Below are positions 1-61,781 of a DNA stretch of 61,781 nucleotides, in pieces. The stretch spans positions 1 to 61,781 of IMG/VR virus record IMGVR_UViG_3300038962_000198. One strand, 5' to 3'. The position numbers and the translations under genes are program-made. Under the pieces are notes generated by a model, which saw nothing but the letters and a program-made list of their open reading frames with translations, was not told the origin of the DNA and made no database searches. The stretch's first letter is position 1. Each line of letters starts with the position of its first letter. Source of the DNA: a virus.

Positions 1-1971
1 GCTCCTGTACAACTCGAACCCGGACCAAAACCATTTTTCGGAACCGCCACATCTGTTGGTGAAGATGATGATGGGCCTCAGATGCGATATAAGCCTAGTG
101 ATTGGGGCTTTGTGGTTGATAAGGACGGTAGATTGATTGTGGATACTGATGATCCCCGAACAGTTCTACCTCCAGACGACATTCGTACGAAGGCGGATAC
201 TCCAGCAGACCCTAGTCCAGATATGAAGAAATGGGACGATAGTAAAAAACGAGTCGCGGATGAGTTAAAAGATAAGGGACTTCCAGATCAAGCTCATCCA
301 ACTAAGTCTCAAGATAATAGGGGGCAGCTTGGAAGTGGTGCTATGATAGGGCCTGATGATCCTACAGCTTTGCTGAATCATATGATCAATGCCTCTCGAA
401 TTAATCCTAATGTTAATATAAATAAAAGCCAAAGCCAAATATCTAATAAAAAAAGACGGATGATACTAAGAAATTCGATGACTGACGATCAAAAAGAGGC
501 AGAACGTCAACGTAAAATGCAAAATACTCTTGAAACTCTAGAGAAGAGAGCTGCTACTTTGGAGGAACTTAAAACAGACAAGGGTATTATTAGCGACGAT
601 GAGTTTAAAAATCTTGACCCGAACGATCCCGAGTTCAAGAAATTAATGGATGAGTATAAACATTGGCATAGTTCGTCGGAAGGGAAACGTTTAAAGCAAT
701 ATAAAAATAGAATTGATCATCTAAAAAAGACGATGGCTGGACCTAAGAGGTATAAAGGAGGATCTGAACTTCCTAGATTTGGAAGAACTGGTGGTCTTCC
801 CCCCCAATGGGCCATAGATCAAAATAAAGCCCGGTGGGGAGGATCGGCACGCAGTTCTGCGACACTGACACCGGCTGACCTCGGCTTGACCCCGGGTGAT
901 GCCGACACTGGCCAATTCAGTGTGCCCAGTACAAAGTTCGGGGGGCGGGTGGCCGCACCCGGGGATCAACCGAGAGCCTTTAACGATTTTCTAGTAACAG
1001 ATCCGAAGTTTTATTCAAATACTACTGATCAGCCGTGGGTGACGAATCTCCCAGCAGCCGCGCTGGGTGACAAATATGTGCAAGGCAAAGGCTATGTTCC
1101 TGACCCGGACTACGATCCAAACGCGCGTAACTGGACGAATCTCCCAGCACTCGATCCGGGGCATCCAAATTATGTGCCGCCTACTGGTCCTGCTGCTGTA
1201 CAATTAGAATCGGCACGCCCCCCTGCGATGCAGCGGCCCATCCAGCAGATGAGTGCAGGTGCAGGTACACAGGTGCCTTTTAATGTGGGTGGAAACGTGC
1301 TGCCAGATTATAGCCATGTAACTTTTGAGGATACGCTGGGAATGAGCGCCGATGCTTATAGCGCCATGGGTCAACATTATAGCGATAAAGATCAGTGGTC
1401 TAGCAACTATAATCCCTTACTGAGAGCGTTCACGCGACAGGGTAGGGAAGGTGATTATCAAGAGTATCTGGACAAGCTACTCAATGTTACTGGGTCTCAG
1501 GTGCCTTTGGATGTGGGTGGAAACGTGCCGCTTCGTCCTCAGGGCGCGGCAAATGGACCACCACCATCACCAATGCAACGTCGTAGTGGTCATCAGGCAC
1601 CGGGTGTTGCTGGAGCTGCTGGAGGTAATATTGAAGAGTTACTAAAAGGAGACGCATTTGCAAAGAAGATTACAACCGCATTTAATACGGGAGGTACTGA
1701 CGTTGCTGACCAAATTAGAGCAGCATTTAAGGATGTTATTCCACCAAAAATTGAAATGTCAGCACAGCTAGGAGCTATTACGGTACACTTAACTGGTGGT
1801 GATTTGTTGGAAAAATTGAGAAGCAATATTGTTAATGAAATGAGAAAAGAAATTAAAACTGCGGTTGAGAATGCTATTCAGCCAGATGCTCGTAGCACTC
1901 TTGATGGTAATACTGGTACTAATCCAGCATCTAATGCACTATCTAATCCAAACATTACTATGATAGGATAA
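1..1971 (+). CDS. Probable tail tape measure protein, C-terminal part (5' truncated)
   Basis: The reading frame is open from base 1, so the gene starts before the window; about 656 residues are visible. There is a charged helical stretch (roughly bases 470-730), then a Pro/Gly-rich low-complexity middle with in-frame internal repeats (bases 820-1600), then a conserved-looking C-terminal domain ending in an amphipathic helix (LEKLRSNIVNEMRKEIKTAV). A terminal domain of the type IEMSAQLGAITVHL followed by a helix is typical of tail tape measure proteins, and the next two genes look like distal tail and hub genes, which fits. The repeat region is clearly richer in G+C than its surroundings. No protein family signature is decisive, so the name rests on the C-terminal pattern plus position. 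Confidence 0.55.
   Translation, partial: APVQLEPGPKPFFGTATSVGEDDDGPQMRYKPSDWGFVVDKDGRLIVDTDDPRTVLPPDDIRTKADTPADPSPDMKKWDDSKKRVADELKDKGLPDQAHPTKSQDNRGQLGSGAMIGPDDPTALLNHMINASRINPNVNINKSQSQISNKKRRMILRNSMTDDQKEAERQRKMQNTLETLEKRAATLEELKTDKGIISDDEFKNLDPNDPEFKKLMDEYKHWHSSSEGKRLKQYKNRIDHLKKTMAGPKRYKGGSELPRFGRTGGLPPQWAIDQNKARWGGSARSSATLTPADLGLTPGDADTGQFSVPSTKFGGRVAAPGDQPRAFNDFLVTDPKFYSNTTDQPWVTNLPAAALGDKYVQGKGYVPDPDYDPNARNWTNLPALDPGHPNYVPPTGPAAVQLESARPPAMQRPIQQMSAGAGTQVPFNVGGNVLPDYSHVTFEDTLGMSADAYSAMGQHYSDKDQWSSNYNPLLRAFTRQGREGDYQEYLDKLLNVTGSQVPLDVGGNVPLRPQGAANGPPPSPMQRRSGHQAPGVAGAAGGNIEELLKGDAFAKKITTAFNTGGTDVADQIRAAFKDVIPPKIEMSAQLGAITVHLTGGDLLEKLRSNIVNEMRKEIKTAVENAIQPDARSTLDGNTGTNPASNALSNPNITMIG
1041..1529 (+). 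repeat. In-frame direct repeats inside the tape-measure-like gene
   Basis: A 16-base repeat (gacgaatctcccagca) occurs at 1041-1056 and 1134-1149, 93 bases (31 codons) apart. A second repeat of about 32 bases encodes QVP-x2-VGGNV at about 1270-1301 and 1498-1529, 228 bases (76 codons) apart. Both keep the reading frame. They lie in the GC-richer, Pro/Gly-rich part of the protein and look like recent internal duplications of linker sequence. Confidence 0.7.
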
Positions 1972-2026
1972 GAGCTGGTAGTTAAGTAATTAATAAATTT
2001 AAAACTTATTTATAAAGGGCAATTCA

Positions 2027-3544
2027 ATGCCAGCAGGCGACGGAATTACGTTTTCATATGGGGATTATAGCTTAGATCCCCGACCATTATTTACTGTTAA
2101 TAAAACAGTTATAAAGACTCCTTCCAATACAGGTCTATCTAGCAAATACGTCCTAGTACTTAACGGTCATATACTTCCTACAGATATAGATCTATCAGAT
2201 AATAAGGGGGGCTTGACTACCGTCTGGGATGACACTTATGCATTAAGAGATGCTTTTAAAAAAGATTTTGAATTATTATTATTACAATGTGATGATACTG
2301 ATTCTATTATTAGCGGTTATCCTAAAGTAGTTAGTATTGATATAAATAACGCAAGTGATAATTATGTTCGTCGTGCTGACTATACTATTAACTTAGAAAT
2401 GGCTAGTCTTAGTGGCACCAGTGGTGATTGTGTAGGATTAGAAAATGGTATTGGGGATTTGTCTGCGGCGCGCCTTGTGTCACTTTCGGATGAGACAAGC
2501 ATTGAATTTTTAGATGAAAGAGTAGCAAACGCAAGTCCTGATCCTGTATGGGGTGAGACTTTCCCTACTGTTTTTCGTATTACCAGAAATGTATCAGCAC
2601 AAGGAGATTCCTTACCGGCGAGCCCAGATGTAGCAGGAGAGGAGAATTATATCCACCCATGGCAACGTGCTCGTGACTATGTTTCAGGTGTCTTGACTGA
2701 TGAAAGCGAATTTACTGACTATTTTAGCGGCACCATGTGCATGGACGGGCAGGATATAAGAAATAGTTTTAGAACTATATCTGTTAATAAAGCGGACGGG
2801 TCTTGTAATGGATCGCAAACATTTGTGGTTTTACCAACTTCTAATAGTGGGACTATAGAAGATTTTGAAGCTACTGTGGAGCAGTCTTTATCCGATAGCC
2901 CCTATACTACCGTAACGATAAATGGTACAATTCGAGGATTTGACGATATTTCTAACTCAGGATGTCCTACTTCAGCCAAGGATGGTGAGGATAAATTTAA
3001 AGTAGCGAAGACTAAATGGGACCATACTCACAATGGACTATACTCGAGGGCTGTGAACGCGGTGACCAACTCGCATCTAGCGCATAAGTCGATTCGCCCT
3101 CACCCTTATTTGTTACATCTAGTACCTTTAGGTGCTTCTGTTGGCTATAATCCTATAGCCGGTACTGTTTCATATAGTTATGCATATAACGATAGATTGG
3201 ACTTTGTAGATACAAATGCAATAAGTGAAACTATTACAATAAATTATAATCATAGGCCTGACTTATATGCTTCCATTACCATATTAGGTAGAGGAGATAA
3301 AGGGCCATTGTTGCAGAACTTAAATACTACAGGACCTGAAACCGAAAGTGTTTCTGTTGATGTACTATATAAACCTGAAGCAATTACTGCTGGAAGTCGT
3401 GCTAGGCCTACGAGTTGGGGAAACCAATATAATACTTTATTTACAACTCCTCCGGGTGGATTTCTTACTAGCTCAACTGAAACTTGGAACCCACAAAATG
3501 GACATTATACTAAAAGTATGTCTTGGGAAATTGGAGAATGTTAG
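2027..3544 (+). CDS. Distal tail / baseplate-like structural protein
   Basis: A 505-residue protein starting at ATG 2027 after an AAAGGG ribosome binding site. It is rich in beta-prone, Asn/Thr/Ser-containing sequence and lacks a signal peptide, membrane segment or enzyme motif. Near the N-terminus a segment of the type LNGHILPTD is followed by a helix (LRDAFKKDFELLLLQ) and a YTINLEM strand, a pattern I associate with tail proteins encoded just before the hub gene in large phages. It sits between the tape-measure-like gene and the hub-like gene, 21 bases before the latter. A virion role is inferred from context; the exact structural position is not proven. Confidence 0.5.
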   Translation: MPAGDGITFSYGDYSLDPRPLFTVNKTVIKTPSNTGLSSKYVLVLNGHILPTDIDLSDNKGGLTTVWDDTYALRDAFKKDFELLLLQCDDTDSIISGYPKVVSIDINNASDNYVRRADYTINLEMASLSGTSGDCVGLENGIGDLSAARLVSLSDETSIEFLDERVANASPDPVWGETFPTVFRITRNVSAQGDSLPASPDVAGEENYIHPWQRARDYVSGVLTDESEFTDYFSGTMCMDGQDIRNSFRTISVNKADGSCNGSQTFVVLPTSNSGTIEDFEATVEQSLSDSPYTTVTINGTIRGFDDISNSGCPTSAKDGEDKFKVAKTKWDHTHNGLYSRAVNAVTNSHLAHKSIRPHPYLLHLVPLGASVGYNPIAGTVSYSYAYNDRLDFVDTNAISETITINYNHRPDLYASITILGRGDKGPLLQNLNTTGPETESVSVDVLYKPEAITAGSRARPTSWGNQYNTLFTTPPGGFLTSSTETWNPQNGHYTKSMSWEIGEC

Positions 3545-3565
3545 ATTAGTTAGGAGCGTTTAAAT

Positions 3566-6500
3566 ATGGCATGTCCAACTATTCCGGGAGCTAAGTTTCT
3601 TGGCTGTAGCGTTGTTGATTTTAGTGCTTCGGCAGGATGGGGAGCGCAAAGCTCTGAGGTTACAATTAATCTAGTTGCAGATTGCGCAGAAGTTTTTATT
3701 CAGCCTCTTGTTGGTTCAGCTCACACCTTTAAAATTGGTGACGAAAATGGAGACTTTAGTTTTACCGGGTTGATACAATCATGGAATACTAGAGCTGGTT
3801 CCGATGGTCTTCTATATACCATAAAACTTATTTCTCCTCATCCTATATTGGATAATGCCCAAATTATCTTAGATAACTATCAAGATGATGTTAAACTTAA
3901 GAACATAATTAATGTATATGCCCATTTAGAATTTTTAACTGGAAATTGCGGTCAAAATTTCTATGGTAACGCAGTTTTTGGTTCTATGGCTCATGGGTTT
4001 GGTGGCTCTAGAAAAACAGCTCGTGGTATTCCATGGCCTTTGATTCGACATTCTCTGCAAGACTTAGTAGGTGGAGGTGAAAGTTCAAATCCAGTATACT
4101 GTAAAGGGTTGGAACTTGCAGGTGTTCAATATATTTTAGATATTTCAGACATTCCTTTGTCTGATTATAATTATCGTCTTATTGGGCCTACTATGTCTTT
4201 AACTGACCTTATCAATCAGGTTTGTGAGGACGCTGGATGTGATTATTATATTGAGCTATTAGATCCTAATATGAGTAATGCGGCTGGAATGCCGGTAGGT
4301 ATTATTAAGGTTGTTACTATAACAAGACAGAATGTTCCGGCGTTGGGCGCAATTTATAAGTTTGTAAATGAAGATCATAACGGGCAAGTTATTAGTAACG
4401 CTATAGGCCAAGAGCTACGTTCAGAAGTTAACAATGTATTGCTTATTGGTGGAAAAGTTAAACAATATTATCAGTGTTGGAATTCAAATCATATGACTCC
4501 TTTTTGGGGATGGAATACACAAGGATTTTTACTCAAATCTTTTCATACAGGCCAACCAAATGGATGGCAGGTAGAATTAGACTTTCGCGCTATTAACTTA
4601 ACTCTTTCCACCCCCACCGGTTTCACATTCGGTTGGGTTGGTGAAAATGAATTACGTGCTGCGGCAGGTGACTATGAAAGCTTTCAAGCATATATTCTAA
4701 GCGGTACTGAACCGAGCAGCGTTCTTCTGCAATATTTAAGGGACAGTCTGAGTTTATCGATTCCTTTTGACAGTAAAAAATGGGCTCCAAATGCAGTTCA
4801 AGATGCTAAGATTAATGCTCCAGATAATGATAATACTGGCGATCCAGCGTCTAGCAGTATTAGAGACGCCAAGGCTTTGCACCATTGGTTAAATTCTTAT
4901 GCATCTCAAGTCTATGGTAAACAATTTGTTGCAGGTTTTACGATAGGGACAGCAGTTTGTATATCTAGAGACTCTGAGACTGGAGAGGTTATATATAGCG
5001 ATGAAGTTTCTACTGATGGTGGATGGGCTAGTGCTGGCTTACTCTGGCAGAATGCTTCCGACATTTTAGGCATACCTAATCCAAGCGCACAAGCAGATCG
5101 CTTTAAGGATTTGACTGGTAAAGTACAGCCAATGGTCATGTTTGATGGTGGTCAAACTCAAATTAATACTAAAGGTCTTAGTAGTGACGATTATATTGTA
5201 GATGGGAATAGAATATGGATCAAGGCTACCGTACATGATAAATGGATATGGGGAACACCGCTCAATCCAGATGGTACTGCAAGTACGATTTTGTGTGCTC
5301 TGGTAACTATATCCAATCCTGTTACTAACGATGAGTGGACTGAAAGCTCAATGTCGTCATGTCGTCCTGTGGATAGTTTTAATCCTAACGGTCTTTTGAA
5401 TGTTGATCCTGTCGTTTCATATCAGGGCAGTGATGTTGGTGTGGGTAAGTACAATGTGGGTGGTCAGAGTCAAATGATCAGTGCTCTTGGCGACTCTTAC
5501 ATGACTTTCCCTCGTGCTATGGGAGTTCCAATGAAAAGTAATACCACTTCTTATGCTCCGTGGTGGAAGGCAGGTGTAAGTGCCGGTACTACACAAGTAG
5601 AAGTGGATGAGGGTTTGACACCGTGGGAATATGGTGGTTTTAATGCAATGGCTGCTGCTGGATGGGCTAAAGTAAGTAACGCTTGGACGCAGCAACAAAT
5701 GCTAGATCGTGGCGCCGTTACGATTCCCGGTACACCTTCTCTATCTCTAGCTCAAAATATTGATGGTGGTGGTGTCTTAACCGCACGAGGACGAATGGTG
5801 GCATCAGTACCCGGAACCAATCGGACTTATTCCTATTATAGTTATCAGTCTAGTACCCGCAATGGAGCTGCTATTATATCCAATATTAGTACTTCCGCAG
5901 GTGAGGGTGGAGTTACTACCACTTATACTGTTAATAGCTTTACTCCTGTTTTTGGTAGGTTTTCTAGACAAAATGCACAACGAATTAAACAAATTGGATT
6001 AAATAGACAGAGAGGGGAACGAGATCTCAGAGCTAGTGCTGCTTTAAGAAATTTACTTGTAGCATCCGAAAACCGTACAAATTTAGCCAATGCAGCGTCC
6101 GCAGCAGCCGAAGATATTTCTAAGGGAGCTTTAGCTCCTAAAACTCCTGCGATAACATTCGTTGGTAAAAGAACTGGTCATGACTCTGCATCGCATCAAC
6201 GAAATCTCGTTGTTGCTCCTACCAAAAACGATATGGTTTATTATGCGAAGTCTGAGTTTCAAAAAACAGCAGCCGTTACTATGGATGCGATATTTAGGCC
6301 TGTGCAATCACCCGGTAGTAATGATGGTGGTTTAGCGAAAGTAAATACGAATGATAATGAATGTTTCCTTACTAATAATAGTCAAACTACTGGGCCTCCT
6401 CCTCCCATTATAGACCACAAACCTTTAAAGATTACTGCTAAATATCTTGATTTTCTTACTAATCCAAAAGATGATGGTGATTTTACATCCTCCACAAGTT

Positions 6501-7951
6501 GGATTAACTCTAACACTACAGATGATGGTGGTCGAGCATCTAGTAGTACTAAGGGGCATGATATAGAAGGTGTGGCGAGAGGGGTTGCGGGTAATGAATG
6601 GGGTGGCGATGCTCCCGGTAAATTAGCAATGCATAGTGGTGGACAAACGACAGATGATGGCACCGTGATTCATGATTACAATGATAAATATAGATTTATG
6701 GCCCTTCGCGGCCCCTTAATGATACATGGGTGGGGATATGACGTTAATGGTAAGCCTATTCCTAATGAGAACGATTCTGCTCCCGACTTTCAAGATAATT
6801 ATGAAGACTTAACAGACAAATTTAAAGACAATTGGTTAGAGAATTCTGATATGTGGCCCGTTGCTCCTGTAGATTTACGGTTTGATCGACACAGGGGCGT
6901 ATGGACTACGCCGCCCGCATTTCGACTTTATCAAGTCGCGTTTACTGGGGGAGAGTTACCGGCTGGAGGATCCTCTATTGGTGACGTAATTAACTATAAG
7001 GATGACTTACCAGACGATCCCAAGGTTGAGGTACATAATTGGACCAAGAGCGATATTGAGTCGGGGGCTGTGGCATTAGCATATTATGATACAGCTGCTT
7101 GCGAATACTGGGTTATTCCACCGGCGTCTGGATCAAGTGGTGCTGGTATGAAAGTTGGCACAGAAAGCTGTTCGGGTTTTGATCCTCTAGCATCTATGTC
7201 TTGTGAGTCTACAAAATGTATTGTGTTTGGTGGTGGGATCAACGGTGATTGGGCTAAAAACGATGATGATGATCCATTGGTTGGGGAGACTTTCGTAGTT
7301 ACAGGTCCTAAAATTCAATCCCAAGGATGTTCAAATTTAGAAAGTGGTACGAGTGGACAACCGAAAGCTGCCGAACATTTTGATTCGCTTATAATTGGTG
7401 CGGGATTGACAATGGAGGTGAATAATTGTGTAGCCAGAATTGGTGGTCCTAAAATCAATAAGGAAGGGTGTAATAGTTTAAGTAGTGGTTCAAGTGGTGA
7501 GCCGCAAGAATTCCAAACATTTGAAAAGCTTACGATTGGACAAGGATTAAAGTTAGAGGCAGATGGGTGCCTAGCAACTATTACAGGCCCATCAATTGCA
7601 AGTGACCAACCCATTCCGGCCGATGCATCTGGTTGTAGTGGTACGGGCACTTATGCTACTGGCACAGGCTCTTATGGTTTTACAGGTGTGTGTACTCCTA
7701 CTGTAGACAATCCGCAACCATTTGAGACTCTTGTGTTTTCAAGCGGATTGACGGTGGAATATTCCGAGTGCGTAGCAACAATTACTGCTAGTGGAGGAGG
7801 TGGTTGTACAAGTGGCATAACTAGTGGTATTCCATTTGTTTCAGATGTATGCTGTAGTGGTTCTCATTTTATTGCTATAAAACAAGAATTTTCTTTTCAC
7901 AATGGATGTTTAACGGGTGTGACAGAAGCCGGTTCTTGTCCCACTTGTTAA
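3566..7951 (+). CDS. Large tail hub / spike-like virion protein with C-terminal repeats
   Basis: A 1461-residue protein starting at ATG 3566 behind TTAGGAG. The N-terminal 130 residues contain a module (DFSFTGLIQSWNTRAGSDGL, then a segment around LISPHPILDNAQIILDNYQ) that resembles the first domain of baseplate/tail hub proteins of large phages. The middle is long, Gly/Ser/Asn-rich and beta-prone. The last 250 residues hold three related modules of about 47-75 residues, each with a GPKI/GPSI start, a Cys, the core F-x-x-L-x-(I/V)-x-x-G-L-x-(M/L/V)-E, a Cys and A-(R/T)-I. These look like fibre or spike repeats. No catalytic motif is evident. It probably forms the tail tip or receptor-contact structure; I am surer of virion than of hub. 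Confidence 0.55.
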   Translation: MACPTIPGAKFLGCSVVDFSASAGWGAQSSEVTINLVADCAEVFIQPLVGSAHTFKIGDENGDFSFTGLIQSWNTRAGSDGLLYTIKLISPHPILDNAQIILDNYQDDVKLKNIINVYAHLEFLTGNCGQNFYGNAVFGSMAHGFGGSRKTARGIPWPLIRHSLQDLVGGGESSNPVYCKGLELAGVQYILDISDIPLSDYNYRLIGPTMSLTDLINQVCEDAGCDYYIELLDPNMSNAAGMPVGIIKVVTITRQNVPALGAIYKFVNEDHNGQVISNAIGQELRSEVNNVLLIGGKVKQYYQCWNSNHMTPFWGWNTQGFLLKSFHTGQPNGWQVELDFRAINLTLSTPTGFTFGWVGENELRAAAGDYESFQAYILSGTEPSSVLLQYLRDSLSLSIPFDSKKWAPNAVQDAKINAPDNDNTGDPASSSIRDAKALHHWLNSYASQVYGKQFVAGFTIGTAVCISRDSETGEVIYSDEVSTDGGWASAGLLWQNASDILGIPNPSAQADRFKDLTGKVQPMVMFDGGQTQINTKGLSSDDYIVDGNRIWIKATVHDKWIWGTPLNPDGTASTILCALVTISNPVTNDEWTESSMSSCRPVDSFNPNGLLNVDPVVSYQGSDVGVGKYNVGGQSQMISALGDSYMTFPRAMGVPMKSNTTSYAPWWKAGVSAGTTQVEVDEGLTPWEYGGFNAMAAAGWAKVSNAWTQQQMLDRGAVTIPGTPSLSLAQNIDGGGVLTARGRMVASVPGTNRTYSYYSYQSSTRNGAAIISNISTSAGEGGVTTTYTVNSFTPVFGRFSRQNAQRIKQIGLNRQRGERDLRASAALRNLLVASENRTNLANAASAAAEDISKGALAPKTPAITFVGKRTGHDSASHQRNLVVAPTKNDMVYYAKSEFQKTAAVTMDAIFRPVQSPGSNDGGLAKVNTNDNECFLTNNSQTTGPPPPIIDHKPLKITAKYLDFLTNPKDDGDFTSSTSWINSNTTDDGGRASSSTKGHDIEGVARGVAGNEWGGDAPGKLAMHSGGQTTDDGTVIHDYNDKYRFMALRGPLMIHGWGYDVNGKPIPNENDSAPDFQDNYEDLTDKFKDNWLENSDMWPVAPVDLRFDRHRGVWTTPPAFRLYQVAFTGGELPAGGSSIGDVINYKDDLPDDPKVEVHNWTKSDIESGAVALAYYDTAACEYWVIPPASGSSGAGMKVGTESCSGFDPLASMSCESTKCIVFGGGINGDWAKNDDDDPLVGETFVVTGPKIQSQGCSNLESGTSGQPKAAEHFDSLIIGAGLTMEVNNCVARIGGPKINKEGCNSLSSGSSGEPQEFQTFEKLTIGQGLKLEADGCLATITGPSIASDQPIPADASGCSGTGTYATGTGSYGFTGVCTPTVDNPQPFETLVFSSGLTVEYSECVATITASGGGGCTSGITSGIPFVSDVCCSGSHFIAIKQEFSFHNGCLTGVTEAGSCPTC
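7301..7791 (+). repeat. Three tandem protein modules at the C-terminus of the hub/spike-like gene
   Basis: Three consecutive copies begin near 7301, 7442 and 7586. Each encodes a GP(K/S)I start, a Ser/Gly linker, a Phe-x-x-Leu strand, a G-L-x-(M/L/V)-E strand and a Cys-x-A strand. DNA identity is modest and protein identity higher, so the copies are old. The third copy carries an extra Gly/Thr-rich insertion around 7630-7690. Confidence 0.65.
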
Positions 7952-7978
7952 TAATATTATACGAGAGGATAAAAAAAT

Positions 7979-10900
7979 ATGGCTGTTACCGAGATTATAG
8001 GATCTATGCTTCCTGATGGGTCTGAGTTTACTCAGCCCTTAGAATCAGAATATGTTCCTCATGATTTGTGGAAACAAGAATGTGAAGCAGCGATGACTGC
8101 ATGGAAAGTTGCTTTTGAGGATATTTGGCCAAATCTAACTGTAAATTTTATACCGGCAGAAAATTCAGACGATGGTAATGAGCTTCCCAACCAAATTGCT
8201 CCCGGCGATATTTATGATCTCCCACATGAAAAGGGTTTGGGTGATATTAGATTTGCTATGCATGGTCCTATCTCTGCCTTGGCCTATGCGTCATTTCCTA
8301 CAACTCCTTCAAGACTAGGAGAGGTAGGTACTATTGGTGGTGATATACATTTTGATCCTACCGATAGTTGGCGTATAGATACTGATACTACAGAAATGGC
8401 TTACAGTATTCGTAGGGTTGCCGCACATGAGATTGGTCATTCTTTGGGTTTGTCGCATTATCATGGTAATTGGCAACCTCAAACAGATAATAATGATAAT
8501 CCAGTTCTTAACGAAGGTGGAACCCCAGCTTATATAGGACAAGATAAGTTAATGTTTCCTGTTAGTCAGCACTCATACAATTTAGATGTTACTATAGATC
8601 AAATAACTAAAGATGCATTGAAAGCTTTATACACTGCTTCGGATGCGAGTACCAATTTAGATGGTTGGGATCGTACATGGTATAGATGGGAAAAAATAGC
8701 AGAACAAATTGAAAAAAGTAATAATGAAAATATTGTAATAAATATTACTTATAGCTATATGCCTGAAGGTATTCCTATCTCGGTAGATCGAAATATGATA
8801 GCCACTGATGGAGGCCCATTAGAAGGTTGTTGTGTATGTTGTGGTGCAAACCAAGCGAACCTGTCTTCGAGGAGGGGGCCACCTCAAAGAGTAGTCCGGG
8901 GTAGGGATAAACAATGGGATGGAAGGAATAGTGTGGGAACGTCTTGTTATTGTGGGTGTTGTCCGTGTAAGCCCGACGACTTAACATTTCGTTTACTTAA
9001 ATGTGAAACAGTGTCTATTAATTATGACCAAGGGGAATGGGTTCGTGGTGAGTGTGATGCTTTATCTGGCGATGATGGCATGGAGTTTACACTACAAAAG
9101 GAAGGAGGACCAAAGCAGTGTAAGGAAACACAGGATTATTTAAAAGTGAACTGGGAATGGAATGAGGGCAGGATCACGTTCCCCGACAAATTTGCTCGCG
9201 GTTGTCAAGGCTATATTGATTCCGAAGGTGATTATATGCAAAGTGTCGGTAATATGTATCAAGATGCAGAGGAACACCCGGAGAAATATCAAGAGGCTTG
9301 GGGTTTTTCAGGGGTGTTATGCGAAGGTATGATTACCACGCCTGACAGACCAGCTTATACTTTTGGGGAGAGCGAGTGTTTGGGAATGGGTATCTTATCA
9401 ACACTATGTTGTTGTAGAACTGGCAATAATAGTAACTATTTGGAAGGGCTAACTCCCAATGAGATAGCCGCTATGGCTAACGGTAGTAGGCTTTGGGACC
9501 CGACAAGAGAATATTACCCTTCCAACAAAGTGAGAGAGTTTGCCACAGCGGGAGAAGACTACAGGTGGGAAACCAATCCTGTGTGGGAATGCGTAAAGAA
9601 AGATCCACGAGATTTAACCACTCGTCAAACCCAAGGATTTAAAGCGGTAGTTGACGGAGAAACGATTTGGGTAAAGCTATATGATAAATGTTTTGAGGGT
9701 AGTGAATGCCCTCCAGAAATTAGCGACGATAGTATACTACGCAACGCATGTCCGTTCGTGCCACAGCTGGATGGGACGAATCATGCCGGTACGAACAAGG
9801 ACTTTGACGACGGGACGTTGCCGCTAGATCCGGGTCAGGTACATTACGATCAGTATGAAAACTGTGATTGGGAATATACAGATCCTGATGGGACGGAATA
9901 CAATTGGGAATATCTTACACCTACAAGTCCTCTTGAATGTAGTATGGATTGTTTTAGTTTTAATATTCGACCTGATGAAACAAAATATGAATATAAATAT
10001 TTAAAACCAGTAGTAGCAGATGGTCTAGATGGTAGGCCATTAGGGAATTGTGGAGGAGGCGCTGGATATACGGCGCAGGAAGTTGGGCAACCCTTTACTC
10101 CGGTGGGACAACCGGCAAACCGTAATCAATATGCAATGAGTACTGGTATTATTCACTCTGCTTGTTCTCCATGTACTTATAAACAAGGGACATGTTCGCA
10201 CGATAACTACAAAAGAATATTTGATCCGTCTATGCCTCTAAAGGGTACACTGGACTCGGTAGGCTTAGGCTCTACATATGGAACTATTTCATATGACGAA
10301 ACTCCACGAAATACTTTGACAGATAAAATAGGATTTCATTATATAATTAGTGGTCAGTGTCGGGATAACGATTGTGACAATCCACAAGAGTTTAAACTCC
10401 TAGTAGGAGGTGCGTGGCAAATACACTGTGATTGTCAAACTGGAGTTATTAATACGGGTGTTAGTTCACAAATGATTGGAGGTGTTCATTATGAGAGGGG
10501 TTCTTCATGTTATCTTAGGCCGGAGTCTCCTATCTGTATACAAAATACTAGCAATAATGCTTGGATGTATGATTGTAAGGAAGACGGTTGTAAATGTCTT
10601 GGTAATCCACAACTCTATGGTCCACGCGCTGGATTCACTGATAGAGGTTTAGTACTTAAAAATGCTGAACTACCCTGCACCCCCATAGATGGGGCTGCTG
10701 GTGGTGTTATGTGGGCCAACGTTCCACAAGTTGATCTGTACTGCCCAGAAGACAATCCCACTAACGTTAAGTCGTTTTACACAAATTGTAAGGACTTCCA
10801 AGAGGCCGGCAGTTACTTTCACGAATTGTATCGAGGCTGTATACCTACATATTCTAAAGACGGTTGGGAGATAGTAACCGACCCACACCCCCATGTCTCT

Positions 10901-11398
10901 CAGGCAGTTATGCCGATAGGAGCCGGTGCAGCCCATGAAGACCCTGACTGGGTATGCGACGGTGTGTCTTGGGCAGATCTAGATTGGCAAAATGGCACAG
11001 TAGTTTCATCGGCAGGGGCAGAGGGTTCATTGCCGGGTGCTTGCGGTTACTCAGAAGGAGATAAACAGTGTTGGTTTAATCCTTCTATGTGTCCTTACAC
11101 TTTAGATTTCGGAGCCCCTTTTGATACATATGAAAGTCCTTTTGTATATGGGCAGGACGGAGCAATATGTGGAGATAAATTTCTCAATGGAAATCCGGGA
11201 AGATTCGCTGGTCTAAGTTGTGGGTGCGGCCCCGATGGTAAATGCGCCTCTTTTTGTGAAACAGCCACTCCTGTCTGGATGTTTTATACGGGTATTATAG
11301 AAGAGGCGGCTGATGCTGGCGAACTACAACCTACCCGTATGTGTACTTATAATATACTGGCGGAAAGTTATGCGCAAGCAAACACAGAAAACATATAG
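7979..11398 (+). CDS. Cys-rich virion protein with N-terminal metzincin (matrixin-like) protease domain
   Basis: An 1139-residue protein starting at ATG 7979 after GAGAGG. Residues 1-215 form a matrixin-like metalloprotease: the zinc motif HEIGHSLGLSH has H150, E151, H154 and H160, and the segment DKLMFP supplies the Met-turn (M192). No signal peptide or propeptide cysteine switch is visible. The remaining 900 residues are strikingly rich in Cys, often as CC, CxC or CxxC pairs (for example around bases 8825-8970), plus Trp, Gly and Asp, unlike any other protein here, and suggest a disulfide- or metal-stabilised surface structure. It lies in the tail gene block, so a tail-tip protein that digests host surface protein, or a processing protease, is likely. 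The Cys-rich part is not recognised. Confidence 0.7.
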   Translation: MAVTEIIGSMLPDGSEFTQPLESEYVPHDLWKQECEAAMTAWKVAFEDIWPNLTVNFIPAENSDDGNELPNQIAPGDIYDLPHEKGLGDIRFAMHGPISALAYASFPTTPSRLGEVGTIGGDIHFDPTDSWRIDTDTTEMAYSIRRVAAHEIGHSLGLSHYHGNWQPQTDNNDNPVLNEGGTPAYIGQDKLMFPVSQHSYNLDVTIDQITKDALKALYTASDASTNLDGWDRTWYRWEKIAEQIEKSNNENIVINITYSYMPEGIPISVDRNMIATDGGPLEGCCVCCGANQANLSSRRGPPQRVVRGRDKQWDGRNSVGTSCYCGCCPCKPDDLTFRLLKCETVSINYDQGEWVRGECDALSGDDGMEFTLQKEGGPKQCKETQDYLKVNWEWNEGRITFPDKFARGCQGYIDSEGDYMQSVGNMYQDAEEHPEKYQEAWGFSGVLCEGMITTPDRPAYTFGESECLGMGILSTLCCCRTGNNSNYLEGLTPNEIAAMANGSRLWDPTREYYPSNKVREFATAGEDYRWETNPVWECVKKDPRDLTTRQTQGFKAVVDGETIWVKLYDKCFEGSECPPEISDDSILRNACPFVPQLDGTNHAGTNKDFDDGTLPLDPGQVHYDQYENCDWEYTDPDGTEYNWEYLTPTSPLECSMDCFSFNIRPDETKYEYKYLKPVVADGLDGRPLGNCGGGAGYTAQEVGQPFTPVGQPANRNQYAMSTGIIHSACSPCTYKQGTCSHDNYKRIFDPSMPLKGTLDSVGLGSTYGTISYDETPRNTLTDKIGFHYIISGQCRDNDCDNPQEFKLLVGGAWQIHCDCQTGVINTGVSSQMIGGVHYERGSSCYLRPESPICIQNTSNNAWMYDCKEDGCKCLGNPQLYGPRAGFTDRGLVLKNAELPCTPIDGAAGGVMWANVPQVDLYCPEDNPTNVKSFYTNCKDFQEAGSYFHELYRGCIPTYSKDGWEIVTDPHPHVSQAVMPIGAGAAHEDPDWVCDGVSWADLDWQNGTVVSSAGAEGSLPGACGYSEGDKQCWFNPSMCPYTLDFGAPFDTYESPFVYGQDGAICGDKFLNGNPGRFAGLSCGCGPDGKCASFCETATPVWMFYTGIIEEAADAGELQPTRMCTYNILAESYAQANTENI

Positions 11399-11423
11399 AT
11401 TAATTAGGAATAAGGAGATATAA

Positions 11424-12077
11424 ATGGAAAACGTCCAAAAGCATAGTGAGACTATACCTGACTGCCAATGTAACGGTCCCGGTCATTGTCCGGTGTATAA
11501 TACACATATGACTCAAGCAAGCTATAAAAAGTGTAAACATAATCGATTATGGCGTAAGGATTCGTTACGGTTTTTTAATATCGTTAATTCTTCTGAATTT
11601 CAAGCAGAGATAGAAAAAACGTCAAACTATCAGAATAAAATCGAATGGGAAAAATCATATATGGAGGCTGCGATAGAACAAAAAAAGCAGACCGATGAAG
11701 CAATGCTTGCAGCAGAACAGGCATATATCGCCACTCGTAAAAAACAAGAACAAGACTATCTGGCTACACTAACACCAGAACAACAAAAAGAATATCATAT
11801 TAAAAAAGAAGAAGCTATAGCTTATGAGCGAAGTCAACAATTAGTTAACTATGAACTGAATGAGGTTATTTCTACCATGGCACAAGAAGGCATTACCCCC
11901 GAAAATTATGAAGAAAAAAAGGAAGGGTTAGGAGATGCAATAAGTAACGCTTTATCCAAGATAGGGCTTACAACTGACGCTGTGGAAACATTACTAGGAA
12001 CTCACGGTGGATGTGGGTGTGATAAAAGAAAAAAGTTTTTAAATAAAATACTTCCCTTTACTAGAAAAAAAGAGTAG
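11424..12077 (+). CDS. Hypothetical protein with Cys clusters at both ends and central coiled coil
   Basis: A 217-residue protein starting at ATG 11424 behind AAGGAG. The N-terminus has a Cys/His cluster (CQCNGPGHCPVYNTHM, later C37), the middle about 110 residues is charged and helical (many K, E, Q; coiled-coil-like), and the C-terminus ends with GCGCDKRKKFLNKILPF, a Cys-Lys-Arg tail seen in small phage proteins from tail regions. The paired Cys ends might bind zinc. I do not know the function. It follows the metzincin virion gene by 25 bases and precedes the PhoH-family gene by 4, so it belongs to the rightward operon. Confidence 0.6.
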   Translation: MENVQKHSETIPDCQCNGPGHCPVYNTHMTQASYKKCKHNRLWRKDSLRFFNIVNSSEFQAEIEKTSNYQNKIEWEKSYMEAAIEQKKQTDEAMLAAEQAYIATRKKQEQDYLATLTPEQQKEYHIKKEEAIAYERSQQLVNYELNEVISTMAQEGITPENYEEKKEGLGDAISNALSKIGLTTDAVETLLGTHGGCGCDKRKKFLNKILPFTRKKE

Positions 12078-12081
12078 TGTA

Positions 12082-12759
12082 TTGGCTAGAAAAAAACGTA
12101 AAAATAATAATACAGATAATAATTATACTTTACAAACAACGTTACAGCCCAAAAGCCCCAATCAGTCTCAATATTTGAAATCCATTCATCGTTCAGATGT
12201 TGTATTTTGTTCAGGCCCCGCAGGTTCTGGTAAAACCGCTATTGCTGTTGGCGTAGCTTGTCAGTATTTACTAACTAAACAAATTGAGAAAATCGTTGTT
12301 GCTCGTCCAACTATTGAATCGGGTCGTGGTCTTGGTCATTTACCCGGAAGTTACACAGCAAAAATTCAGCCCTATCTTATACCTGTCTTAGAAGAAATGT
12401 CTAAATATTTATCATCGGAAGCATTGCGTGTGTTTCGTAATTCTAATACTATTGAGTTATGTCCCTTAGAATATATGAGGGGAAGAAATTTCCATGATAC
12501 GTTTATGATTTTAGATGAAGCTCAAAATGCAACATTTGATCAAATAAAAATGTTTTTAACTCGAATTGGTCGTAACTCTAAAGCTATAATAAACGGAGAT
12601 CCTGAACAAACAGACCTCTATGCAGATATGAAAGGAGGTTTTGAAAAATGTATAAACAAGCTCGATGGATTAGAAGGTGTATCAATATGTTGCCTAGAAG
12701 GCACCGATATAGTACGTAACAATATTATAGCTCAAATCTTGAATCGGCTTCATAAATGA
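12082..12759 (+). CDS. phoH: PhoH-family ATPase
   Basis: A 225-residue P-loop protein of the PhoH family, which couples ATP hydrolysis to an RNA-related function that is still unclear. Walker A is GPAGSGKT (residues 45-52) and Walker B is ILDEAQ (143-148), with the PhoH-typical ARPTIESGRGLG at 74-85. The start is TTG at 12082; no ATG fits before the P-loop, and the start lies 4 bases after the previous stop, so translational coupling is likely. Length is that of a single PhoH domain without a PIN domain. PhoH genes are common in phages of many hosts and cannot be taken as proof of phosphate regulation. Confidence 0.93.
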   Translation: MARKKRKNNNTDNNYTLQTTLQPKSPNQSQYLKSIHRSDVVFCSGPAGSGKTAIAVGVACQYLLTKQIEKIVVARPTIESGRGLGHLPGSYTAKIQPYLIPVLEEMSKYLSSEALRVFRNSNTIELCPLEYMRGRNFHDTFMILDEAQNATFDQIKMFLTRIGRNSKAIINGDPEQTDLYADMKGGFEKCINKLDGLEGVSICCLEGTDIVRNNIIAQILNRLHK

Positions 12760-13007
12760 ATGGTAATGGCCCCCTACGAGAAGATAGGACTATAGAATAT
12801 CAAATTCGAAAATATCAACGAGCATTAGGAATGGTTCAAAGAACTAATTATAAAGCAGGTCACTACCGACCGGGGCAAGCATTGGGTGGTGATACTGTTA
12901 AGAGAGAGCATATACTTATATATGCAAATAAAATTATTGATTTAAAAAAAAGATTGTATGAATTGACTGGCAGATGTTCTCCATTACGCCCCAAATGGCC
13001 ACTTTAA
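12756..13007 (+). CDS. Small hypothetical protein
   Basis: An 83-residue basic protein whose ATG overlaps the PhoH stop codon (ATGA). It is mostly helical (residues 12-28 and 50-70), with a Gly/Arg-rich middle and no motif I recognise. It is the last rightward gene; its stop codon overlaps, tail to tail, the stop of the leftward gene that follows. Confidence 0.6.
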   Translation: MNGNGPLREDRTIEYQIRKYQRALGMVQRTNYKAGHYRPGQALGGDTVKREHILIYANKIIDLKKRLYELTGRCSPLRPKWPL

Positions 13008-14050
13008 CTAGCCTTTCCAAACAGTTGTTCGAGAGTTTTATTAAATTGGGGGTAGTTGAGGTCGCTATATTTTAAAACCTGTCTACCAATGTTAGATATG
13101 GCAATTGTATGGGCTACTGCCGCAATAGGAAACCCTGTTGCTTTTTGCATTGCAGAGAAGCGAGAATCAGATTTAATCACTTTTTCAAATGATAGATCGT
13201 CTACTCGTATCTGAATTATTACTAAATCATCTTGAGGAGGGCAAGTTTTTTTAAATATGTCTATAATAGATTGGTCGTCGAGTCCACTTTCATGAATTAA
13301 AAATTTAACTATTTTATGATGTTGAGGATATCTAAGAGTTTTATATGAACAGTTTAATACTCCGCGATTTTGCATGGTTGCAATAGTATGTGCGGCTCCT
13401 CCGCTTGTATAAAAGCCTTCAAGGGGTCCAACGTCCGTATCGATTGGATATTCATAACCTTCCATACCGTTAACACTTACTTGTTCTCCGTGCATTAACA
13501 CAATACAACGATCACGATATTCATTCACAAGACCATCGTGTGACCAAGTGCAACTATATCTCAATGTATTATTCGGGTGTTGTGGCAATCCCCCCACCAT
13601 CATTTGAATGTTATGGGGAGGTTTGTCATATTTAGATATGTATTCTTGATACATATTCTCAGCAATGATATTTGTCCATCCGGGGGCTAATCCTAAATCG
13701 GTCATTATAACAGTAGTTGCTTGCTGTTTACCAAAGTGATTAATAGATCGACTTGTTTCTACATTACCACCCAAGTCACAATAAGTAATTCCTTCAGATA
13801 TACAGAAACGTGCCAATGATAAATTTTGATGAAATGGCAATGAAGAAATAACTATTGTACAATCCTGTAGGCATTGAAACAAGGTACTGCGTACAAATTT
13901 GTGTTTAGAAGATAAAAATTTCTGACATTTATATAAAGATTTTTCTTGCCTATCTAAGATAATTAATTCGTAACCTAGTTCTTGCATCGCCCAAGCAATT
14001 GCTGTTCCCATTTGTCCTGCACCAGCAATACCTACTTTTATCTTGCTCAT
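13004..14050 (-). CDS. Saccharopine dehydrogenase / lysine 6-dehydrogenase-like oxidoreductase
   Basis: A 348-residue NAD(P)-dependent enzyme. The N-terminus is a Rossmann fold with G-A-G-Q-M-G at residues 10-15. The second half carries the landmarks of the saccharopine/L-lysine dehydrogenase family: GLAPGWTNI, a VGGLPQHP segment, a YSCTWSHDGLVNEY segment and TLRYPQHH. Family members oxidise lysine or saccharopine, or reduce related imines; the substrate cannot be read from sequence. It is full length for the lysine 6-dehydrogenase group and has no visible disruption. It is the last gene of the leftward strand, behind the actin/Hsp70-fold gene (23-base gap). This is an unusual cargo for a phage, probably an auxiliary metabolic gene. 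Confidence 0.82.
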   Translation of the reverse strand: MSKIKVGIAGAGQMGTAIAWAMQELGYELIILDRQEKSLYKCQKFLSSKHKFVRSTLFQCLQDCTIVISSLPFHQNLSLARFCISEGITYCDLGGNVETSRSINHFGKQQATTVIMTDLGLAPGWTNIIAENMYQEYISKYDKPPHNIQMMVGGLPQHPNNTLRYSCTWSHDGLVNEYRDRCIVLMHGEQVSVNGMEGYEYPIDTDVGPLEGFYTSGGAAHTIATMQNRGVLNCSYKTLRYPQHHKIVKFLIHESGLDDQSIIDIFKKTCPPQDDLVIIQIRVDDLSFEKVIKSDSRFSAMQKATGFPIAAVAHTIAISNIGRQVLKYSDLNYPQFNKTLEQLFGKAS

Positions 14051-14073
14051 AATAACGAACCTTCAGTAAGTAT

Positions 14074-15300
14074 TTATTTTTGTGATAACGCCGCTGCTTG
14101 ATATAATCCGTTAGATACGGCAAATAAAGGCTGTTGGGCATGTCGAATATCAGAAATAGGAATGGGAAATTCATCATCAATTAATTCTCTTAACCTCTCC
14201 ACAAAACCAATAACTAAAGATGTACCACCGGCAATTACAATAGGCATTTCCATGGTAACATTCGGCAGTTCTTTTTTAGGTGTTCTTTCATATAGTACTT
14301 TAAACTGTTCTACTACATAACTAAGTAATGATTCATAGTATACAGAAATGGCTTGTTGAATTCCATTGGTAGAATCGTAAAGGCTGAAGCCTGCTTTTTC
14401 TTTGATACTTGTTACTACATTGTGTGTTTCGTCAGTATGCTGTGCTGCGTGTGCATCTATCCAGTCTCCACCTCTACTAAGACTAAAGGAAAATACTGGC
14501 ATTCCCATAAAGGAATAAACAATATTGCACATTCCGGCCCCAAAACTCATACCAATACCAGTATATTGCGTATCTGCTAGTTCGGAATAAATAATAGCCA
14601 ACCCTTCGGTCATTACATTAATATTTTTATATCCCAAATCTGCAAAAACACCATTAAGAATTTGTTTATGATATTCTACATCATAGTCAGCATCGATAGG
14701 TTCAGCAGGTACGCAGTAATATAATATATCATTATCTGACGTAGGACGCCCCGCGACAGCTTTTACCAATTCTCCAACCATAAGATTAGATACGGGCTGT
14801 TTGGGATTTAACACACCCTTAGACATTGGACGTAAGCATTCCTGATGAAATAGACTAGCAAATTTAAAGGCGTCATCACCTAATACATATATAATATCGT
14901 CCACTTTGACATAATGCGCTCCTGAATTTTTTAACATATTTTCACCAAACTGATTGGCTGCTCCTTCTAAAAATTTTGAAGGATTCAATTTGAAAAAGGC
15001 ATCTCTAATTTTTCTAAATTTAATTTGATCGGCTTCTTTTTCTGCGCACGAAATAAAACCTGTGCCAATATCTACGCCTATAGCACGATGGTTTGACGTA
15101 GTGGGTATATTGTTATCACTCATGGAAAATACCTCATATATTTTTGGATGATATGACTCTACCTCTTGACCATAGTAATTGTGACTTTCGTTATCAGCTA
15201 CATTTACAACCGGTGGTTTGGGAGGTTGAAAATTGTTTCCTCGGTCTAAATCAATAAAAGTCTCTTGTAATCCTGCAACCTTTTTAATTCTTTGTCTCAT
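14074..15300 (-). CDS. Actin/Hsp70-fold ATPase (actin-like)
   Basis: Up to 408 residues. The nucleotide-binding fold of the actin/Hsp70/ParM superfamily is visible: phosphate-1 motif GVDIGTG (75-81), phosphate-2-like GMSFGAG in the middle, and an adenosine motif IVIAGGTS near the C-terminus. There is no Hsp70 substrate-binding domain, so it resembles filament-forming plasmid or phage actins more than DnaK. Two in-frame starts both have good ribosome binding sites: ATG 15300 (GAGGTG, 7-8 bases upstream) and ATG 15123 (GAGGT, 7 bases upstream). The longer form adds 59 Pro/Asn-rich residues before the ATPase core. It overlaps the small membrane gene upstream by 17 bases. Possible roles are DNA positioning or segregation, or partnering the nearby DnaJ-like protein. 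Confidence 0.78.
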   Translation of the reverse strand: MRQRIKKVAGLQETFIDLDRGNNFQPPKPPVVNVADNESHNYYGQEVESYHPKIYEVFSMSDNNIPTTSNHRAIGVDIGTGFISCAEKEADQIKFRKIRDAFFKLNPSKFLEGAANQFGENMLKNSGAHYVKVDDIIYVLGDDAFKFASLFHQECLRPMSKGVLNPKQPVSNLMVGELVKAVAGRPTSDNDILYYCVPAEPIDADYDVEYHKQILNGVFADLGYKNINVMTEGLAIIYSELADTQYTGIGMSFGAGMCNIVYSFMGMPVFSFSLSRGGDWIDAHAAQHTDETHNVVTSIKEKAGFSLYDSTNGIQQAISVYYESLLSYVVEQFKVLYERTPKKELPNVTMEMPIVIAGGTSLVIGFVERLRELIDDEFPIPISDIRHAQQPLFAVSNGLYQAAALSQK

Positions 15301-15559
15301 GACTATACACCTCGCCTATGCGTTGATCACCAAACGAAGTTTCAATTTTAGGAGCTTTGAAATTGATAGCCTTATTGGCTAGATTCTGCATTTCGTCCTT
15401 ATTATCTACTTGGCTTATTTTTTTTTGTTTATCTATTTTTTGTTTATAACCATGATTAAAATATTTATTGGCCATATATATACTTATAATGGTAAATATA
15501 AAAGGCCAAAAAGAATATGCTAAGCTTTGTAAAAAAATTTCAAATGCCTTAGTAAACAT
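15284..15559 (-). CDS. Small single-pass membrane protein
   Basis: 91 residues. One hydrophobic segment at about residues 9-28 (SLAYSFWPFIFTIISIYMAN) is followed by a basic, Lys-rich stretch and a charged tail, so it is probably anchored with a cytoplasmic C-terminus. It has no family match I recognise. It lies between the DnaJ-like gene and the actin/Hsp70-fold gene, overlapping the latter by 17 bases, and might tether that ATPase to the membrane (inference). Confidence 0.65.
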   Translation of the reverse strand: MFTKAFEIFLQSLAYSFWPFIFTIISIYMANKYFNHGYKQKIDKQKKISQVDNKDEMQNLANKAINFKAPKIETSFGDQRIGEVYSHETKN

Positions 15560-15599
15560 TGTATTGGCCCTTTGACACTGTTGATATTATTAGATATCT

Positions 15600-16247
15600 T
15601 TATTTATCTTCATTAATTTTAACTTTTATTTGTTCTGATTGTTGAATGTAGCCATCAGTCGAGCACAACCGACATGGAATATTCCACAATACTCCTTTTC
15701 CGTTGCAAGAGTTACATACTGTTTGTTGTATCATGACAGGGCTACGAGGGTCTGGGCTCTTATGCTTTACCGTTATAATACCAGCGCCTCGACAATACCC
15801 ACAATGTGTTTTTTGTTGTCCACCTTGACCATTGCAATCTGGACAGAGTTTGTTTCGTTTATATGATATGGTAGCTGTTGCACCTTTTTTAATTTGTTCT
15901 AAGTTAGCTTTTAAATTAAATTCAATTTCAGAATCGGTTGTATTATATGTTACGGGTTTTGGTTGAGGTTTGTTTGTAAACTGAGAAAAAATATCTCCAA
16001 ACGGATGACGGTCTTCTGTAAATAAATCGGAGAATTCAGCAGGGTTTATATTGTGTGGATTGGTAGCGTGTTGTGGTGGGACAGTCTTATTGTTGGATAA
16101 TATATCATATGCAGATTGTACCTCTTTAAATTTACTTGCATCACCCCCTACATCAGGATGGTGTTGACGAGCCAATTTAAGATACGCCTGCTTAATGTCT
16201 TCGGAGCTAGCATTTTTTGCTATTCCTAATACGTTATGAGCATCCAT
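15600..16247 (-). CDS. DnaJ-like co-chaperone (J domain plus zinc-finger domain, no C-terminal domain)
   Basis: 215 residues. The J domain (1-55) has the HPD motif at 30-32 that stimulates Hsp70 ATPase activity. After a linker come four CxxC knuckles (C135/C138, C149/C152, C178/C181, C192/C195), three of them full CxxCxGxG, as in type I DnaJ. The protein stops shortly after, so the substrate-binding C-terminal domains of about 150 residues are absent. ATG 16247 has AAGG about 9 bases upstream. It may recruit the host DnaK, or act on the phage actin/Hsp70-fold ATPase two genes downstream. Confidence 0.9.
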   Translation of the reverse strand: MDAHNVLGIAKNASSEDIKQAYLKLARQHHPDVGGDASKFKEVQSAYDILSNNKTVPPQHATNPHNINPAEFSDLFTEDRHPFGDIFSQFTNKPQPKPVTYNTTDSEIEFNLKANLEQIKKGATATISYKRNKLCPDCNGQGGQQKTHCGYCRGAGIITVKHKSPDPRSPVMIQQTVCNSCNGKGVLWNIPCRLCSTDGYIQQSEQIKVKINEDK

Positions 16248-16263
16248 AGGACAGCGCCTTACC

Positions 16264-16287
16264 TAGTGTCTAATATATTATACACTA
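16264..16287. promoter_or_regulatory. 24-base near-perfect palindrome upstream of the dnaJ-like gene
   Basis: TAGTGT and ACACTA arms flank the self-complementary core TAATATATTA; only one base pair of twelve is mismatched. On the minus strand it contains TATAAT and lies about 16 bases before the dnaJ-like ATG, in the 45-base gap after the zinc-ribbon gene. It could be an operator overlapping a promoter -10 box, or a weak hairpin. Confidence 0.45.
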
Positions 16288-16292
16288 AAGGG

Positions 16293-16673
16293 TTATGATT
16301 TGGGCTTATAGATAAACCATCCCTTATCTGGCAAATATCCACGATTTTTGTCAGCATACACTTTTTCATTAATACGCTGTTCTTGCTGTTTTGTAGATAA
16401 CTGGTCCCATTTGATCTTAGGAAAGATAAGGCCGCCCTTTTTAGTACGTCCAAAGATCAGTTTAGCTCTACAATCTTGACAGGTAATTTCCAGCCAATCA
16501 TTGTCGGAATTATCTAAACGACATACAAACTTGAAATTTGTCGATCCACAAGCCCCACATCCCCTATATTGGAAAATTTCTTGAACTCGTGCAATTTGTT
16601 TGAAAAGTTCATCTTCCTGTTCTGCTTCCACATCAAACCATAGACTATCAGTGGCTTTTATTCTAGCTTTCAT
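16293..16673 (-). CDS. Hypothetical zinc-ribbon protein
   Basis: 126 residues. Cys pairs C39/C42 and C65/C68 form a probable zinc ribbon (GCGACG and CQDC), preceded by an acidic helix and followed by a Gly/Lys-rich strand and a charged helix. Its start overlaps the stop of the upstream gene by 4 bases. Small zinc-ribbon proteins like this often occur next to phage recombination or single-strand-binding genes, but nothing in the sequence fixes the function. Confidence 0.65.
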   Translation of the reverse strand: MKARIKATDSLWFDVEAEQEDELFKQIARVQEIFQYRGCGACGSTNFKFVCRLDNSDNDWLEITCQDCRAKLIFGRTKKGGLIFPKIKWDQLSTKQQEQRINEKVYADKNRGYLPDKGWFIYKPKS

Positions 16674-17404
16674 TTGGAACTCCCATAAAAATTAGTTTTC
16701 CAGTTATCGTCATATCCGACACATGGCTTAGGAATATCTTTTGGCGTTCGTTGCAAGTCGGATAGTTTGCTAATTAACAATCTGCCTTCTAGATTTCTAA
16801 GGTCATTAATTTTTTTAACTTTGTATTCTGCGGTAACAAAAGGTACTACACCAATATCCAGTCTTTTACAAAGCTGATTAAGAGCTAAAACCTGTTGATC
16901 ATTTATCAATTCATCGGCAGACAACGCTTCTGATTCGTCTTCGTTTTGCAACTCTTCGGCGGTTACAACGCGAATTTTTAAAGCTCGTCGCAGTGCTTTA
17001 CCCTCAGCTCTAGTGTCCGCAGTTGCAACTAAATGATCTTTAAATGGATAAGGTGTTTTGTGATAGAGAACATCCACACAACCATCTACGGATATGCTTT
17101 GTCCACTACCATATTTATTAATTGTTAGCGTATGACGAATAGTGCAACGTTGATTGTTTTGCGAGGTTGGTGTTTCGATGATATCACTTTCGGACTTTAC
17201 AATTTCTCCAAAGCATTTTTCACTAATGCGACGTAATCCATCAACTGTAGGAGCCCCATTTATTAATTCACTATCGGATAGCTGGTCTAACAAATATTCG
17301 GACCATTCAGGATCATATTCCTGTGGTCTTTTATCATCGTTAAGATACGTAGGCTGATCTTCTACCATTTCTACCATGTCTGATAATTCGTTCGTAGTGT
17401 TCAT
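16670..17404 (-). CDS. Hypothetical protein, possibly recombination-associated
   Basis: 244 residues, starting at ATG 17404 (4-base overlap with the upstream stop). The N-terminal 45 residues are acidic and disordered-looking. A central domain contains the segment VATADTRAEGKALRRALKIR (about residues 125-144), a pattern I have seen in phage proteins near annealases and zinc-ribbon genes. The C-terminal part is helical. Coupling to the zinc-ribbon gene and the Vsr-like nuclease suggests a DNA recombination or repair role, which is a guess from context only. Confidence 0.55.
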   Translation of the reverse strand: MNTTNELSDMVEMVEDQPTYLNDDKRPQEYDPEWSEYLLDQLSDSELINGAPTVDGLRRISEKCFGEIVKSESDIIETPTSQNNQRCTIRHTLTINKYGSGQSISVDGCVDVLYHKTPYPFKDHLVATADTRAEGKALRRALKIRVVTAEELQNEDESEALSADELINDQQVLALNQLCKRLDIGVVPFVTAEYKVKKINDLRNLEGRLLISKLSDLQRTPKDIPKPCVGYDDNWKTNFYGSSK

Positions 17405-18165
17405 ATTTCGAAATACCTTTCATCTTCCTTTGGATAGTCCTGTTTAATATTATCTAATAACGATAACAGTTTTTTAAGAATATCTCTCATGTAGCGCTGT
17501 GTTAACGACTTATCTTGTTTTATTCTAATCATGACTAAGTCCCCTTGCAAGATTAGTCCTGTTTTTTGTTGATCTGCTTTAATATTTCGTGCTAAATTTT
17601 CTTGTCCCCATACGGGTTTAAAATGAGATGGTCCATCAACCTCTATTGCGGCTCTATAAGTGGGTAGATATAAATCGATCTGAAGGTTTTGGTTTTGTAG
17701 CCAATGTTCTTTATGGAACTCCACTTTAATGTTTTGCTTACTTAGTTCAGATAATAAAAAATGTTCTAACTTAGATCCTTTCCGACTACTTTCTCTAACT
17801 GCTTCTTGCGCTTGCAAGATTAAATTAGCTTTTTCTATTTCAGTTTTTCGTTCCCATGCTTCTTTACCAATCTGAGATCGGTGGAGCTTTTCTTGTTCTG
17901 TCAAACTATCCCACACCAAACCTTGCGATTCACTAATTTTTTCCTTAGTAGATGCAGAACGTTTGGTGCCAGCTGTAGGGTGTTTGGCTCGACCATTACT
18001 TAATGCGTTTTTTTGAGCGTCGGTTGCCTTTCTCAATACTATACCATACTTTTGTAGAACTCGTCGAATTTTATTTGGGTAAGTATTCATTTTTTCTGCA
18101 ATTTGGTAGGTGCTCCATTGTTGCTTTTCATACAGATCTAGAATCTGTTTTTCGTTTTTATTCAT
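17401..18165 (-). CDS. Vsr-like (PD-(D/E)XK) endonuclease with N-terminal helix-turn-helix
   Basis: 254 residues. The N-terminus (about 5-45) is a helix-turn-helix of the type WSTYQIAEKMNTYPNKIRR. The middle (55-85) has a NUMOD-like AKHPTAGTKRSASTKEKIS segment. The C-terminal domain has E134, D164 (DLYLPTY), E175/D177 (AIEVDG) and H181, the set expected of Vsr-like/EDxHD nucleases. I chose ATG 18165, which overlaps the upstream stop in the 8-nt form ATGAATAA, over a TTG nine bases earlier. HTH plus NUMOD-like plus nuclease suggests a free-standing homing endonuclease; a repair or recombination nuclease is the alternative. Confidence 0.75.
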   Translation of the reverse strand: MNKNEKQILDLYEKQQWSTYQIAEKMNTYPNKIRRVLQKYGIVLRKATDAQKNALSNGRAKHPTAGTKRSASTKEKISESQGLVWDSLTEQEKLHRSQIGKEAWERKTEIEKANLILQAQEAVRESSRKGSKLEHFLLSELSKQNIKVEFHKEHWLQNQNLQIDLYLPTYRAAIEVDGPSHFKPVWGQENLARNIKADQQKTGLILQGDLVMIRIKQDKSLTQRYMRDILKKLLSLLDNIKQDYPKEDERYFEI

Positions 18166-18616
18166 TATTATCAATCTCTATAAGGGTTTTATAGTCCCAT
18201 TGTGGCATAACATATTTTGGTTCTTTAAATAGCTCACCTATTAGTTTGGCGTGTGAGTCACTTCGAGCAATTAATTCAATATTATCATTTAGCAGTATAG
18301 GTTCAATTTGTTGAAATTGTAAATTTTCTATATATGCCCATTCTAGATGATACAAATATATGAATTTCTGTTTTACATTAGGAATGTTTGGTAAGCTTTG
18401 GGCTTCGGTTAAGTCGTCTGTAATAAGAATGTCGCTAAAGTAAAACGTTTGTATTCTAGGAAATACATTGGTACGAAGTGGTGATATTACGCTTGTCTGT
18501 ATCTCATCACAAAACACACAGTGCTGGGTAGATGTGTTGTGTAGTTGTTGTATTGCTTTGGCCATAAAAAAATTTTGATCCGAATCTTTAATCGAAGCTT
18601 TTAGTATGCCGATCAT
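18158..18616 (-). CDS. Hypothetical protein of the sugar-gene cluster
   Basis: 152 residues, mixed alpha/beta, with no membrane segment or motif I recognise. A CVFCDE segment lies near residue 33. Its start overlaps the stop of the upstream glycosyltransferase-like gene by 4 bases, so it is co-translated with the glycosylation cluster. Confidence 0.55.
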   Translation of the reverse strand: MIGILKASIKDSDQNFFMAKAIQQLHNTSTQHCVFCDEIQTSVISPLRTNVFPRIQTFYFSDILITDDLTEAQSLPNIPNVKQKFIYLYHLEWAYIENLQFQQIEPILLNDNIELIARSDSHAKLIGELFKEPKYVMPQWDYKTLIEIDNNE

Positions 18617-19488
18617 ATGAGAGCCTCCTGAGTTTTTAATAAATCGCTGGAAAGTTTAGGCTCTCCTATACTATTAAATAATCTTGCAGAGAATAAAAAA
18701 GATGTATTATAACAGGATGCTTTATATGATTCGTCAATATATTTTTTTCTAATTAATTCTTTATTTAGTATACTGTCTAGGTTGTGTTGGAATGCAGCAA
18801 GATCTGCACAATATAAAATTACACTATGCGTTGGAGATATAGACAAAGAAGGAATTTTTAAATATGCAGCATCCCAATAGTCACCACTATTACCTATATC
18901 AACCACAACCTTGGCAGACTTGAAAAAATTGGCTCGATCTACCATGCCTACTCTGCCTAGATAATTATGCAAAGAGACATGCTGCTCTCCTATAATTTTA
19001 GTTGGGTATTGATTAGCAATATAGTTTAATAATTCTATAATGCTATCATCGAAGACTACGGACGTAGTATCTATCAAAATCGTAGATTTTAATTTGTCTA
19101 TATACTTTGCATTGTGTATATCAGGGATATTAGCCATGTGGGCTGGACGTATTATATTCTCACCTACTGGATTGGTTATACCCATATGCGATAGGTCAAG
19201 TATAGCGATTGGGGTCTGTGGTAGATTGTCTGTTTTTGGTATTTGATCTTCTGTAACTATTAACACATATTTAAAATCAAACTCTTTGCATGCCATAGCA
19301 AAGGTATTATCAATATGCGATGTGTGTAAAAATAGGATGTCTGGACGTGTTTCGTCAAACATGTCTAGAATAGATATTCTATTTATATCCCACATTATTA
19401 CTGCAAGACTATCGTCATTGACAGATTGTACACATTGAGCAATATATTTCAATATGTATATAGGTAGATTTGGAATAATAATTTTCAT
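18613..19488 (-). CDS. Putative GT-B-like glycosyltransferase
   Basis: 291 residues with alternating strands and helices: an N-terminal MKIIIPNLPIYIL strand, VLIVTEDQIP, and a C-terminal half with KVVVDIGNSGDYWDAAYLKIPSLS, where a surface-like Gly/Asp loop sits at the place of the GT-B donor site. The classic E-x7-E motif is not obvious. It overlaps its neighbours by 4 bases on both sides. The call rests on fold-like pattern and on lying in a run of glycosyltransferase genes. Confidence 0.45.
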   Translation of the reverse strand: MKIIIPNLPIYILKYIAQCVQSVNDDSLAVIMWDINRISILDMFDETRPDILFLHTSHIDNTFAMACKEFDFKYVLIVTEDQIPKTDNLPQTPIAILDLSHMGITNPVGENIIRPAHMANIPDIHNAKYIDKLKSTILIDTTSVVFDDSIIELLNYIANQYPTKIIGEQHVSLHNYLGRVGMVDRANFFKSAKVVVDIGNSGDYWDAAYLKIPSLSISPTHSVILYCADLAAFQHNLDSILNKELIRKKYIDESYKASCYNTSFLFSARLFNSIGEPKLSSDLLKTQEALI

Positions 19489-20186
19489 AATAAAATTTCT
19501 TTAGCTTTTTCAATATCTTTAGAGTTATCAATGTCTATAATTTTAATATTAGGATTTTGTATACATTTAAATGAACCTCCTTTATATAAAATTTGATTAA
19601 TAATTTCAAACCCAAATTTAGTATAATTTTTTTCATCCCAGCATAAACGCTTTAACAGCTCCAGTTCTTTATCCATAAAAACAGCCATTTGTCCCCATTT
19701 ATACGGAAGGTCATACATCAGGTTGGATAATTGTTGATTCTTATCATCGATAATACATCCTACTTCATTTTCACCCATGTCAGGACCTGCTATTACAATA
19801 CTAGATTCTTTACAGTCTAAGTCTTTAAGGGCTGCTGAATTAAATACAAGATCGCCATAAACAACAATAACTTTGGAAGCAGTAGCAACTACGCGTAACC
19901 CCAATCCTATACTTCGTGCTACATTTGTATCTTCGTAGCGTTCGTTTTCTATTTTCAAAATATATTCTGGTGTTTCATTCATTAACGTGGTCGCTTTAAA
20001 ACCACATACCAATACTAATGTGGTAGGGCCTATATGTGTTTGTAATAGGCTAATTTGATTTTTAAGAATAGTCGAGTTTCCAATTTTTATCAAGGGCTTA
20101 GGCCCATACGATTTCATTCTACGGCCCATACCAGCAGCGGGAATAATAACGCCTATATTACTTTGTTTTTGTTGGGGTAATTTCAT
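19485..20186 (-). CDS. Sugar-phosphate nucleotidylyltransferase (NTP transferase)
   Basis: 233 residues. The N-terminal signature IIPAAGMGRRM (14-24) followed by PKPLIKIG (29-36) is that of sugar nucleotidylyltransferases and the MobA-like family, which form NDP-sugars from NTP and sugar-1-phosphate. The metal-binding strand appears as VVYGDLVF. Length matches the short bacterial family (about 230 residues). It probably activates a sugar for the glycosyltransferases around it; which sugar cannot be read. Confidence 0.85.
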   Translation of the reverse strand: MKLPQQKQSNIGVIIPAAGMGRRMKSYGPKPLIKIGNSTILKNQISLLQTHIGPTTLVLVCGFKATTLMNETPEYILKIENERYEDTNVARSIGLGLRVVATASKVIVVYGDLVFNSAALKDLDCKESSIVIAGPDMGENEVGCIIDDKNQQLSNLMYDLPYKWGQMAVFMDKELELLKRLCWDEKNYTKFGFEIINQILYKGGSFKCIQNPNIKIIDIDNSKDIEKAKEILL

Positions 20187-20191
20187 TTACT

Positions 20192-20713
20192 TTATTGTTG
20201 GGGTGTATTATGAATTGAAATTAAAGGAGATGCTATATGAAATATAATATTTTTTTGTGCAAGCCTATTTAATTGTTCTTGCAGTAATAGCTTTTCGTCA
20301 ACAAAAAGAATTTGATCGGCAAGATTACTACGTATAAAAAATGGTATATTATTGGTGGTAGCATAAGGATGAATATAGCTATATCTCTTAAATTTGGACT
20401 CTATATATAATAAATCAGAAACAACTATACCAATATCGTTGCTTTGTTGAAAAAAATCAACTATTTTTTGCACACTATGCTCATCTGTATATTCATAACT
20501 ATTTGGCATAAAGCCATATATACCAAAGTCCGATTGGCCTTGAGTAGAGCATGTTCGAATCTTAGTATTATAAAAGTCTGCATCGTTATTAAACCTAGAC
20601 AACCCAATATCCTTAATATTGAATTCGGTAAATAGATTTCTATATGTTTGTTGAGGAATATAGCCGCGATTACCTTCGCCTACAGCAACTAAGATGTTTG
20701 GAGACTGGGACAT
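20192..20713 (-). CDS. Hypothetical protein of the sugar-gene cluster
   Basis: 173 residues, mixed alpha/beta. The middle contains DIGIVVSDLLYIES (about 92-105) and a segment PYATTNNIPFFIRSNLA that resembles the acceptor side of GT-A glycosyltransferases, but the DxD motif expected of those enzymes is not clear. It lies 5 bases upstream of the nucleotidylyltransferase gene in the same transcript. Confidence 0.5.
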   Translation of the reverse strand: MSQSPNILVAVGEGNRGYIPQQTYRNLFTEFNIKDIGLSRFNNDADFYNTKIRTCSTQGQSDFGIYGFMPNSYEYTDEHSVQKIVDFFQQSNDIGIVVSDLLYIESKFKRYSYIHPYATTNNIPFFIRSNLADQILFVDEKLLLQEQLNRLAQKNIIFHIASPLISIHNTPQQ

Positions 20714-21528
20714 AACTCCTCCACTTTTTGGATTAAATTAGGTGCATCGTCATAATGTATAATTTTAGTTTCAAGTGGAATACCAAAAGCATTGCCTGAG
20801 TGTTTGGCATGGGCTGCTTTTAATGCGCCCGCTCCAACATTTTGCGCGTTTGGTAATAATACAGTAAAAGCTTTCATATCGTCTTGTATAGATGCGTGTA
20901 TCTCTTGGGAAAATGAGGTAGGGATAGGATAGCGAGCTTCGAAGGCTATATAAAACATAAACTTCATTTTTTTAGTGCTGTCGTATATTAAATCAATCAC
21001 TTCTATATCTGTTTGATCAACCGCCTGAATTGTTTGCACCCTCCAATGATCGAAGTTATAATTTTGAAATAATAATAAAAGTTCGGGTGTCATAGGCGTA
21101 GCGAGATGCGAACGGTCTACCAGTGTCACAATCTTAGGTTTAATATCTTGTTCTTGAAGTTCAGACAGTCTGGCCTTGATATCTTCTATAGAATCGTCTC
21201 GACGATAGAATACAATCGCATGGTATGGAATTTTTAATTGTGATTTTACCTTTGATAATAACTCTTCGTTGCTAATGTTTCCATAAGTTTCTGTGGCCCA
21301 GTCTTGATTGCGATAATACACACAAGCTTTGCCTTCTATAACATAGGACGTGATATCGTCAGTAGTAATTTCCGAGATAGGAATATCGGCGTTCTGAAAC
21401 TTTTCTATACGATTGGCATTACATCCTACTTGTATGTTGTCGTCATTATATTTGATAAACGCACAGTCTATGCAGAAGGTTGATGAAATAGGAACGGTTT
21501 TTAATTGTGATGAATCTTTTAACGTCAT
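20689..21528 (-). CDS. Hypothetical protein with N-terminal Cys motif, sugar cluster
   Basis: 279 residues. Near the N-terminus FCIDCAFI (C18, C21) and VGCNANR (C35) are followed by an acidic domain; residues 105-190 have a Rossmann- or GT-A-like alternation (HAIVFYRRDDS, KIVTLVDRSHL). The last 70 residues include the conserved-looking QNVGAGALKAAHAKHSG. I have no family for it. It overlaps its downstream neighbour by 25 bases and the upstream one by 4. Confidence 0.5.
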   Translation of the reverse strand: MTLKDSSQLKTVPISSTFCIDCAFIKYNDDNIQVGCNANRIEKFQNADIPISEITTDDITSYVIEGKACVYYRNQDWATETYGNISNEELLSKVKSQLKIPYHAIVFYRRDDSIEDIKARLSELQEQDIKPKIVTLVDRSHLATPMTPELLLLFQNYNFDHWRVQTIQAVDQTDIEVIDLIYDSTKKMKFMFYIAFEARYPIPTSFSQEIHASIQDDMKAFTVLLPNAQNVGAGALKAAHAKHSGNAFGIPLETKIIHYDDAPNLIQKVEELCPSLQTS

Positions 21529-21932
21529 GGTCGTTTGGCCTTAATAATAAAGGATAAGGAATCTACATTAACATTGGCTTCTTCTATAATATATCCTCGT
21601 TGCTCTAAAAAGCTTTTTGTTTCTATGGCAGAATGGTATGAGATACATTCTGAGATAAGCGATGGCAATTTATCTATATTTATTGTCCCCCAATATAAAG
21701 CTTTAGCCACCTCTAACATATCTACACAATGAATTGTAATTACTCCACCATGGCGAATTTTACTAAGTACAATTTCTAATTGTTCTAATGGTATGTATTG
21801 TAATACATTATGCAATATTAAACTGTGACATACATTATTACCTATCTCATTAATTTGATCAATTGCTATATTGTCATGTTCTGCAATGTTAGGAGCATTG
21901 TTAGAGATCGATCTAATTAAATTAATTTTCAT
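21525..21932 (-). CDS. Short methyltransferase-like protein
   Basis: 135 residues. HNVLQYIPLEQLEIVLSKI and the strand GGVITIHCVD are reminiscent of motifs IV-V of class I SAM methyltransferases, but the glycine-rich SAM-binding motif I is missing, as the protein is too short to hold it. Either a degenerate or partial-domain relative, or an unrelated alpha/beta protein. It is coupled to the 279-residue gene. Confidence 0.4.
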   Translation of the reverse strand: MKINLIRSISNNAPNIAEHDNIAIDQINEIGNNVCHSLILHNVLQYIPLEQLEIVLSKIRHGGVITIHCVDMLEVAKALYWGTINIDKLPSLISECISYHSAIETKSFLEQRGYIIEEANVNVDSLSFIIKAKRP

Positions 21933-21964
21933 TTTTAAACAGCCTTCCTTATCTACTATGCTAA

Positions 21965-22933
21965 TTATGCTACAGGATGATATATAGCTCTTTTAATCAT
22001 ATTTAGTGCTTCAGCCCATTTAGATATAAAAGTCTCTAGCGAATGTTCAGAAATAATTTTTTGTCGTGATTGTTGAGCAATTGCGATTCTTAATTTATCA
22101 TTTTGTTCTAATGCATCTAAAGCGATTGGTAACTCCTTTAGATCGTTAAGTAACCAGCCGGTTTTTTGATGTTCAATATAGTTAGAGGTGTCGGAAGTAT
22201 TTAAACATATAACAATATTTTCAGCTGCCATAGCTTCTAGTGTTTTAATAGTAATATTTTTATAGGTATTAATAAAATACTTAGTTGTATTTACTGTAAT
22301 GGTTTGGTTATCATGATCTGTAGGGACAATGGTGTGAGCGTTGTTGATATATGTAGATATTATCGATCCTAATTCAGAAGCAGTGTTATTATCTAAGGCT
22401 ATACCTGATCGATTATGATCCTGAGTCTCAAATTTTTGTACGTCAATTCCAAAGGGAATTAACAGTGAAATACTATTGGCGCCAAATGTCCATGACTGTT
22501 CAGTATATTGATCACTATAGATATATAGTTCGGCTTTTCTATTTAGGCGTGCTAAGTCAATAGCGTTTAGTTGTTCTAAAAGATGTTGGGGTCGTATCAT
22601 CTGTTTGGAACACAAATCGACAATAATAATAGGTATGTGTAATTGCTTGGAGATTGTAACAGCCTGATCATACTGCTCAGCACGATCATAGCATATAATA
22701 TAGTCCATAGGAGGAGAGATATGGTTTAGAACGTGAACATTAGAAGGGCATTCTTCGATTAGATTATTCCAAGGAGTTTGCGGCAATATATAAAAATTAT
22801 GTTGTGTTTGTGCCAATAAACTGATATACTTTTCTGTGTTTTGGCATATTGTTAAAATATGAAGTGGGCTCTGAGATTGTTCGCGTCTGGTTGCGGATCG
22901 TATAAGATTTCTAACTATTGATATTGTTTGCAT
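21965..22933 (-). CDS. Glycosyltransferase, GT-B fold
   Basis: 322 residues. LLIPFGIDVQKF (about 167-178) is the inter-domain hinge strand typical of GT4-family enzymes, and the second half has KTLEAMAAENIVICLNTSDT (about 244-263), matching the donor-site loop with its first acidic residue. The N-terminal domain is somewhat short. It lies 4 bases downstream of another glycosyltransferase gene. Substrate unknown. Confidence 0.72.
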   Translation of the reverse strand: MQTISIVRNLIRSATRREQSQSPLHILTICQNTEKYISLLAQTQHNFYILPQTPWNNLIEECPSNVHVLNHISPPMDYIICYDRAEQYDQAVTISKQLHIPIIIVDLCSKQMIRPQHLLEQLNAIDLARLNRKAELYIYSDQYTEQSWTFGANSISLLIPFGIDVQKFETQDHNRSGIALDNNTASELGSIISTYINNAHTIVPTDHDNQTITVNTTKYFINTYKNITIKTLEAMAAENIVICLNTSDTSNYIEHQKTGWLLNDLKELPIALDALEQNDKLRIAIAQQSRQKIISEHSLETFISKWAEALNMIKRAIYHPVA

Positions 22934-22937
22934 TTTG

Positions 22938-24074
22938 TTATATACTTATATAATTGTTAAGGGAGTTGTTTTCAAAGAACTGTTGTAATTCTTTATTGCT
23001 TTTTATTTTGTTATCACGCTTAAACTTATGTGAATAAGCCTCTTTCATAGTTTCTACAATAGACTTGACGATGGGTCGATACCATGACTCTCCAAAGGTA
23101 TATCTATATAACCCGCTAGGGAGTGTATTTTTATTTCTCATACAAACCTCTTCATATGAGTCAACGCACCATACATTCTCATCTCCTAACCATTCATGTA
23201 TGGCGCCGTTGCGATTAACAATCGGCATGCTATGGTATAGAGCCCCTTCAAGAACGTTGAAATTACTTGCCATAGAATATCCCAAACTGATCATACAATC
23301 TCCACCCCTGTGTAGAGATATTCGTTCTTCATCACTTAAAAAATTTCCCTGAGGAGGTAAAACGTTTAATAAGGGCTGAAATCTTTCTGGTGTGTTATAT
23401 GCTATTTCTTTTTTATAACTATCAAAACATTGTTGTATCGCTTGACCGGGCAGTGCCGTATCTAACGCAACAACTAAAGCAACAGGATCTTGCGCGGTAA
23501 AAGTATTTAAATAAGCTGTATAAACTTCTTTAAATCCTGATTGAGAGTCCAATATATTACCTATATAATAAAAAATAAATTTATCTTTCAAATGAGGTGA
23601 TGCATTTCGTAGTGTTTGTGTCGATGGTTGTTCCAATAATAGTTCGTTTAAATTTAATATGGGTGGAATAGCCCTAACTATAGTTGAGGTATTATAATAT
23701 TGAAAAATATTTTGGAGTTGTGTTGCAACCACTTTACTATCAACCCATATCTCATCCATTAGGGACTCATGAGTTAATTCTGCTATTGGTATATTATTTG
23801 GAATAGTTTCTGAATGGAAGATACCAATTCTCTTTTTAAAATTGCCTGCATATACAGCAAAGGAAGGTAGCGTGTATTGTATCAATATGTCGTATTCATC
23901 ATTTACTATATTTTCGGATAGTTCAAAATATTCATTATAGGTATTTGAAGATGTAAAGTATATGGGCCGAGAGGTTACCTTATGCTCACCGTTTTGTAAA
24001 CACTTAAGTATCGCTCGACTTTTATGGCCCCATTCATCTTGTTGTCTATAGGGACCAATAAACAAAATGTTCAT
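22938..24074 (-). CDS. Glycosyltransferase, GT-B fold
   Basis: 378 residues. It starts MNILFIGPYRQQDEWGHKSR, an acceptor-domain opening seen in GT4-type enzymes. The middle has FIFYYIGNI (new domain start), and the C-terminal domain contains CMISLGYSMASNFNVLEGAL followed by MPIVNRNGA, equivalent to the donor-binding E-x7-E region. It overlaps the upstream glycosyltransferase by 4 bases. Substrate unknown. Confidence 0.75.
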   Translation of the reverse strand: MNILFIGPYRQQDEWGHKSRAILKCLQNGEHKVTSRPIYFTSSNTYNEYFELSENIVNDEYDILIQYTLPSFAVYAGNFKKRIGIFHSETIPNNIPIAELTHESLMDEIWVDSKVVATQLQNIFQYYNTSTIVRAIPPILNLNELLLEQPSTQTLRNASPHLKDKFIFYYIGNILDSQSGFKEVYTAYLNTFTAQDPVALVVALDTALPGQAIQQCFDSYKKEIAYNTPERFQPLLNVLPPQGNFLSDEERISLHRGGDCMISLGYSMASNFNVLEGALYHSMPIVNRNGAIHEWLGDENVWCVDSYEEVCMRNKNTLPSGLYRYTFGESWYRPIVKSIVETMKEAYSHKFKRDNKIKSNKELQQFFENNSLNNYISI

Positions 24075-25729
24075 GTTGCTATTGTCCTCTGATGTCGTTG
24101 ATGAGCATCTATAAGAAATTGTTGTGGAGACATATGTTGTTGCCCAGTACGTATAGCTTCTACAGTGTTATTGTTATCAACACGGGCTTTGTATTGCGTA
24201 AAAATTTGCTCTCTATCAATAGGCTCTAATTGTCCCGGACCCACTTTAGCCCCACATACCAAATTGCGATACATACTCATAGCTTCCTCTGAATAGAGCT
24301 TGTTAGAATGTCCTATTACATCTACAAAAATCCACTTTATAAATTCGCGATGTGACAAATTAGGCGGAATACTTGTGGGAATATTACGTATTTTAGCAGG
24401 ACTATTCCAGTGGCCCTGTAAATTTTTAGGCTGATAAGAGTCAATATATTTTTCCCATACTTGAATACTACGACCCCAATCATACCTCTCTAGTGTAGCT
24501 TTGCGTACTTCTATAGATTGTTGCATACGTTCTTGCGATGTCTGTTGAAAAAACTGGACTAATATATCCGCAAATGCTTCATTGTCAGGATAAGCCCTTT
24601 CAGCATTAGTTTCCATTTCTTTAAAAAATGTACGTACTGGAATAGGATACCCTTTTGTAAGTCGAACCACATCATACATAGCGCTGTAGTCAGTAGCTGC
24701 GACTGGAATGCCAGATGCCGATGCTTCAACTTGAGGCATTCCAAACCCTTCACATATAGCATATTGCGCATATATATCAAATAGGTTATAAATTTTTGCA
24801 AGATCTTCTATTGTAAGTCCTAAAGATACAGTGGGACACACAGCAGATTGTTGCTTGCAGTGTTGACATTTTACGATAGCATCTTGAAAAAAATGTGGAA
24901 AGAAGTTTTTACATGCTTTGCAAATATACGTCATTAAGACTTTGCCACCAAGACGATGCTCTAGAATCCCATGCGATAGATCCCATCCTATTTTTTCAGG
25001 GTAGCTAGTATGTAAATATAAATAAGTCTTATTTGCAATCTCAGGGGGAGCTTTGTCCAAAAATAAACGAAAAGCTTTCATAAGCTCAAAAAATAATTTG
25101 CGTTTTTGATTACGCATAACTGTGCCGACGATAAAACAATCTGGGTCAATTCCCATGGATTGTCTATGAGGCATTTTAGGCATAGGCTTATAAATAGATG
25201 GGTCAATTCCCGGAGATGCACATCCTATCCAATTGATACTTTCTTTTCCTTGCTGTTTTAAAACTCGTCCTCCGTATTCAGAATAACTTAAAATGGCATC
25301 GCACTGAGAAAAGATATTGATCCATTCAGGACGTTGTGGAGCAGAGTCTACAGTGGGCATCCATACCCAATGGAAATATGGTCTTAATACCGAATGGGAA
25401 ATCCAATCGTCCATCCAAGGATCTCGATAACTAAGTACGATATCGGGTTTTACATCAAGACAAACCTTATCAAATCTCCATGACCCAAACTGATGGCTAG
25501 AACTACTATTATAAAGATTATGTTCGTCTTGATTGTTATTCGCTGGTAGGTTTGAAATAAATAACCATGGAGTATCACGAGCATCGTTAAGACTGCCGTA
25601 AGAGGCGAATTCGACTAAGTTATATTTACCAGTTTTATGTAAACGACTCAGTAATTCTTTTGCATAGGTTCCAAAACCCGAATTTAAGTAATGAGCTTCA
25701 GCCATTACTAATACTGTTTTCTTATTCAT
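24071..25729 (-). CDS. Large glycosyltransferase (GT4-like) with zinc-ribbon insertion
   Basis: 552 residues. The N-terminal domain begins VLVMAEAHYLNSGFGTYAKE, the hinge is GCASPGIDPSIY (169-180), and the donor site is EGFGMPQVEASASG (327-340), a classical E-x7-E. Between the hinge and donor site an insertion carries C270/C273 and C288/C291, a probable zinc ribbon not usual in this family. About 130 helical residues follow the catalytic domain. It overlaps the sigma factor gene upstream by 8 bases. It heads the glycosylation cluster. Confidence 0.85.
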   Translation of the reverse strand: MNKKTVLVMAEAHYLNSGFGTYAKELLSRLHKTGKYNLVEFASYGSLNDARDTPWLFISNLPANNNQDEHNLYNSSSSHQFGSWRFDKVCLDVKPDIVLSYRDPWMDDWISHSVLRPYFHWVWMPTVDSAPQRPEWINIFSQCDAILSYSEYGGRVLKQQGKESINWIGCASPGIDPSIYKPMPKMPHRQSMGIDPDCFIVGTVMRNQKRKLFFELMKAFRLFLDKAPPEIANKTYLYLHTSYPEKIGWDLSHGILEHRLGGKVLMTYICKACKNFFPHFFQDAIVKCQHCKQQSAVCPTVSLGLTIEDLAKIYNLFDIYAQYAICEGFGMPQVEASASGIPVAATDYSAMYDVVRLTKGYPIPVRTFFKEMETNAERAYPDNEAFADILVQFFQQTSQERMQQSIEVRKATLERYDWGRSIQVWEKYIDSYQPKNLQGHWNSPAKIRNIPTSIPPNLSHREFIKWIFVDVIGHSNKLYSEEAMSMYRNLVCGAKVGPGQLEPIDREQIFTQYKARVDNNNTVEAIRTGQQHMSPQQFLIDAHQRHQRTIAT

Positions 25730-26177
25730 AATGCACTTCTTTAATTTTTTTAATAGCAGACTGGAAGTTTTTTTTAATGTCTGATCGCGAACGACTTAGC
25801 TTATTAGCAATTTCTTTAAAATTATGCCCCTCTCGTCTTAATTCGATGATTTGTAATTCTGGCGAAGTTAGATTAGGAGGCAACAACTCCCAAAAAGGAG
25901 AGGGGTGGCAGTCTTGTAACAGCCCGTAATTATCACTCTGTACAAACTTGTGCTTAGGTGTTAAGGTTCTAATTTCCTTAATAATTTCCCACGTAATAGG
26001 ATTCCAAGCATAGGGAGAAAATTTACTTCCTTTGTGTTTAGAAAATTTACTAAGAGCTTTCCAAAGCCCTATACGTCCCGCTTGTATATACGCTTCTTTG
26101 TCTTGATGGGTTTGTGGGTTAAATCTATTAACTATGGTTAATACCAATCCCATATTTTGTTCAATTAGATCTTCCAT
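25722..26177 (-). CDS. Phage RNA polymerase sigma-70-family factor
   Basis: 151 residues. Region 2 is visible at about 5-60 (YIQAGRIGLWKALSKFSKHK, then FSPYAWNPITWEI, matching the core-binding and -10 recognition helices), and region 4 at about 105-148 (LQIIELRREGHNFKEIANKL, then SRSDIKKNFQSAIKKIKE), a helix-turn-helix for -35-type contacts. Region 3 is missing, as in small group 4 or phage factors. It probably redirects host RNA polymerase to phage genes. It lies between the polymerase genes and the glycosylation cluster, behind a TATAAT-containing gap. Confidence 0.82.
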   Translation of the reverse strand: MEDLIEQNMGLVLTIVNRFNPQTHQDKEAYIQAGRIGLWKALSKFSKHKGSKFSPYAWNPITWEIIKEIRTLTPKHKFVQSDNYGLLQDCHPSPFWELLPPNLTSPELQIIELRREGHNFKEIANKLSRSRSDIKKNFQSAIKKIKEVHYE

Positions 26178-26188
26178 ACACTTCCCTT

Positions 26189-26194
26189 CTATAT
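26189..26194 (-). promoter_or_regulatory. Possible -10 box before the sigma factor gene
   Basis: The minus strand reads TACTATAATAG in the 31-base gap between the second polymerase half and the sigma factor gene, at an apt distance from the start codon. No convincing -35 box is visible. Position is approximate to a few bases. Confidence 0.3.
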
Positions 26195-26208
26195 TACTAT
26201 TATAGTAT

Positions 26209-27852
26209 CTAAACTAGATTTTTGATCTTAGAAACTGATTTTATTATGAAACTTCCCCGTTTTGTATCCCTACTACCAATCAGCAAAGCTATTTGTCCTT
26301 CTTTCGTATCTTTTTTATATTTGTCCCACTCATCGGAAAACATAGTAATATTATCCAAGCTGCATGTACCATCACTAATCGTGAGAAATGCCATTTTCTG
26401 TCCTTTGGAATTACCTTTTTTAATTTTCCACTCTCTTATATAGTCAATTTGAGCCGCAATACGTATACCTTTTTGAGAATTAAAGCCATCAATATACTCT
26501 TTACAGGTACAGTTAGCACGACTAGTATCATATTCATCAACCCTAGCACATGTTAATGCTACGCCTAAATAGTGTTCTTCTTTTCGGGCTTTCCACCCCG
26601 GTAGATCAACGAGATCGTACCCCGGATTATTTAAAGACTCAACTATACTTTCAACTACTTCTATGCGGTCTCGTCGAAATATGGGTCGCTTTCTATCTGA
26701 CCAGTCATTATGATCAATCATAGCCTGAATACATTGCGATAGAGTCTTGTCTATATTGTTTTGTTTATACGTTTCTAGCCACGGAATTTCTCTTTTGCTT
26801 AATTCTCGAAACATTTTCAATTCATGCAACATCTTACTTCGGCTTACATTAAAGCGATCTAAAGCGCCGCTTAGAATAATAGCTTCAAATGAGTCGGCTT
26901 TAATACACAACCCAAAGAAAATAAGAAAAGTGCTCCAGCTACAGGTATCTAAATCGATTTGATGCTTCTGTAGACATCCTAACATTTTATCAAAAACTGA
27001 ACCTCCTACTGTTTTGATTTCTGTAAGCCCAAAGGTGGGATTCTTATCAATAAGGGTGAAGTACTTATTCATTTTTTGAATATTGGGTGGCTTAACATCA
27101 ATATCCATTACGCGAGCATTGTTAACTAATTCTTCTATTTCTAGGTAAGCATCGGGTTTGCCAATAGAATTTTTCAAATAGGAGGTAAAAAATTCATGAG
27201 GAAAATGAGCTTTTGTATATGCGGTTAAGTAGGAATTATATGCATAACTAACTGAGTGTGACTTATTAAAAGAATATCTTTGTGACTTTTCTATCCAGCT
27301 AAATATTTCTTTGGCCTGTTCTTTTGTTACGGTTCCTTTTTCTTCAGCCTTGGTAATAAAGTCTTTTCTCAGATTCGTCATTAAGCTTACATTCTTTTTA
27401 CCAATAGCTTTACGGAGAATGTCAGCTTCCTGTAAGTCAAAACCTCCAATGTCTCTTGCAATTAGCAATGCCTGTTCTTGATAAACTAAGATGCCATATG
27501 TACTAATAAGAATCGGTTTGAGTGCATCATGAAAGTATTCTACTGGATCTATGCCATGCTTACGGTCTATGTAGTGCTGTGTAAGACTTTTACCATCGAC
27601 GATAGCTTCCATACATCCGGGTCTGATAATAGCAATTAAATCAGACAGCTCCTCGATATTACGAGGCTTAACTCGTTCAGCCATACTTCTTCCAAGCTGA
27701 GATTCTAATTGAAATACACCCTTAGTATTTCCACTACAGATTAGATCCCAACTAGCCGTACAGTCTAGCGGTAATTGTTCAATATCCGGCGTATATTGTA
27801 TACAATTATCCGCAATCTCAAAAGTACATCCGCAAGCAAATTCCTTGTTCAT
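26209..27852 (-). CDS. dnaE: DNA polymerase III alpha subunit, C-terminal half (split DnaE)
   Basis: 547 residues covering the part of DnaE after the palm: the conserved VFQLES (46-51), the fingers region (IRPGCMEAIVDGK, then YGILVYQEQALLIARDIGG, then ADILRKAIGKK), the helical KSHSVSYAYNSYLTAY segment, the helix-hairpin-helix region (PTFGLTEIKTVGG) and an OB fold near the C-terminus (RIAAQIDYIREWKIKKGNSK). None of the catalytic aspartates is here; they are in the separate upstream gene. The junction falls a few dozen residues before VFQLES. The first 20 residues (with CGC) have no DnaE equivalent that I can see. No intein sequence is present, so the two halves must associate non-covalently. 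Confidence 0.9.
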   Translation of the reverse strand: MNKEFACGCTFEIADNCIQYTPDIEQLPLDCTASWDLICSGNTKGVFQLESQLGRSMAERVKPRNIEELSDLIAIIRPGCMEAIVDGKSLTQHYIDRKHGIDPVEYFHDALKPILISTYGILVYQEQALLIARDIGGFDLQEADILRKAIGKKNVSLMTNLRKDFITKAEEKGTVTKEQAKEIFSWIEKSQRYSFNKSHSVSYAYNSYLTAYTKAHFPHEFFTSYLKNSIGKPDAYLEIEELVNNARVMDIDVKPPNIQKMNKYFTLIDKNPTFGLTEIKTVGGSVFDKMLGCLQKHQIDLDTCSWSTFLIFFGLCIKADSFEAIILSGALDRFNVSRSKMLHELKMFRELSKREIPWLETYKQNNIDKTLSQCIQAMIDHNDWSDRKRPIFRRDRIEVVESIVESLNNPGYDLVDLPGWKARKEEHYLGVALTCARVDEYDTSRANCTCKEYIDGFNSQKGIRIAAQIDYIREWKIKKGNSKGQKMAFLTISDGTCSLDNITMFSDEWDKYKKDTKEGQIALLIGSRDTKRGSFIIKSVSKIKNLV

Positions 27853-28523
27853 TTTGTTGACATTGCCCCTTTAAATTTTGCTACGCTAGATTGTCGTCTA
27901 TGGAATTTAATAAATTGTGTTAATAGTTTTGCACTATCTATTGTATCAGAATATGCTTCGTGCGCCTGCTCAGCTTTCACACCAAAAAAATCTCTCATAG
28001 TATCAAGTCGCATATTTTTTGGTTCATCAAGATTTTCAAACCAATAAAATAGCAGGTCCATTAGATCCATTTTATTTACTTTGGCAAACGGCATTGGCGT
28101 TTTATGCTTTTTGGCTAACCGTTCACAAATAGGCAAATCAAAGCCAATAATGTTATAGCCAGCAGCAATAGGTTCTGTATACCAATTTCCATATGATTTT
28201 TCAATATGAAATTTTTTACAATATTCGCAAAAGTTTTTCCAAGCAATTTTCTCGCTTTTACCTTTCTTCCATGCAGCTACTATGTCAGCGCTATCAACAC
28301 CACGTTGTTTAGCGTGCCACTCAATGGTCTTTTGACGTTCGTCTGTAAAGTAGTCTTCTTTTGTTATACCCGGAGGTTTAATGACAGTACTAAAAGCCTT
28401 ATCTGTTTTGATTTCTAAAGTTCGAGGTTCTATAGGAACTGCCGCTAATTCGACAGGATTGCAAGTGTTAGGATCAGTACCATCGGTCTCCCAATCAAAA
28501 ACTATAATCCAGCGATTATTCAT
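27849..28523 (-). CDS. DnaQ-like 3'-5' exonuclease (DEDDh)
   Basis: 224 residues. All five DEDDh residues are visible: D10 and E12 in FDWETDG, D129 in IIGFDLPI, H188 and D193 in HEAYSD. This fold gives the proofreading exonuclease of DNA polymerase III (epsilon). It lies exactly between the two halves of alpha and overlaps the start of the C-terminal half by 4 bases, so the three are made together and probably act as one holoenzyme core. Confidence 0.92.
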   Translation of the reverse strand: MNNRWIIVFDWETDGTDPNTCNPVELAAVPIEPRTLEIKTDKAFSTVIKPPGITKEDYFTDERQKTIEWHAKQRGVDSADIVAAWKKGKSEKIAWKNFCEYCKKFHIEKSYGNWYTEPIAAGYNIIGFDLPICERLAKKHKTPMPFAKVNKMDLMDLLFYWFENLDEPKNMRLDTMRDFFGVKAEQAHEAYSDTIDSAKLLTQFIKFHRRQSSVAKFKGAMSTK

Positions 28524-28532
28524 TTTGCACCT

Positions 28533-30398
28533 TTATTGTTTGTTAAGTATAAGTGGAACTTCCATAATTTTATCTAGCATCCTAATTCCCAATACGTCTA
28601 ATTTCAGCAATCCTACATCCTCGCAACTTGGTCCTTCAAATCCCGCAAGTAAGTCCTTCTCTCCTTTATTGGCTGACTTAACCATAGGGCACGTATCCGA
28701 TATAGGGGATGGAGATACAACCACACCAGCAGCATGTTTAGATTGTATAATTTTTGTTCCTTCCATACGCATAGCTTGTTCAAAAATACGCGCCATTTTA
28801 CCTTCCAGTTTTCCATCTTCTCCTATTTCACACCAATCTTTTAATTGGTCTTTTCTGTTTTTAAGAGCCCATAAAATTAAAGATGCTTCTCCTAACTCTT
28901 CTTTCATGTCTTGAAGTTCATCGGCAATTTTAGCTTCGTCCATGATATGTTTAGTAATTTCATTCTGTTCTGTAAATGATATATTTCCTCGTGCTTGCAT
29001 TACCCGTTTGAGAGCAGAACGACCTTGTAGTGTTTGATAAGTAACAATTTGTGCTACGTTCGCTTTGCCGTACTTTTGTTTCATATAGTCAATAACTTTT
29101 TCTCTAGCTTCTTTAGGTACATCAAGATCAATATCGGGCATAGAGATTCGTTCTTCTGTGTTTCTACCCGCATTGTAAAATCTTTCAAAAACTAAATCAT
29201 ATTTAATGGGATCAATTTGAGTAATTCCGATCAAATAAGAAACCATACATCCTGCTGCGCTACCCCTGCCGGGACCAGTTAAGTAGCCTTCATGTTTACA
29301 ATATTTAAGAATATCTTGAACAATAAGAAAGTAACTAGATAAACCTGCTTCTTCAAATACTTCTAACTCTCTATTAACACGATCTCCATAGCGTTCAAAG
29401 TCTTCAGTATTCTTTTGGACATGACCCATTTTTTCAGCCCATCCCAATTTACATAAATGTCGTAAATATTCTCGTGGATTATATCCGGCAGGGGCTTTAA
29501 ATTCGGGAGGATTAGGTGCGCCTAAAATATTATATTGTTCACACATAGAGGCAATTTTAATTGTATTGTCTAATTCTTCATCGGTATGAAACATTTTCAT
29601 GTCTTCATACGATGGTATATGGTAATTGTTAGAGGCAAAGAACGAGCTTAATGATTTAGATTTGCCTTCTTTTAATTCTTGTCGGACTTGTCCTATCGTC
29701 TTTTTTAAAGACGTACACAGTAGTACCTGTTGGTCTTCTGCCGCCTCTCTGGTAGGGTAATGAGCATCGGGAGTTGCAACACATGGAATGTCAGTTTGCT
29801 TAGAAATTTCTCGCAATCGTTCAGCGACTATACGAGCGCTTTCATTGTTTTGCGAATCTATTAATTGAATTTCAATAAAAAAATTGTCTCGACCAAACAT
29901 GTTTTGTAATCGATGAGCTGCCTCACAAATAAACTTATCAGATTTATTCTCTAGAGCAACGTTACCCAAATAAGATCCTAAGTGACCACTAAATGAAATT
30001 AGATTGCCAGAAGATGCCGCCTCTCGTAATTGGTTAAAGTCAATACGAGGCTTATAATAAAATTGATCAGCATTATTAGATTGAGAAACCAAGCCGAGAA
30101 TATCTTTCCACCCCTGTAGGTTTTTGGCTAACACTACTTGGTGAATTAACTTTCTATTTTCAGATGTTTTTTCTGTAACATCTTTCTCTGATAAATAAAA
30201 CTCACATCCTAAGATTTGTTTTTGTGATGCACCCTTAAGAGTTCTGCAAAAATCTACAGCGCCTGATACTGTACCGTGATCGGTGAGCGCGCAAGTGTCT
30301 ATTTCTATATCGTTTAGTCTTTTAGAAATTTGAGAGGCTTGTGAAAGTCCATCTAGTAAACTATATTCAGAATGGACATGCAATGGAACGTAGGTCAT
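28533..30398 (-). CDS. dnaE: DNA polymerase III alpha subunit, N-terminal half with PHP and palm (split DnaE)
   Basis: 621 residues. The PHP domain is at the N-terminus (HVHSEYS with H7 and H9, TDHG at 39-42, later PDAHYP), with its metal ligands apparently intact, so it may keep its own exonuclease activity. The palm follows: GPGRGSAAG, then PDIDLD at 421-426 giving D422 and D424, and the third catalytic aspartate D601 in LKLDVLG. The protein ends 20 residues later, where intact DnaE continues into the fingers. The start is ATG 30398 with GGAGAAGG, overlapping the upstream nuclease gene by 4 bases. Confidence 0.93.
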   Translation of the reverse strand: MTYVPLHVHSEYSLLDGLSQASQISKRLNDIEIDTCALTDHGTVSGAVDFCRTLKGASQKQILGCEFYLSEKDVTEKTSENRKLIHQVVLAKNLQGWKDILGLVSQSNNADQFYYKPRIDFNQLREAASSGNLISFSGHLGSYLGNVALENKSDKFICEAAHRLQNMFGRDNFFIEIQLIDSQNNESARIVAERLREISKQTDIPCVATPDAHYPTREAAEDQQVLLCTSLKKTIGQVRQELKEGKSKSLSSFFASNNYHIPSYEDMKMFHTDEELDNTIKIASMCEQYNILGAPNPPEFKAPAGYNPREYLRHLCKLGWAEKMGHVQKNTEDFERYGDRVNRELEVFEEAGLSSYFLIVQDILKYCKHEGYLTGPGRGSAAGCMVSYLIGITQIDPIKYDLVFERFYNAGRNTEERISMPDIDLDVPKEAREKVIDYMKQKYGKANVAQIVTYQTLQGRSALKRVMQARGNISFTEQNEITKHIMDEAKIADELQDMKEELGEASLILWALKNRKDQLKDWCEIGEDGKLEGKMARIFEQAMRMEGTKIIQSKHAAGVVVSPSPISDTCPMVKSANKGEKDLLAGFEGPSCEDVGLLKLDVLGIRMLDKIMEVPLILNKQ

Positions 30399-30886
30399 TT
30401 CCTTCTCCTAAAGTTGCGTAATTCTGATATCGGCACATTGTAACAATCGGCTTTAACCATAAACCCATTGGAACGATCAATCTCTCCTCGATTAAGTTTT
30501 TCTGCTTTTTCAAAATATTCATCGTGCTCTAACCATCCCAAAACCCATGCCCTTCCCCATTTTCCATTTACCCATTCTATACGAACAAAAGCGTATCGGT
30601 CACACTTCTGTTTAGTATTATACGCCGCAACCGAACACTCGTAGTGAGATTTTGGTGGAGAAGTGCATCTTTTAGTTTTCACATCATATTTAATATTTTT
30701 ATAAACTATATCGTAATTATAAGTGTTAGTAACCTCTCCTTTTATCAGGGCGTTTGCAATTTCCTCTCCCAAAAATCCCGCTATATTTCCCTGTCCTCTC
30801 GTAATAGAGTTTTTCAACTTGCCCATTTTACGCGCTTTGGCCCATGCTCGTTTTTTCATTTGCGGCGTTATTTTAACTTCTATCAA
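30395..30886 (-). CDS. PD-(D/E)XK-like nuclease
   Basis: 163 residues. GFLGEEIANAL (38-48, with E41/E42), D59 and D68-V-K70 (IKYDVKTK) form the nuclease core of a restriction-endonuclease-like fold. The C-terminal part has an RIEWVNGKWGRAWVLGWL strand pair and a DRSNGF turn. The start is TTG 30886, chosen because AGGAG lies 7 bases upstream; the next ATG is nine codons in. First gene of the polymerase operon, directly behind the RNA array, so it is the most direct candidate target if that array regulates. Possibly used in recombination or host DNA breakdown. Confidence 0.72.
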   Translation of the reverse strand: MIEVKITPQMKKRAWAKARKMGKLKNSITRGQGNIAGFLGEEIANALIKGEVTNTYNYDIVYKNIKYDVKTKRCTSPPKSHYECSVAAYNTKQKCDRYAFVRIEWVNGKWGRAWVLGWLEHDEYFEKAEKLNRGEIDRSNGFMVKADCYNVPISELRNFRRRK

Positions 30887-30903
30887 TTTATATCTCCTAT
30901 ATT

Positions 30904-30951
30904 TAAAAAACCCCGTTTAACGTTACATGAGCTTAAGCAAAGGCCGGGGTT
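30904..30951 (-). terminator. Terminator-like element within RNA motif copy A
   Basis: On the minus strand AACCCCG (30951-30945) can pair with CGGGGTT (30915-30909), followed directly by a run of T (30910-30905). The loop is long (29 bases) and holds the 3' arm of the other stem. The run ends about 6 bases before the AGGAG of the next gene, so folding here could stop transcription into the polymerase operon. Confidence 0.5.
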
Positions 30952-30975
30952 CCACCTTACTTTTATGGCAACTCA
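30909..30975 (-). ncRNA. Pseudoknot RNA motif, copy A
   Basis: Read on the minus strand: stem 1 TGAGTT (30975-30970) pairs with AGCTCA (30933-30928), with one G-U pair; stem 2 AACCCCG (30951-30945) pairs with CGGGGTT (30915-30909). The stems interleave, giving an H-type pseudoknot. The first loop starts with GCCA and has 18 bases, the second has 11 and ends TTTGCTTA, and the third has 12 and ends TTAAA. The same layout occurs in copies B and C with different stem sequences. Confidence 0.75.
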
Positions 30976-30997
30976 AGGACCATTGTTATGTATTAAT

Positions 30998-31061
30998 GTC
31001 CCGTTTATTCTCGAATGAGTTTAAGCAAAAGTCGGGACCACACTCTGCTTCTGGCAACTCA
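30998..31061 (-). ncRNA. Pseudoknot RNA motif, copy B
   Basis: Minus strand: stem 1 TGAGTT (31061-31056) pairs with AACTCA (31021-31016), stem 2 GTCCCG (31038-31033) pairs with CGGGAC (31003-30998). Loops are 17 (starting GCCA), 11 (ending TTTGCTTA) and 12 bases (ending TAAA). Loop sequence is shared with copy A; stem 2 differs from copy A but stays fully paired. Confidence 0.75.
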
Positions 31062-31081
31062 TGACCTAGTTGTAAATTAAA

Positions 31082-31145
31082 GCCGCCTTAGCTGCTCATT
31101 GGTATTGGTGTCAGGCGACGGCAACCTGTACCCTTTGGCTACCAA
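31082..31145 (-). ncRNA. Pseudoknot RNA motif, copy C
   Basis: Minus strand: stem 1 TTGGTA (31145-31140) pairs with TACCAA (31104-31099), stem 2 GCCGTC (31122-31117) pairs with GGCGGC (31087-31082) with one G-U pair. Loops are 17 (starting GCCAAA), 12 and 11 bases (ending CTAA). Both stems have changed completely compared with A and B while the pairing, GCCA loop start and loop lengths are kept, which is strong covariation for only three copies. Confidence 0.7.
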
Positions 31146-31155
31146 CGAAACCTAG

Positions 31156-32226
31156 TTATACTTCTCCCGGCGCTTGATAAGTTCCTATTACATGTTCGGG
31201 ATGAGAACAATTATTAGTTACCCAATCAATTCCATATTTTTTAATCATATATCTCGTTTGTTCGCACTTGGTCATAGGTTGTCCATAAGGAGTTTTCTGT
31301 CTAGGGCGGTGTTCTTTTATAGACTCAACATGTGTATCTTCAAAAGTACTCATCCCTTGATGGCATAGCTTTGTACATTTCCATGATTGCTTAGGATCTA
31401 TTTGTCTAATAGTTTTAGGCTCATCTGTATTCTTAATAAATTGAAATTTTTGCTTTAACATTTCTTCTGTGTCTTTTAAGTCTTCATCTTGAAATTGCAA
31501 TGTAAATGCACCACCATCATTAATAAAAATAATAGTAATTATAAACGCTTTGACATCTGGAAACATTTGTTTCATGGCATAGTGATAGATCCGTAGTTGT
31601 GCGTCATTAAACAAGCTGGCTTGTGTTTTTTCTTTACCTGTTGCCCAATCCAGTCTTCTGCCAGTTTTCCAATCTATAACCTCATAAACCCCATCTCCTA
31701 AATCGGTTACAAGATCTATAGTTCCTTTCATGGCTACGTTACCAATTAATTTTTGGTCATCGACATCATATTCATAAGATGCCCAATCCTTATCGATAAC
31801 AAAATCAAAGCGGGGTTCGGCAGCGACTACATTTCTATTACGAGGATCAAAAGACCCATCGTTAAGTTGTAGCGCTTTCCAAGCCCACAATTGACAATCT
31901 TTAGCATCTTTATCTGTCCATGTATGATGAGGGATGCGACTTGTGTAGTACTCATAAACTCTGGCGGCTATTTTGTTTAGATATTCTGGTTTATAATTAC
32001 TAGTACTAACCCTACCAATATGCTCGTCTACAATAATTTTTTTACCGTCTTGTGCTCCCTTTTTAGCTACTGCACATATTTCTAATACTTTGTGTACGAT
32101 AGTGCCTTTGTCGGCTTTTTTATTAGATGGACCTCTCCAACCTAGAGTATATTCCATATAATATTGCATCGGGCAAAATCGATGACAATTAAAAGATGAC
32201 GATCTAAAATATACAATAGGGATCAT
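31156..32226 (-). CDS. Cas4/RecB-like PD-(D/E)XK nuclease
   Basis: 356 residues. Motifs of the RecB/Cas4 nuclease group are present: H45 in KGTIVHKVLE, D171 in GTIDLVTD, D185-W-K187 in VIDWKTGR, then a Q-L-R-I-Y-H-Y-A helix equivalent to QxxxY. Cys at the N-terminus (C14, C18) and a Cys group near the C-terminus (KCTKLCHQG, later CEQT and CSHPE) could hold an iron-sulfur cluster as in Cas4 and AddB, which is an inference. No cas genes or repeats accompany it. Probably end processing in recombination. Confidence 0.85.
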   Translation of the reverse strand: MIPIVYFRSSSFNCHRFCPMQYYMEYTLGWRGPSNKKADKGTIVHKVLEICAVAKKGAQDGKKIIVDEHIGRVSTSNYKPEYLNKIAARVYEYYTSRIPHHTWTDKDAKDCQLWAWKALQLNDGSFDPRNRNVVAAEPRFDFVIDKDWASYEYDVDDQKLIGNVAMKGTIDLVTDLGDGVYEVIDWKTGRRLDWATGKEKTQASLFNDAQLRIYHYAMKQMFPDVKAFIITIIFINDGGAFTLQFQDEDLKDTEEMLKQKFQFIKNTDEPKTIRQIDPKQSWKCTKLCHQGMSTFEDTHVESIKEHRPRQKTPYGQPMTKCEQTRYMIKKYGIDWVTNNCSHPEHVIGTYQAPGEV

Positions 32227-32633
32227 ATTTTATTTCCATAACGATCTTTACCTTGTAAATTATTTACTTCTCTCCAAACCTGACCCCATCCATCTTTGTT
32301 GTCTCCTTCCACTCTGGCGGCTTTGTCGTCAATATATAAGGCAGCGGCAGGTTTGCCCATGAAAGCATGGTGATATTTTACACCGTGTTTTGCTAGCCAA
32401 TCAGTCCACTCACGATACCCTCGGTCGTATTGTAAGTGTATATTTCCTTGCTCTCGATCTCCATATCTGGCAGTATACAGAACGATAGTATATCCTTTCT
32501 CATATAGATTATTTACCTGCTCTATCCCATAGTGTAAAGGGCCAGCTTTGCTATAATCCCCACCGTGCGCTTTGTCTGCAATTACCCCATCACAATCTAT
32601 ACTTAAAACATTAGACGACTCTGGTAAAGGCAT
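32223..32633 (-). CDS. HAD-superfamily hydrolase-like protein
   Basis: 136 residues. The nucleophile motif SIDCDGVIAD (D13, D15) opens the protein, motif II is VLYTAR, a Lys follows in FMGKPAA, and motif IV is YIDDKAAR. This is a compact HAD phosphatase with no cap domain. Substrate unknown; it is coupled to the nuclease gene (4-base overlap) and lies behind a dNMP kinase, so a nucleotide or polynucleotide 3'/5' phosphatase role is possible. Confidence 0.75.
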   Translation of the reverse strand: MPLPESSNVLSIDCDGVIADKAHGGDYSKAGPLHYGIEQVNNLYEKGYTIVLYTARYGDREQGNIHLQYDRGYREWTDWLAKHGVKYHHAFMGKPAAALYIDDKAARVEGDNKDGWGQVWREVNNLQGKDRYGNKI

Positions 32634-32634
32634 T

Positions 32635-33402
32635 TTAGCCTCCTATCACTTCAGTCATATTCGTTAAATCTTTAATAGCAAAATATATTTGTTTATTTTG
32701 TTCTGGAATAGATATATTGGTATTATCAATAACTAAATTACATATATCTAAGCATTTTTCAATATGAGTTTCGCTTGCGTGTTGATCAGCCTCTTTGTAG
32801 GGATTACGTTTCAAACCAATTACAAAACCTCCTTTATCTTGAATGGCATGAACTTCGTTTTCAAATCTTACATCTGATATTAATGCAATCTCAGGACTTT
32901 CTTGTTCAATTTGTCTCATGCATGCATTAATCCAAATACTTGGATCAAGACCCCTAAACATATCAGTACCAACAAATTGTAAAACTTCCCTAGCTGTCAT
33001 TGGGCCGTTTGACGAACTTTCGATATTATTAGGTATTTGATCCCATGTAATATGTGTTGGAGTATTTTTTTGTTCATCCGTACCAAATACCCACTCTTCC
33101 TTAAGTCCTAATAATTCCACAGACAGCCTTTTTAACTTATCGGCAAATGCATACACCTTAATAAATTTGCCTAGCTCATTGTCAAATAGATTCGCAACGT
33201 CCACATATGGCGGTCTAAATGGAAACCATGCTTTACCGTCAATACATTCATTAAGAATATCGGTAATCTCAATTTCGCCTTTTTTTGATAGCCGAGTAGA
33301 CTTGCTAATGCCTAATTCAGCAATTTTAAGAGCTAAAATAAAATTACAAGCAGTATTTTTACCCGATTGTTTTTTACCTGCAAATGCTATAATTTGAGTC
33401 AT
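32635..33402 (-). CDS. Deoxynucleoside monophosphate kinase-like protein
   Basis: 255 residues. The P-loop GKKQSGKNT (9-17) opens a kinase of the dNMP kinase group related to T4 gp1; the C-terminal half has ALISDVRFENEVHAI and GLKRNPYKEADQHASE, typical of that family. It would phosphorylate dNMPs for the phage replisome, fitting the RNR, ThyA, dUTPase and dCMP deaminase genes in the window. The stop lies 1 base before the next start. Confidence 0.82.
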   Translation of the reverse strand: MTQIIAFAGKKQSGKNTACNFILALKIAELGISKSTRLSKKGEIEITDILNECIDGKAWFPFRPPYVDVANLFDNELGKFIKVYAFADKLKRLSVELLGLKEEWVFGTDEQKNTPTHITWDQIPNNIESSSNGPMTAREVLQFVGTDMFRGLDPSIWINACMRQIEQESPEIALISDVRFENEVHAIQDKGGFVIGLKRNPYKEADQHASETHIEKCLDICNLVIDNTNISIPEQNKQIYFAIKDLTNMTEVIGG

Positions 33403-33677
33403 TGTGGTTGAGTTATCCTCCTTAAGGTGTCAATCATACCATCTGCTTCATCGATATCCTTTAGTAGTTTAATCGCTTCCCCTACAATGTCGGGATGTTC
33501 TGCTACACCCACAGACGAATTAAGATATCCATTAATATTGGCTGCGGCTCGTGCTCTTTGAGCAATAAAATGCGCTTCTACTGCCATTAGCAGTGGTTGT
33601 TGAGCGGGTGTTTGTTGAGTGGATTGATTTGTTGGGTTATTGGTTTCACTGTCCATTGTAAAACTTTGTTTAGCCAT
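33399..33677 (-). CDS. Small hypothetical protein
   Basis: 92 residues. The first 30 are Thr/Gln/Asn-rich and probably disordered; the rest is two or three helices (RARAAANING, GEAIKLLKDIDEADGMIDTL). No motif recognised. It overlaps the primase gene by 8 bases and the dNMP kinase gene by 4. Confidence 0.55.
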   Translation of the reverse strand: MAKQSFTMDSETNNPTNQSTQQTPAQQPLLMAVEAHFIAQRARAAANINGYLNSSVGVAEHPDIVGEAIKLLKDIDEADGMIDTLRRITQPQ

Positions 33678-34824
33678 AAGACTCTCCTAATTTAGAAATT
33701 AAAGGTTTTATATCGTTGGTAACTACGTCTACATTCATATCTCCTATGTCATTTGTTTTTAATTTGGGAAAATACAAACGGTACATTTTAGAACATTGTT
33801 CATAGATTCTTTTAGCTCCTTTCTTACCTGCTTCATCATTGTCTAACAAACCAACTATAGATAACGCTCCTGACGTGTCTATAATATTTTTTTGATTATG
33901 GCTCAGGTGTGCTCCAAAAATAGCGACTGAATTATGAATTCCAGCCTCTTCTAGTCGCCAAACGTTTCCGGGCGATTCAACCAAAACCACCACTCCTGTT
34001 TTGGCTATATGCTTTTTGGCGTACCAATAATTATACAAGCAGTTTTCCTTTTTGAAGCCTTTTGTGTGCTTCCATTTTGGAAAAAAGTGACATTTTTTTT
34101 CAGGGTCATGATAGTGTTTACACTGTGAACATTCTGGATGAATACTGCGTCCGCTAAATCCTAAAATATATTCTCCAGACTCATCATAAATAGGGACAAC
34201 GGCACGCTGATAAAGTTCCTTTTTAGGTCTTTTGCATGTGCCTACGTCATATTTGTCTAGGACTTCAATGGAATATCCTCGTTGTAAATAATAAGTGGCT
34301 GGAATTTCCACTTTTTTACGATATGTATCTATATCAAATTTAGTTTTAGTAATGTCTGGAGTAGTAAAATTATTAATTAATGATGCAAATTTTAATTTAT
34401 CAGCACTGTTAGATTTCTCATTGGATTTAATGTTGCCAAAATTTTGCTGCGTAATATTTAATAAAAATTCTACCGTTTCATTAAACGAAGCTTCTTTGTC
34501 CCCTTCAGTTTTCCAATTATATTTTACCCTAGATAATCCTCCTCGCACCAAACTAATTAGAGAAGATCCAAAAATATCTTCGCATTGATGAGTTCTACAC
34601 TTATAATGGACTCTAATATCTGCATTGTAGTAAAGATTTAAAGCGGTGGGATTGTCTCCTCCGTGAATAAAACATGGCGATTTAATTAAAATATTATTTT
34701 TATAAGATGGTTCTGTATCAAAATAGCTATAAATTTTATCAATATGATTAACAACTAGAGTAGTTAGCGCGTTTAGCTTAGCTTGATCTTTATACTTATA
34801 CATATTATGAGAAGGGGATGTCAT
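33670..34824 (-). CDS. DnaG-type DNA primase
   Basis: 384 residues. The N-terminal zinc finger has C51, H54, C76 and C81 (CFIHGGD and CRTHQC). The TOPRIM core supplies E283 in LVESPGNV and DNDEAG at 328-333. A second small Cys group (ECSQCKHY and KKCHF, about 231-245) sits between them. The helicase-interaction domain of bacterial DnaG is absent, as in many phage primases. ATG 34824 overlaps the helicase stop by 20 bases; a start at 34803 is possible but has no good ribosome binding site. Confidence 0.9.
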   Translation of the reverse strand: MTSPSHNMYKYKDQAKLNALTTLVVNHIDKIYSYFDTEPSYKNNILIKSPCFIHGGDNPTALNLYYNADIRVHYKCRTHQCEDIFGSSLISLVRGGLSRVKYNWKTEGDKEASFNETVEFLLNITQQNFGNIKSNEKSNSADKLKFASLINNFTTPDITKTKFDIDTYRKKVEIPATYYLQRGYSIEVLDKYDVGTCKRPKKELYQRAVVPIYDESGEYILGFSGRSIHPECSQCKHYHDPEKKCHFFPKWKHTKGFKKENCLYNYWYAKKHIAKTGVVVLVESPGNVWRLEEAGIHNSVAIFGAHLSHNQKNIIDTSGALSIVGLLDNDEAGKKGAKRIYEQCSKMYRLYFPKLKTNDIGDMNVDVVTNDIKPLISKLGESYG

Positions 34825-36256
34825 CGGCGTAGGTTCCTATATTGTCAGTGTCTATTATGTCGGTTCCGTCTTCTAGTTCAAATGCAGTTTTGCCTTCTAT
34901 TAATTTTCCATACTTGCCAATCATATTAACATTAATATAGTCCTTATCTTGGAGTCCTTCTCCATGTCTCGCAATTAATGGTACAAGCTTTCTATTTCCG
35001 TTCTCAGGCCCGTCTTTTGCAATCTCTTCGTCAGACTTGTTTTTATAAATACTGAAGTTAGAACATAGCCAAATAATTCTGTCTGACCCGCTCGCTGTAT
35101 CTGTTGACTCTTTAGTAATACCATCTCTATTGAGCTGAATAAAAGCTAAAATTGGAATCTCATATTTGATGGCAAAATTATGCAATCCTGTCATAAGGAA
35201 ACCCAACGCTTGATATTCTTTCATGTCTCCTTTAATCTCTGACGATTCCATAATTTTTAAATAGTCATAAATTACTACGCAATCATTGGCTTTACCTTCA
35301 GCATTAATACCCACTTCTTTTGCAAGCCATCTTCTCATAATAGAGAGTTGGTCTTCAAAGGGTTTTCCTCCAATAGATTTGTGATAGTACGGAATGTCTT
35401 TTACATTTTTAGCAGTATCACGAATCTTTTGATTTTTATAACTATTTGAGGCAAACTTACCAGTTTCAATATCGCTGATAGCTACTTCAGTTAGCATAGC
35501 AATACCTCTATCCTGATGGTCTTTCCGTACCATTTCGGTATCCAAATTCAAGACAGGAATATTGAGTTCGCGCGCTATATAAATACCCGCATTTTCTGCA
35601 AATAAAGTTTTTCCCGTTTTAGGTCTAGCGCCAATTACATTAACTGTACCTCTCCTTAATCCTCCTCCGATAGCAAAATCATAACGACTAAACCCTGTAG
35701 GAATTCCCACTTGATCAATAGGATTTTTTGATAGCTCGTCCAATCGGTCTTCTAAATCCGAAAAAACTTTTTGTGGAGAATCGTCGCTATCGTTTAATAG
35801 AGAAGTAAATTCAAATATCGATTCTTCAGCTATCCCTAGTATTTGAGAGATCGGCTCATCTCCTACGACTTGAGCATAACGATCCTTAGTAGATTCTAAT
35901 TGATCGTACATCATACGCGCAATTTGAAGTTTGCGTACTTTAACAGCCATCTTACGTACGTTATCTGGTAAGATCGGAAACTTCATTATACCCGACAGAT
36001 GTTGTATTTCTTCTTTACTGGATACTAATTCATGTAAATTTAACTCCTTGGCTGATGATAAAATAGTTGGTAAGTCTATATTCGCAACCGAATCTTTGTC
36101 CATTATTCGTTTTAAACAAGCATAAATCATAGTATTGGATTCAATAGTAAAGCTATTAGCATCAACCAAGTCTGCTACGTCATAGTAGGCTTGTGATCCA
36201 TACTTACATATTCCGGCCAGTATTGCTCTTTCGGCTGGCGCATCAGATAACATCAT
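34805..36256 (-). CDS. dnaB: DnaB-type replicative helicase
   Basis: 483 residues. An N-terminal helical domain (1-150) precedes a RecA-like motor with GIPTGFSRYDFAIGGG (184-199), Walker A GARPKTGKT (209-217), the NLDTEM Walker-like strand and VVIYDYLKI (motif H3), ending with the SDRI and RHGE arginine-finger region. Length is typical of bacterial DnaB. It sits directly upstream of the primase gene, an arrangement expected for a coupled helicase-primase. Confidence 0.95.
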   Translation of the reverse strand: MMLSDAPAERAILAGICKYGSQAYYDVADLVDANSFTIESNTMIYACLKRIMDKDSVANIDLPTILSSAKELNLHELVSSKEEIQHLSGIMKFPILPDNVRKMAVKVRKLQIARMMYDQLESTKDRYAQVVGDEPISQILGIAEESIFEFTSLLNDSDDSPQKVFSDLEDRLDELSKNPIDQVGIPTGFSRYDFAIGGGLRRGTVNVIGARPKTGKTLFAENAGIYIARELNIPVLNLDTEMVRKDHQDRGIAMLTEVAISDIETGKFASNSYKNQKIRDTAKNVKDIPYYHKSIGGKPFEDQLSIMRRWLAKEVGINAEGKANDCVVIYDYLKIMESSEIKGDMKEYQALGFLMTGLHNFAIKYEIPILAFIQLNRDGITKESTDTASGSDRIIWLCSNFSIYKNKSDEEIAKDGPENGNRKLVPLIARHGEGLQDKDYINVNMIGKYGKLIEGKTAFELEDGTDIIDTDNIGTYADDIPFS

Positions 36257-36274
36257 ACGACATGTCCTTGCTTA

Positions 36275-36955
36275 TTAATTCGTGTAGCAAATTGAATTAG
36301 CGTGCATAACCAATAATACGATAGCATGAAAATGGGTAATACTTGCAGCGATAACTAATATGTGCCAAATAGTATGAAAGTGATATTTACGATAGTCTAA
36401 AACAAGAAATATAGTTCCGATGCTATATAAAATTCCACCTATAATCATTAAATTTATAATGTTGGATGTTAAGGATGACTGTATAAGTAGAATCGTCACC
36501 GACTCTATCCATCCTAAAATTAGATATAACTTAACATCTACATTGTTAAGATTGTGTGAAAAAAGCAATTTAGAAAGACATCCCATTAGGGCCAATATCC
36601 ACAACGATGTTACTATTGATACTTTAACTATAAACGGAATAGATTGATCGCGCAGTAAAAAGTACATAAAAGGCGTTGCTGTTCCCACTATGAGTAAATA
36701 TATAAAAGCTTGGTCGCACTTACGTAAAAAAGTATTAATTTGTTTAAACATATACATATGTGACAGGCTAGAGGCGAGATATACCATAGTTAAAGTTATT
36801 GCATACACAACACATAAACTGGTTAGTAGTGCATTTGCATAACTATATGTCATATGCAACAGTATGTAGCCGCCGATAATGCTTAAAAGTAATCCTAATC
36901 CGTGTGTAATAACTGCTTCTAATTCTTCGCGCTTAGTGCGTAAGTTATGTATCAT
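36275..36955 (-). CDS. Hemolysin III / PAQR-family membrane protein
   Basis: 226 residues with seven hydrophobic segments. Family landmarks are present: REELEAVITHGLG at the start, a SSLSH turn, CDQAFIYLLIVGTATPF, a GGILYSIG helix, and the C-terminal metal-site motif WHILVIAASITHFHA. Members of the family (bacterial YqfA/HlyIII, eukaryotic adiponectin receptors) are membrane hydrolase-like proteins with a zinc site; the bacterial role is unclear. The His residues for zinc look intact, so it is probably functional. It stands between helicase and recombination genes, an unusual place for such a protein. Confidence 0.85.
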   Translation of the reverse strand: MIHNLRTKREELEAVITHGLGLLLSIIGGYILLHMTYSYANALLTSLCVVYAITLTMVYLASSLSHMYMFKQINTFLRKCDQAFIYLLIVGTATPFMYFLLRDQSIPFIVKVSIVTSLWILALMGCLSKLLFSHNLNNVDVKLYLILGWIESVTILLIQSSLTSNIINLMIIGGILYSIGTIFLVLDYRKYHFHTIWHILVIAASITHFHAIVLLVMHANSICYTN

Positions 36956-36961
36956 GAGTGT

Positions 36962-37384
36962 TTATCGGTTCCTTCCTCGACATATGCACGAATTACACTT
37001 ATAGCGATCTCGTTCAAGGGGTATTAGGGATGGTGATATATTAAATGTTTTTTTACATTCCATACACTGTATTGATACTTTCTCATATTTACGTCCCGGT
37101 ATCATTATACCATGTTTTTTGGGTTTGTCAAGCCCCTTTTTCTTATCAAATTTGGAAGCTTGTTTTAATTCTTTTTCTTCTTCGGGTGTTAATTGAAGAT
37201 CATCAACTACGTCGGGCGTAGACCGTGTTGGAGGTTTAGATTTTTGCTTTTTCTTTCTTTTTCCACTACCTCGTTTTCTATTTCTAGGCTTATTGGTGGC
37301 CTTACCAAGTAGCGTGGTTAATGTTAACAGCTCTTCTTCAGATAAATTTTCTAGTATTTGTTGTAGATCTTTTTTTTTATCCAT
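36962..37384 (-). CDS. Hypothetical Lys-rich zinc-ribbon protein
   Basis: 140 residues from ATG 37384, which overlaps the upstream stop in the form ATGGATAA; an earlier in-frame ATG at 37483 would overlap the neighbour by over 100 bases and is rejected. An acidic helix at 4-25 is followed by a strongly basic stretch (RNRKRGSGKRKKKQKSK) and a C-terminal zinc ribbon (CMECKKTF and CNSCICRG). Basic plus zinc suggests nucleic-acid binding. Function not known. Confidence 0.6.
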   Translation of the reverse strand: MDKKKDLQQILENLSEEELLTLTTLLGKATNKPRNRKRGSGKRKKKQKSKPPTRSTPDVVDDLQLTPEEEKELKQASKFDKKKGLDKPKKHGIMIPGRKYEKVSIQCMECKKTFNISPSLIPLERDRYKCNSCICRGRNR

Positions 37385-37874
37385 ACTTAAAGGCCTTTGA
37401 CTTTTGAACATTGATAAAAACATCGCTAACATTCTTAATAGAGGAAGATAAATAATTAAGACGATCAGCCCTCTGTTGAGCATATCGTTGGATATCTGCT
37501 ATCTTACTAGTATAGCCATCCTCTTTAACAGCTTGGTTAAATTGACTATCCCATGAACCTTTATAAGATTGTTCCCTACCAGACACACACGTTTTCAAGG
37601 TTTTAGTCGCCCAATTAACACGCGCTATTTCCCTGTTATAAGTTCTTTGTATGTGAAATGAAAGAGAGGCTAGTAAAAGTGCTGCCTCTGAGCATTGTTC
37701 AGGAGTTAGTTTTTCAATTTGATCCCTAGATAGTTGTAAATATGCTTGACCCACACCATCGTATAGACCTTCTTGAAATTTGGGCAATCCTAAAGAGGAC
37801 TCATATTCATCTAACACGCTATCTATTTTGTCTAGTTGCTGTTTGGCGAGATCCCCTTGAGTCTTTGATGCCAT
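37377..37874 (-). CDS. Hypothetical helical protein
   Basis: 165 residues, almost entirely helical, with no membrane segment. The C-terminal 60 residues (ADIQRYAQQRADRLNYL, then ISSIKNVSDVF-like) look like a coiled coil. It overlaps the Vsr-like nuclease gene by 43 bases and lies in the recombination/replication operon, so it might be a mediator or loader; that is only a guess from place. Confidence 0.55.
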   Translation of the reverse strand: MASKTQGDLAKQQLDKIDSVLDEYESSLGLPKFQEGLYDGVGQAYLQLSRDQIEKLTPEQCSEAALLLASLSFHIQRTYNREIARVNWATKTLKTCVSGREQSYKGSWDSQFNQAVKEDGYTSKIADIQRYAQQRADRLNYLSSSIKNVSDVFINVQKSKAFKYG

Positions 37875-38257
37875 TGGTCTGTATCCTCGTTAAATGGTAA
37901 TTCTATATAGTTTAGGTTATTTAGACTGCACCAATCTTGTAGGTCGATATCTCGTTTTTTTTGATTTAAAAAGTCTTGCGCACATGAATGGTATAAAGTA
38001 TTAAATTTATAATGTTGCGACCCATGCACCTCTATTACAGTTTTAATTGTGTTAATATAGAAGTCTAGAAATACCCTCTGGTTCAATCTTATTTGTACAA
38101 CTACTTCTTCACAAATTTGAAGCGTTGGATAGATTTCTTTAATCAAAGACCGAGCAGTTAAATGTAGCTGAGAACGAGGTCGTTGGTCATTGGACCGAAC
38201 AACCGATCCTTCTACTTTCCATTTATGAATATTGCCATCTAAATCTCTAATTTTCAT
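37832..38257 (-). CDS. Vsr-like / PD-(D/E)XK nuclease
   Basis: 141 residues. D65 in FLDFYINT, E76 and H78 in VIEVHGSQHY with H82, and the helix LNQKKRDIDLQDWCSLN match the Vsr/DUF559-type restriction-endonuclease fold. It is smaller than the other Vsr-like gene and lacks a helix-turn-helix or NUMOD-like part. Lying between recombination genes, it is more likely a recombination or mismatch nuclease than a homing enzyme. Confidence 0.7.
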   Translation of the reverse strand: MKIRDLDGNIHKWKVEGSVVRSNDQRPRSQLHLTARSLIKEIYPTLQICEEVVVQIRLNQRVFLDFYINTIKTVIEVHGSQHYKFNTLYHSCAQDFLNQKKRDIDLQDWCSLNNLNYIELPFNEDTDQWHQRLKGISPNSN

Positions 38258-38270
38258 TAGTAGTATAAGC

Positions 38271-39257
38271 CTATTGAATATTAAGTGGATTTACTTGACG
38301 CCAACCAGAAACATCAATAGGGGGTATGCGTCTAATAGGCTTTGTTGTAGGTAATAAAATCGGGAATTGCTTTGCATCTTCGCTCGTAGGACCTGAAATA
38401 CCCTTCTCTGCACCTTTATGTTCGCTAGGCATCTTTAAAATAGTTTCATAAGATGGAACTGGTAAGTTTTCATCTAAGGCCCATAATATGTTTTGTTTTT
38501 GTGCCCAGCTACGCATACGTCTAATCGGCACAATAAGATTGAAAGTTTCTCCAGCTCCTCTCACCAACATACCGGCATAGCGACCTGCGTACTCTCCCGA
38601 TGATTCAGTTAGAAAAATACCTCCTCCCGAACTACCCGGAAAGGCAGGAGCGCTAGTTTGATCAAACACTACGCCATCCCCCGTTCCCAATTCTAATACC
38701 CTTCCCACCTTGGACATTATACCCCTTGTCATAGAGTTAGACCCAACTTGCCCCAACAAACTTCCCACATGATATAACTCAGCACCTACTGGAACAGGTG
38801 TGTTATCAGGATAGAATAATATGTTTTGATCGACAAAATTTCGTTTTCTTACGACTAACAATGCCAAATCCTCTCCGCTGTCAGCATCGCTATATTTGAC
38901 AATCTTGGCATCCATTTTAATTTCGCCAACACGACGACCCTTTTCTACTAACTCTTTTACAATCTGCGCGTCTTTAAATTCTACAATCTTTTTAGGCATT
39001 CCATCTTCAATTGTATTTCTAACCGATCTTAAACGAGCTACTACATGCGCAGCAGTCCATACAAAATTAATTTTTTCTGTTGTGTCGCCCACTGGAACTT
39101 CGCGAGTGATGATTACTCCCGACCCTTCACTTGCGCCCGCCTTAACGGTTACAGATACATCCTGTAGTTTTTGATACAATGCCGCATCACCACCCCAAAC
39201 TTGAGCGGTAGTTACTGCCAATAAACATACTCCTAATAATGTTTTTTGCATCATCAT
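38271..39257 (-). CDS. Secreted trypsin-like serine protease
   Basis: 328 residues. A signal peptide covers residues 1-22 (TLLGVCLLAVTTAQVWG). The catalytic triad is readable: H71 in TAAHVV, D130 in GEDLALL, S210 in PGSSGGG. A Pro-rich tail (about 265-320) follows the protease domain; there is no PDZ domain. A Sec signal in a gene between RecA and a nuclease is odd, because the product would leave the cytoplasm; it may act on envelope proteins during infection or lysis. ATG 39257 is the first of three successive Met codons. Confidence 0.85.
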   Translation of the reverse strand: MMMQKTLLGVCLLAVTTAQVWGGDAALYQKLQDVSVTVKAGASEGSGVIITREVPVGDTTEKINFVWTAAHVVARLRSVRNTIEDGMPKKIVEFKDAQIVKELVEKGRRVGEIKMDAKIVKYSDADSGEDLALLVVRKRNFVDQNILFYPDNTPVPVGAELYHVGSLLGQVGSNSMTRGIMSKVGRVLELGTGDGVVFDQTSAPAFPGSSGGGIFLTESSGEYAGRYAGMLVRGAGETFNLIVPIRRMRSWAQKQNILWALDENLPVPSYETILKMPSEHKGAEKGISGPTSEDAKQFPILLPTTKPIRRIPPIDVSGWRQVNPLNIQ

Positions 39258-39259
39258 AG

Positions 39260-40234
39260 TTACCTTTCTATTCCAATCATGGAGAAAATAGTGTCCTCAA
39301 ACTCTTTATATTGATCTGGATTTTCTTCTAAATATTTAGCTAGATTATTTTTACCTTGCATCTTTTCGTCATTAGGTAAGGTGAGCCATGCACCACTTTT
39401 ATTGACTATACCAAAATCGATTAATAAATCTGCTAATTCCATCTCTTTCCAAATTCCACGTCCATACTTAATATGGCTTTCTACTTTTTGTCCCGGTGGC
39501 CCTATAGCAGAAGTCACTACTTGCCAATGAACAGTTTGTCCAATTTGTGTTTCTCCTTGCATAATGGGCTTAGTGTGTGAAGCATGTAATTTAACATCTA
39601 CCTGATATTTTAAAGCAGTTCCAGACTTTTCTACCTTGGCTTTTCCTCTGCCAAATGCCACATTGGCCATCAAGTGTGTAATCCCCACCACTGTTACTTT
39701 ATTTATCGGTAGCGCTGGAGCAATTCTTCTGCAAAACTTGGCCAATATTTTTTGCACAGTCATTACTTGTTGGTCAGTCAAATCTCCTGTCAGTTCAGCG
39801 TCACTGGCTAAGGCCGAAAAAGAGTCCACAACACATATGGTGTTGGGATGTGTATGAATAATTTGATCAAAAATGCCTAAATATTGTTCTGCTGATAAAA
39901 TATTTCCTTGTGTCGATCCTATAATCTGAATTTTGTCAGCGTCAGTTTTTAATTCTTTAATACCTTCGAGATCCCTTTTCCGTAATCGACCTTCAACATT
40001 TCCATAATAGATTTTACGATCATCTTCCTGTGCGTTGGCACAAAAATTTAATGCCGTGACAGTTTTACCTGCTTTTTCCGGGCCTGTCATAATAAATAAC
40101 GAGCCCTCAGGTACTCCACCTCCCAAAGCAATATCTAATTTAGGACTTACCGATATAATTTTTAACTTTTGATCAATAATAGAAGATGGGTCATGTATAA
40201 CATTCCCATATTCTTTTGTAATTTCTTTAATCAT
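39260..40234 (-). CDS. recA: RecA/UvsX-like recombinase
   Basis: 324 residues. Walker A is GPEKAGKT (51-58), preceded by LDIALGGGVPEG (33-44), the RecA/RadA N-terminal signature. Walker B is TICVVDSFSAL, and an L2-like region lies around VGITHLMANVAFGRGK. The last 90 residues resemble the RecA C-terminal part (IKYGRGIWKEMELADLLIDF). It lacks the long N- and C-terminal domains of E. coli RecA. It overlaps its upstream gene by 4 bases. Confidence 0.92.
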   Translation of the reverse strand: MIKEITKEYGNVIHDPSSIIDQKLKIISVSPKLDIALGGGVPEGSLFIMTGPEKAGKTVTALNFCANAQEDDRKIYYGNVEGRLRKRDLEGIKELKTDADKIQIIGSTQGNILSAEQYLGIFDQIIHTHPNTICVVDSFSALASDAELTGDLTDQQVMTVQKILAKFCRRIAPALPINKVTVVGITHLMANVAFGRGKAKVEKSGTALKYQVDVKLHASHTKPIMQGETQIGQTVHWQVVTSAIGPPGQKVESHIKYGRGIWKEMELADLLIDFGIVNKSGAWLTLPNDEKMQGKNNLAKYLEENPDQYKEFEDTIFSMIGIER

Positions 40235-40710
40235 TCCAAATCCTCAAGTTTAGATATAATGGATTTTTTCTTATTGTTGGTGCTAAAGGATTCAGGCTTG
40301 GTAAACTTATACGATAAGTAATCATTTGTTGGTTTCGTTTTAGGTATATAATTATACTTATCGAGCTTTTCATGTACCCACTTGGGACGAAGGCTAATAA
40401 TAAATCTATTATCACGTAAAAATGCAATAATCTTGTCTACCGTATGGGTATTGATTAACTTGGTTAGACTACGATTATTAATTTGTTCAGTGTAAAACTT
40501 TTGCCATTCTATTAGGCTTAACTCTTTGGTATAGAAACCACGAGGTAGTTCCTTGGATTCTCCATTATTATAGCTATCTCGTAATGCTTTATTTTCACAT
40601 ATCAATTCCACAATATATTGTCTTCCAGTCACCCACGCATAACCGTTTTCGTCTACATTAGGAGAGTATCTAGAAGGATATAGATTGGTATCGGATCTTG
40701 ACTTAGCCAT
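40231..40710 (-). CDS. Hypothetical protein upstream of recA
   Basis: 159 residues from ATG 40710, which overlaps the upstream stop as ATGGCTAA; the longer form beginning at 40782 would overlap the neighbour by 80 bases. Mixed alpha/beta, basic, ending in a Ser/Lys-rich tail. SYKFTKPESF and YAWVTGRQYIVELI are its most distinctive segments. No family recognised. Confidence 0.55.
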   Translation of the reverse strand: MAKSRSDTNLYPSRYSPNVDENGYAWVTGRQYIVELICENKALRDSYNNGESKELPRGFYTKELSLIEWQKFYTEQINNRSLTKLINTHTVDKIIAFLRDNRFIISLRPKWVHEKLDKYNYIPKTKPTNDYLSYKFTKPESFSTNNKKKSIISKLEDLE

Positions 40711-41008
40711 TAATCTTATGAATCCAAGGTGAACGTTCTGTTTTATCGCTGGGTGATTGTGTATGTTTAGACTCGTCTCCACGAACCGCAGCAGCTTCTG
40801 TCATAACACTAACACCCTTGTTACCAGATGCGGTCGTCTTAATAAAAAGCTGATCTCTTACAGACTCTGCCGCAATACGCTCAATTTCTTTTTCAACTAT
40901 TGCAACGTTTCTGTTCAATTGAGTTGCCATTTCTTCTGTAGATACTTTATTAGCAATCATACCCTTTATACATGCTGTTTCAATAGTTGTAATCTTGCCC
41001 TTTTTCAT
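40703..41008 (-). CDS. Small hypothetical protein with HTH-like start
   Basis: 101 residues. The first 45 (ETACIKGMIANKVSTEEMATQLNRNV) look like a helix-turn-helix of the region-4 or resolvase type, so DNA binding is possible; the rest is Ser/Thr-rich. It is coupled by 4-base overlap to the upstream gene. Confidence 0.5.
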   Translation of the reverse strand: MKKGKITTIETACIKGMIANKVSTEEMATQLNRNVAIVEKEIERIAAESVRDQLFIKTTASGNKGVSVMTEAAAVRGDESKHTQSPSDKTERSPWIHKING

Positions 41009-41430
41009 AACAGTTCCCTTTCTGCATTGTGTAAATATGCAATATTTTTAGTTCGTAAGAAATCTCTATAAAATTCAAATGCTCTTTTTCCTATCTCAAT
41101 AAACCTCCATTCCAAACGACCTGCATGACCCAATCTTTTAGCCGCCATTCCCTCACTAAACATTCCTAGAGGATTATATAATCTACCGTGTCTTCCACGT
41201 TTGGCATAATACTTAGTTCTTTTACCAATACTTACTTGCATAGCAAATGCGTTAGGAGACTCTTTTGCGACTTCTGCATCCATTTGCACACAAGGATATC
41301 TATCATTTTCTAAGTAATCTTGTTGTCCAGTAATAGTGTAAATTACCTCTGTTCTTTCAGCCTCTTTAGCTGGTTTGTTTTTATTGATAATGTGTTCTTC
41401 TTGCGAGTTGTCAACTTGGTTTTTTGCCAT
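41005..41430 (-). CDS. Hypothetical protein
   Basis: 141 residues, starting at ATG 41430 behind AGGAGAGG. The first 25 residues are charged and disordered-looking; the remainder is compact, with KRTKYYAKRGRHGRLYNPLG and a terminal helix with RLEWRFIEIGKRAFEFYRDFL. No match known to me. It begins a four-gene run leading to recA. Confidence 0.55.
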   Translation of the reverse strand: MAKNQVDNSQEEHIINKNKPAKEAERTEVIYTITGQQDYLENDRYPCVQMDAEVAKESPNAFAMQVSIGKRTKYYAKRGRHGRLYNPLGMFSEGMAAKRLGHAGRLEWRFIEIGKRAFEFYRDFLRTKNIAYLHNAERELL

Positions 41431-41446
41431 GACCTCTCCTTATCTA

Positions 41447-41794
41447 TTACTTAGTCCACTTGGTGCCACTTTTAGGCTTTGTTATACGAGTCATTCCTTT
41501 TGGTAGTTGTTTCATACCGCCAGTTTTTTTGGTTTTAAAATTTTCTACTATATCCTCTACTTGTCCCTTACTATATTTAGCGGTTTGCTTTTCCGCATAC
41601 TGACCGATTGTTTTACAATCAGATAAAGAAGAAGATACAACACCCCTAACATTGTCTGCTAAAAAATTTCTAATAAGCGAACCTTTACATGACGGACATT
41701 TAACCGTTTTGTGTTTTTTGTCATATTCAGACATGGTAAAAAAAAGCACAATCTGACTTGAGCATTTTTCACATTCAAATGTATAGTCTGGCAT
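41447..41794 (-). CDS. FmdB-type zinc-ribbon protein
   Basis: 115 residues. The N-terminal zinc ribbon reads YTFECEKCSSQ and later VKCPSCKGSL, spaced as in FmdB-family regulators, with the expected aromatic start M-P-x-Y. The C-terminal half is Lys-rich and unlike the family. The role of phage FmdB-like proteins is not known. It follows a gap with a TATAAT box. Confidence 0.75.
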   Translation of the reverse strand: MPDYTFECEKCSSQIVLFFTMSEYDKKHKTVKCPSCKGSLIRNFLADNVRGVVSSSLSDCKTIGQYAEKQTAKYSKGQVEDIVENFKTKKTGGMKQLPKGMTRITKPKSGTKWTK

Positions 41795-41812
41795 TGCCCA
41801 TCTCCTATTTAC

Positions 41813-41818
41813 ATTATA
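41813..41818 (-). promoter_or_regulatory. Possible -10 box upstream of the FmdB-like gene
   Basis: The minus strand reads CAGTATAATG in the 61-base gap after the RNR gene, about 20 bases before the FmdB start codon. A poor -35 candidate (TTTGCC) lies 16 bases before it. A small hairpin (GCAAA, loop ACTTCG, TTTGC) lies upstream in the same gap, without a T-run. Confidence 0.35.
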
Positions 41819-41855
41819 CTGTAAAATATCCTACGGCAAACGAAGTTTTGCTTAT

Positions 41856-44354
41856 TTAGACACATTTCGACCACCCACACTGAACACATGTAATGCATCC
41901 TTCCTGCCTGACCAATCCTTTGCTTTCACATTCTTCGCAAATACCCTCTTCTTTAGTTCCGTCTGGTATATATTTTTTAAGTGCTCTGGCCATGCTTTTA
42001 GCTAAGCACGTCATGTCTCCTCTAACCTTTTCAAGTTGCTGTACTACCATGTGGATATCTGCGCCATGGCGAAGAGATGTAGAGGTCATTCTAGTTAAAG
42101 CGTCTTCTTCTGCACTACAAGTCGCATTAATAGGAGACAATTCTAATCCATCCTCCAAAATAGCTTTATATACCCCTTTTGGCCTCCCCATTTTAATTAC
42201 AACACCATTTTTAACCTTTTTTCCAATAAAGCCATTTTTACCAGCAAACACTTCATATGGTTCATCATTATAAATACCAACTATGACAAAATATTGTTCA
42301 CCTTTGACCGATATATGATATACATCACATGGTAGTTCTTTAGGTCTATCAGGAGAAACAGTTTTAGGTATTTTATTTGCCGAAGAAGTTTTCGACAATA
42401 CGTTAGTCATTGTACCAGCTCTATAAGTGGTAAATCCCTTAATTCCCTTTTCCCATGCCTTCTTATATACATTTTTAAAATCGTCATAAGGATAATTATT
42501 AGGTAAATTAATTGTTTTAGAAATAGCAGAATCTACCCACTGCGCAAAAAGCGACATGGTATTAACATGGGATGTGACATCTAAATCCATAGTGCAAGCG
42601 GCCCATCCAGCATCTGAGTTCCATTTTTTGATATTTTTAAGATATGAAACACCATAATCTTCCACCCACTCTTCTTTTAATAAGCCTCTAGTTCTATCAA
42701 ATTTCCAAGTTTTATCTGCGAATTGGGTAGCTAATAAGTCTTCATCACCTTCTTTAATCCAATTCCAATTAACTTCGTTATCTTCAACACTTTCTAGATC
42801 AAAAGTTTTATTTTTCCAATCTATATTCTTAGGAACTGGTAAACCTTCAGGAGCATTGGGTTGAATTGAAGTGCGTACATAACCGTGCATGAATAAAGGC
42901 TCTAACCCTCCACTGACCAAGTTCGCAAAACATGAACTATTACCCGTGGGTTGGATAGACGTGACATGAGAATTACGCATCCCATGCTCTTTTATTAAAT
43001 TGAGAGTGCTGCGATCTAGCCTTTTTATAAATTCGCCTTTAACATAAGACTCCTTATCGTATAATGGAAATGTACCTTTCTCTTTTGCTAGTAACGCAGA
43101 AGCTTTATATGCTTCATTAGTAAAAAACTTCATTAGCTGTTCAGTAAGCTCTAAAGCTTTGGTACTTCCATACTTTACCCGCGCCATTAGCAATGCTGAG
43201 CCGTATCCTAAAACCCCTAATCCAATACGTCGCTTACTTTTTAAATTATCTTTTTGTGACTTCAGAGGAACCTGTGTTTTATCATTAACGTTGTCCATAA
43301 ATCGTACAGAAGTATGAATGATTTTTTTTAGCTCATTATATTTCCAGTCCTTTTTATCTTCGTCAATAAAATGTACTAAATTAATTGAACCTAATAGGCA
43401 GACGCCTCCGATAGGTAGTACCTGCTCTCCGCATGGATTGGTGGCATTAATCCATTCACAATAATGTAGATTATTCATTCTATTCATATGGTCCACAAAT
43501 AGAACTCCGGGTTCATTACGATTATAGGTATTTTGCATAATCAAATCCCAAAGCTGCCGAGCAGAGTCAAATTCATGATAAGCTACAGTCGAGTCTTCTT
43601 TACCTATTAAAGATATCCATGCGTCCAAATCACCGTTCCAATGAGTCTTATATTCATTAGGATATTGCTCATAATTAGGAAAGACTAGCTTCCAAGGCAT
43701 ATCCATTTTCATTGCCATCATAAATTCATCAGTACATAATACAGACATATTGAATTTCGATAAACGACCGGGGGTTTTTTTTGCTTCAATATATTCTATA
43801 ATGTCAGGGTGCCAGCAACTCATTGTGACCATCTGGGCACCTTTACGTATAAAATTCTTTTGGTCTTTACGGGCGATTTTACCAGATCCAGATGTAATAA
43901 TTTCCGAAGACTTGTCCCATAGTTCCAAAAACTTAACTGCTCCGGGTGACTGGTTAGCAATACCGCCTATATGAGAGCCACAGGGTCTCATAATATCTGC
44001 ACAAAATCCATAACCGCCTTCACTTTTTAAGATTTGTGCTTGCCTAAGTAAGGTATTATAAATACTTTCAATTGAATCTAAATCTTTACCTTCAAAGCCA
44101 TCTACAAAACAATTAATATATGTAGTACCTTTTAATCCTGTGCCTGCATTCGAGGTAATACGACCACCGGGAACAAACTTAAAATCTTCTAATGATTCAT
44201 AAAATTTTTGCTCCCACTGTTCCTTATCTTCTTCCACAGAAGCTAAATCTTTTGCTACCCTATGCCAAGTATCTTCTACGCAAGTGTCAGTTTTAAATTT
44301 ATATTTTTGATACCATGTTTCATAACTAAAACTATTAGTAAATTTATTAGACAT
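41856..44354 (-). CDS. nrdJ: Class II (adenosylcobalamin-dependent) ribonucleotide reductase
   Basis: 832 residues. Catalytic features of the class II enzyme are present: C82 in INCF, NPCGEQ at 306-311 (thiyl C308 and E310), PTGNSSC, and the SIQPNAPEG region. After the catalytic barrel comes a TSCPD-type domain (KELPCDVYHISVKGEQYF, then LRHGADIHMVV), common in class II enzymes, and a C-terminal Cys-rich zinc ribbon (CEECESKG, then CITCVQCGWSKC) that may also carry the redox cysteines. It reduces ribonucleotides using vitamin B12, so the host must make or import it. No separate small subunit gene is present, as expected. Confidence 0.93.
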   Translation of the reverse strand: MSNKFTNSFSYETWYQKYKFKTDTCVEDTWHRVAKDLASVEEDKEQWEQKFYESLEDFKFVPGGRITSNAGTGLKGTTYINCFVDGFEGKDLDSIESIYNTLLRQAQILKSEGGYGFCADIMRPCGSHIGGIANQSPGAVKFLELWDKSSEIITSGSGKIARKDQKNFIRKGAQMVTMSCWHPDIIEYIEAKKTPGRLSKFNMSVLCTDEFMMAMKMDMPWKLVFPNYEQYPNEYKTHWNGDLDAWISLIGKEDSTVAYHEFDSARQLWDLIMQNTYNRNEPGVLFVDHMNRMNNLHYCEWINATNPCGEQVLPIGGVCLLGSINLVHFIDEDKKDWKYNELKKIIHTSVRFMDNVNDKTQVPLKSQKDNLKSKRRIGLGVLGYGSALLMARVKYGSTKALELTEQLMKFFTNEAYKASALLAKEKGTFPLYDKESYVKGEFIKRLDRSTLNLIKEHGMRNSHVTSIQPTGNSSCFANLVSGGLEPLFMHGYVRTSIQPNAPEGLPVPKNIDWKNKTFDLESVEDNEVNWNWIKEGDEDLLATQFADKTWKFDRTRGLLKEEWVEDYGVSYLKNIKKWNSDAGWAACTMDLDVTSHVNTMSLFAQWVDSAISKTINLPNNYPYDDFKNVYKKAWEKGIKGFTTYRAGTMTNVLSKTSSANKIPKTVSPDRPKELPCDVYHISVKGEQYFVIVGIYNDEPYEVFAGKNGFIGKKVKNGVVIKMGRPKGVYKAILEDGLELSPINATCSAEEDALTRMTSTSLRHGADIHMVVQQLEKVRGDMTCLAKSMARALKKYIPDGTKEEGICEECESKGLVRQEGCITCVQCGWSKCV

Positions 44355-44383
44355 ATTTAACTAACTCCGTTATCTTTCCAACT

Positions 44384-45004
44384 CTAATCTAAGTCTATAA
44401 CATTGTGTTCGATCAATGTAGTACTACCATATTTAAAAAGCCATCGCGAACTTGTGTGGTAATCTTTTTCTTTAATACAATGTACTTCCTGTATACCGGC
44501 GTTAATGATAGAACCGGAACATTGTATACAGGGGACACCACACCAGCAGAACATTATAAGTCCTTTGGCTGGAATGGGAAGCTTGTTAAGGGCGTTGCGT
44601 TCTGCATGTTGACACGAGCATAGTTCAGATCTTTGACCAGATGAATAACCTAATATATTACGGGGACACTTATTACATTGAGACAATAGAGTACATGCAT
44701 GATCGGAGTCGAAGATGGATGGGCGGGTATAAGACAATGGGTCTTTAGTAGGAGAACATTGAAGATATTTGTAAATTTGTGACTGTTCTTTATCGGTCAA
44801 CTGTGGCCAAAAAAAGCCTTTTAAAAAATCTACATCGGTACAGTGCGGAGTATTTTCAGGTGGTCCATTATAGCCCGCACCTACTATACCATTAGTTAAC
44901 GGATCAACTACCACAACGCCCACCTTACGAGATAGGCAAGGGTTTTGGTCGTTTGCCATGACCTTTGCCAATCTCATATATTTCCTAACAAATTTATCCT
45001 TCAT
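44384..45004 (-). CDS. dCMP deaminase
   Basis: 206 residues. The zinc site is CQHAERNAL (HAE) with CGVPCIQC as the PCxxC motif; KVGVVVVDPLTNGIVGAGYN is the usual opening. An insertion of about 60 residues between these, with several Cys (CTLLSQCNKCP), recalls the extra zinc site of T4-type dCMP deaminases. It makes dUMP for ThyA. Adjacent to the RNR gene, in line with dTTP supply. Confidence 0.92.
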   Translation of the reverse strand: MKDKFVRKYMRLAKVMANDQNPCLSRKVGVVVVDPLTNGIVGAGYNGPPENTPHCTDVDFLKGFFWPQLTDKEQSQIYKYLQCSPTKDPLSYTRPSIFDSDHACTLLSQCNKCPRNILGYSSGQRSELCSCQHAERNALNKLPIPAKGLIMFCWCGVPCIQCSGSIINAGIQEVHCIKEKDYHTSSRWLFKYGSTTLIEHNVIDLD

Positions 45005-45258
45005 TTTGTTGACTTATACTTCTTCCATTCTTCTTGGCGTTGTTTTTTAATATTTTTTTCAACACACCTACAGTATGTCTGGGTAGTCTTTGTAGGGCGA
45101 TTTTTTCTTAATGACGAAAATCCCTCGGAAGGCATGTCGGTAATCAGATATCCCTTACCATGACATTGATTGCACTTCTTATTATTATACAGTCGTGCTA
45201 TCAATGGATCGAAGGTCGATCTGTAATAAATTGTATTTTCCTCATCTTTTTTTTTCAT
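45001..45258 (-). CDS. Small zinc-finger protein
   Basis: 85 residues, very Lys-rich. CNQCHGKGY is a DnaJ-like CxxCxGxG knuckle, with a second pair later (YCRCVEK), so one zinc is probably bound. No J domain. Overlaps the dCMP deaminase start by 4 bases. Confidence 0.6.
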   Translation of the reverse strand: MKKKDEENTIYYRSTFDPLIARLYNNKKCNQCHGKGYLITDMPSEGFSSLRKNRPTKTTQTYCRCVEKNIKKQRQEEWKKYKSTK

Positions 45259-45849
45259 TTACCAGTCCTTTTGAAGTGTAAATTGATATTCAAATAGTGA
45301 TGATCTTGCCAAATCGGATGGTGTAACTGCTGAATCTGCTAAATATGGAACCGGGTCGATATATGCCGTTCGGTATGCATATGCCGCAGCAGTACTACAA
45401 ACAAAAATTTTCGTTGCGTTATTATCCTTAATATTTTGTTGTGCTAATCGACAAAACGGTAGATAATGCTTGACCAGCTTCCATATATTTCTCCATCCGT
45501 ATGGCAAGCCTGTAAGTTTTAACATAATAGTAGTAACTTTAGATTTGGTTAAATCATCTAAAATATAACTATCGTTTTCATAATCTACTCTTTTGGCAGC
45601 TCGAAAAACATCGATACCAAAAGGACTGTTATCTACTTGTGTTTTTAATGAAACAGAACGACCACCTTTAAATTCGCGAAATTCTACGCATTGCAAATTT
45701 TCATTATCCCAATGCGCAATTCCTACGTGACTATGAACGCCTGAGCCGTATCGTTTTATAAGCCACGACATAATACCCTTTCCGCGAAACAGTAATATGT
45801 CTGCTTCTTGGATCAGAGGCATAGCCTCCGAGTATGGGATTATATTCAT
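45259..45849 (-). CDS. Permuted NlpC/P60 (YiiX-like) papain-fold hydrolase
   Basis: 196 residues. The order of motifs is that of the circularly permuted group: ADILLFRGKG, then the His motif HSHVGIAHW (H39/H41), and the Cys motif last (FVCSTAAAYAYR). Such proteins cleave amide or ester bonds in lipids or peptidoglycan-linked substrates. There is no signal peptide. The adjacent gene encodes a membrane-anchored coiled-coil protein, so the two may form a lysis or envelope-active unit. Confidence 0.7.
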   Translation of the reverse strand: MNIIPYSEAMPLIQEADILLFRGKGIMSWLIKRYGSGVHSHVGIAHWDNENLQCVEFREFKGGRSVSLKTQVDNSPFGIDVFRAAKRVDYENDSYILDDLTKSKVTTIMLKLTGLPYGWRNIWKLVKHYLPFCRLAQQNIKDNNATKIFVCSTAAAYAYRTAYIDPVPYLADSAVTPSDLARSSLFEYQFTLQKDW

Positions 45850-46181
45850 GTTGAGTTGTTACCTGTTGAAAGTAGTTCTAGTGCATGAGAAAGTGTTGAA
45901 ATTTGAACCCGTAGACTATTAATAGCCTCTGTGTTTTTTTCTAATATTCTTTCTAATCTGTCGTTTGTTTTTTGGATTTCATGCTCATGATCTATTAAAG
46001 ATTCATGATATAGTTCTAATTTAGTTGCCATAGCTATAGTCCGTTGATCAACCAAAACAGACGCTTCGCTTCGACTTATAAGATCTTTTCCTGTCAGCAT
46101 CCAAAACCCTGCCATGCTAATAACAATCGTTGCTAAAAAAAACACAACGTCCTTTACATAGGGATTTTCTTTTATTGACAT
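45846..46181 (-). CDS. Membrane-anchored coiled-coil protein
   Basis: 111 residues. One N-terminal membrane segment (about 11-30, DVVFFLATIVISMAGFWMLT) is followed by a coiled coil to the end (KLELYHESLIDHEHEIQKTN). Size and layout resemble inner-membrane spanins or holin-associated proteins, but no sequence signature proves it. Coupled by 4-base overlap to the papain-fold hydrolase gene. Confidence 0.6.
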   Translation of the reverse strand: MSIKENPYVKDVVFFLATIVISMAGFWMLTGKDLISRSEASVLVDQRTIAMATKLELYHESLIDHEHEIQKTNDRLERILEKNTEAINSLRVQISTLSHALELLSTGNNST

Positions 46182-46215
46182 ACCTATAGTTCTTTCGTAA
46201 GAAAAAGGATAGAAA

Positions 46216-46242
46216 GGGGCCTTGGAAATTTTCCAAGACCCC
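46216..46242 (-). terminator. Intrinsic terminator after the 202-residue protein gene
   Basis: On the minus strand GGGGTCTTGGAAAA and TTCCAAGGCCCC form a GC-rich hairpin of about 11 base pairs with one mismatch, followed by TTTCT. It lies 19 bases past the stop codon and ends the transcript from the gene with the strong upstream ribosome binding site. Confidence 0.75.
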
Positions 46243-46260
46243 TAATAATCTTAAATAATA

Positions 46261-46869
46261 TTACCAGTTGTTGCGTGCTTGATAGAAGTCGTTCGTCGGA
46301 TTTGGACTACCGTCTCGATAAGTCAAAGTACCCGGATAAGCTTGTGACGGATTGGCTGCAACGTCAGTACCCGATGCACGAACAGTACCAGCGGTATCAC
46401 TAGCTTTAGTGATGTCATACACACCTGAAGCGGCATTAGAAGGACCAGAGCTAAATGCTCCAGTAAATTCATTCCAGTTACCAGCTACAACAGCTGTTTT
46501 ATAGTAGTACGTTCTAAGAACATCTAATTGTAACGGAGTATTAGCTTCATTCGCACTATTAGATTGACCACCTTGTAAAGTTGTATTTGATATACCTGCA
46601 ATGGTGGTTTGAGCAACGCTAATAACTTGTGTTCCAGCATTAATTGAAGCTGCCTGATTAGCAGATACAACGCCACCAACACCAGAAACAATGGTTACAA
46701 TCTCACTACTGTCACCTAAGGCAGAACTTTTCCAATTAGCGGTATCACTAATTGTTCCACCATCACGAACGTTGCCGTGTCGATTGTCCACATATAGAGG
46801 CAAGCCATTTTCGCCATATACCCCAGTCGACGGACTTTTACCATAAGCTATGTTAGTAAAAAAAGCCAT
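46261..46869 (-). CDS. Putative virion or highly expressed protein
   Basis: 202 residues, rich in Ala, Ser, Thr, Gly and Asn, and beta-prone, with no signal peptide. It starts MAFFTNIAYGKSPSTGVYG and ends NPTNDFYQARNNW. It stands as a single-gene unit: AGAGAGGG ribosome binding site upstream and a strong terminator downstream, like abundantly made structural proteins. A decoration or surface virion role is inferred from composition and isolation only. Confidence 0.5.
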   Translation of the reverse strand: MAFFTNIAYGKSPSTGVYGENGLPLYVDNRHGNVRDGGTISDTANWKSSALGDSSEIVTIVSGVGGVVSANQAASINAGTQVISVAQTTIAGISNTTLQGGQSNSANEANTPLQLDVLRTYYYKTAVVAGNWNEFTGAFSSGPSNAASGVYDITKASDTAGTVRASGTDVAANPSQAYPGTLTYRDGSPNPTNDFYQARNNW

Positions 46870-46940
46870 AATAAAACCCTCTCTTAAAAGAGATTATATT
46901 TTCCTATTATTCCTATATTTAAATTCCTGTCCACCTATTA

Positions 46941-47627
46941 TTACACCAAAGCATCCTTAATTGCTTTGATAGATTTGAATTTTTCTGATCCCAACAATCC
47001 GTCTACAAACCCATAGGTTATAGCGTCCTTGGAAGATAGCCACCAGTCTTCTTTTGACTCTAACTTCCGTCGAATAAATGTTTTGGTTTTGGCTTGAGTC
47101 ATATCTTTAAAGTATTCACCTGTTGTAGAGCATACTTCTGCATATATATTGTACATCTGAGACTTACTTAGTCTAGTAAGTTCATAATAAGATTGTACTT
47201 GTTTTGTCGTACCTGACATAGCCTGTTCACCTTCGTGAATAAGCCAATAACAATTTGGCATTGTAATACGCAACCCCTTTTTGTATACTGCTTGTGGAAT
47301 AATACTACCCATCGAAGCAGCAACACCATGACATATAAAAATAAATGACGACGAACTTTGCTGAATAGCATCATAAATCATCATTCCACTTTCCCATTCC
47401 CCTCCTATACTCTGTTGATGGATAATAATTGGATTATTGTTAATACTATCTAAAATTTGAAGATTTTTCAAAAACTTATTAGACATTCGACTATCTATTC
47501 CTGAGTCTTCTCCGTCTTCCATATGTCCATGTAAAAATATCTCTCGACTCGATATAATAATATCATTGTCATGCGCTTCAGAAATATGAGAATATTCTGA
47601 AGCATTAATCTTTGTTTTGGCCGTCAT
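46941..47627 (-). CDS. clpP: ClpP-family serine protease
   Basis: 228 residues from ATG 47627. The catalytic Ser lies in CHGVAASMGS, the His in WLIHEGEQAMSG, and the Asp follows in SKEDWWLSSKDAITYGFVDG, so the triad is complete. Family members form ring-shaped proteases or phage head-maturation proteases; there is no ClpX gene in the window. An in-frame ATG at 47660 would lengthen it by 11 residues but has no ribosome binding site either; it overlaps its neighbour. Confidence 0.85.
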   Translation of the reverse strand: MTAKTKINASEYSHISEAHDNDIIISSREIFLHGHMEDGEDSGIDSRMSNKFLKNLQILDSINNNPIIIHQQSIGGEWESGMMIYDAIQQSSSSFIFICHGVAASMGSIIPQAVYKKGLRITMPNCYWLIHEGEQAMSGTTKQVQSYYELTRLSKSQMYNIYAEVCSTTGEYFKDMTQAKTKTFIRRKLESKEDWWLSSKDAITYGFVDGLLGSEKFKSIKAIKDALV

Positions 47628-48090
47628 ATTTACTGTTGTCCGTTGCAGTATTAGAACCATGGTTAGTTGCTACATATAGAACCATTTTATCGCGAACACT
47701 AGTCATTACATCTCTATCGATAAACATTTTACCTACCGCTATACGAAACCTATAGGGTGTTAATATGTCTAGAGCTTCGATACCGGGATGTTCTCCTATA
47801 ACTTTATAGAAAGCTTCTGTTAATTTAAAATTGGAATGGCCTACCCATAACTTAAAAGATTTACTTGCCATAGCATGTTCTGTTAAAGGTAAAACGCCGA
47901 AAGGCGTCATAATGCTACGTATATTAGAGATAGACTGTATATTCTCCGTAGATTCACCTATATCTTCACCAGCCAATATCTGTTCTAATTCAGAAATATG
48001 ATTTTCAAATACTTCTTCCTCTACATCAAAAGCATCTATCCATTTTTCCCAATAGACATCATATCCGTTCGGCTTAGGTATATCATTCAT
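47605..48090 (-). CDS. Hypothetical protein
   Basis: 161 residues. Its middle (EHAMASKSFKLWVGHSNFKL) and C-terminal half (DILTPYRFRIAVGKMFIDRD) are well ordered; the last 15 residues are Asn/Thr/Asp-rich. It lies between ThyA (9-base gap) and the ClpP gene. No family recognised. Confidence 0.55.
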   Translation of the reverse strand: MNDIPKPNGYDVYWEKWIDAFDVEEEVFENHISELEQILAGEDIGESTENIQSISNIRSIMTPFGVLPLTEHAMASKSFKLWVGHSNFKLTEAFYKVIGEHPGIEALDILTPYRFRIAVGKMFIDRDVMTSVRDKMVLYVATNHGSNTATDNSKYDGQNKD

Positions 48091-48099
48091 AATATCACC

Positions 48100-48924
48100 T
48101 CAAACTGCGACAGGAAAGTTAATTTTTGGATGTGGATTATAGTGATTAAGAATGGCATATTTACTATTCCAATCATAAATACAAGGAAATCTACCTAAAT
48201 CCACAGTAGGTAGGGTTCGTGGCTCTCGCAATACCTGTTCTTTTGCTCCCTCTATTTGATTTTCATATATATGACAATCAGCAAATGTCCCCTGTAAGAC
48301 GCCGGGCGTTAATCCAGACTCATGAGCTAACAGTAACAATAAAGTTGCATAACTAGCAATATTAAATGGAATACCCAGCATCAAATCACAACTTCGTTGA
48401 TGCCATATTAAATTGATGCGATCTTGAATAACTACCACATTCCATAATACATGACAAGGAGGGAGAGCCATACGATCAGTCTGTATCGGATTCCATGCAG
48501 AACAAACCATCCTTCTACTATCAGGATTATTTTTTAAAATATTTAATATATTATCTAATTGATCATATCTCTCTAAGCATCCGTCATCATTCTCATCAAA
48601 TACATGATTAAATCTACGCCATTGATATCCATAGATTGGTCCTAAGTCATTATCATTATCATTTAACGGATTGGACCATTCATTCCATATATTACAACCT
48701 CGATCTTGATACCATTTTTTAGAAGTTATTCCCTTAATAAAGCCTTCTAGTTCGGTCCACATGCTTTGGTATGCCATTTCTTTTGTTGTTAAAAGCGGAA
48801 AACCATGCTGCATATTATGTCTAAAAATTTGCCCAAATGAAGTTAGAGCCCTTTCTCCTGTGCGTGTTTCCTTCCAGTGACCATGTACTAATACGTCCTG
48901 TACGATATTTAAATATTGTTTCAT
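48100..48924 (-). CDS. thyA: Thymidylate synthase (ThyA)
   Basis: 274 residues. TTKEMAYQSMWTEL (46-59), LGPIYGYQWRRF (94-105), SRRMVCSAWNP (136-146), catalytic C157 in LPPCHVLW and DLMLGIPFNIASYA are all as expected; the protein ends with the conserved I-x-x-Y-x-P-H-P-K-I segment and the terminal PVAV. It methylates dUMP to dTMP with methylene-tetrahydrofolate. It works with the dUTPase and dCMP deaminase encoded nearby. Confidence 0.96.
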   Translation of the reverse strand: MKQYLNIVQDVLVHGHWKETRTGERALTSFGQIFRHNMQHGFPLLTTKEMAYQSMWTELEGFIKGITSKKWYQDRGCNIWNEWSNPLNDNDNDLGPIYGYQWRRFNHVFDENDDGCLERYDQLDNILNILKNNPDSRRMVCSAWNPIQTDRMALPPCHVLWNVVVIQDRINLIWHQRSCDLMLGIPFNIASYATLLLLLAHESGLTPGVLQGTFADCHIYENQIEGAKEQVLREPRTLPTVDLGRFPCIYDWNSKYAILNHYNPHPKINFPVAV

Positions 48925-49382
48925 TTAAAATCTCCTTCTGAAAGTGACTTTAAGGAGAATACCTCTGAAGGGTCTATGGCTAAAGCGCTTTGGCTTTCAG
49001 TATCAATCATCTCTTCGTCATATAGCATTTTCCATTTTTTAATAACGTCGCGTACTAAAGGCTGGTATTCTGGATTTTCATCAGCCCATAAATGTAATGA
49101 TTTTAAAAAATATTCTGACAATAGTCCAGAATTAATCATATGTAAAATAGTGCCTGTCATGTCCATTACCGCTTCATTATTTCTCGTTATTTCGGATGTG
49201 ATTGCAAACTCCCCATCTTCTCGTATATACAAAGCAAAAATTGCGCAAGCAGTATCTAAACTATCAGATAAATCTGGAAGTATGTCGTCGGTCGGAGTTT
49301 TATTTTCTACGGGACTGTCTGAAATAATAGCTTTATTATTGGACCATAACTGTGCTATTTTATTCAAAATTATATGTATCAT
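48921..49382 (-). CDS. Hypothetical helical protein
   Basis: 153 residues, largely helical and acidic, with no motif I recognise. DMTGTILHMINSGLLSEYFL and VRDVIKKWKMLYDEEMI are the best-defined helices. It overlaps the thyA start by 4 bases and follows a gap with TATATT. Confidence 0.5.
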   Translation of the reverse strand: MIHIILNKIAQLWSNNKAIISDSPVENKTPTDDILPDLSDSLDTACAIFALYIREDGEFAITSEITRNNEAVMDMTGTILHMINSGLLSEYFLKSLHLWADENPEYQPLVRDVIKKWKMLYDEEMIDTESQSALAIDPSEVFSLKSLSEGDFK

Positions 49383-49436
49383 AAATATAGAACCCCTCTA
49401 GATAATATACACCCAATACTAGAGCGTCTATAGATT

Positions 49437-49859
49437 TCATTTACCACTACTTCCAAAACCACCACCACCTCTTTGCGTAAAATCTAAAGATTGCACCTCT
49501 ATCAGAGGCAGTGCGGGAGCAGGCTGTACCAGTAACTGCGCCATTCTTTCTCCTTTATTAATTATGCAATGCTCGTCAGACGCATTCCATAAACACACTT
49601 TAACTTCACCACGATAACCACTGTCGATTACCCCTGCAAAACGATGAATCCCACGTTTAGTTGCCATACCAGACCGATCCCATATTAGTCCTACGTAACC
49701 TACCGGGATTGCCATAGCTATATCAGTACCGATTAATACGCGCTGAGAAGGTTCTATAATAACCTCTTCAGAGGCATATAGATCCCAACCCGCATCATCG
49801 GGATTGGCTTTTGATGGCAATCTTGCATATTTACTGAGTTTTTGTACCTTTAGTTCCAT
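49437..49859 (-). CDS. dut: dUTPase, trimeric
   Basis: 140 residues. All five motifs of the trimeric enzyme are present: DDAGWDLYA (motif 1), WDRSGMATKRG (2), GVIDSGYRGEV (3), GERMAQLLV (4), and RGGGGFGSSG at the C-terminus (5). It converts dUTP to dUMP, supplying ThyA and keeping uracil out of DNA. It overlaps the upstream glycosyltransferase by 29 bases. Confidence 0.96.
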   Translation of the reverse strand: MELKVQKLSKYARLPSKANPDDAGWDLYASEEVIIEPSQRVLIGTDIAMAIPVGYVGLIWDRSGMATKRGIHRFAGVIDSGYRGEVKVCLWNASDEHCIINKGERMAQLLVQPAPALPLIEVQSLDFTQRGGGGFGSSGK

Positions 49860-50922
49860 AGATAGTCTCCTCTAGTTTATCTATTGTATTAGTCCATGAA
49901 AATTCATTAGCCGTTTTAATGCCTTCCTTATTACTAATAGAGTGATCCAACTTCCATTGGTGATAAAAAGACCGCATATGCTCTATACTTTGATTGATGG
50001 AGCTTTGATCTAATGATGCCCACTCTCCCATACTGTCTTTAAAAAAGACATCATCGTCGATATTTTCCAAATTAGTTATGTCGATTAAAGAACAATTTTT
50101 ATTGTTGCAAAATTCTGTATGTGCAGAATAGTTAGTAGCTATCACATGCTTACCCATAGACATCATTTCTAATAGTTCTAGATTCCAACCCTCGGCCCTA
50201 CTTGGGAATATACCGCAATTTGTAGATGCCATCACCTTTGCAACATCTACTGGGCCTTGAACCCTATCTAATAGACGTACTCTAATATCTGTCTTGTAAT
50301 ACCTTTCCCATTCTTGATGTATTTTAGGAGGTAAAAAGGGATTTGAACACATCATCCATAGTTCTACATCTTGTTCGTTAGGAAAGGCTTGTTTAAATAT
50401 TTCTAATAGAATGTCGTGACCTTTTCGCTTTTCCCATTTACCACAATTAAAAAAAACGCACTTATCGGTGATCTGGTGTGGTCCATCTGTAAATATGGAA
50501 GAGTTAACACCTAAAGGCACAACATGAGTTGAGGCGGATGGTATGTTATTATGAATAATTTCTTCAGCCCATTTAGACGCAATAATAATATGGTCTACAG
50601 AGCTAAGATGATTAATTCGTCGTTGGTCAAATTTATTAATTTCAAAAAAAGGAAATGCAAATGAAGTTCCACAGCCAATCCGATCCGCTAAATCAAATTC
50701 ATGCCATATTTTTAATGATGGCGCTTCTACAAAACCTTCAAATTGCTTACCTGTGTATATAGCCTTTTCAACAATTTCAAGATCTTTTTGATCGGAAACG
50801 CTTATATTACTAATTGGAAATAAAGATACATCAAATCGTGATACAGCCTGTTTTAATATATTAAGTCCTACTACTCCATAACCAAGCGGATTTATAGGAG
50901 CGATAAGATTAAGCTTATGCAT
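49831..50922 (-). CDS. Glycosyltransferase (GT4-like)
   Basis: 363 residues. The opening INPLGYGVVGLNILKQ, the hinge PLGVNSSIF, FNCGKWEKRKGHDILLE (domain 2 start) and the donor site SRAEGWNLELLEMM, giving E-x7-E, are all present. It is a complete GT4-type enzyme. It stands alone in the nucleotide-metabolism block, away from the two sugar loci, between a terminator and the dUTPase gene. Confidence 0.85.
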   Translation of the reverse strand: MHKLNLIAPINPLGYGVVGLNILKQAVSRFDVSLFPISNISVSDQKDLEIVEKAIYTGKQFEGFVEAPSLKIWHEFDLADRIGCGTSFAFPFFEINKFDQRRINHLSSVDHIIIASKWAEEIIHNNIPSASTHVVPLGVNSSIFTDGPHQITDKCVFFNCGKWEKRKGHDILLEIFKQAFPNEQDVELWMMCSNPFLPPKIHQEWERYYKTDIRVRLLDRVQGPVDVAKVMASTNCGIFPSRAEGWNLELLEMMSMGKHVIATNYSAHTEFCNNKNCSLIDITNLENIDDDVFFKDSMGEWASLDQSSINQSIEHMRSFYHQWKLDHSISNKEGIKTANEFSWTNTIDKLEETIYGTKGTKTQ

Positions 50923-50953
50923 ATGTAGACATCCTATTAAAAGTATTATAAAA

Positions 50954-50985
50954 CCCCCCTACCTAGCAGTAACTAAATAAGGGGG
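50954..50985 (-). terminator. Intrinsic terminator after ssb
   Basis: On the minus strand CCCCCTTATTTAG and CTAGGTAGGGGG pair through about 12-13 base pairs including G-U pairs, with loop TTACTG, then GTTTTATAAT. It lies 39 bases past the ssb stop codon and should end the transcript ahead of the glycosyltransferase gene. A second, weaker imperfect hairpin (CCTGAAACG with CGTTTTAGG) lies between the stop codon and this one. Confidence 0.75.
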
Positions 50986-51024
50986 TATAATAGAATCCTA
51001 AAACGGAGGTGATCGTTTCAGGTT

Positions 51025-51423
51025 TTAAAATGGGACTTCTTCGGTTTCAGCACCTACAGATGCGTTGGAGCTGGATTGAGGCTTATTGTTTTTGTTACCA
51101 CCGGGAGTGAGATTTATTTTCTCAGCAACCATAGTAAGTTTACTACGTTTATCACCCTCTTCTGTTTCCCACTTATTAAGTTTTAGTCGTCCCACCACCA
51201 TCAAATGTCGACCTTTAACTAGATATTCATTAAGAGATTCTGCTTGCTTGCCCCAAATAGTAACATCCACAAAGGTTGTTTCTTCTTGGCGATCAGAATC
51301 CTTGGACCAAATACGGTTAGAGGCAATTACAACGTCGGTAACGGGGGTTCCACTAGGAGTAAATCTAAGCTCACTATCTCTGGTTAAACGACCGCTGATG
51401 ACTACTTCATTTAGATCACTCAT
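51025..51423 (-). CDS. ssb: Single-stranded DNA-binding protein
   Basis: 132 residues. The OB fold opens NEVVISGRLTRDSELRFTPSG, with FVDVTIWGKQAESLNEYLVKG and VGRLKLNKWE, all typical of bacterial SSB. A short disordered tail rich in Asn, Ser and Gln leads to an acidic tip ending EEVPF, matching the DDIPF-type tail that binds replication partners. Ends 39 bases before a strong terminator. Confidence 0.95.
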   Translation of the reverse strand: MSDLNEVVISGRLTRDSELRFTPSGTPVTDVVIASNRIWSKDSDRQEETTFVDVTIWGKQAESLNEYLVKGRHLMVVGRLKLNKWETEEGDKRSKLTMVAEKINLTPGGNKNNKPQSSSNASVGAETEEVPF

Positions 51424-51432
51424 TTAAATCTC

Positions 51433-51660
51433 CTACTTTAATAGATTGCGATATCTCAAAGCCTTTCTTGCGAGACGACGTGCGTACGTAGAACCGTGAG
51501 TCCGAACAAGCTTGCGAAATTCACCTGCCTTATCCGTATTGGCAAAGCAGGCCGTTGTACACTTGGCACTTGTTTCGCCAACGGCAAATTTGTTGAGAGT
51601 TTTAACACCGCATTTGCTAGATAATAGCAGGTTCCAGTCGGTAGTAGTCGTGTCCTTCAT
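51433..51660 (-). CDS. Small hypothetical basic protein
   Basis: 75 residues, with Cys at 17, 34 and 38 and a basic C-terminal helix rich in Arg and Leu (RTHGSTYARRLARKALRYR). It has GGAGGAG just before the ATG, a strong ribosome binding site, and a promoter-like TATAAT upstream. It precedes ssb by 9 bases. Function not known. Confidence 0.6.
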   Translation of the reverse strand: MKDTTTTDWNLLLSSKCGVKTLNKFAVGETSAKCTTACFANTDKAGEFRKLVRTHGSTYARRLARKALRYRNLLK

Positions 51661-51719
51661 GTTCTCCTCCTTTGTCTTGGGTTGTAATGATGACTGACTA
51701 ATCTTGATGCCGATGCAAT

Positions 51720-51751
51720 ATTATACTCGCCTTTTTCCTGAAGAGGGTCAA
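51720..51751 (-). promoter_or_regulatory. Promoter-like sequence upstream of the ssb operon
   Basis: The minus strand has TTGACC at 51751-51746 and a perfect TATAAT at 51725-51720. The spacing, 20 bases, is longer than usual for a sigma-70 promoter, so it is either weak, activator-dependent, or read by a different sigma factor. It lies about 60 bases before the start of the small basic protein gene, and the 105-base gap holds no gene. Confidence 0.45.
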
Positions 51752-51765
51752 AATTTTGAAAATTT

Positions 51766-52875
51766 TTATAAAGTTGTTACTTCAATCTCATCAGAATCAC
51801 CTATTGTGCCCACCCCTACTATTACAGACGTTTCTCTTTGGCCGTTATCTACCCCTACATTAGTTATCGGATAATACAAGGTATTGTAATTACCAGCTGG
51901 ACGATCTTTAAATAGTAGATAATTACCATCGGTATTATTTAATAACGAAATAGATGCCATTCTGCCAGATTCTGCCCCTGCTTCAGTTTGGCGACCCATA
52001 GCTATTACAAAAGATTCCTGATTATTCCCATCTATTGTTTTTGTTCCCCAGCTACCACTTGAAGTATGGTCTGTCCAATTAGTGAGTCTACCCGTAGCAT
52101 TAATAGCAGGAGCATCGTCAAGATTTAAACTAAATACATAGGAATAACGAGTATTAACCGTTTCGGAGTCAAGATTTTTGAAGGCTATATCTGTTCCACT
52201 AGACATGTTTTGTACGATAGAAAATGGGATAGATTTAACATCATGTATATCGGCCGCGTATCTAGCTCCGGTTGCTACTAACGCCGTGTCTACTAGCAAT
52301 CCTAATGTGGTTGGAGCGGTGGCATCGGATGATTTTGAGGCTGCTAGAACTAAAGTTGTACCACCAGTATTTTTTACATCATGAGTATGTATGATGTTGT
52401 TGGTTGTAGTTGAACGAAGGGTTGTGTCTACACTACTACAATAATCAATACCACTAACTAATCCGCCGCTTACTCCTGAATAAGATAGGTCAATAGCAAA
52501 ACATTGCCCATAGTGAGTAGTTTCTGCATTGCCACCGTTATAGATTCTTTTTCTATAAACACCAATACTTTGTGTAGGTGAAGGAGCAGTAAATTGTCCT
52601 ATGTGACAGACATATTGTCCTGAACTGTTAGTATCGTGCCTTTGATTTTCAGATCCCACAAGATCCCCTCCACCTCCTTGGAAAGCAAATTTGGTTCCAC
52701 CGGAATTATTACCGGGGCTCTTGCAGTTTACCCATGCTAGCATTACGTATTCGTTACCAGCTACCATTTTGTCAGCGTCTAATAACGTGCCTTGTAATAC
52801 CCAGTCGCTTGAGGTTGTGCTTTCTTCTGTAGCTTTTTCTTGATATATAAACTTCAGTTTGTTAGTAATAGCCAT
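51766..52875 (-). CDS. Putative tail fibre or surface virion protein
   Basis: 369 residues, beta-prone and rich in Asn, Thr, Ser and Gly; no signal peptide, membrane segment or enzyme motif. It looks like two halves of jelly-roll-like repeats (VAGNEYVMLAWVNCK and later TDGNYLLFKDRPAGNY, YPITNVGVDNGQRETS). Such proteins are common among phage fibres. It lies next to the DUF1501 gene, 17 bases downstream of it. Confidence 0.5.
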   Translation of the reverse strand: MAITNKLKFIYQEKATEESTTSSDWVLQGTLLDADKMVAGNEYVMLAWVNCKSPGNNSGGTKFAFQGGGGDLVGSENQRHDTNSSGQYVCHIGQFTAPSPTQSIGVYRKRIYNGGNAETTHYGQCFAIDLSYSGVSGGLVSGIDYCSSVDTTLRSTTTNNIIHTHDVKNTGGTTLVLAASKSSDATAPTTLGLLVDTALVATGARYAADIHDVKSIPFSIVQNMSSGTDIAFKNLDSETVNTRYSYVFSLNLDDAPAINATGRLTNWTDHTSSGSWGTKTIDGNNQESFVIAMGRQTEAGAESGRMASISLLNNTDGNYLLFKDRPAGNYNTLYYPITNVGVDNGQRETSVIVGVGTIGDSDEIEVTTL

Positions 52876-52892
52876 ATTATATTCTCCGTTTT

Positions 52893-54167
52893 TTAAATTA
52901 ATTCCTCTAAAGGGTCTCGATGCTCTAATAAATAGTTGGGTCGTCCCGTATTGTCTACGATTACTTGTGATGTGGTATCAATACCTAAACCATGATATAA
53001 TGTAGCACAAATTTCTTGCATATGTACGGGCCTATCTGATGCACGTTCACCTAATTTGGTGGTAGATCCAATCACTTGGCCATGATGAAAACCACCACCG
53101 GCCAATAAAGCACATGAAACTTGTGGCCAATGATCACGACCAGCGTCTTTGTTAATCTTAGGGGTACGACCAAACTCACCCCACACCACTACTGTCACAT
53201 CGTCTAGCATACCACGCTGTTCTAAGTCTTCTACTAGGGCAGACACACACTGATCTAATTTTGGGCCATGATCACGTACTAAATCAAAATTAGCTGAATG
53301 ACTATCCCAGCGACCATAAGATAATGAAACGGATCTAGCACCGGCTTCTACTAATCGTCGTGCTATGAGAAGGTGTTCATTTACCGTAGGTGCGCCATCA
53401 TATTGATATTTAAATGGCTTGCCATCACCATATCTTTCTCTAATTTTTGGATCTTCTTTTGATAAGTCTAAAGCATCAAGTAATTTATTAGAAGTAAGAA
53501 CATTAAATGCTTCTTCATTAAATGTATTGGTATTATTTAAAACTGTAGTGATACCACCCAATGTTGTTAAAAGATTTTTTCTATTAACAAATCTATCTTG
53601 TTCAATTTTAAGAATCAGATCGTCTATCATATCGCTATTTGGCTGAAACGCTTTATGTGCATCGCCTAAATAGCCAGCAGACCCTACTTCTGACCATGGT
53701 TTGTGCTTGGTAGGTTCTGCTAGTCCTATCGTAATCGGAACCGCCGCATCTATAGGATCTAATATTTTAGACGCAGCCGATCCTATGGCAGGATATTTTT
53801 GTGATCCAATTCCATCATCTCGCCCCCATCCGCTCATACATTGATATCCATCATGAGACCCTTTACATCCTACGACAGAACGAATAGCAGTAAATTTATC
53901 AAACATGGATGCAATTTTAGGAAAACATTCACCAATCTGAATACCTGCCACATTTGTAGAAATGGGTTTAAATTCTCCTCGAATTTCTGAAGGAGCATCT
54001 TCTTTAATATCCCACATATCTTGATGTGGAGGACCGCCTGCTAAAAATATATTAATAACCGCTCTATGTTGTGTGTTATTTTCATTTTGTGCTTGTAAAA
54101 CCTGAGGCATAGACAATATACCAAAAGCACCAACGGATAGAAAGTTGCGCCGCGATAAGTTTAGCAT
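52893..54167 (-). CDS. DUF1501 family protein with Tat signal
   Basis: 424 residues, full length for the family. The N-terminus SRRNFLSVGAFGIL (5-18) is a twin-arginine (Tat) signal peptide, cleavage probable near residue 26. Family landmarks follow: INIFLAGGPPHQDMWD, a SEIRGEFKPI segment, a long middle, SYGRWDSHSANF, VVWGEFGRTP with GRDHWP, and DRPVHMQEICATLYHGLGI. DUF1501 proteins belong to the alkaline-phosphatase/sulfatase-like superfamily, function not determined, and are abundant in planctomycetes. The folded product would be exported through the host membrane. No frameshift is visible, so it is likely functional. Confidence 0.92.
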   Translation of the reverse strand: MLNLSRRNFLSVGAFGILSMPQVLQAQNENNTQHRAVINIFLAGGPPHQDMWDIKEDAPSEIRGEFKPISTNVAGIQIGECFPKIASMFDKFTAIRSVVGCKGSHDGYQCMSGWGRDDGIGSQKYPAIGSAASKILDPIDAAVPITIGLAEPTKHKPWSEVGSAGYLGDAHKAFQPNSDMIDDLILKIEQDRFVNRKNLLTTLGGITTVLNNTNTFNEEAFNVLTSNKLLDALDLSKEDPKIRERYGDGKPFKYQYDGAPTVNEHLLIARRLVEAGARSVSLSYGRWDSHSANFDLVRDHGPKLDQCVSALVEDLEQRGMLDDVTVVVWGEFGRTPKINKDAGRDHWPQVSCALLAGGGFHHGQVIGSTTKLGERASDRPVHMQEICATLYHGLGIDTTSQVIVDNTGRPNYLLEHRDPLEELI

Positions 54168-54179
54168 AGCTTTACCTCT

Positions 54180-54578
54180 TTATAATTCATAATATTTTTC
54201 ACCATTATATACGGTAAAATTGTCATCATCGTTAAATAGATCGGCTTGTTCTAATTCTTCTTCATTAAGGGTAAATCCTACTTCTTTTATAGCTTTAATA
54301 ACTTTTCCTCCCGTGGTCATATATTTAAACCAGCCTAGATGACGGCGAACCACCCTTTTTAAAACAAGTTCTTCGTCCAACGTGGGTGTGTTTACGACCT
54401 CTTGACGTTCTTCTCTAGACTTTTTACACCCCTTAATTAAACGAATAAGAGTTACAGAAATTTTACCAATTAAAATAAGCGTGGCTGGATCTACAAAGAC
54501 TTCTTCGGTTTCTCTACCTTTATTATAAGCTTTGTTATAGATTTTTGTAGTTAGAACATTTTCTACATACAGATTCAT
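54180..54578 (-). CDS. Hypothetical protein
   Basis: 132 residues. The middle has a hydrophobic PATLILIGKISVTLIRLI stretch next to a basic patch (KGCKKSREERQE), and the C-terminal part is a helical domain with GGKVIKAIKEVGFTL. It could be weakly membrane-associated. It precedes the DUF1501 gene by 12 bases; no known family. Confidence 0.5.
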   Translation of the reverse strand: MNLYVENVLTTKIYNKAYNKGRETEEVFVDPATLILIGKISVTLIRLIKGCKKSREERQEVVNTPTLDEELVLKRVVRRHLGWFKYMTTGGKVIKAIKEVGFTLNEEELEQADLFNDDDNFTVYNGEKYYEL

Positions 54579-54627
54579 ATCTAGCTCCTATATGTTAGCA
54601 GCATTATAAAATCCCCATAATAAAAAA

Positions 54628-54655
54628 GGGGAGTAGGAGATACCTCCTACCCCCC
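54628..54655 (-). terminator. Intrinsic terminator after the 211-residue protein gene
   Basis: On the minus strand GGGGGGTAGGAG and CTCCTACTCCCC form a near-perfect hairpin of 12 base pairs with loop GTAT, followed directly by TTTTTT. It lies 22 bases past the stop codon at 54678. Confidence 0.88.
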
Positions 54656-54677
54656 AGAGTAATTATCTAATATTTAA

Positions 54678-55313
54678 TTAGTTGCCACCAAATGTAGCTG
54701 CCTCATCAGAAGGTAAAGTTCCCGTAGGAATGTCGCTTCTGTTGACTTCACCACCCTTACGTTGCGTAAGCGTGTACAATACGTTCAACAACGAACGAAT
54801 CATAACCGATTCATACTTAGTAAGAGAGTAGGGCTGATGGCGACTATCTACACGAGTAAGCTCAACAAACAAGTTGTCAAGAGCAGCAATGAAGCTGCGA
54901 GCCGCATCGTTAGGACAATTTTGTGGATTAAGCTGTGGGATATCAATATCATTACCAGTTAAATCCCAAGTAACCGTTCTATTAACACCAACAGGCATTA
55001 AAACGTTATCTTGGGTCAGGGCCACATCGTTGTAATCATCAGCTACAGCACGAGTAGTATCTGCTGCTTGAGTTTCCAGCTCTTCTAAAGTAAGAGCATC
55101 AGGATTGTAGGTAATATTCTCAAGAGTATCACCAATTTTTTCGATTTCAGTTACCATATAACGGTTAAGAGCATTATTCCAGCCAGACTGTGACTTGAAC
55201 TCTTGCCGCACCGTTAATTGCTTTCTAAACTTAATGATTTCAGATAAAATAAAGTGAATGCCAAGATTTGGAAATTCGGTATTTGCGCCTTTAAATGTAT
55301 TCTGCGCTGCCAT
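54678..55313 (-). CDS. Hypothetical, possibly abundant virion protein
   Basis: 211 residues with mixed helices, no signal peptide and no recognisable motif. GGGAGG lies before the ATG and a strong terminator follows, so it is a well-expressed single unit, as structural proteins often are. Most distinctive are WDLTGNDIDIPQLNPQNCP and SMxxLNVLYTLTQ-like helices near the end (SLLNVLYTLTQRKGG). Function unknown. Confidence 0.5.
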   Translation of the reverse strand: MAAQNTFKGANTEFPNLGIHFILSEIIKFRKQLTVRQEFKSQSGWNNALNRYMVTEIEKIGDTLENITYNPDALTLEELETQAADTTRAVADDYNDVALTQDNVLMPVGVNRTVTWDLTGNDIDIPQLNPQNCPNDAARSFIAALDNLFVELTRVDSRHQPYSLTKYESVMIRSLLNVLYTLTQRKGGEVNRSDIPTGTLPSDEAATFGGN

Positions 55314-55355
55314 AACAATACCTCCCTTAATTTAAAGTTGTGTGTAAATCACTTG

Positions 55356-57737
55356 TTAAAACTCAAAGCCCATACGTTTCATGAACTGTGTTTTAACCCA
55401 CTTCTCTACTGACTCTGCAACTTCTTTATACCCCAAAACATTAAACTCACCTCTTTTTAGACGAGCTATAGCTTGTTTGTATAAAAATCCTATCATTGCT
55501 TCGTGATATAAAATATGACGATTAATAGTCGCGCTAGATACTCGCTTTAAAAATTGATTTTGCACATAACTGTCTATAGCATCAGCTGCTTTAGTTTGGC
55601 TATTTACTTTAAATGGTGCTGATTTTTTAGTAACAATAAGTCGGTCACGCTTGAGTAGTTCTACAGCTTCTTTATATAAATGGGCATAAAATGCCAGCTC
55701 TTCTACTCGTTCTCCATCGGACCTTTTCAATTCCATAAAATCTTTAATGCGGTCACTGGCCTCGGGAAATGTAGGCTCTTGAATACAATCTAATACTCGG
55801 TCACAATCGCTTTCTAAAGGCCGTGTCGGTTCTTTCTTCTTAGTATCAGAATGAGAAACATTAATGTGGTCCTTGTCATCGATAGTGTTATAAATGTTAA
55901 AGTCTATGTCTTTCGTGGTTGTTTTGAGGTCGTCAATTTTACTATCTATTTCCTGTTTAAGGTTATCAATCTTAGAGTCAAAAATTGAACCTAATCTATC
56001 TTCAAGATAATCAGCCAAACCTCTGAGATCTTTCTCATTGCCTACATCATTAGGCTTGGATTGTGGAGGTGGAACAGGACTGTCTTGTTCGTCGGTCTTT
56101 CCTTCCCATACATCATCAATCATATCTATTACCCTTTTCCTTCCTCTTATTTTCCAGTATAGTCCTAAAATCCCTACCAATCCTCCCGTTGCTGTCCCTC
56201 CAAATAGCCAGCCCAAAAGATTACGTTGACTTTTAACCTCAACTGTTTTACGTTCTAGGTCATAGTTATCATTCGTCAATCCGTCAATAAGGTTCCCTTT
56301 TTGGCTCAATTCGCTCTTTAGGATATCGATTTCACCAAGCTGAGTATCTATATCTCCTTTAAGGATGCTAATCAAATTTTCTAAACCAAGAATAGATTGG
56401 TTGTCTAACTCTCTAGCAGACTTTACAACGTCTATATCTTTCTTAAGTTGTGTTAAAGCGCCTTCTTTTTCCTCAATACTGGTAGATAACGAGTCTCTTT
56501 CCTGTGTTAGGCTTTCTATAGTGGTGTTTTGTTCTACCAAAGATGTATTCAAATCTTTCACCTTTTGGACTAATCCGCCAATTTCACCTTTTAAACTTTC
56601 AATAGTCGATTTATACTCTTCGAGCTTTTTATTAGTATCTGGCGCAAAATCTTTGCCGAAATTTGGTGGCAATACTCCATACGGGTTATTATTATCATTA
56701 CCTTCTGGCGGCGCAGGAGAAGGTCCAGAGGGTGGTGGAGTATTAGGATCAATAATAGGAGGGCAACGCCCACCGGGACATCTCACCTGCATTATTATAC
56801 CCCACTCAACAATCTCTACGCTGGGATATCCCGTTGGAAATGTAACAGATTTTTGCCATCCAGTCCTATTCCAGTCTTGCAAATAATAGCAGCCATTAAT
56901 TCCTCTTGCGTAAATTGCTTTACGGGTAACAACCGTAACCGTAGAGCTATGGTCGCCTTGACTAGAATACGTTGGAGCGTTGGACTCTTTTGTGTTGACA
57001 TATTCCCAATGATCAGGAACCTTAGCGATGAATAAATCGGGTTCGCTAGCAGCATACTCCCAATCTTCGGGAATATTCGTCGTATCATATGCAGCCTCAC
57101 CTTTAACGGCACGTAGGAAATTACCAATATGGATAGCTCCCCCTTTACTGTTTTCGATTCTCCATGTCAGAACTGCACAGAGATATGTATCACCATCAAT
57201 AACAGTATAAACACCCGATCCGCTTTGACCTCCCAGTGGAGGCGGTGTAAACAACACTCGGTTTTTAGACGCTTCTGAAAGTGCATGACCTTCCCACAAT
57301 TGGAGCCATCTAGCCCGAGGACAACCTGCGGATGCTATATAGTCGTCTTTATGCACTACATGATCAGCAGGGGCTAAGGGTACGATCCGTGGAGGAAATT
57401 CTCCAAACAAAGCTTTCTCAATACGAATAATTGCAAAGTCTTTGACGCTTCTATCGTTGTGAGACTTCCAGATAATTGTGCCGGGAAGTTTTTGCGTCTT
57501 TCTTCCATATCTAAAAAATTCACATGTGGCTGTTTTGTTTGACCCCACAACATGCGCATTTGTTAAAACATAAACATGTGTCTTATCAGAAGCAATTGAG
57601 GTTCCACTACCCGCAGAGCTAGATACTCGTACTCGACAAGAAGCCTCACCAATTTCGTTAAGACTTAAAAATTTCGCTTGTGCCATAGACACACACAAGG
57701 TAAAAAACAACACAAAAGAAAGGATTAAAGATCTCAT
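55356..57737 (-). CDS. Membrane-anchored trypsin-like protease with long coiled coil
   Basis: 793 residues from ATG 57737, chosen over 57758 because AGGTGA lies 6 bases before it. Domain order: signal peptide (1-20); trypsin-like domain with H62 (TNAHVV), D100 (VKDFAII), S172 (GQSGSG); a Pro-rich hinge around residues 335-365; a coiled coil of about 140 residues; a membrane segment (LFGGTATGGLVGILGLYW); a basic stop and a cytoplasmic-side region with further helices and two related 60-residue parts (KEAVELLKRDRL and KQAIARLKRGEF). The layout places the protease outside and the tail inside the cytoplasmic membrane. Not a known phage family to me. Confidence 0.8.
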   Translation of the reverse strand: MRSLILSFVLFFTLCVSMAQAKFLSLNEIGEASCRVRVSSSAGSGTSIASDKTHVYVLTNAHVVGSNKTATCEFFRYGRKTQKLPGTIIWKSHNDRSVKDFAIIRIEKALFGEFPPRIVPLAPADHVVHKDDYIASAGCPRARWLQLWEGHALSEASKNRVLFTPPPLGGQSGSGVYTVIDGDTYLCAVLTWRIENSKGGAIHIGNFLRAVKGEAAYDTTNIPEDWEYAASEPDLFIAKVPDHWEYVNTKESNAPTYSSQGDHSSTVTVVTRKAIYARGINGCYYLQDWNRTGWQKSVTFPTGYPSVEIVEWGIIMQVRCPGGRCPPIIDPNTPPPSGPSPAPPEGNDNNNPYGVLPPNFGKDFAPDTNKKLEEYKSTIESLKGEIGGLVQKVKDLNTSLVEQNTTIESLTQERDSLSTSIEEKEGALTQLKKDIDVVKSARELDNQSILGLENLISILKGDIDTQLGEIDILKSELSQKGNLIDGLTNDNYDLERKTVEVKSQRNLLGWLFGGTATGGLVGILGLYWKIRGRKRVIDMIDDVWEGKTDEQDSPVPPPQSKPNDVGNEKDLRGLADYLEDRLGSIFDSKIDNLKQEIDSKIDDLKTTTKDIDFNIYNTIDDKDHINVSHSDTKKKEPTRPLESDCDRVLDCIQEPTFPEASDRIKDFMELKRSDGERVEELAFYAHLYKEAVELLKRDRLIVTKKSAPFKVNSQTKAADAIDSYVQNQFLKRVSSATINRHILYHEAMIGFLYKQAIARLKRGEFNVLGYKEVAESVEKWVKTQFMKRMGFEF

Positions 57738-57741
57738 AATT

Positions 57742-57963
57742 TCACCTGCTGTTGTCAAGAGTTAAACCATTGCTTTGGACGAATTGTGTTATGATGTCCT
57801 CTATGCTATGTACATGATTCCAATAGTTTATTGATCCTCGACTCCATTCTTGCTGGCCATTCACCTCCTTTGGATAGAAAACATTAGCTATATCTTCAGC
57901 TAAAAACTTATAGTCGTCTACGTTTTTAGTATTATTAGTATCCATGGTCTGTTTCAGGAACAC
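57742..57963 (-). CDS. Small hypothetical protein
   Basis: 73 residues from GTG 57963, which has AGAAGG 6-7 bases upstream; an ATG at 57945 is the alternative and has no ribosome binding site. Acidic, with a helical FLAEDIANVFYP segment. Its stop is 4 bases before the protease start codon, and its start overlaps the upstream gene. Confidence 0.5.
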   Translation of the reverse strand: MFLKQTMDTNNTKNVDDYKFLAEDIANVFYPKEVNGQQEWSRGSINYWNHVHSIEDIITQFVQSNGLTLDNSR

Positions 57964-58291
57964 ATTTACCTTCTTTTTCTATATAGCCCTTATTACAGTT
58001 AGGAGGATATCCAGCTACTTTGTCTGCATGAGACGATAACGTGGAGGCTGTTGCTACAATAGCAGTAGCGCTATAGCCTTTTTCATACATCCAATCTGTA
58101 ATAACTTTAATATCGCTAGTGTCAAAATATATATTATTTTTCGTAGCCTTTTGAGAAAATTTTTCTGGGCCTTCTATCGCAACGCCTTGTTTAATAGCCT
58201 TTTTTTTGGCATCTGGACCAGTGTAACATTTACCTTTATTTCCCCATTTGTAACCGCTTTTTTGATTTTCTGTGCATTTTTTTAGAGGCAT
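57935..58291 (-). CDS. Hypothetical protein with Lys/Trp/Gly N-terminal motif
   Basis: 118 residues. The N-terminus CTENQKSGYKWGNKGKCYTG, followed by KKKAIKQGVAI, is a motif I have seen repeatedly in small proteins of tailed phages, where it often stands before other domains. The middle is a helical unit (ITDWMYEKGYSATAIVATAS). The C-terminus has another Cys pair (PPNCNKGY, GKCVPE). Function not known. Confidence 0.55.
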   Translation of the reverse strand: MPLKKCTENQKSGYKWGNKGKCYTGPDAKKKAIKQGVAIEGPEKFSQKATKNNIYFDTSDIKVITDWMYEKGYSATAIVATASTLSSHADKVAGYPPNCNKGYIEKEGKCVPETDHGY

Positions 58292-58361
58292 TATTATTCC
58301 CTTCTGTCTTATAAGTCTTAGATTTTAGCGAAACCTCATTAATTTATACACCAGATTAAAG

Positions 58362-58838
58362 CTATTTTGCTAATATATAACCACATGCTTTTTCAATAAG
58401 ATCTCTAGAAGAATAGGTTTTACTGTCTCCGTATCCATATTTTAAGTGTATATTATGGGCATTGCAAAACTCTACTTCAGGAGTACAGGCTGAATTAGGA
58501 TCTCTGTCTCCCCCGTTGAAAAAATAAAAATTACACCCCTTTGTTGAGCTTGAGCATGTCAACATCATATGATTATGAATAGAAGATAGGCTTTGTAATA
58601 TGCTAGTGTCTTGATCAATAGACAAAAAGGCTTGATCTACATATTGAATATGTTGTACGATATAGCATCTAGCCACTTCGTCTAAGAATGGAACAGATTT
58701 TTTTAATTTTACTTGATGATCATTATTAACTATTGCTATTAATAGACAGTTAGGATATTCTAGTTTAATCTCTTGCATCATACTAATATGTCCCGGATGA
58801 ATGGGATTGAAATATCCTGATACAATACATATATTCAT
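58362..58838 (-). CDS. Cytidylyltransferase-like nucleotidyltransferase
   Basis: 158 residues. FNPIHPGHISMM with H14 and H17 is the HxGH motif of the HIGH-type nucleotidyltransferases; SSRDLIEKA near the C-terminus is the second conserved motif (family form: S-x-R/T-x-I). It is related to the TagD and HldE C-terminal groups that activate glycerol-3-phosphate or heptose-1-phosphate. Next to an HddA-like kinase and an epimerase, so sugar activation is likely. Confidence 0.75.
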   Translation of the reverse strand: MNICIVSGYFNPIHPGHISMMQEIKLEYPNCLLIAIVNNDHQVKLKKSVPFLDEVARCYIVQHIQYVDQAFLSIDQDTSILQSLSSIHNHMMLTCSSSTKGCNFYFFNGGDRDPNSACTPEVEFCNAHNIHLKYGYGDSKTYSSRDLIEKACGYILAK

Positions 58839-58858
58839 TTAATCACCTTTCTATTATT

Positions 58859-59809
58859 TTAAACGGTGTTCAATAATATATTCGACACACCCTCTGTTTC
58901 TAATGAAAAGTCTAGCACTTGCGTTTTAAATATCTCCTTTGCTTTTTTTATGGAGTGGAGAGACCCTATAGCCAATACGAATCCGCTTCCTCCACTTCCT
59001 AGTAACTTAAACCCGTAAAATTTATGCCTTATTAATATTGTTGAAATTTCCTCTACCTGAGAAGTAGTAATGAGGTCAGAAAAAGATTTTTTGATTTCCC
59101 AACTTTTTAATAATAACTTACCTATAGCAGGAACATCTTCAGATTTAAAACAATTAAGTGATTCGCGAGCTATGGATAATAAATCTATTTTATTTTTGTT
59201 TTCGTGAGACTTAGGGATTTCATTATTTGTTCTTTGACCGTTGGTATAAATCAATATCATACGCCTAGATAGGTAATTTATAAATTCTTCTGAAATAGAA
59301 AGCGGTTTAACATAAAACGTTCCATCTGTTTTAATTTCAATTATATTAAAACCACCATACGTAGCCCATATTTGATCTTGGATTCCACCACTCTCATTTA
59401 ATATATGTCTTTCTATTTCAATAGCAATTTGAGAGATAGCTTTATTATTTAAGTCTGGTTTCAATGCCTTAATCAACGAAACGCAAAAGGCAGAAGAGCC
59501 TCCTAGTCCTGTTCGAGATGGAATGTCAGAAAAAAAATGTAAGTCTACAGAATCTTTTATATTAAAATATTTTAAAGTTTCTCTAATAAGTGGATGTTGA
59601 ATGTCTTTAATTTGCGTTGGAGTTTCCAATTGAGAATATGCGATTACACTATTATCCGACACTATAGGAGGTCTAAACCTAAAAGACGTATAGATATACT
59701 TGTCTATAGTGGATCCTATTATTAACGAACCATGATCCCTGTAGAAGGATTCATAGTCAGTCGACCCCCCAAACAATGATATCCTAAATGGTGCTCTAGT
59801 AATAATCAT
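58859..59809 (-). CDS. GHMP kinase, HddA-like (D-glycero-D-manno-heptose-7-phosphate kinase type)
   Basis: 316 residues. RAPFRISLFGGSTDY (5-19), IGSTIDKYIY and the ATP loop SRTGLGGSSAFCVSL are the HddA-type signature; GGIQDQIWATYGGFN follows, and the C-terminal LLGSGGSGFVLA is GHMP motif 3. It would phosphorylate a heptose 7-phosphate or similar sugar at C1, a step towards NDP-heptose. It is in one transcript with the epimerase (stop and start adjacent) and the nucleotidyltransferase. Substrate not proven. Confidence 0.85.
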   Translation of the reverse strand: MIITRAPFRISLFGGSTDYESFYRDHGSLIIGSTIDKYIYTSFRFRPPIVSDNSVIAYSQLETPTQIKDIQHPLIRETLKYFNIKDSVDLHFFSDIPSRTGLGGSSAFCVSLIKALKPDLNNKAISQIAIEIERHILNESGGIQDQIWATYGGFNIIEIKTDGTFYVKPLSISEEFINYLSRRMILIYTNGQRTNNEIPKSHENKNKIDLLSIARESLNCFKSEDVPAIGKLLLKSWEIKKSFSDLITTSQVEEISTILIRHKFYGFKLLGSGGSGFVLAIGSLHSIKKAKEIFKTQVLDFSLETEGVSNILLNTV

Positions 59810-60754
59810 TTAATAATTTTTACACTTATCTATATCGTCCTGTGATAAAAGGTTATAAAAGCTACTCATTTCTCTAACCCCCTCTTCTAGTCCAATTCTA
59901 CATCTGTAACCAAGATTGTATAATTTTTGACTACTTACAATATAGTCTCGTTTATCAGGATCTGTTTGAGACGTGTCAATACTATATGTGGCTTTTAAAA
60001 GATGGCAGATATTGTAGACTAATTGCATCTTAGTCATATTAAGCTTATCGTTACCTAAGTTATACACATTGCCATATACCTCATCAGGCTCATCGTAGTT
60101 AATAATGAATAAAAATGCTGCTACAATATCCTTAATATGTATATAATTCCTTCTAAATTGACCATCGAAGATCTTAATCTCACCGTCATCCTTAGCTATC
60201 TTGACTAAGTTGTTAATTAGTAAATCGGTTCTGGGGCGATAAGACCAACCAAATACTGTTGCAAGTCTAAAACATATAGCTTTGTCGTATGAATTAATTA
60301 GTATGTCTTCGCTATTCTGTTTGGTTTGTGCATATAAAGAAATTGGTTTCGATGGAGTTTCTTCAGTGCATATTTCTTCTCCAGTGCTTCCATATCCAGA
60401 ATTGGTATTTGGATACATTACTACTTGATTATTTAAATAATTTAATAATTTATTAAACCATCTATAGTTTGTTTCGATTGCCAACTCTTTATTTTGTTCA
60501 CATAATGGCGCCCCAACCAATGCGGCTAAAGGAATTATAATATCTGCTTTATCTAATTCGTTAATTAAATTGTCGGACCAGTCATTAATATCCTCTCGAT
60601 AGAACTTTACTCTTTTGTGGGTTAGTGGTTTTCCCACCAAGGTTCCTTGGTCATACAACAAATTATCAAATACAGCCACTTCGGCTATGTCTGTTAGTTG
60701 TGCTATTAAGCTAGAACCTATATAGCCTGCACCTCCAGTTATTAATATGTTCAT
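59810..60754 (-). CDS. NAD-dependent sugar epimerase/dehydratase
   Basis: 314 residues from ATG 60754, behind GGAAGG. ILITGGAGYIGSS is the Rossmann GxxGxxG; MYPNTNSGYG and the YAQTKQNSE segment give the catalytic Ser and Y-x-x-x-K; later FRLATVFGWSYRPR and the RRNYIHIKDI segment are typical. A member of the extended SDR group that changes nucleotide-sugars. Lies 14 bases after the WavE-like gene. Confidence 0.88.
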   Translation of the reverse strand: MNILITGGAGYIGSSLIAQLTDIAEVAVFDNLLYDQGTLVGKPLTHKRVKFYREDINDWSDNLINELDKADIIIPLAALVGAPLCEQNKELAIETNYRWFNKLLNYLNNQVVMYPNTNSGYGSTGEEICTEETPSKPISLYAQTKQNSEDILINSYDKAICFRLATVFGWSYRPRTDLLINNLVKIAKDDGEIKIFDGQFRRNYIHIKDIVAAFLFIINYDEPDEVYGNVYNLGNDKLNMTKMQLVYNICHLLKATYSIDTSQTDPDKRDYIVSSQKLYNLGYRCRIGLEEGVREMSSFYNLLSQDDIDKCKNY

Positions 60755-60768
60755 GTTGACCTTCCACT

Positions 60769-61674
60769 TCAAGATATAAAATTTTTATCATCATAAGCTC
60801 TTGTATAATTAGTATAGTCATATTTTAGACTAACTAGATCTATATCGTTTTCCTTAAGTAGCGATAAAAAGAAATTGAATTGATTTTTTAAGTTGGATTT
60901 GGTATTGTCGATAGGCAAGTGCCTTTTCATCATGTAGTTAAACATAAACTTATATTCCGCTGGAACCGTAACTGGTTCAGCTGAAGGATTGTTAGGGTCT
61001 TCATCATAATCATAATAATCTATAACATCATCTACGGGTCCGATAGTACAAATATCACTAATGTACATTCTAGTTAGGTTGTTCTCATTTTGAATTGAAT
61101 TATGTGCAGCTATCTCCAATAAATACTGGTTAATATTTTCAAACGGTTTTGTGAAATTTGTGAATGGATAGTCTTTTTGGTATAGAAAGCCAAGTCTGGA
61201 ATAATCCACTAAGTTTAAAAACTTATCCAAAGGGGAAAATACTAAATCAGACCTTATTTTAAGACAGTACTTAGCTCCCAGAGATTTCGCATACTCTAAT
61301 CCAATTTTTGTTGAGCGAGCCTGAAGGTTTATGTTACCAAATCCTGAATTTATCGGTTTCTTAGAGACTACAGGATTGATATGGCTTTCGTATATTAGAC
61401 TCATAGCTCTTAAGCTAATGTCATCATCTAACGACCAGACTATATTCTTGTAGCCTTTATAATTATTTAGGATTTCGGCAATGTGATTGGTGTGCCCCTG
61501 TATTACAACAAATAAATCATCATCGAAAGAATTTTTTTTAATGCAGTTTTCACACTCACACCCACCCTTTTTCTCTTGCTGCCAATAACTAATAGGTGTA
61601 TTATTACTTTCAGGATTAAGTAATCTCGTTTGTTCACTGAAGGCGTTTTCAACTCCACTTGAATAAGAATTCAT
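60769..61674 (-). CDS. WavE-like LPS synthesis protein
   Basis: 301 residues. FVVIQGHTNHI, a VSKKPINSGFGNINLQ segment and STKIGLEYAKSLGAKYCLKI with RSDLVF match the WavE group of putative LPS glycosyltransferases, where the RSD/RTD is taken as the metal-binding motif. N-terminal Cys (CECENC, about 38-43) are unusual. It overlaps the upstream gene by one base (TAATG). Confidence 0.72.
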   Translation of the reverse strand: MNSYSSGVENAFSEQTRLLNPESNNTPISYWQQEKKGGCECENCIKKNSFDDDLFVVIQGHTNHIAEILNNYKGYKNIVWSLDDDISLRAMSLIYESHINPVVSKKPINSGFGNINLQARSTKIGLEYAKSLGAKYCLKIRSDLVFSPLDKFLNLVDYSRLGFLYQKDYPFTNFTKPFENINQYLLEIAAHNSIQNENNLTRMYISDICTIGPVDDVIDYYDYDEDPNNPSAEPVTVPAEYKFMFNYMMKRHLPIDNTKSNLKNQFNFFLSLLKENDIDLVSLKYDYTNYTRAYDDKNFIS

Positions 61675-61781
61675 TACTTGTCTCCGAAGGGGTTTATAAA
61701 TTCAATTCCACGTTCTTGTAGATCATCACACTTAGATATAATCTCGTCCGCAAAATTCCAGCTTAAAAGCAATACATAGCT
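61674..61781 (-). CDS. C-methyltransferase-like protein, C-terminal end only
   Basis: The reading frame is open from the right window edge; 35 residues are visible, ending INPFGDK. The segment LLLSWNFADEIIS, then a RGIEFINP-type end, matches the C-terminal domain of SAM-dependent C-methyltransferases acting on NDP-deoxysugars, where a WNFADEI turn is common. The name rests on a short stretch. It fits the sugar locus it belongs to. Confidence 0.5.
   Translation of the reverse strand, partial: SYVLLLSWNFADEIISKCDDLQERGIEFINPFGDK

Follow-up and report, generated by a model that had tools for sequence, protein, structure and literature searches.

H-type pseudoknots near the ribosome-binding site are found in the SAM-II and preQ1-I riboswitches. 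Among T4-like phages, PeSL-type cassettes are mobile and carry an early promoter together with a stem-loop, and T4 gene 43 is governed by an autoregulatory loop. In gene 32 of T4 and RB69, a pseudoknot in the 5' leader is bound by gp32 and is a documented translational operator, whose sequence diverges while the fold is kept and which some relatives have and others do not (PMC535899). In T4, the operator consists of one ~28-nt pseudoknot, followed by a less structured stretch of >40 nt with UUAAA/UAAA repeats (PMC535899). STAXI RNA (RF01728) is composed of pseudoknots that are repeated two, usually three times and lie near genes for DNA-handling proteins (PMC2864571).

The DNA analyzed here is a 61.8-kb virus record (IMG/VR IMGVR_UViG_3300038962_000198), referred to in full as the window. 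Three pseudoknots (A, B, and C) are located on its minus strand, the coding strand of a leftward DNA-replication operon, where they are housed in a 269-nt gap between an exonuclease gene and the gene of a 163-aa protein (Table 1). Searches with DnaE, the exonuclease, and the 163-aa protein led to related loci, among them homologs that keep the pairing: one related element lies at the same junction in each of L028 (with the near-identical contigs L048/L049), L004, and L020. The window thus has three copies and the other phages a single one, six elements being compared below.

As in the gene 32 operator, a phage leader pseudoknot is placed 5' of the Shine-Dalgarno sequence of a DNA-metabolism gene, the fold outlasts the sequence, and the element is patchy among relatives. 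Unlike in T4, there are one or three ~66-nt three-helix elements, 17–22 nt from the start codon, and the downstream gene encodes a predicted restriction-endonuclease-like nuclease, whereas gene 32 encodes the SSB gp32. The element resembles PeSL cassettes in being a short, putatively regulatory intergenic insert that phage lineages gain, lose, or exchange, but neither a minus-strand promoter nor a terminator was found at the locus. An intrinsic terminator or attenuator was rejected, since no conserved GC-rich hairpin with a U-tract was found; a U-tract comes after A and the L004 element but after none of B, C, L028, and L020.

By description, STAXI is the closest family, and the nearby genes for DNA-handling proteins are a shared feature. 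As to repeat number, the window has three pseudoknots and L028, L004, and L020 one each. The RF01728 model gave no match in the window at E ≤ 10. A positive STAXI example from E. coli, located from published primers, scored 134 bits with the same model, and the covariance model of the present elements did not match this real STAXI; in the F plasmid leading region, STAXI was not found. By our own reading of the E. coli STAXI, the 5' pseudoknot strand precedes the hairpin, and there is an extra UUCG hairpin and a conserved CUGAGA. In the present elements, by contrast, the P1-P2 hairpin is bulged and its apical loop pairs with the 3' tail, and none of the six has UUCG. STAXI membership was rejected on the lack of a model match either way and on the other strand order and layout.

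The SAM-II and preQ1-I riboswitches share the H-type topology near the ribosome-binding site, but the elements have the extra helix P2, and a conserved binding-core sequence was not seen. An Rfam covariance search of the window region, L028, and L004, with models in which pseudoknots are not scored, returned only chance matches to unrelated families (E ≤ 5–10). The sequence-only reading had matched the motif to no known riboswitch or ribozyme class, and this was borne out, no Rfam family matching beyond chance. SAM-II, preQ1, and other Rfam riboswitches or ribozymes were rejected for want of a covariance-model match, and tRNA/tmRNA identity was rejected after a check. We file the element as a new variant among phage pseudoknot leaders, outside STAXI and the riboswitch classes and absent from Rfam.

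Locus and helix architecture

The exonuclease stop codon is 8 nt upstream of P1 of element C, and the Shine-Dalgarno sequence of the 163-aa gene is 11 nt past the P3 end of element A. Over the four phages, the distance from the upstream stop to P1 is 7–8 nt and from the P3 end to the start codon 17–22 nt. The stop codon of the 163-aa gene overlaps the DnaE-N start as ATGA, and the same operon region includes genes for nucleases, DnaE, DnaB, primase, and RecA. DNA polymerase III alpha is split at the palm/finger junction into DnaE-N and DnaE-C, with the DnaQ-like exonuclease gene in between, and no intein-like sequence was seen at the broken ends. Elsewhere on the minus strand (52893–54167 and 36275–36955), a DUF1501 protein and an HlyIII-family membrane protein are encoded, which are unusual genes for a phage.

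The 163-aa protein had 240 matching stretches in the collection, from many phages. Its family has an invariant DVKTK motif and is widespread in viral contigs (loci L048–L125); no Pfam, PHROGs, or NCBIfam model matched it, and a GTDB scan with the family alignment gave one relative (52%). The predicted structure (pLDDT 85.5) had NhoI as its top PDB match, with a probability of 1.00 and a TM of only 0.42. The protein is predicted to be a nuclease with a restriction-endonuclease-like fold.

Table 1. Elements and neighboring genes in the window (bulged base of P2 in brackets)
Feature	Position	Strand	Sequence or size	Basis
Upstream gene, PD-(D/E)XK (Cas4/RecB-type) exonuclease	31156..32226	-
Element C (sequence-divergent copy)	31082..31147	-		sequence, strict scan, alignment, region shuffles
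C P1	31147-31140/31104-31097	-
C bulge	31139-31133	-	GCCAAAG
C P2	31132-31125/31115-31112 + 31110-31107, bulge 31111	-	GGTA.CAGG/CCTG[A]CACC, one A-C mismatch
C P3	31122-31117/31087-31082	-
C L3	31096-31088	-
Element B	30998..31063	-		sequence, strict scan, alignment, pair counts
B P1	31063-31056/31021-31014	-
B bulge	31055-31051	-	GCCAG
B P2	31050-31043/31031-31028 + 31026-31023, bulge 31027	-	AAGC.AGAG/CTTT[T]GCTT
B P3	31038-31033/31003-30998	-
B L3	31013-31004	-
Element A	30909..30977	-		sequence, alignment, pair counts
A P1	30977-30970/30933-30926	-
A 5' bulge	30969-30963	-	GCCATAA
A P2	30962-30955/30943-30940 + 30938-30935, bulge 30939	-	AAGT.AAGG/CCTT[T]GCTT
A P3	30951-30945/30915-30909	-
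A L3	30925-30916	-
Shine-Dalgarno of 163-aa gene	30894..30898	-	AGGAG	sequence
163-aa predicted restriction-endonuclease-like protein gene, TTG start	30395..30886	-	163 aa
Downstream block, closely packed or overlapping genes	26209..30398	-
DnaE-N	28533-30398	-	621 aa
DnaQ-like exonuclease	27849-28523	-
DnaE-C	26209-27852	-	547 aa

The sequence-only reading had described three tandem pseudoknots, each of two interleaved stems, and every stem and loop length that it quoted is present on the minus strand (two-stem extents: A 30975–30909, B 31061–30998, C 31145–31082). Both stems are real, and a third helix was overlooked in all copies. The six elements support three helices rather than two, namely P1 (8 bp), P2 (4+4 bp inside stem 1, with a single-base bulge in the 3' strand), and the pseudoknot P3 (5–7 bp). 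The 5' bulge is 5–9 nt long and includes CC; the 5' strand of P3 is in the apical loop, and its partner is the tail that follows the 9–11 nt L3. P2 pairing summed over the six elements was never matched in 5,000 loop shuffles, and per single element it was weakly significant (0.009–0.11).

The claim that both stems vary yet stay paired was upheld. Over the six elements, 89% of cells are paired, 16 of 23 pairs are changed on both sides, and the covariation is 0.664, compared with 0.252 ± 0.046 when shuffled (0/500) and ≤0.194 in slid controls, all from an alignment of six sequences (three of them paralogs from one genome) that was hand-fitted with N padding, had the L020 row trimmed in the apical loop and L3, and leans towards the structure. 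The proposed loop signature (GCCA at the start, TAA at the end) applies to the window copies only; in the relatives GCCG or ATCC replaces GCCA, and CAA or CAAG replaces TAA. Beyond a CC in the bulge and an AA towards the L3 end, little is shared by all six. In the L004, L028, and L020 elements, L3 is a repeat or the complement of a P1 strand, and the MFE fold of L004 has an 11-bp alternative pairing (CTTGAGTTATC/GATGATTCAAG). Such L3/P1 pairing could be a switch between folds.

The elements and the flanking genes are on the same strand. Wobble pairs had been taken to fix the transcribed strand, which was an overclaim: over the six elements the minus-strand reading gives 7 G-U cells vs 4 A-C cells (equal to G-U on the plus strand), and these counts lean towards coding-strand RNA without being proof.

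A strict scan (loops of 17–18, 11–12, and 11–12 nt, 6-bp stems) recovered B and C, and A only with its 7-bp stem 2 or with one base added to the first loop. When the region was dinucleotide-shuffled 20,000 times, two pseudoknots of this strict geometry never occurred together, and one occurred in 59 of the shuffles. A single pseudoknot of such size is common across the 62 kb, so that the case rests on how the copies cluster, on the loops they share, and on the homologs. MFE folding without pseudoknots was, for most copies, no better than that of shuffles. Element A scored 48.2 bits with the covariance model R2, A itself being in the training set. Copy C was missed by a covariance model built without it, and its score was reached once when its region was shuffled 20,000 times; it is homologous by structure and architecture only, having almost nothing in common in sequence.

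Distribution and probable exchange of the element

In a search of the window plus 39 records of related phages, the six-element covariance model gave matches at this junction only. Four of the 39 records were positive, all previously known, and one extra weak match (E 0.48) was at chance level. When 1.8 Mb of sequence was scanned with a structure descriptor, the elements ranked near the top, amid matches from GC-rich contigs. DNA pattern scans of viral contigs returned just the known contigs and matches without the structure, and blastn against phages only chance matches of ~20 nt. Every copy found sits at this one junction, and the carriers are a few closely related phage lineages (a small clade).

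In L005 and L033 (also L006 and L008), the element is absent and the two genes join as TAAATG. In the tree of the two flanking genes, L020, which has the element, is sister to L005, which does not, and their clade includes L033, also without it. The window phage has the triple element and a TTG start for the 163-aa gene, the relatives having ATG.

Compared in 30-nt windows, L028 is close to the window phage until the last ~200 nt of the exonuclease gene; from there on L020 is nearer, across the junction and 30 nt into the 163-aa gene. The mosaic junction of L028 is at about 4890–5195 (contig 3300020477_001071). Given this switch from window-like to L020-like sequence, the element was probably exchanged as part of a short tract, and L028 may have received it by recombination with an L020-like lineage.

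Proposed role and alternatives

Our preferred reading, with a probability of roughly 0.55, is that the elements form a tandem pseudoknotted 5' leader for cis translational control of the 163-aa endonuclease gene and probably of the split DnaE block. The covariation, the position, the lack of the element in some relatives, and the traces of recombination are shown above; what we infer about RNA form, regulation, and ligand would run as follows. The leftward mRNA would carry the elements as a folded leader. The element separates the two nuclease genes, the downstream one having its own ribosome-binding site, and the pseudoknot edge abuts the ribosome-binding region, 17–22 nt before the start codon. 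The leader would thereby uncouple the endonuclease-polymerase block from the exonuclease gene, and the folded RNA would limit or gate initiation. The binder would most likely be a phage nucleic-acid-binding protein (polymerase, SSB, or nuclease), autoregulatory as in T4 genes 32 and 43. Tandem copies may strengthen the control, and overlapping reading frames would extend it from the 163-aa gene to the DnaE block. As the stop of the 163-aa gene overlaps the DnaE-N start and the DnaQ-like exonuclease and DnaE-C follow, the leader probably precedes a coupled nuclease-polymerase block. A Shine-Dalgarno sequence is present where the element is present; where it is absent the junction is TAAATG, and translation there is thus probably coupled. 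No pairing or sequestration of the Shine-Dalgarno sequence by the element was seen. Close relatives have the same genes but do without the element; that it is dispensable counts against a leader role.

A bolder version of the leader is doubtful: a new phage RNA aptamer class, built as a bulged P1-P2 hairpin with an apical-loop pseudoknot and borne as a recombination cassette, tripled here, that would sense a replication protein or nucleotide signal and set polymerase and nuclease dosage cooperatively. We consider it unlikely that the pseudoknots act in mRNA processing or stability, by blocking ribonucleases or marking a cleavage site and thereby setting cistron mRNA levels without a ligand; the intercistronic site, the compact fold, the tandem copies, and the finding of neither promoter nor terminator would suit such a role, for which the constant distance to the start codon is superfluous. 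Small-molecule riboswitches (e.g., nucleotide or cofactor aptamers controlling the ribosome-binding site, with tandem copies sharpening the response) are improbable. The topology and the site recall SAM-II and preQ1, and the bulge CC and A-rich L3 end are kept while the stems vary, but no Rfam class matches, the low loop conservation is unlike known ligand pockets, and the element occupies one junction only.

Equally improbable is a single-stranded DNA structure in replication or recombination (priming, origin, or recombination site), as suggested for STAXI. Replication genes surround the junction, which is itself a recombination tract, and the wobble counts do no more than lean to RNA; a GC-skew turn is absent at 31 kb, however, and the coding-strand orientation and the spacing tied to the start codon argue against it. 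A trans-acting small RNA released from the intercistronic region would explain a compact, self-contained fold in up to three copies, but with neither promoter nor terminator on the minus strand and no conserved unpaired seed shared by the six elements it is very unlikely. Least probable is a recoding signal, in which a pseudoknot after the stop would make ribosomes read through or shift frame in the exonuclease gene. The constant 7–8 nt from stop to P1 in all four phages is the spacing of known recoding pseudoknots, but the residues appended by readthrough would be unrelated (14 in the window, 3 in L028, and 8 in L004), and no slippery heptamer was seen; the recoding signal was rejected because there is no conserved product.

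Autoregulation at the RNA level is a classic feature of phage replication genes, and to our knowledge few pseudoknot operators have been documented. The putative leader described here adds a structure that Rfam lacks. It has a third helix, is amplified in tandem in the window, shows whole-stem swapping between near relatives, and is present or absent among close phages despite the same gene order. These phages offer a natural experiment, in which matched junctions have zero, one, or three elements and the elements themselves are covarying variants.
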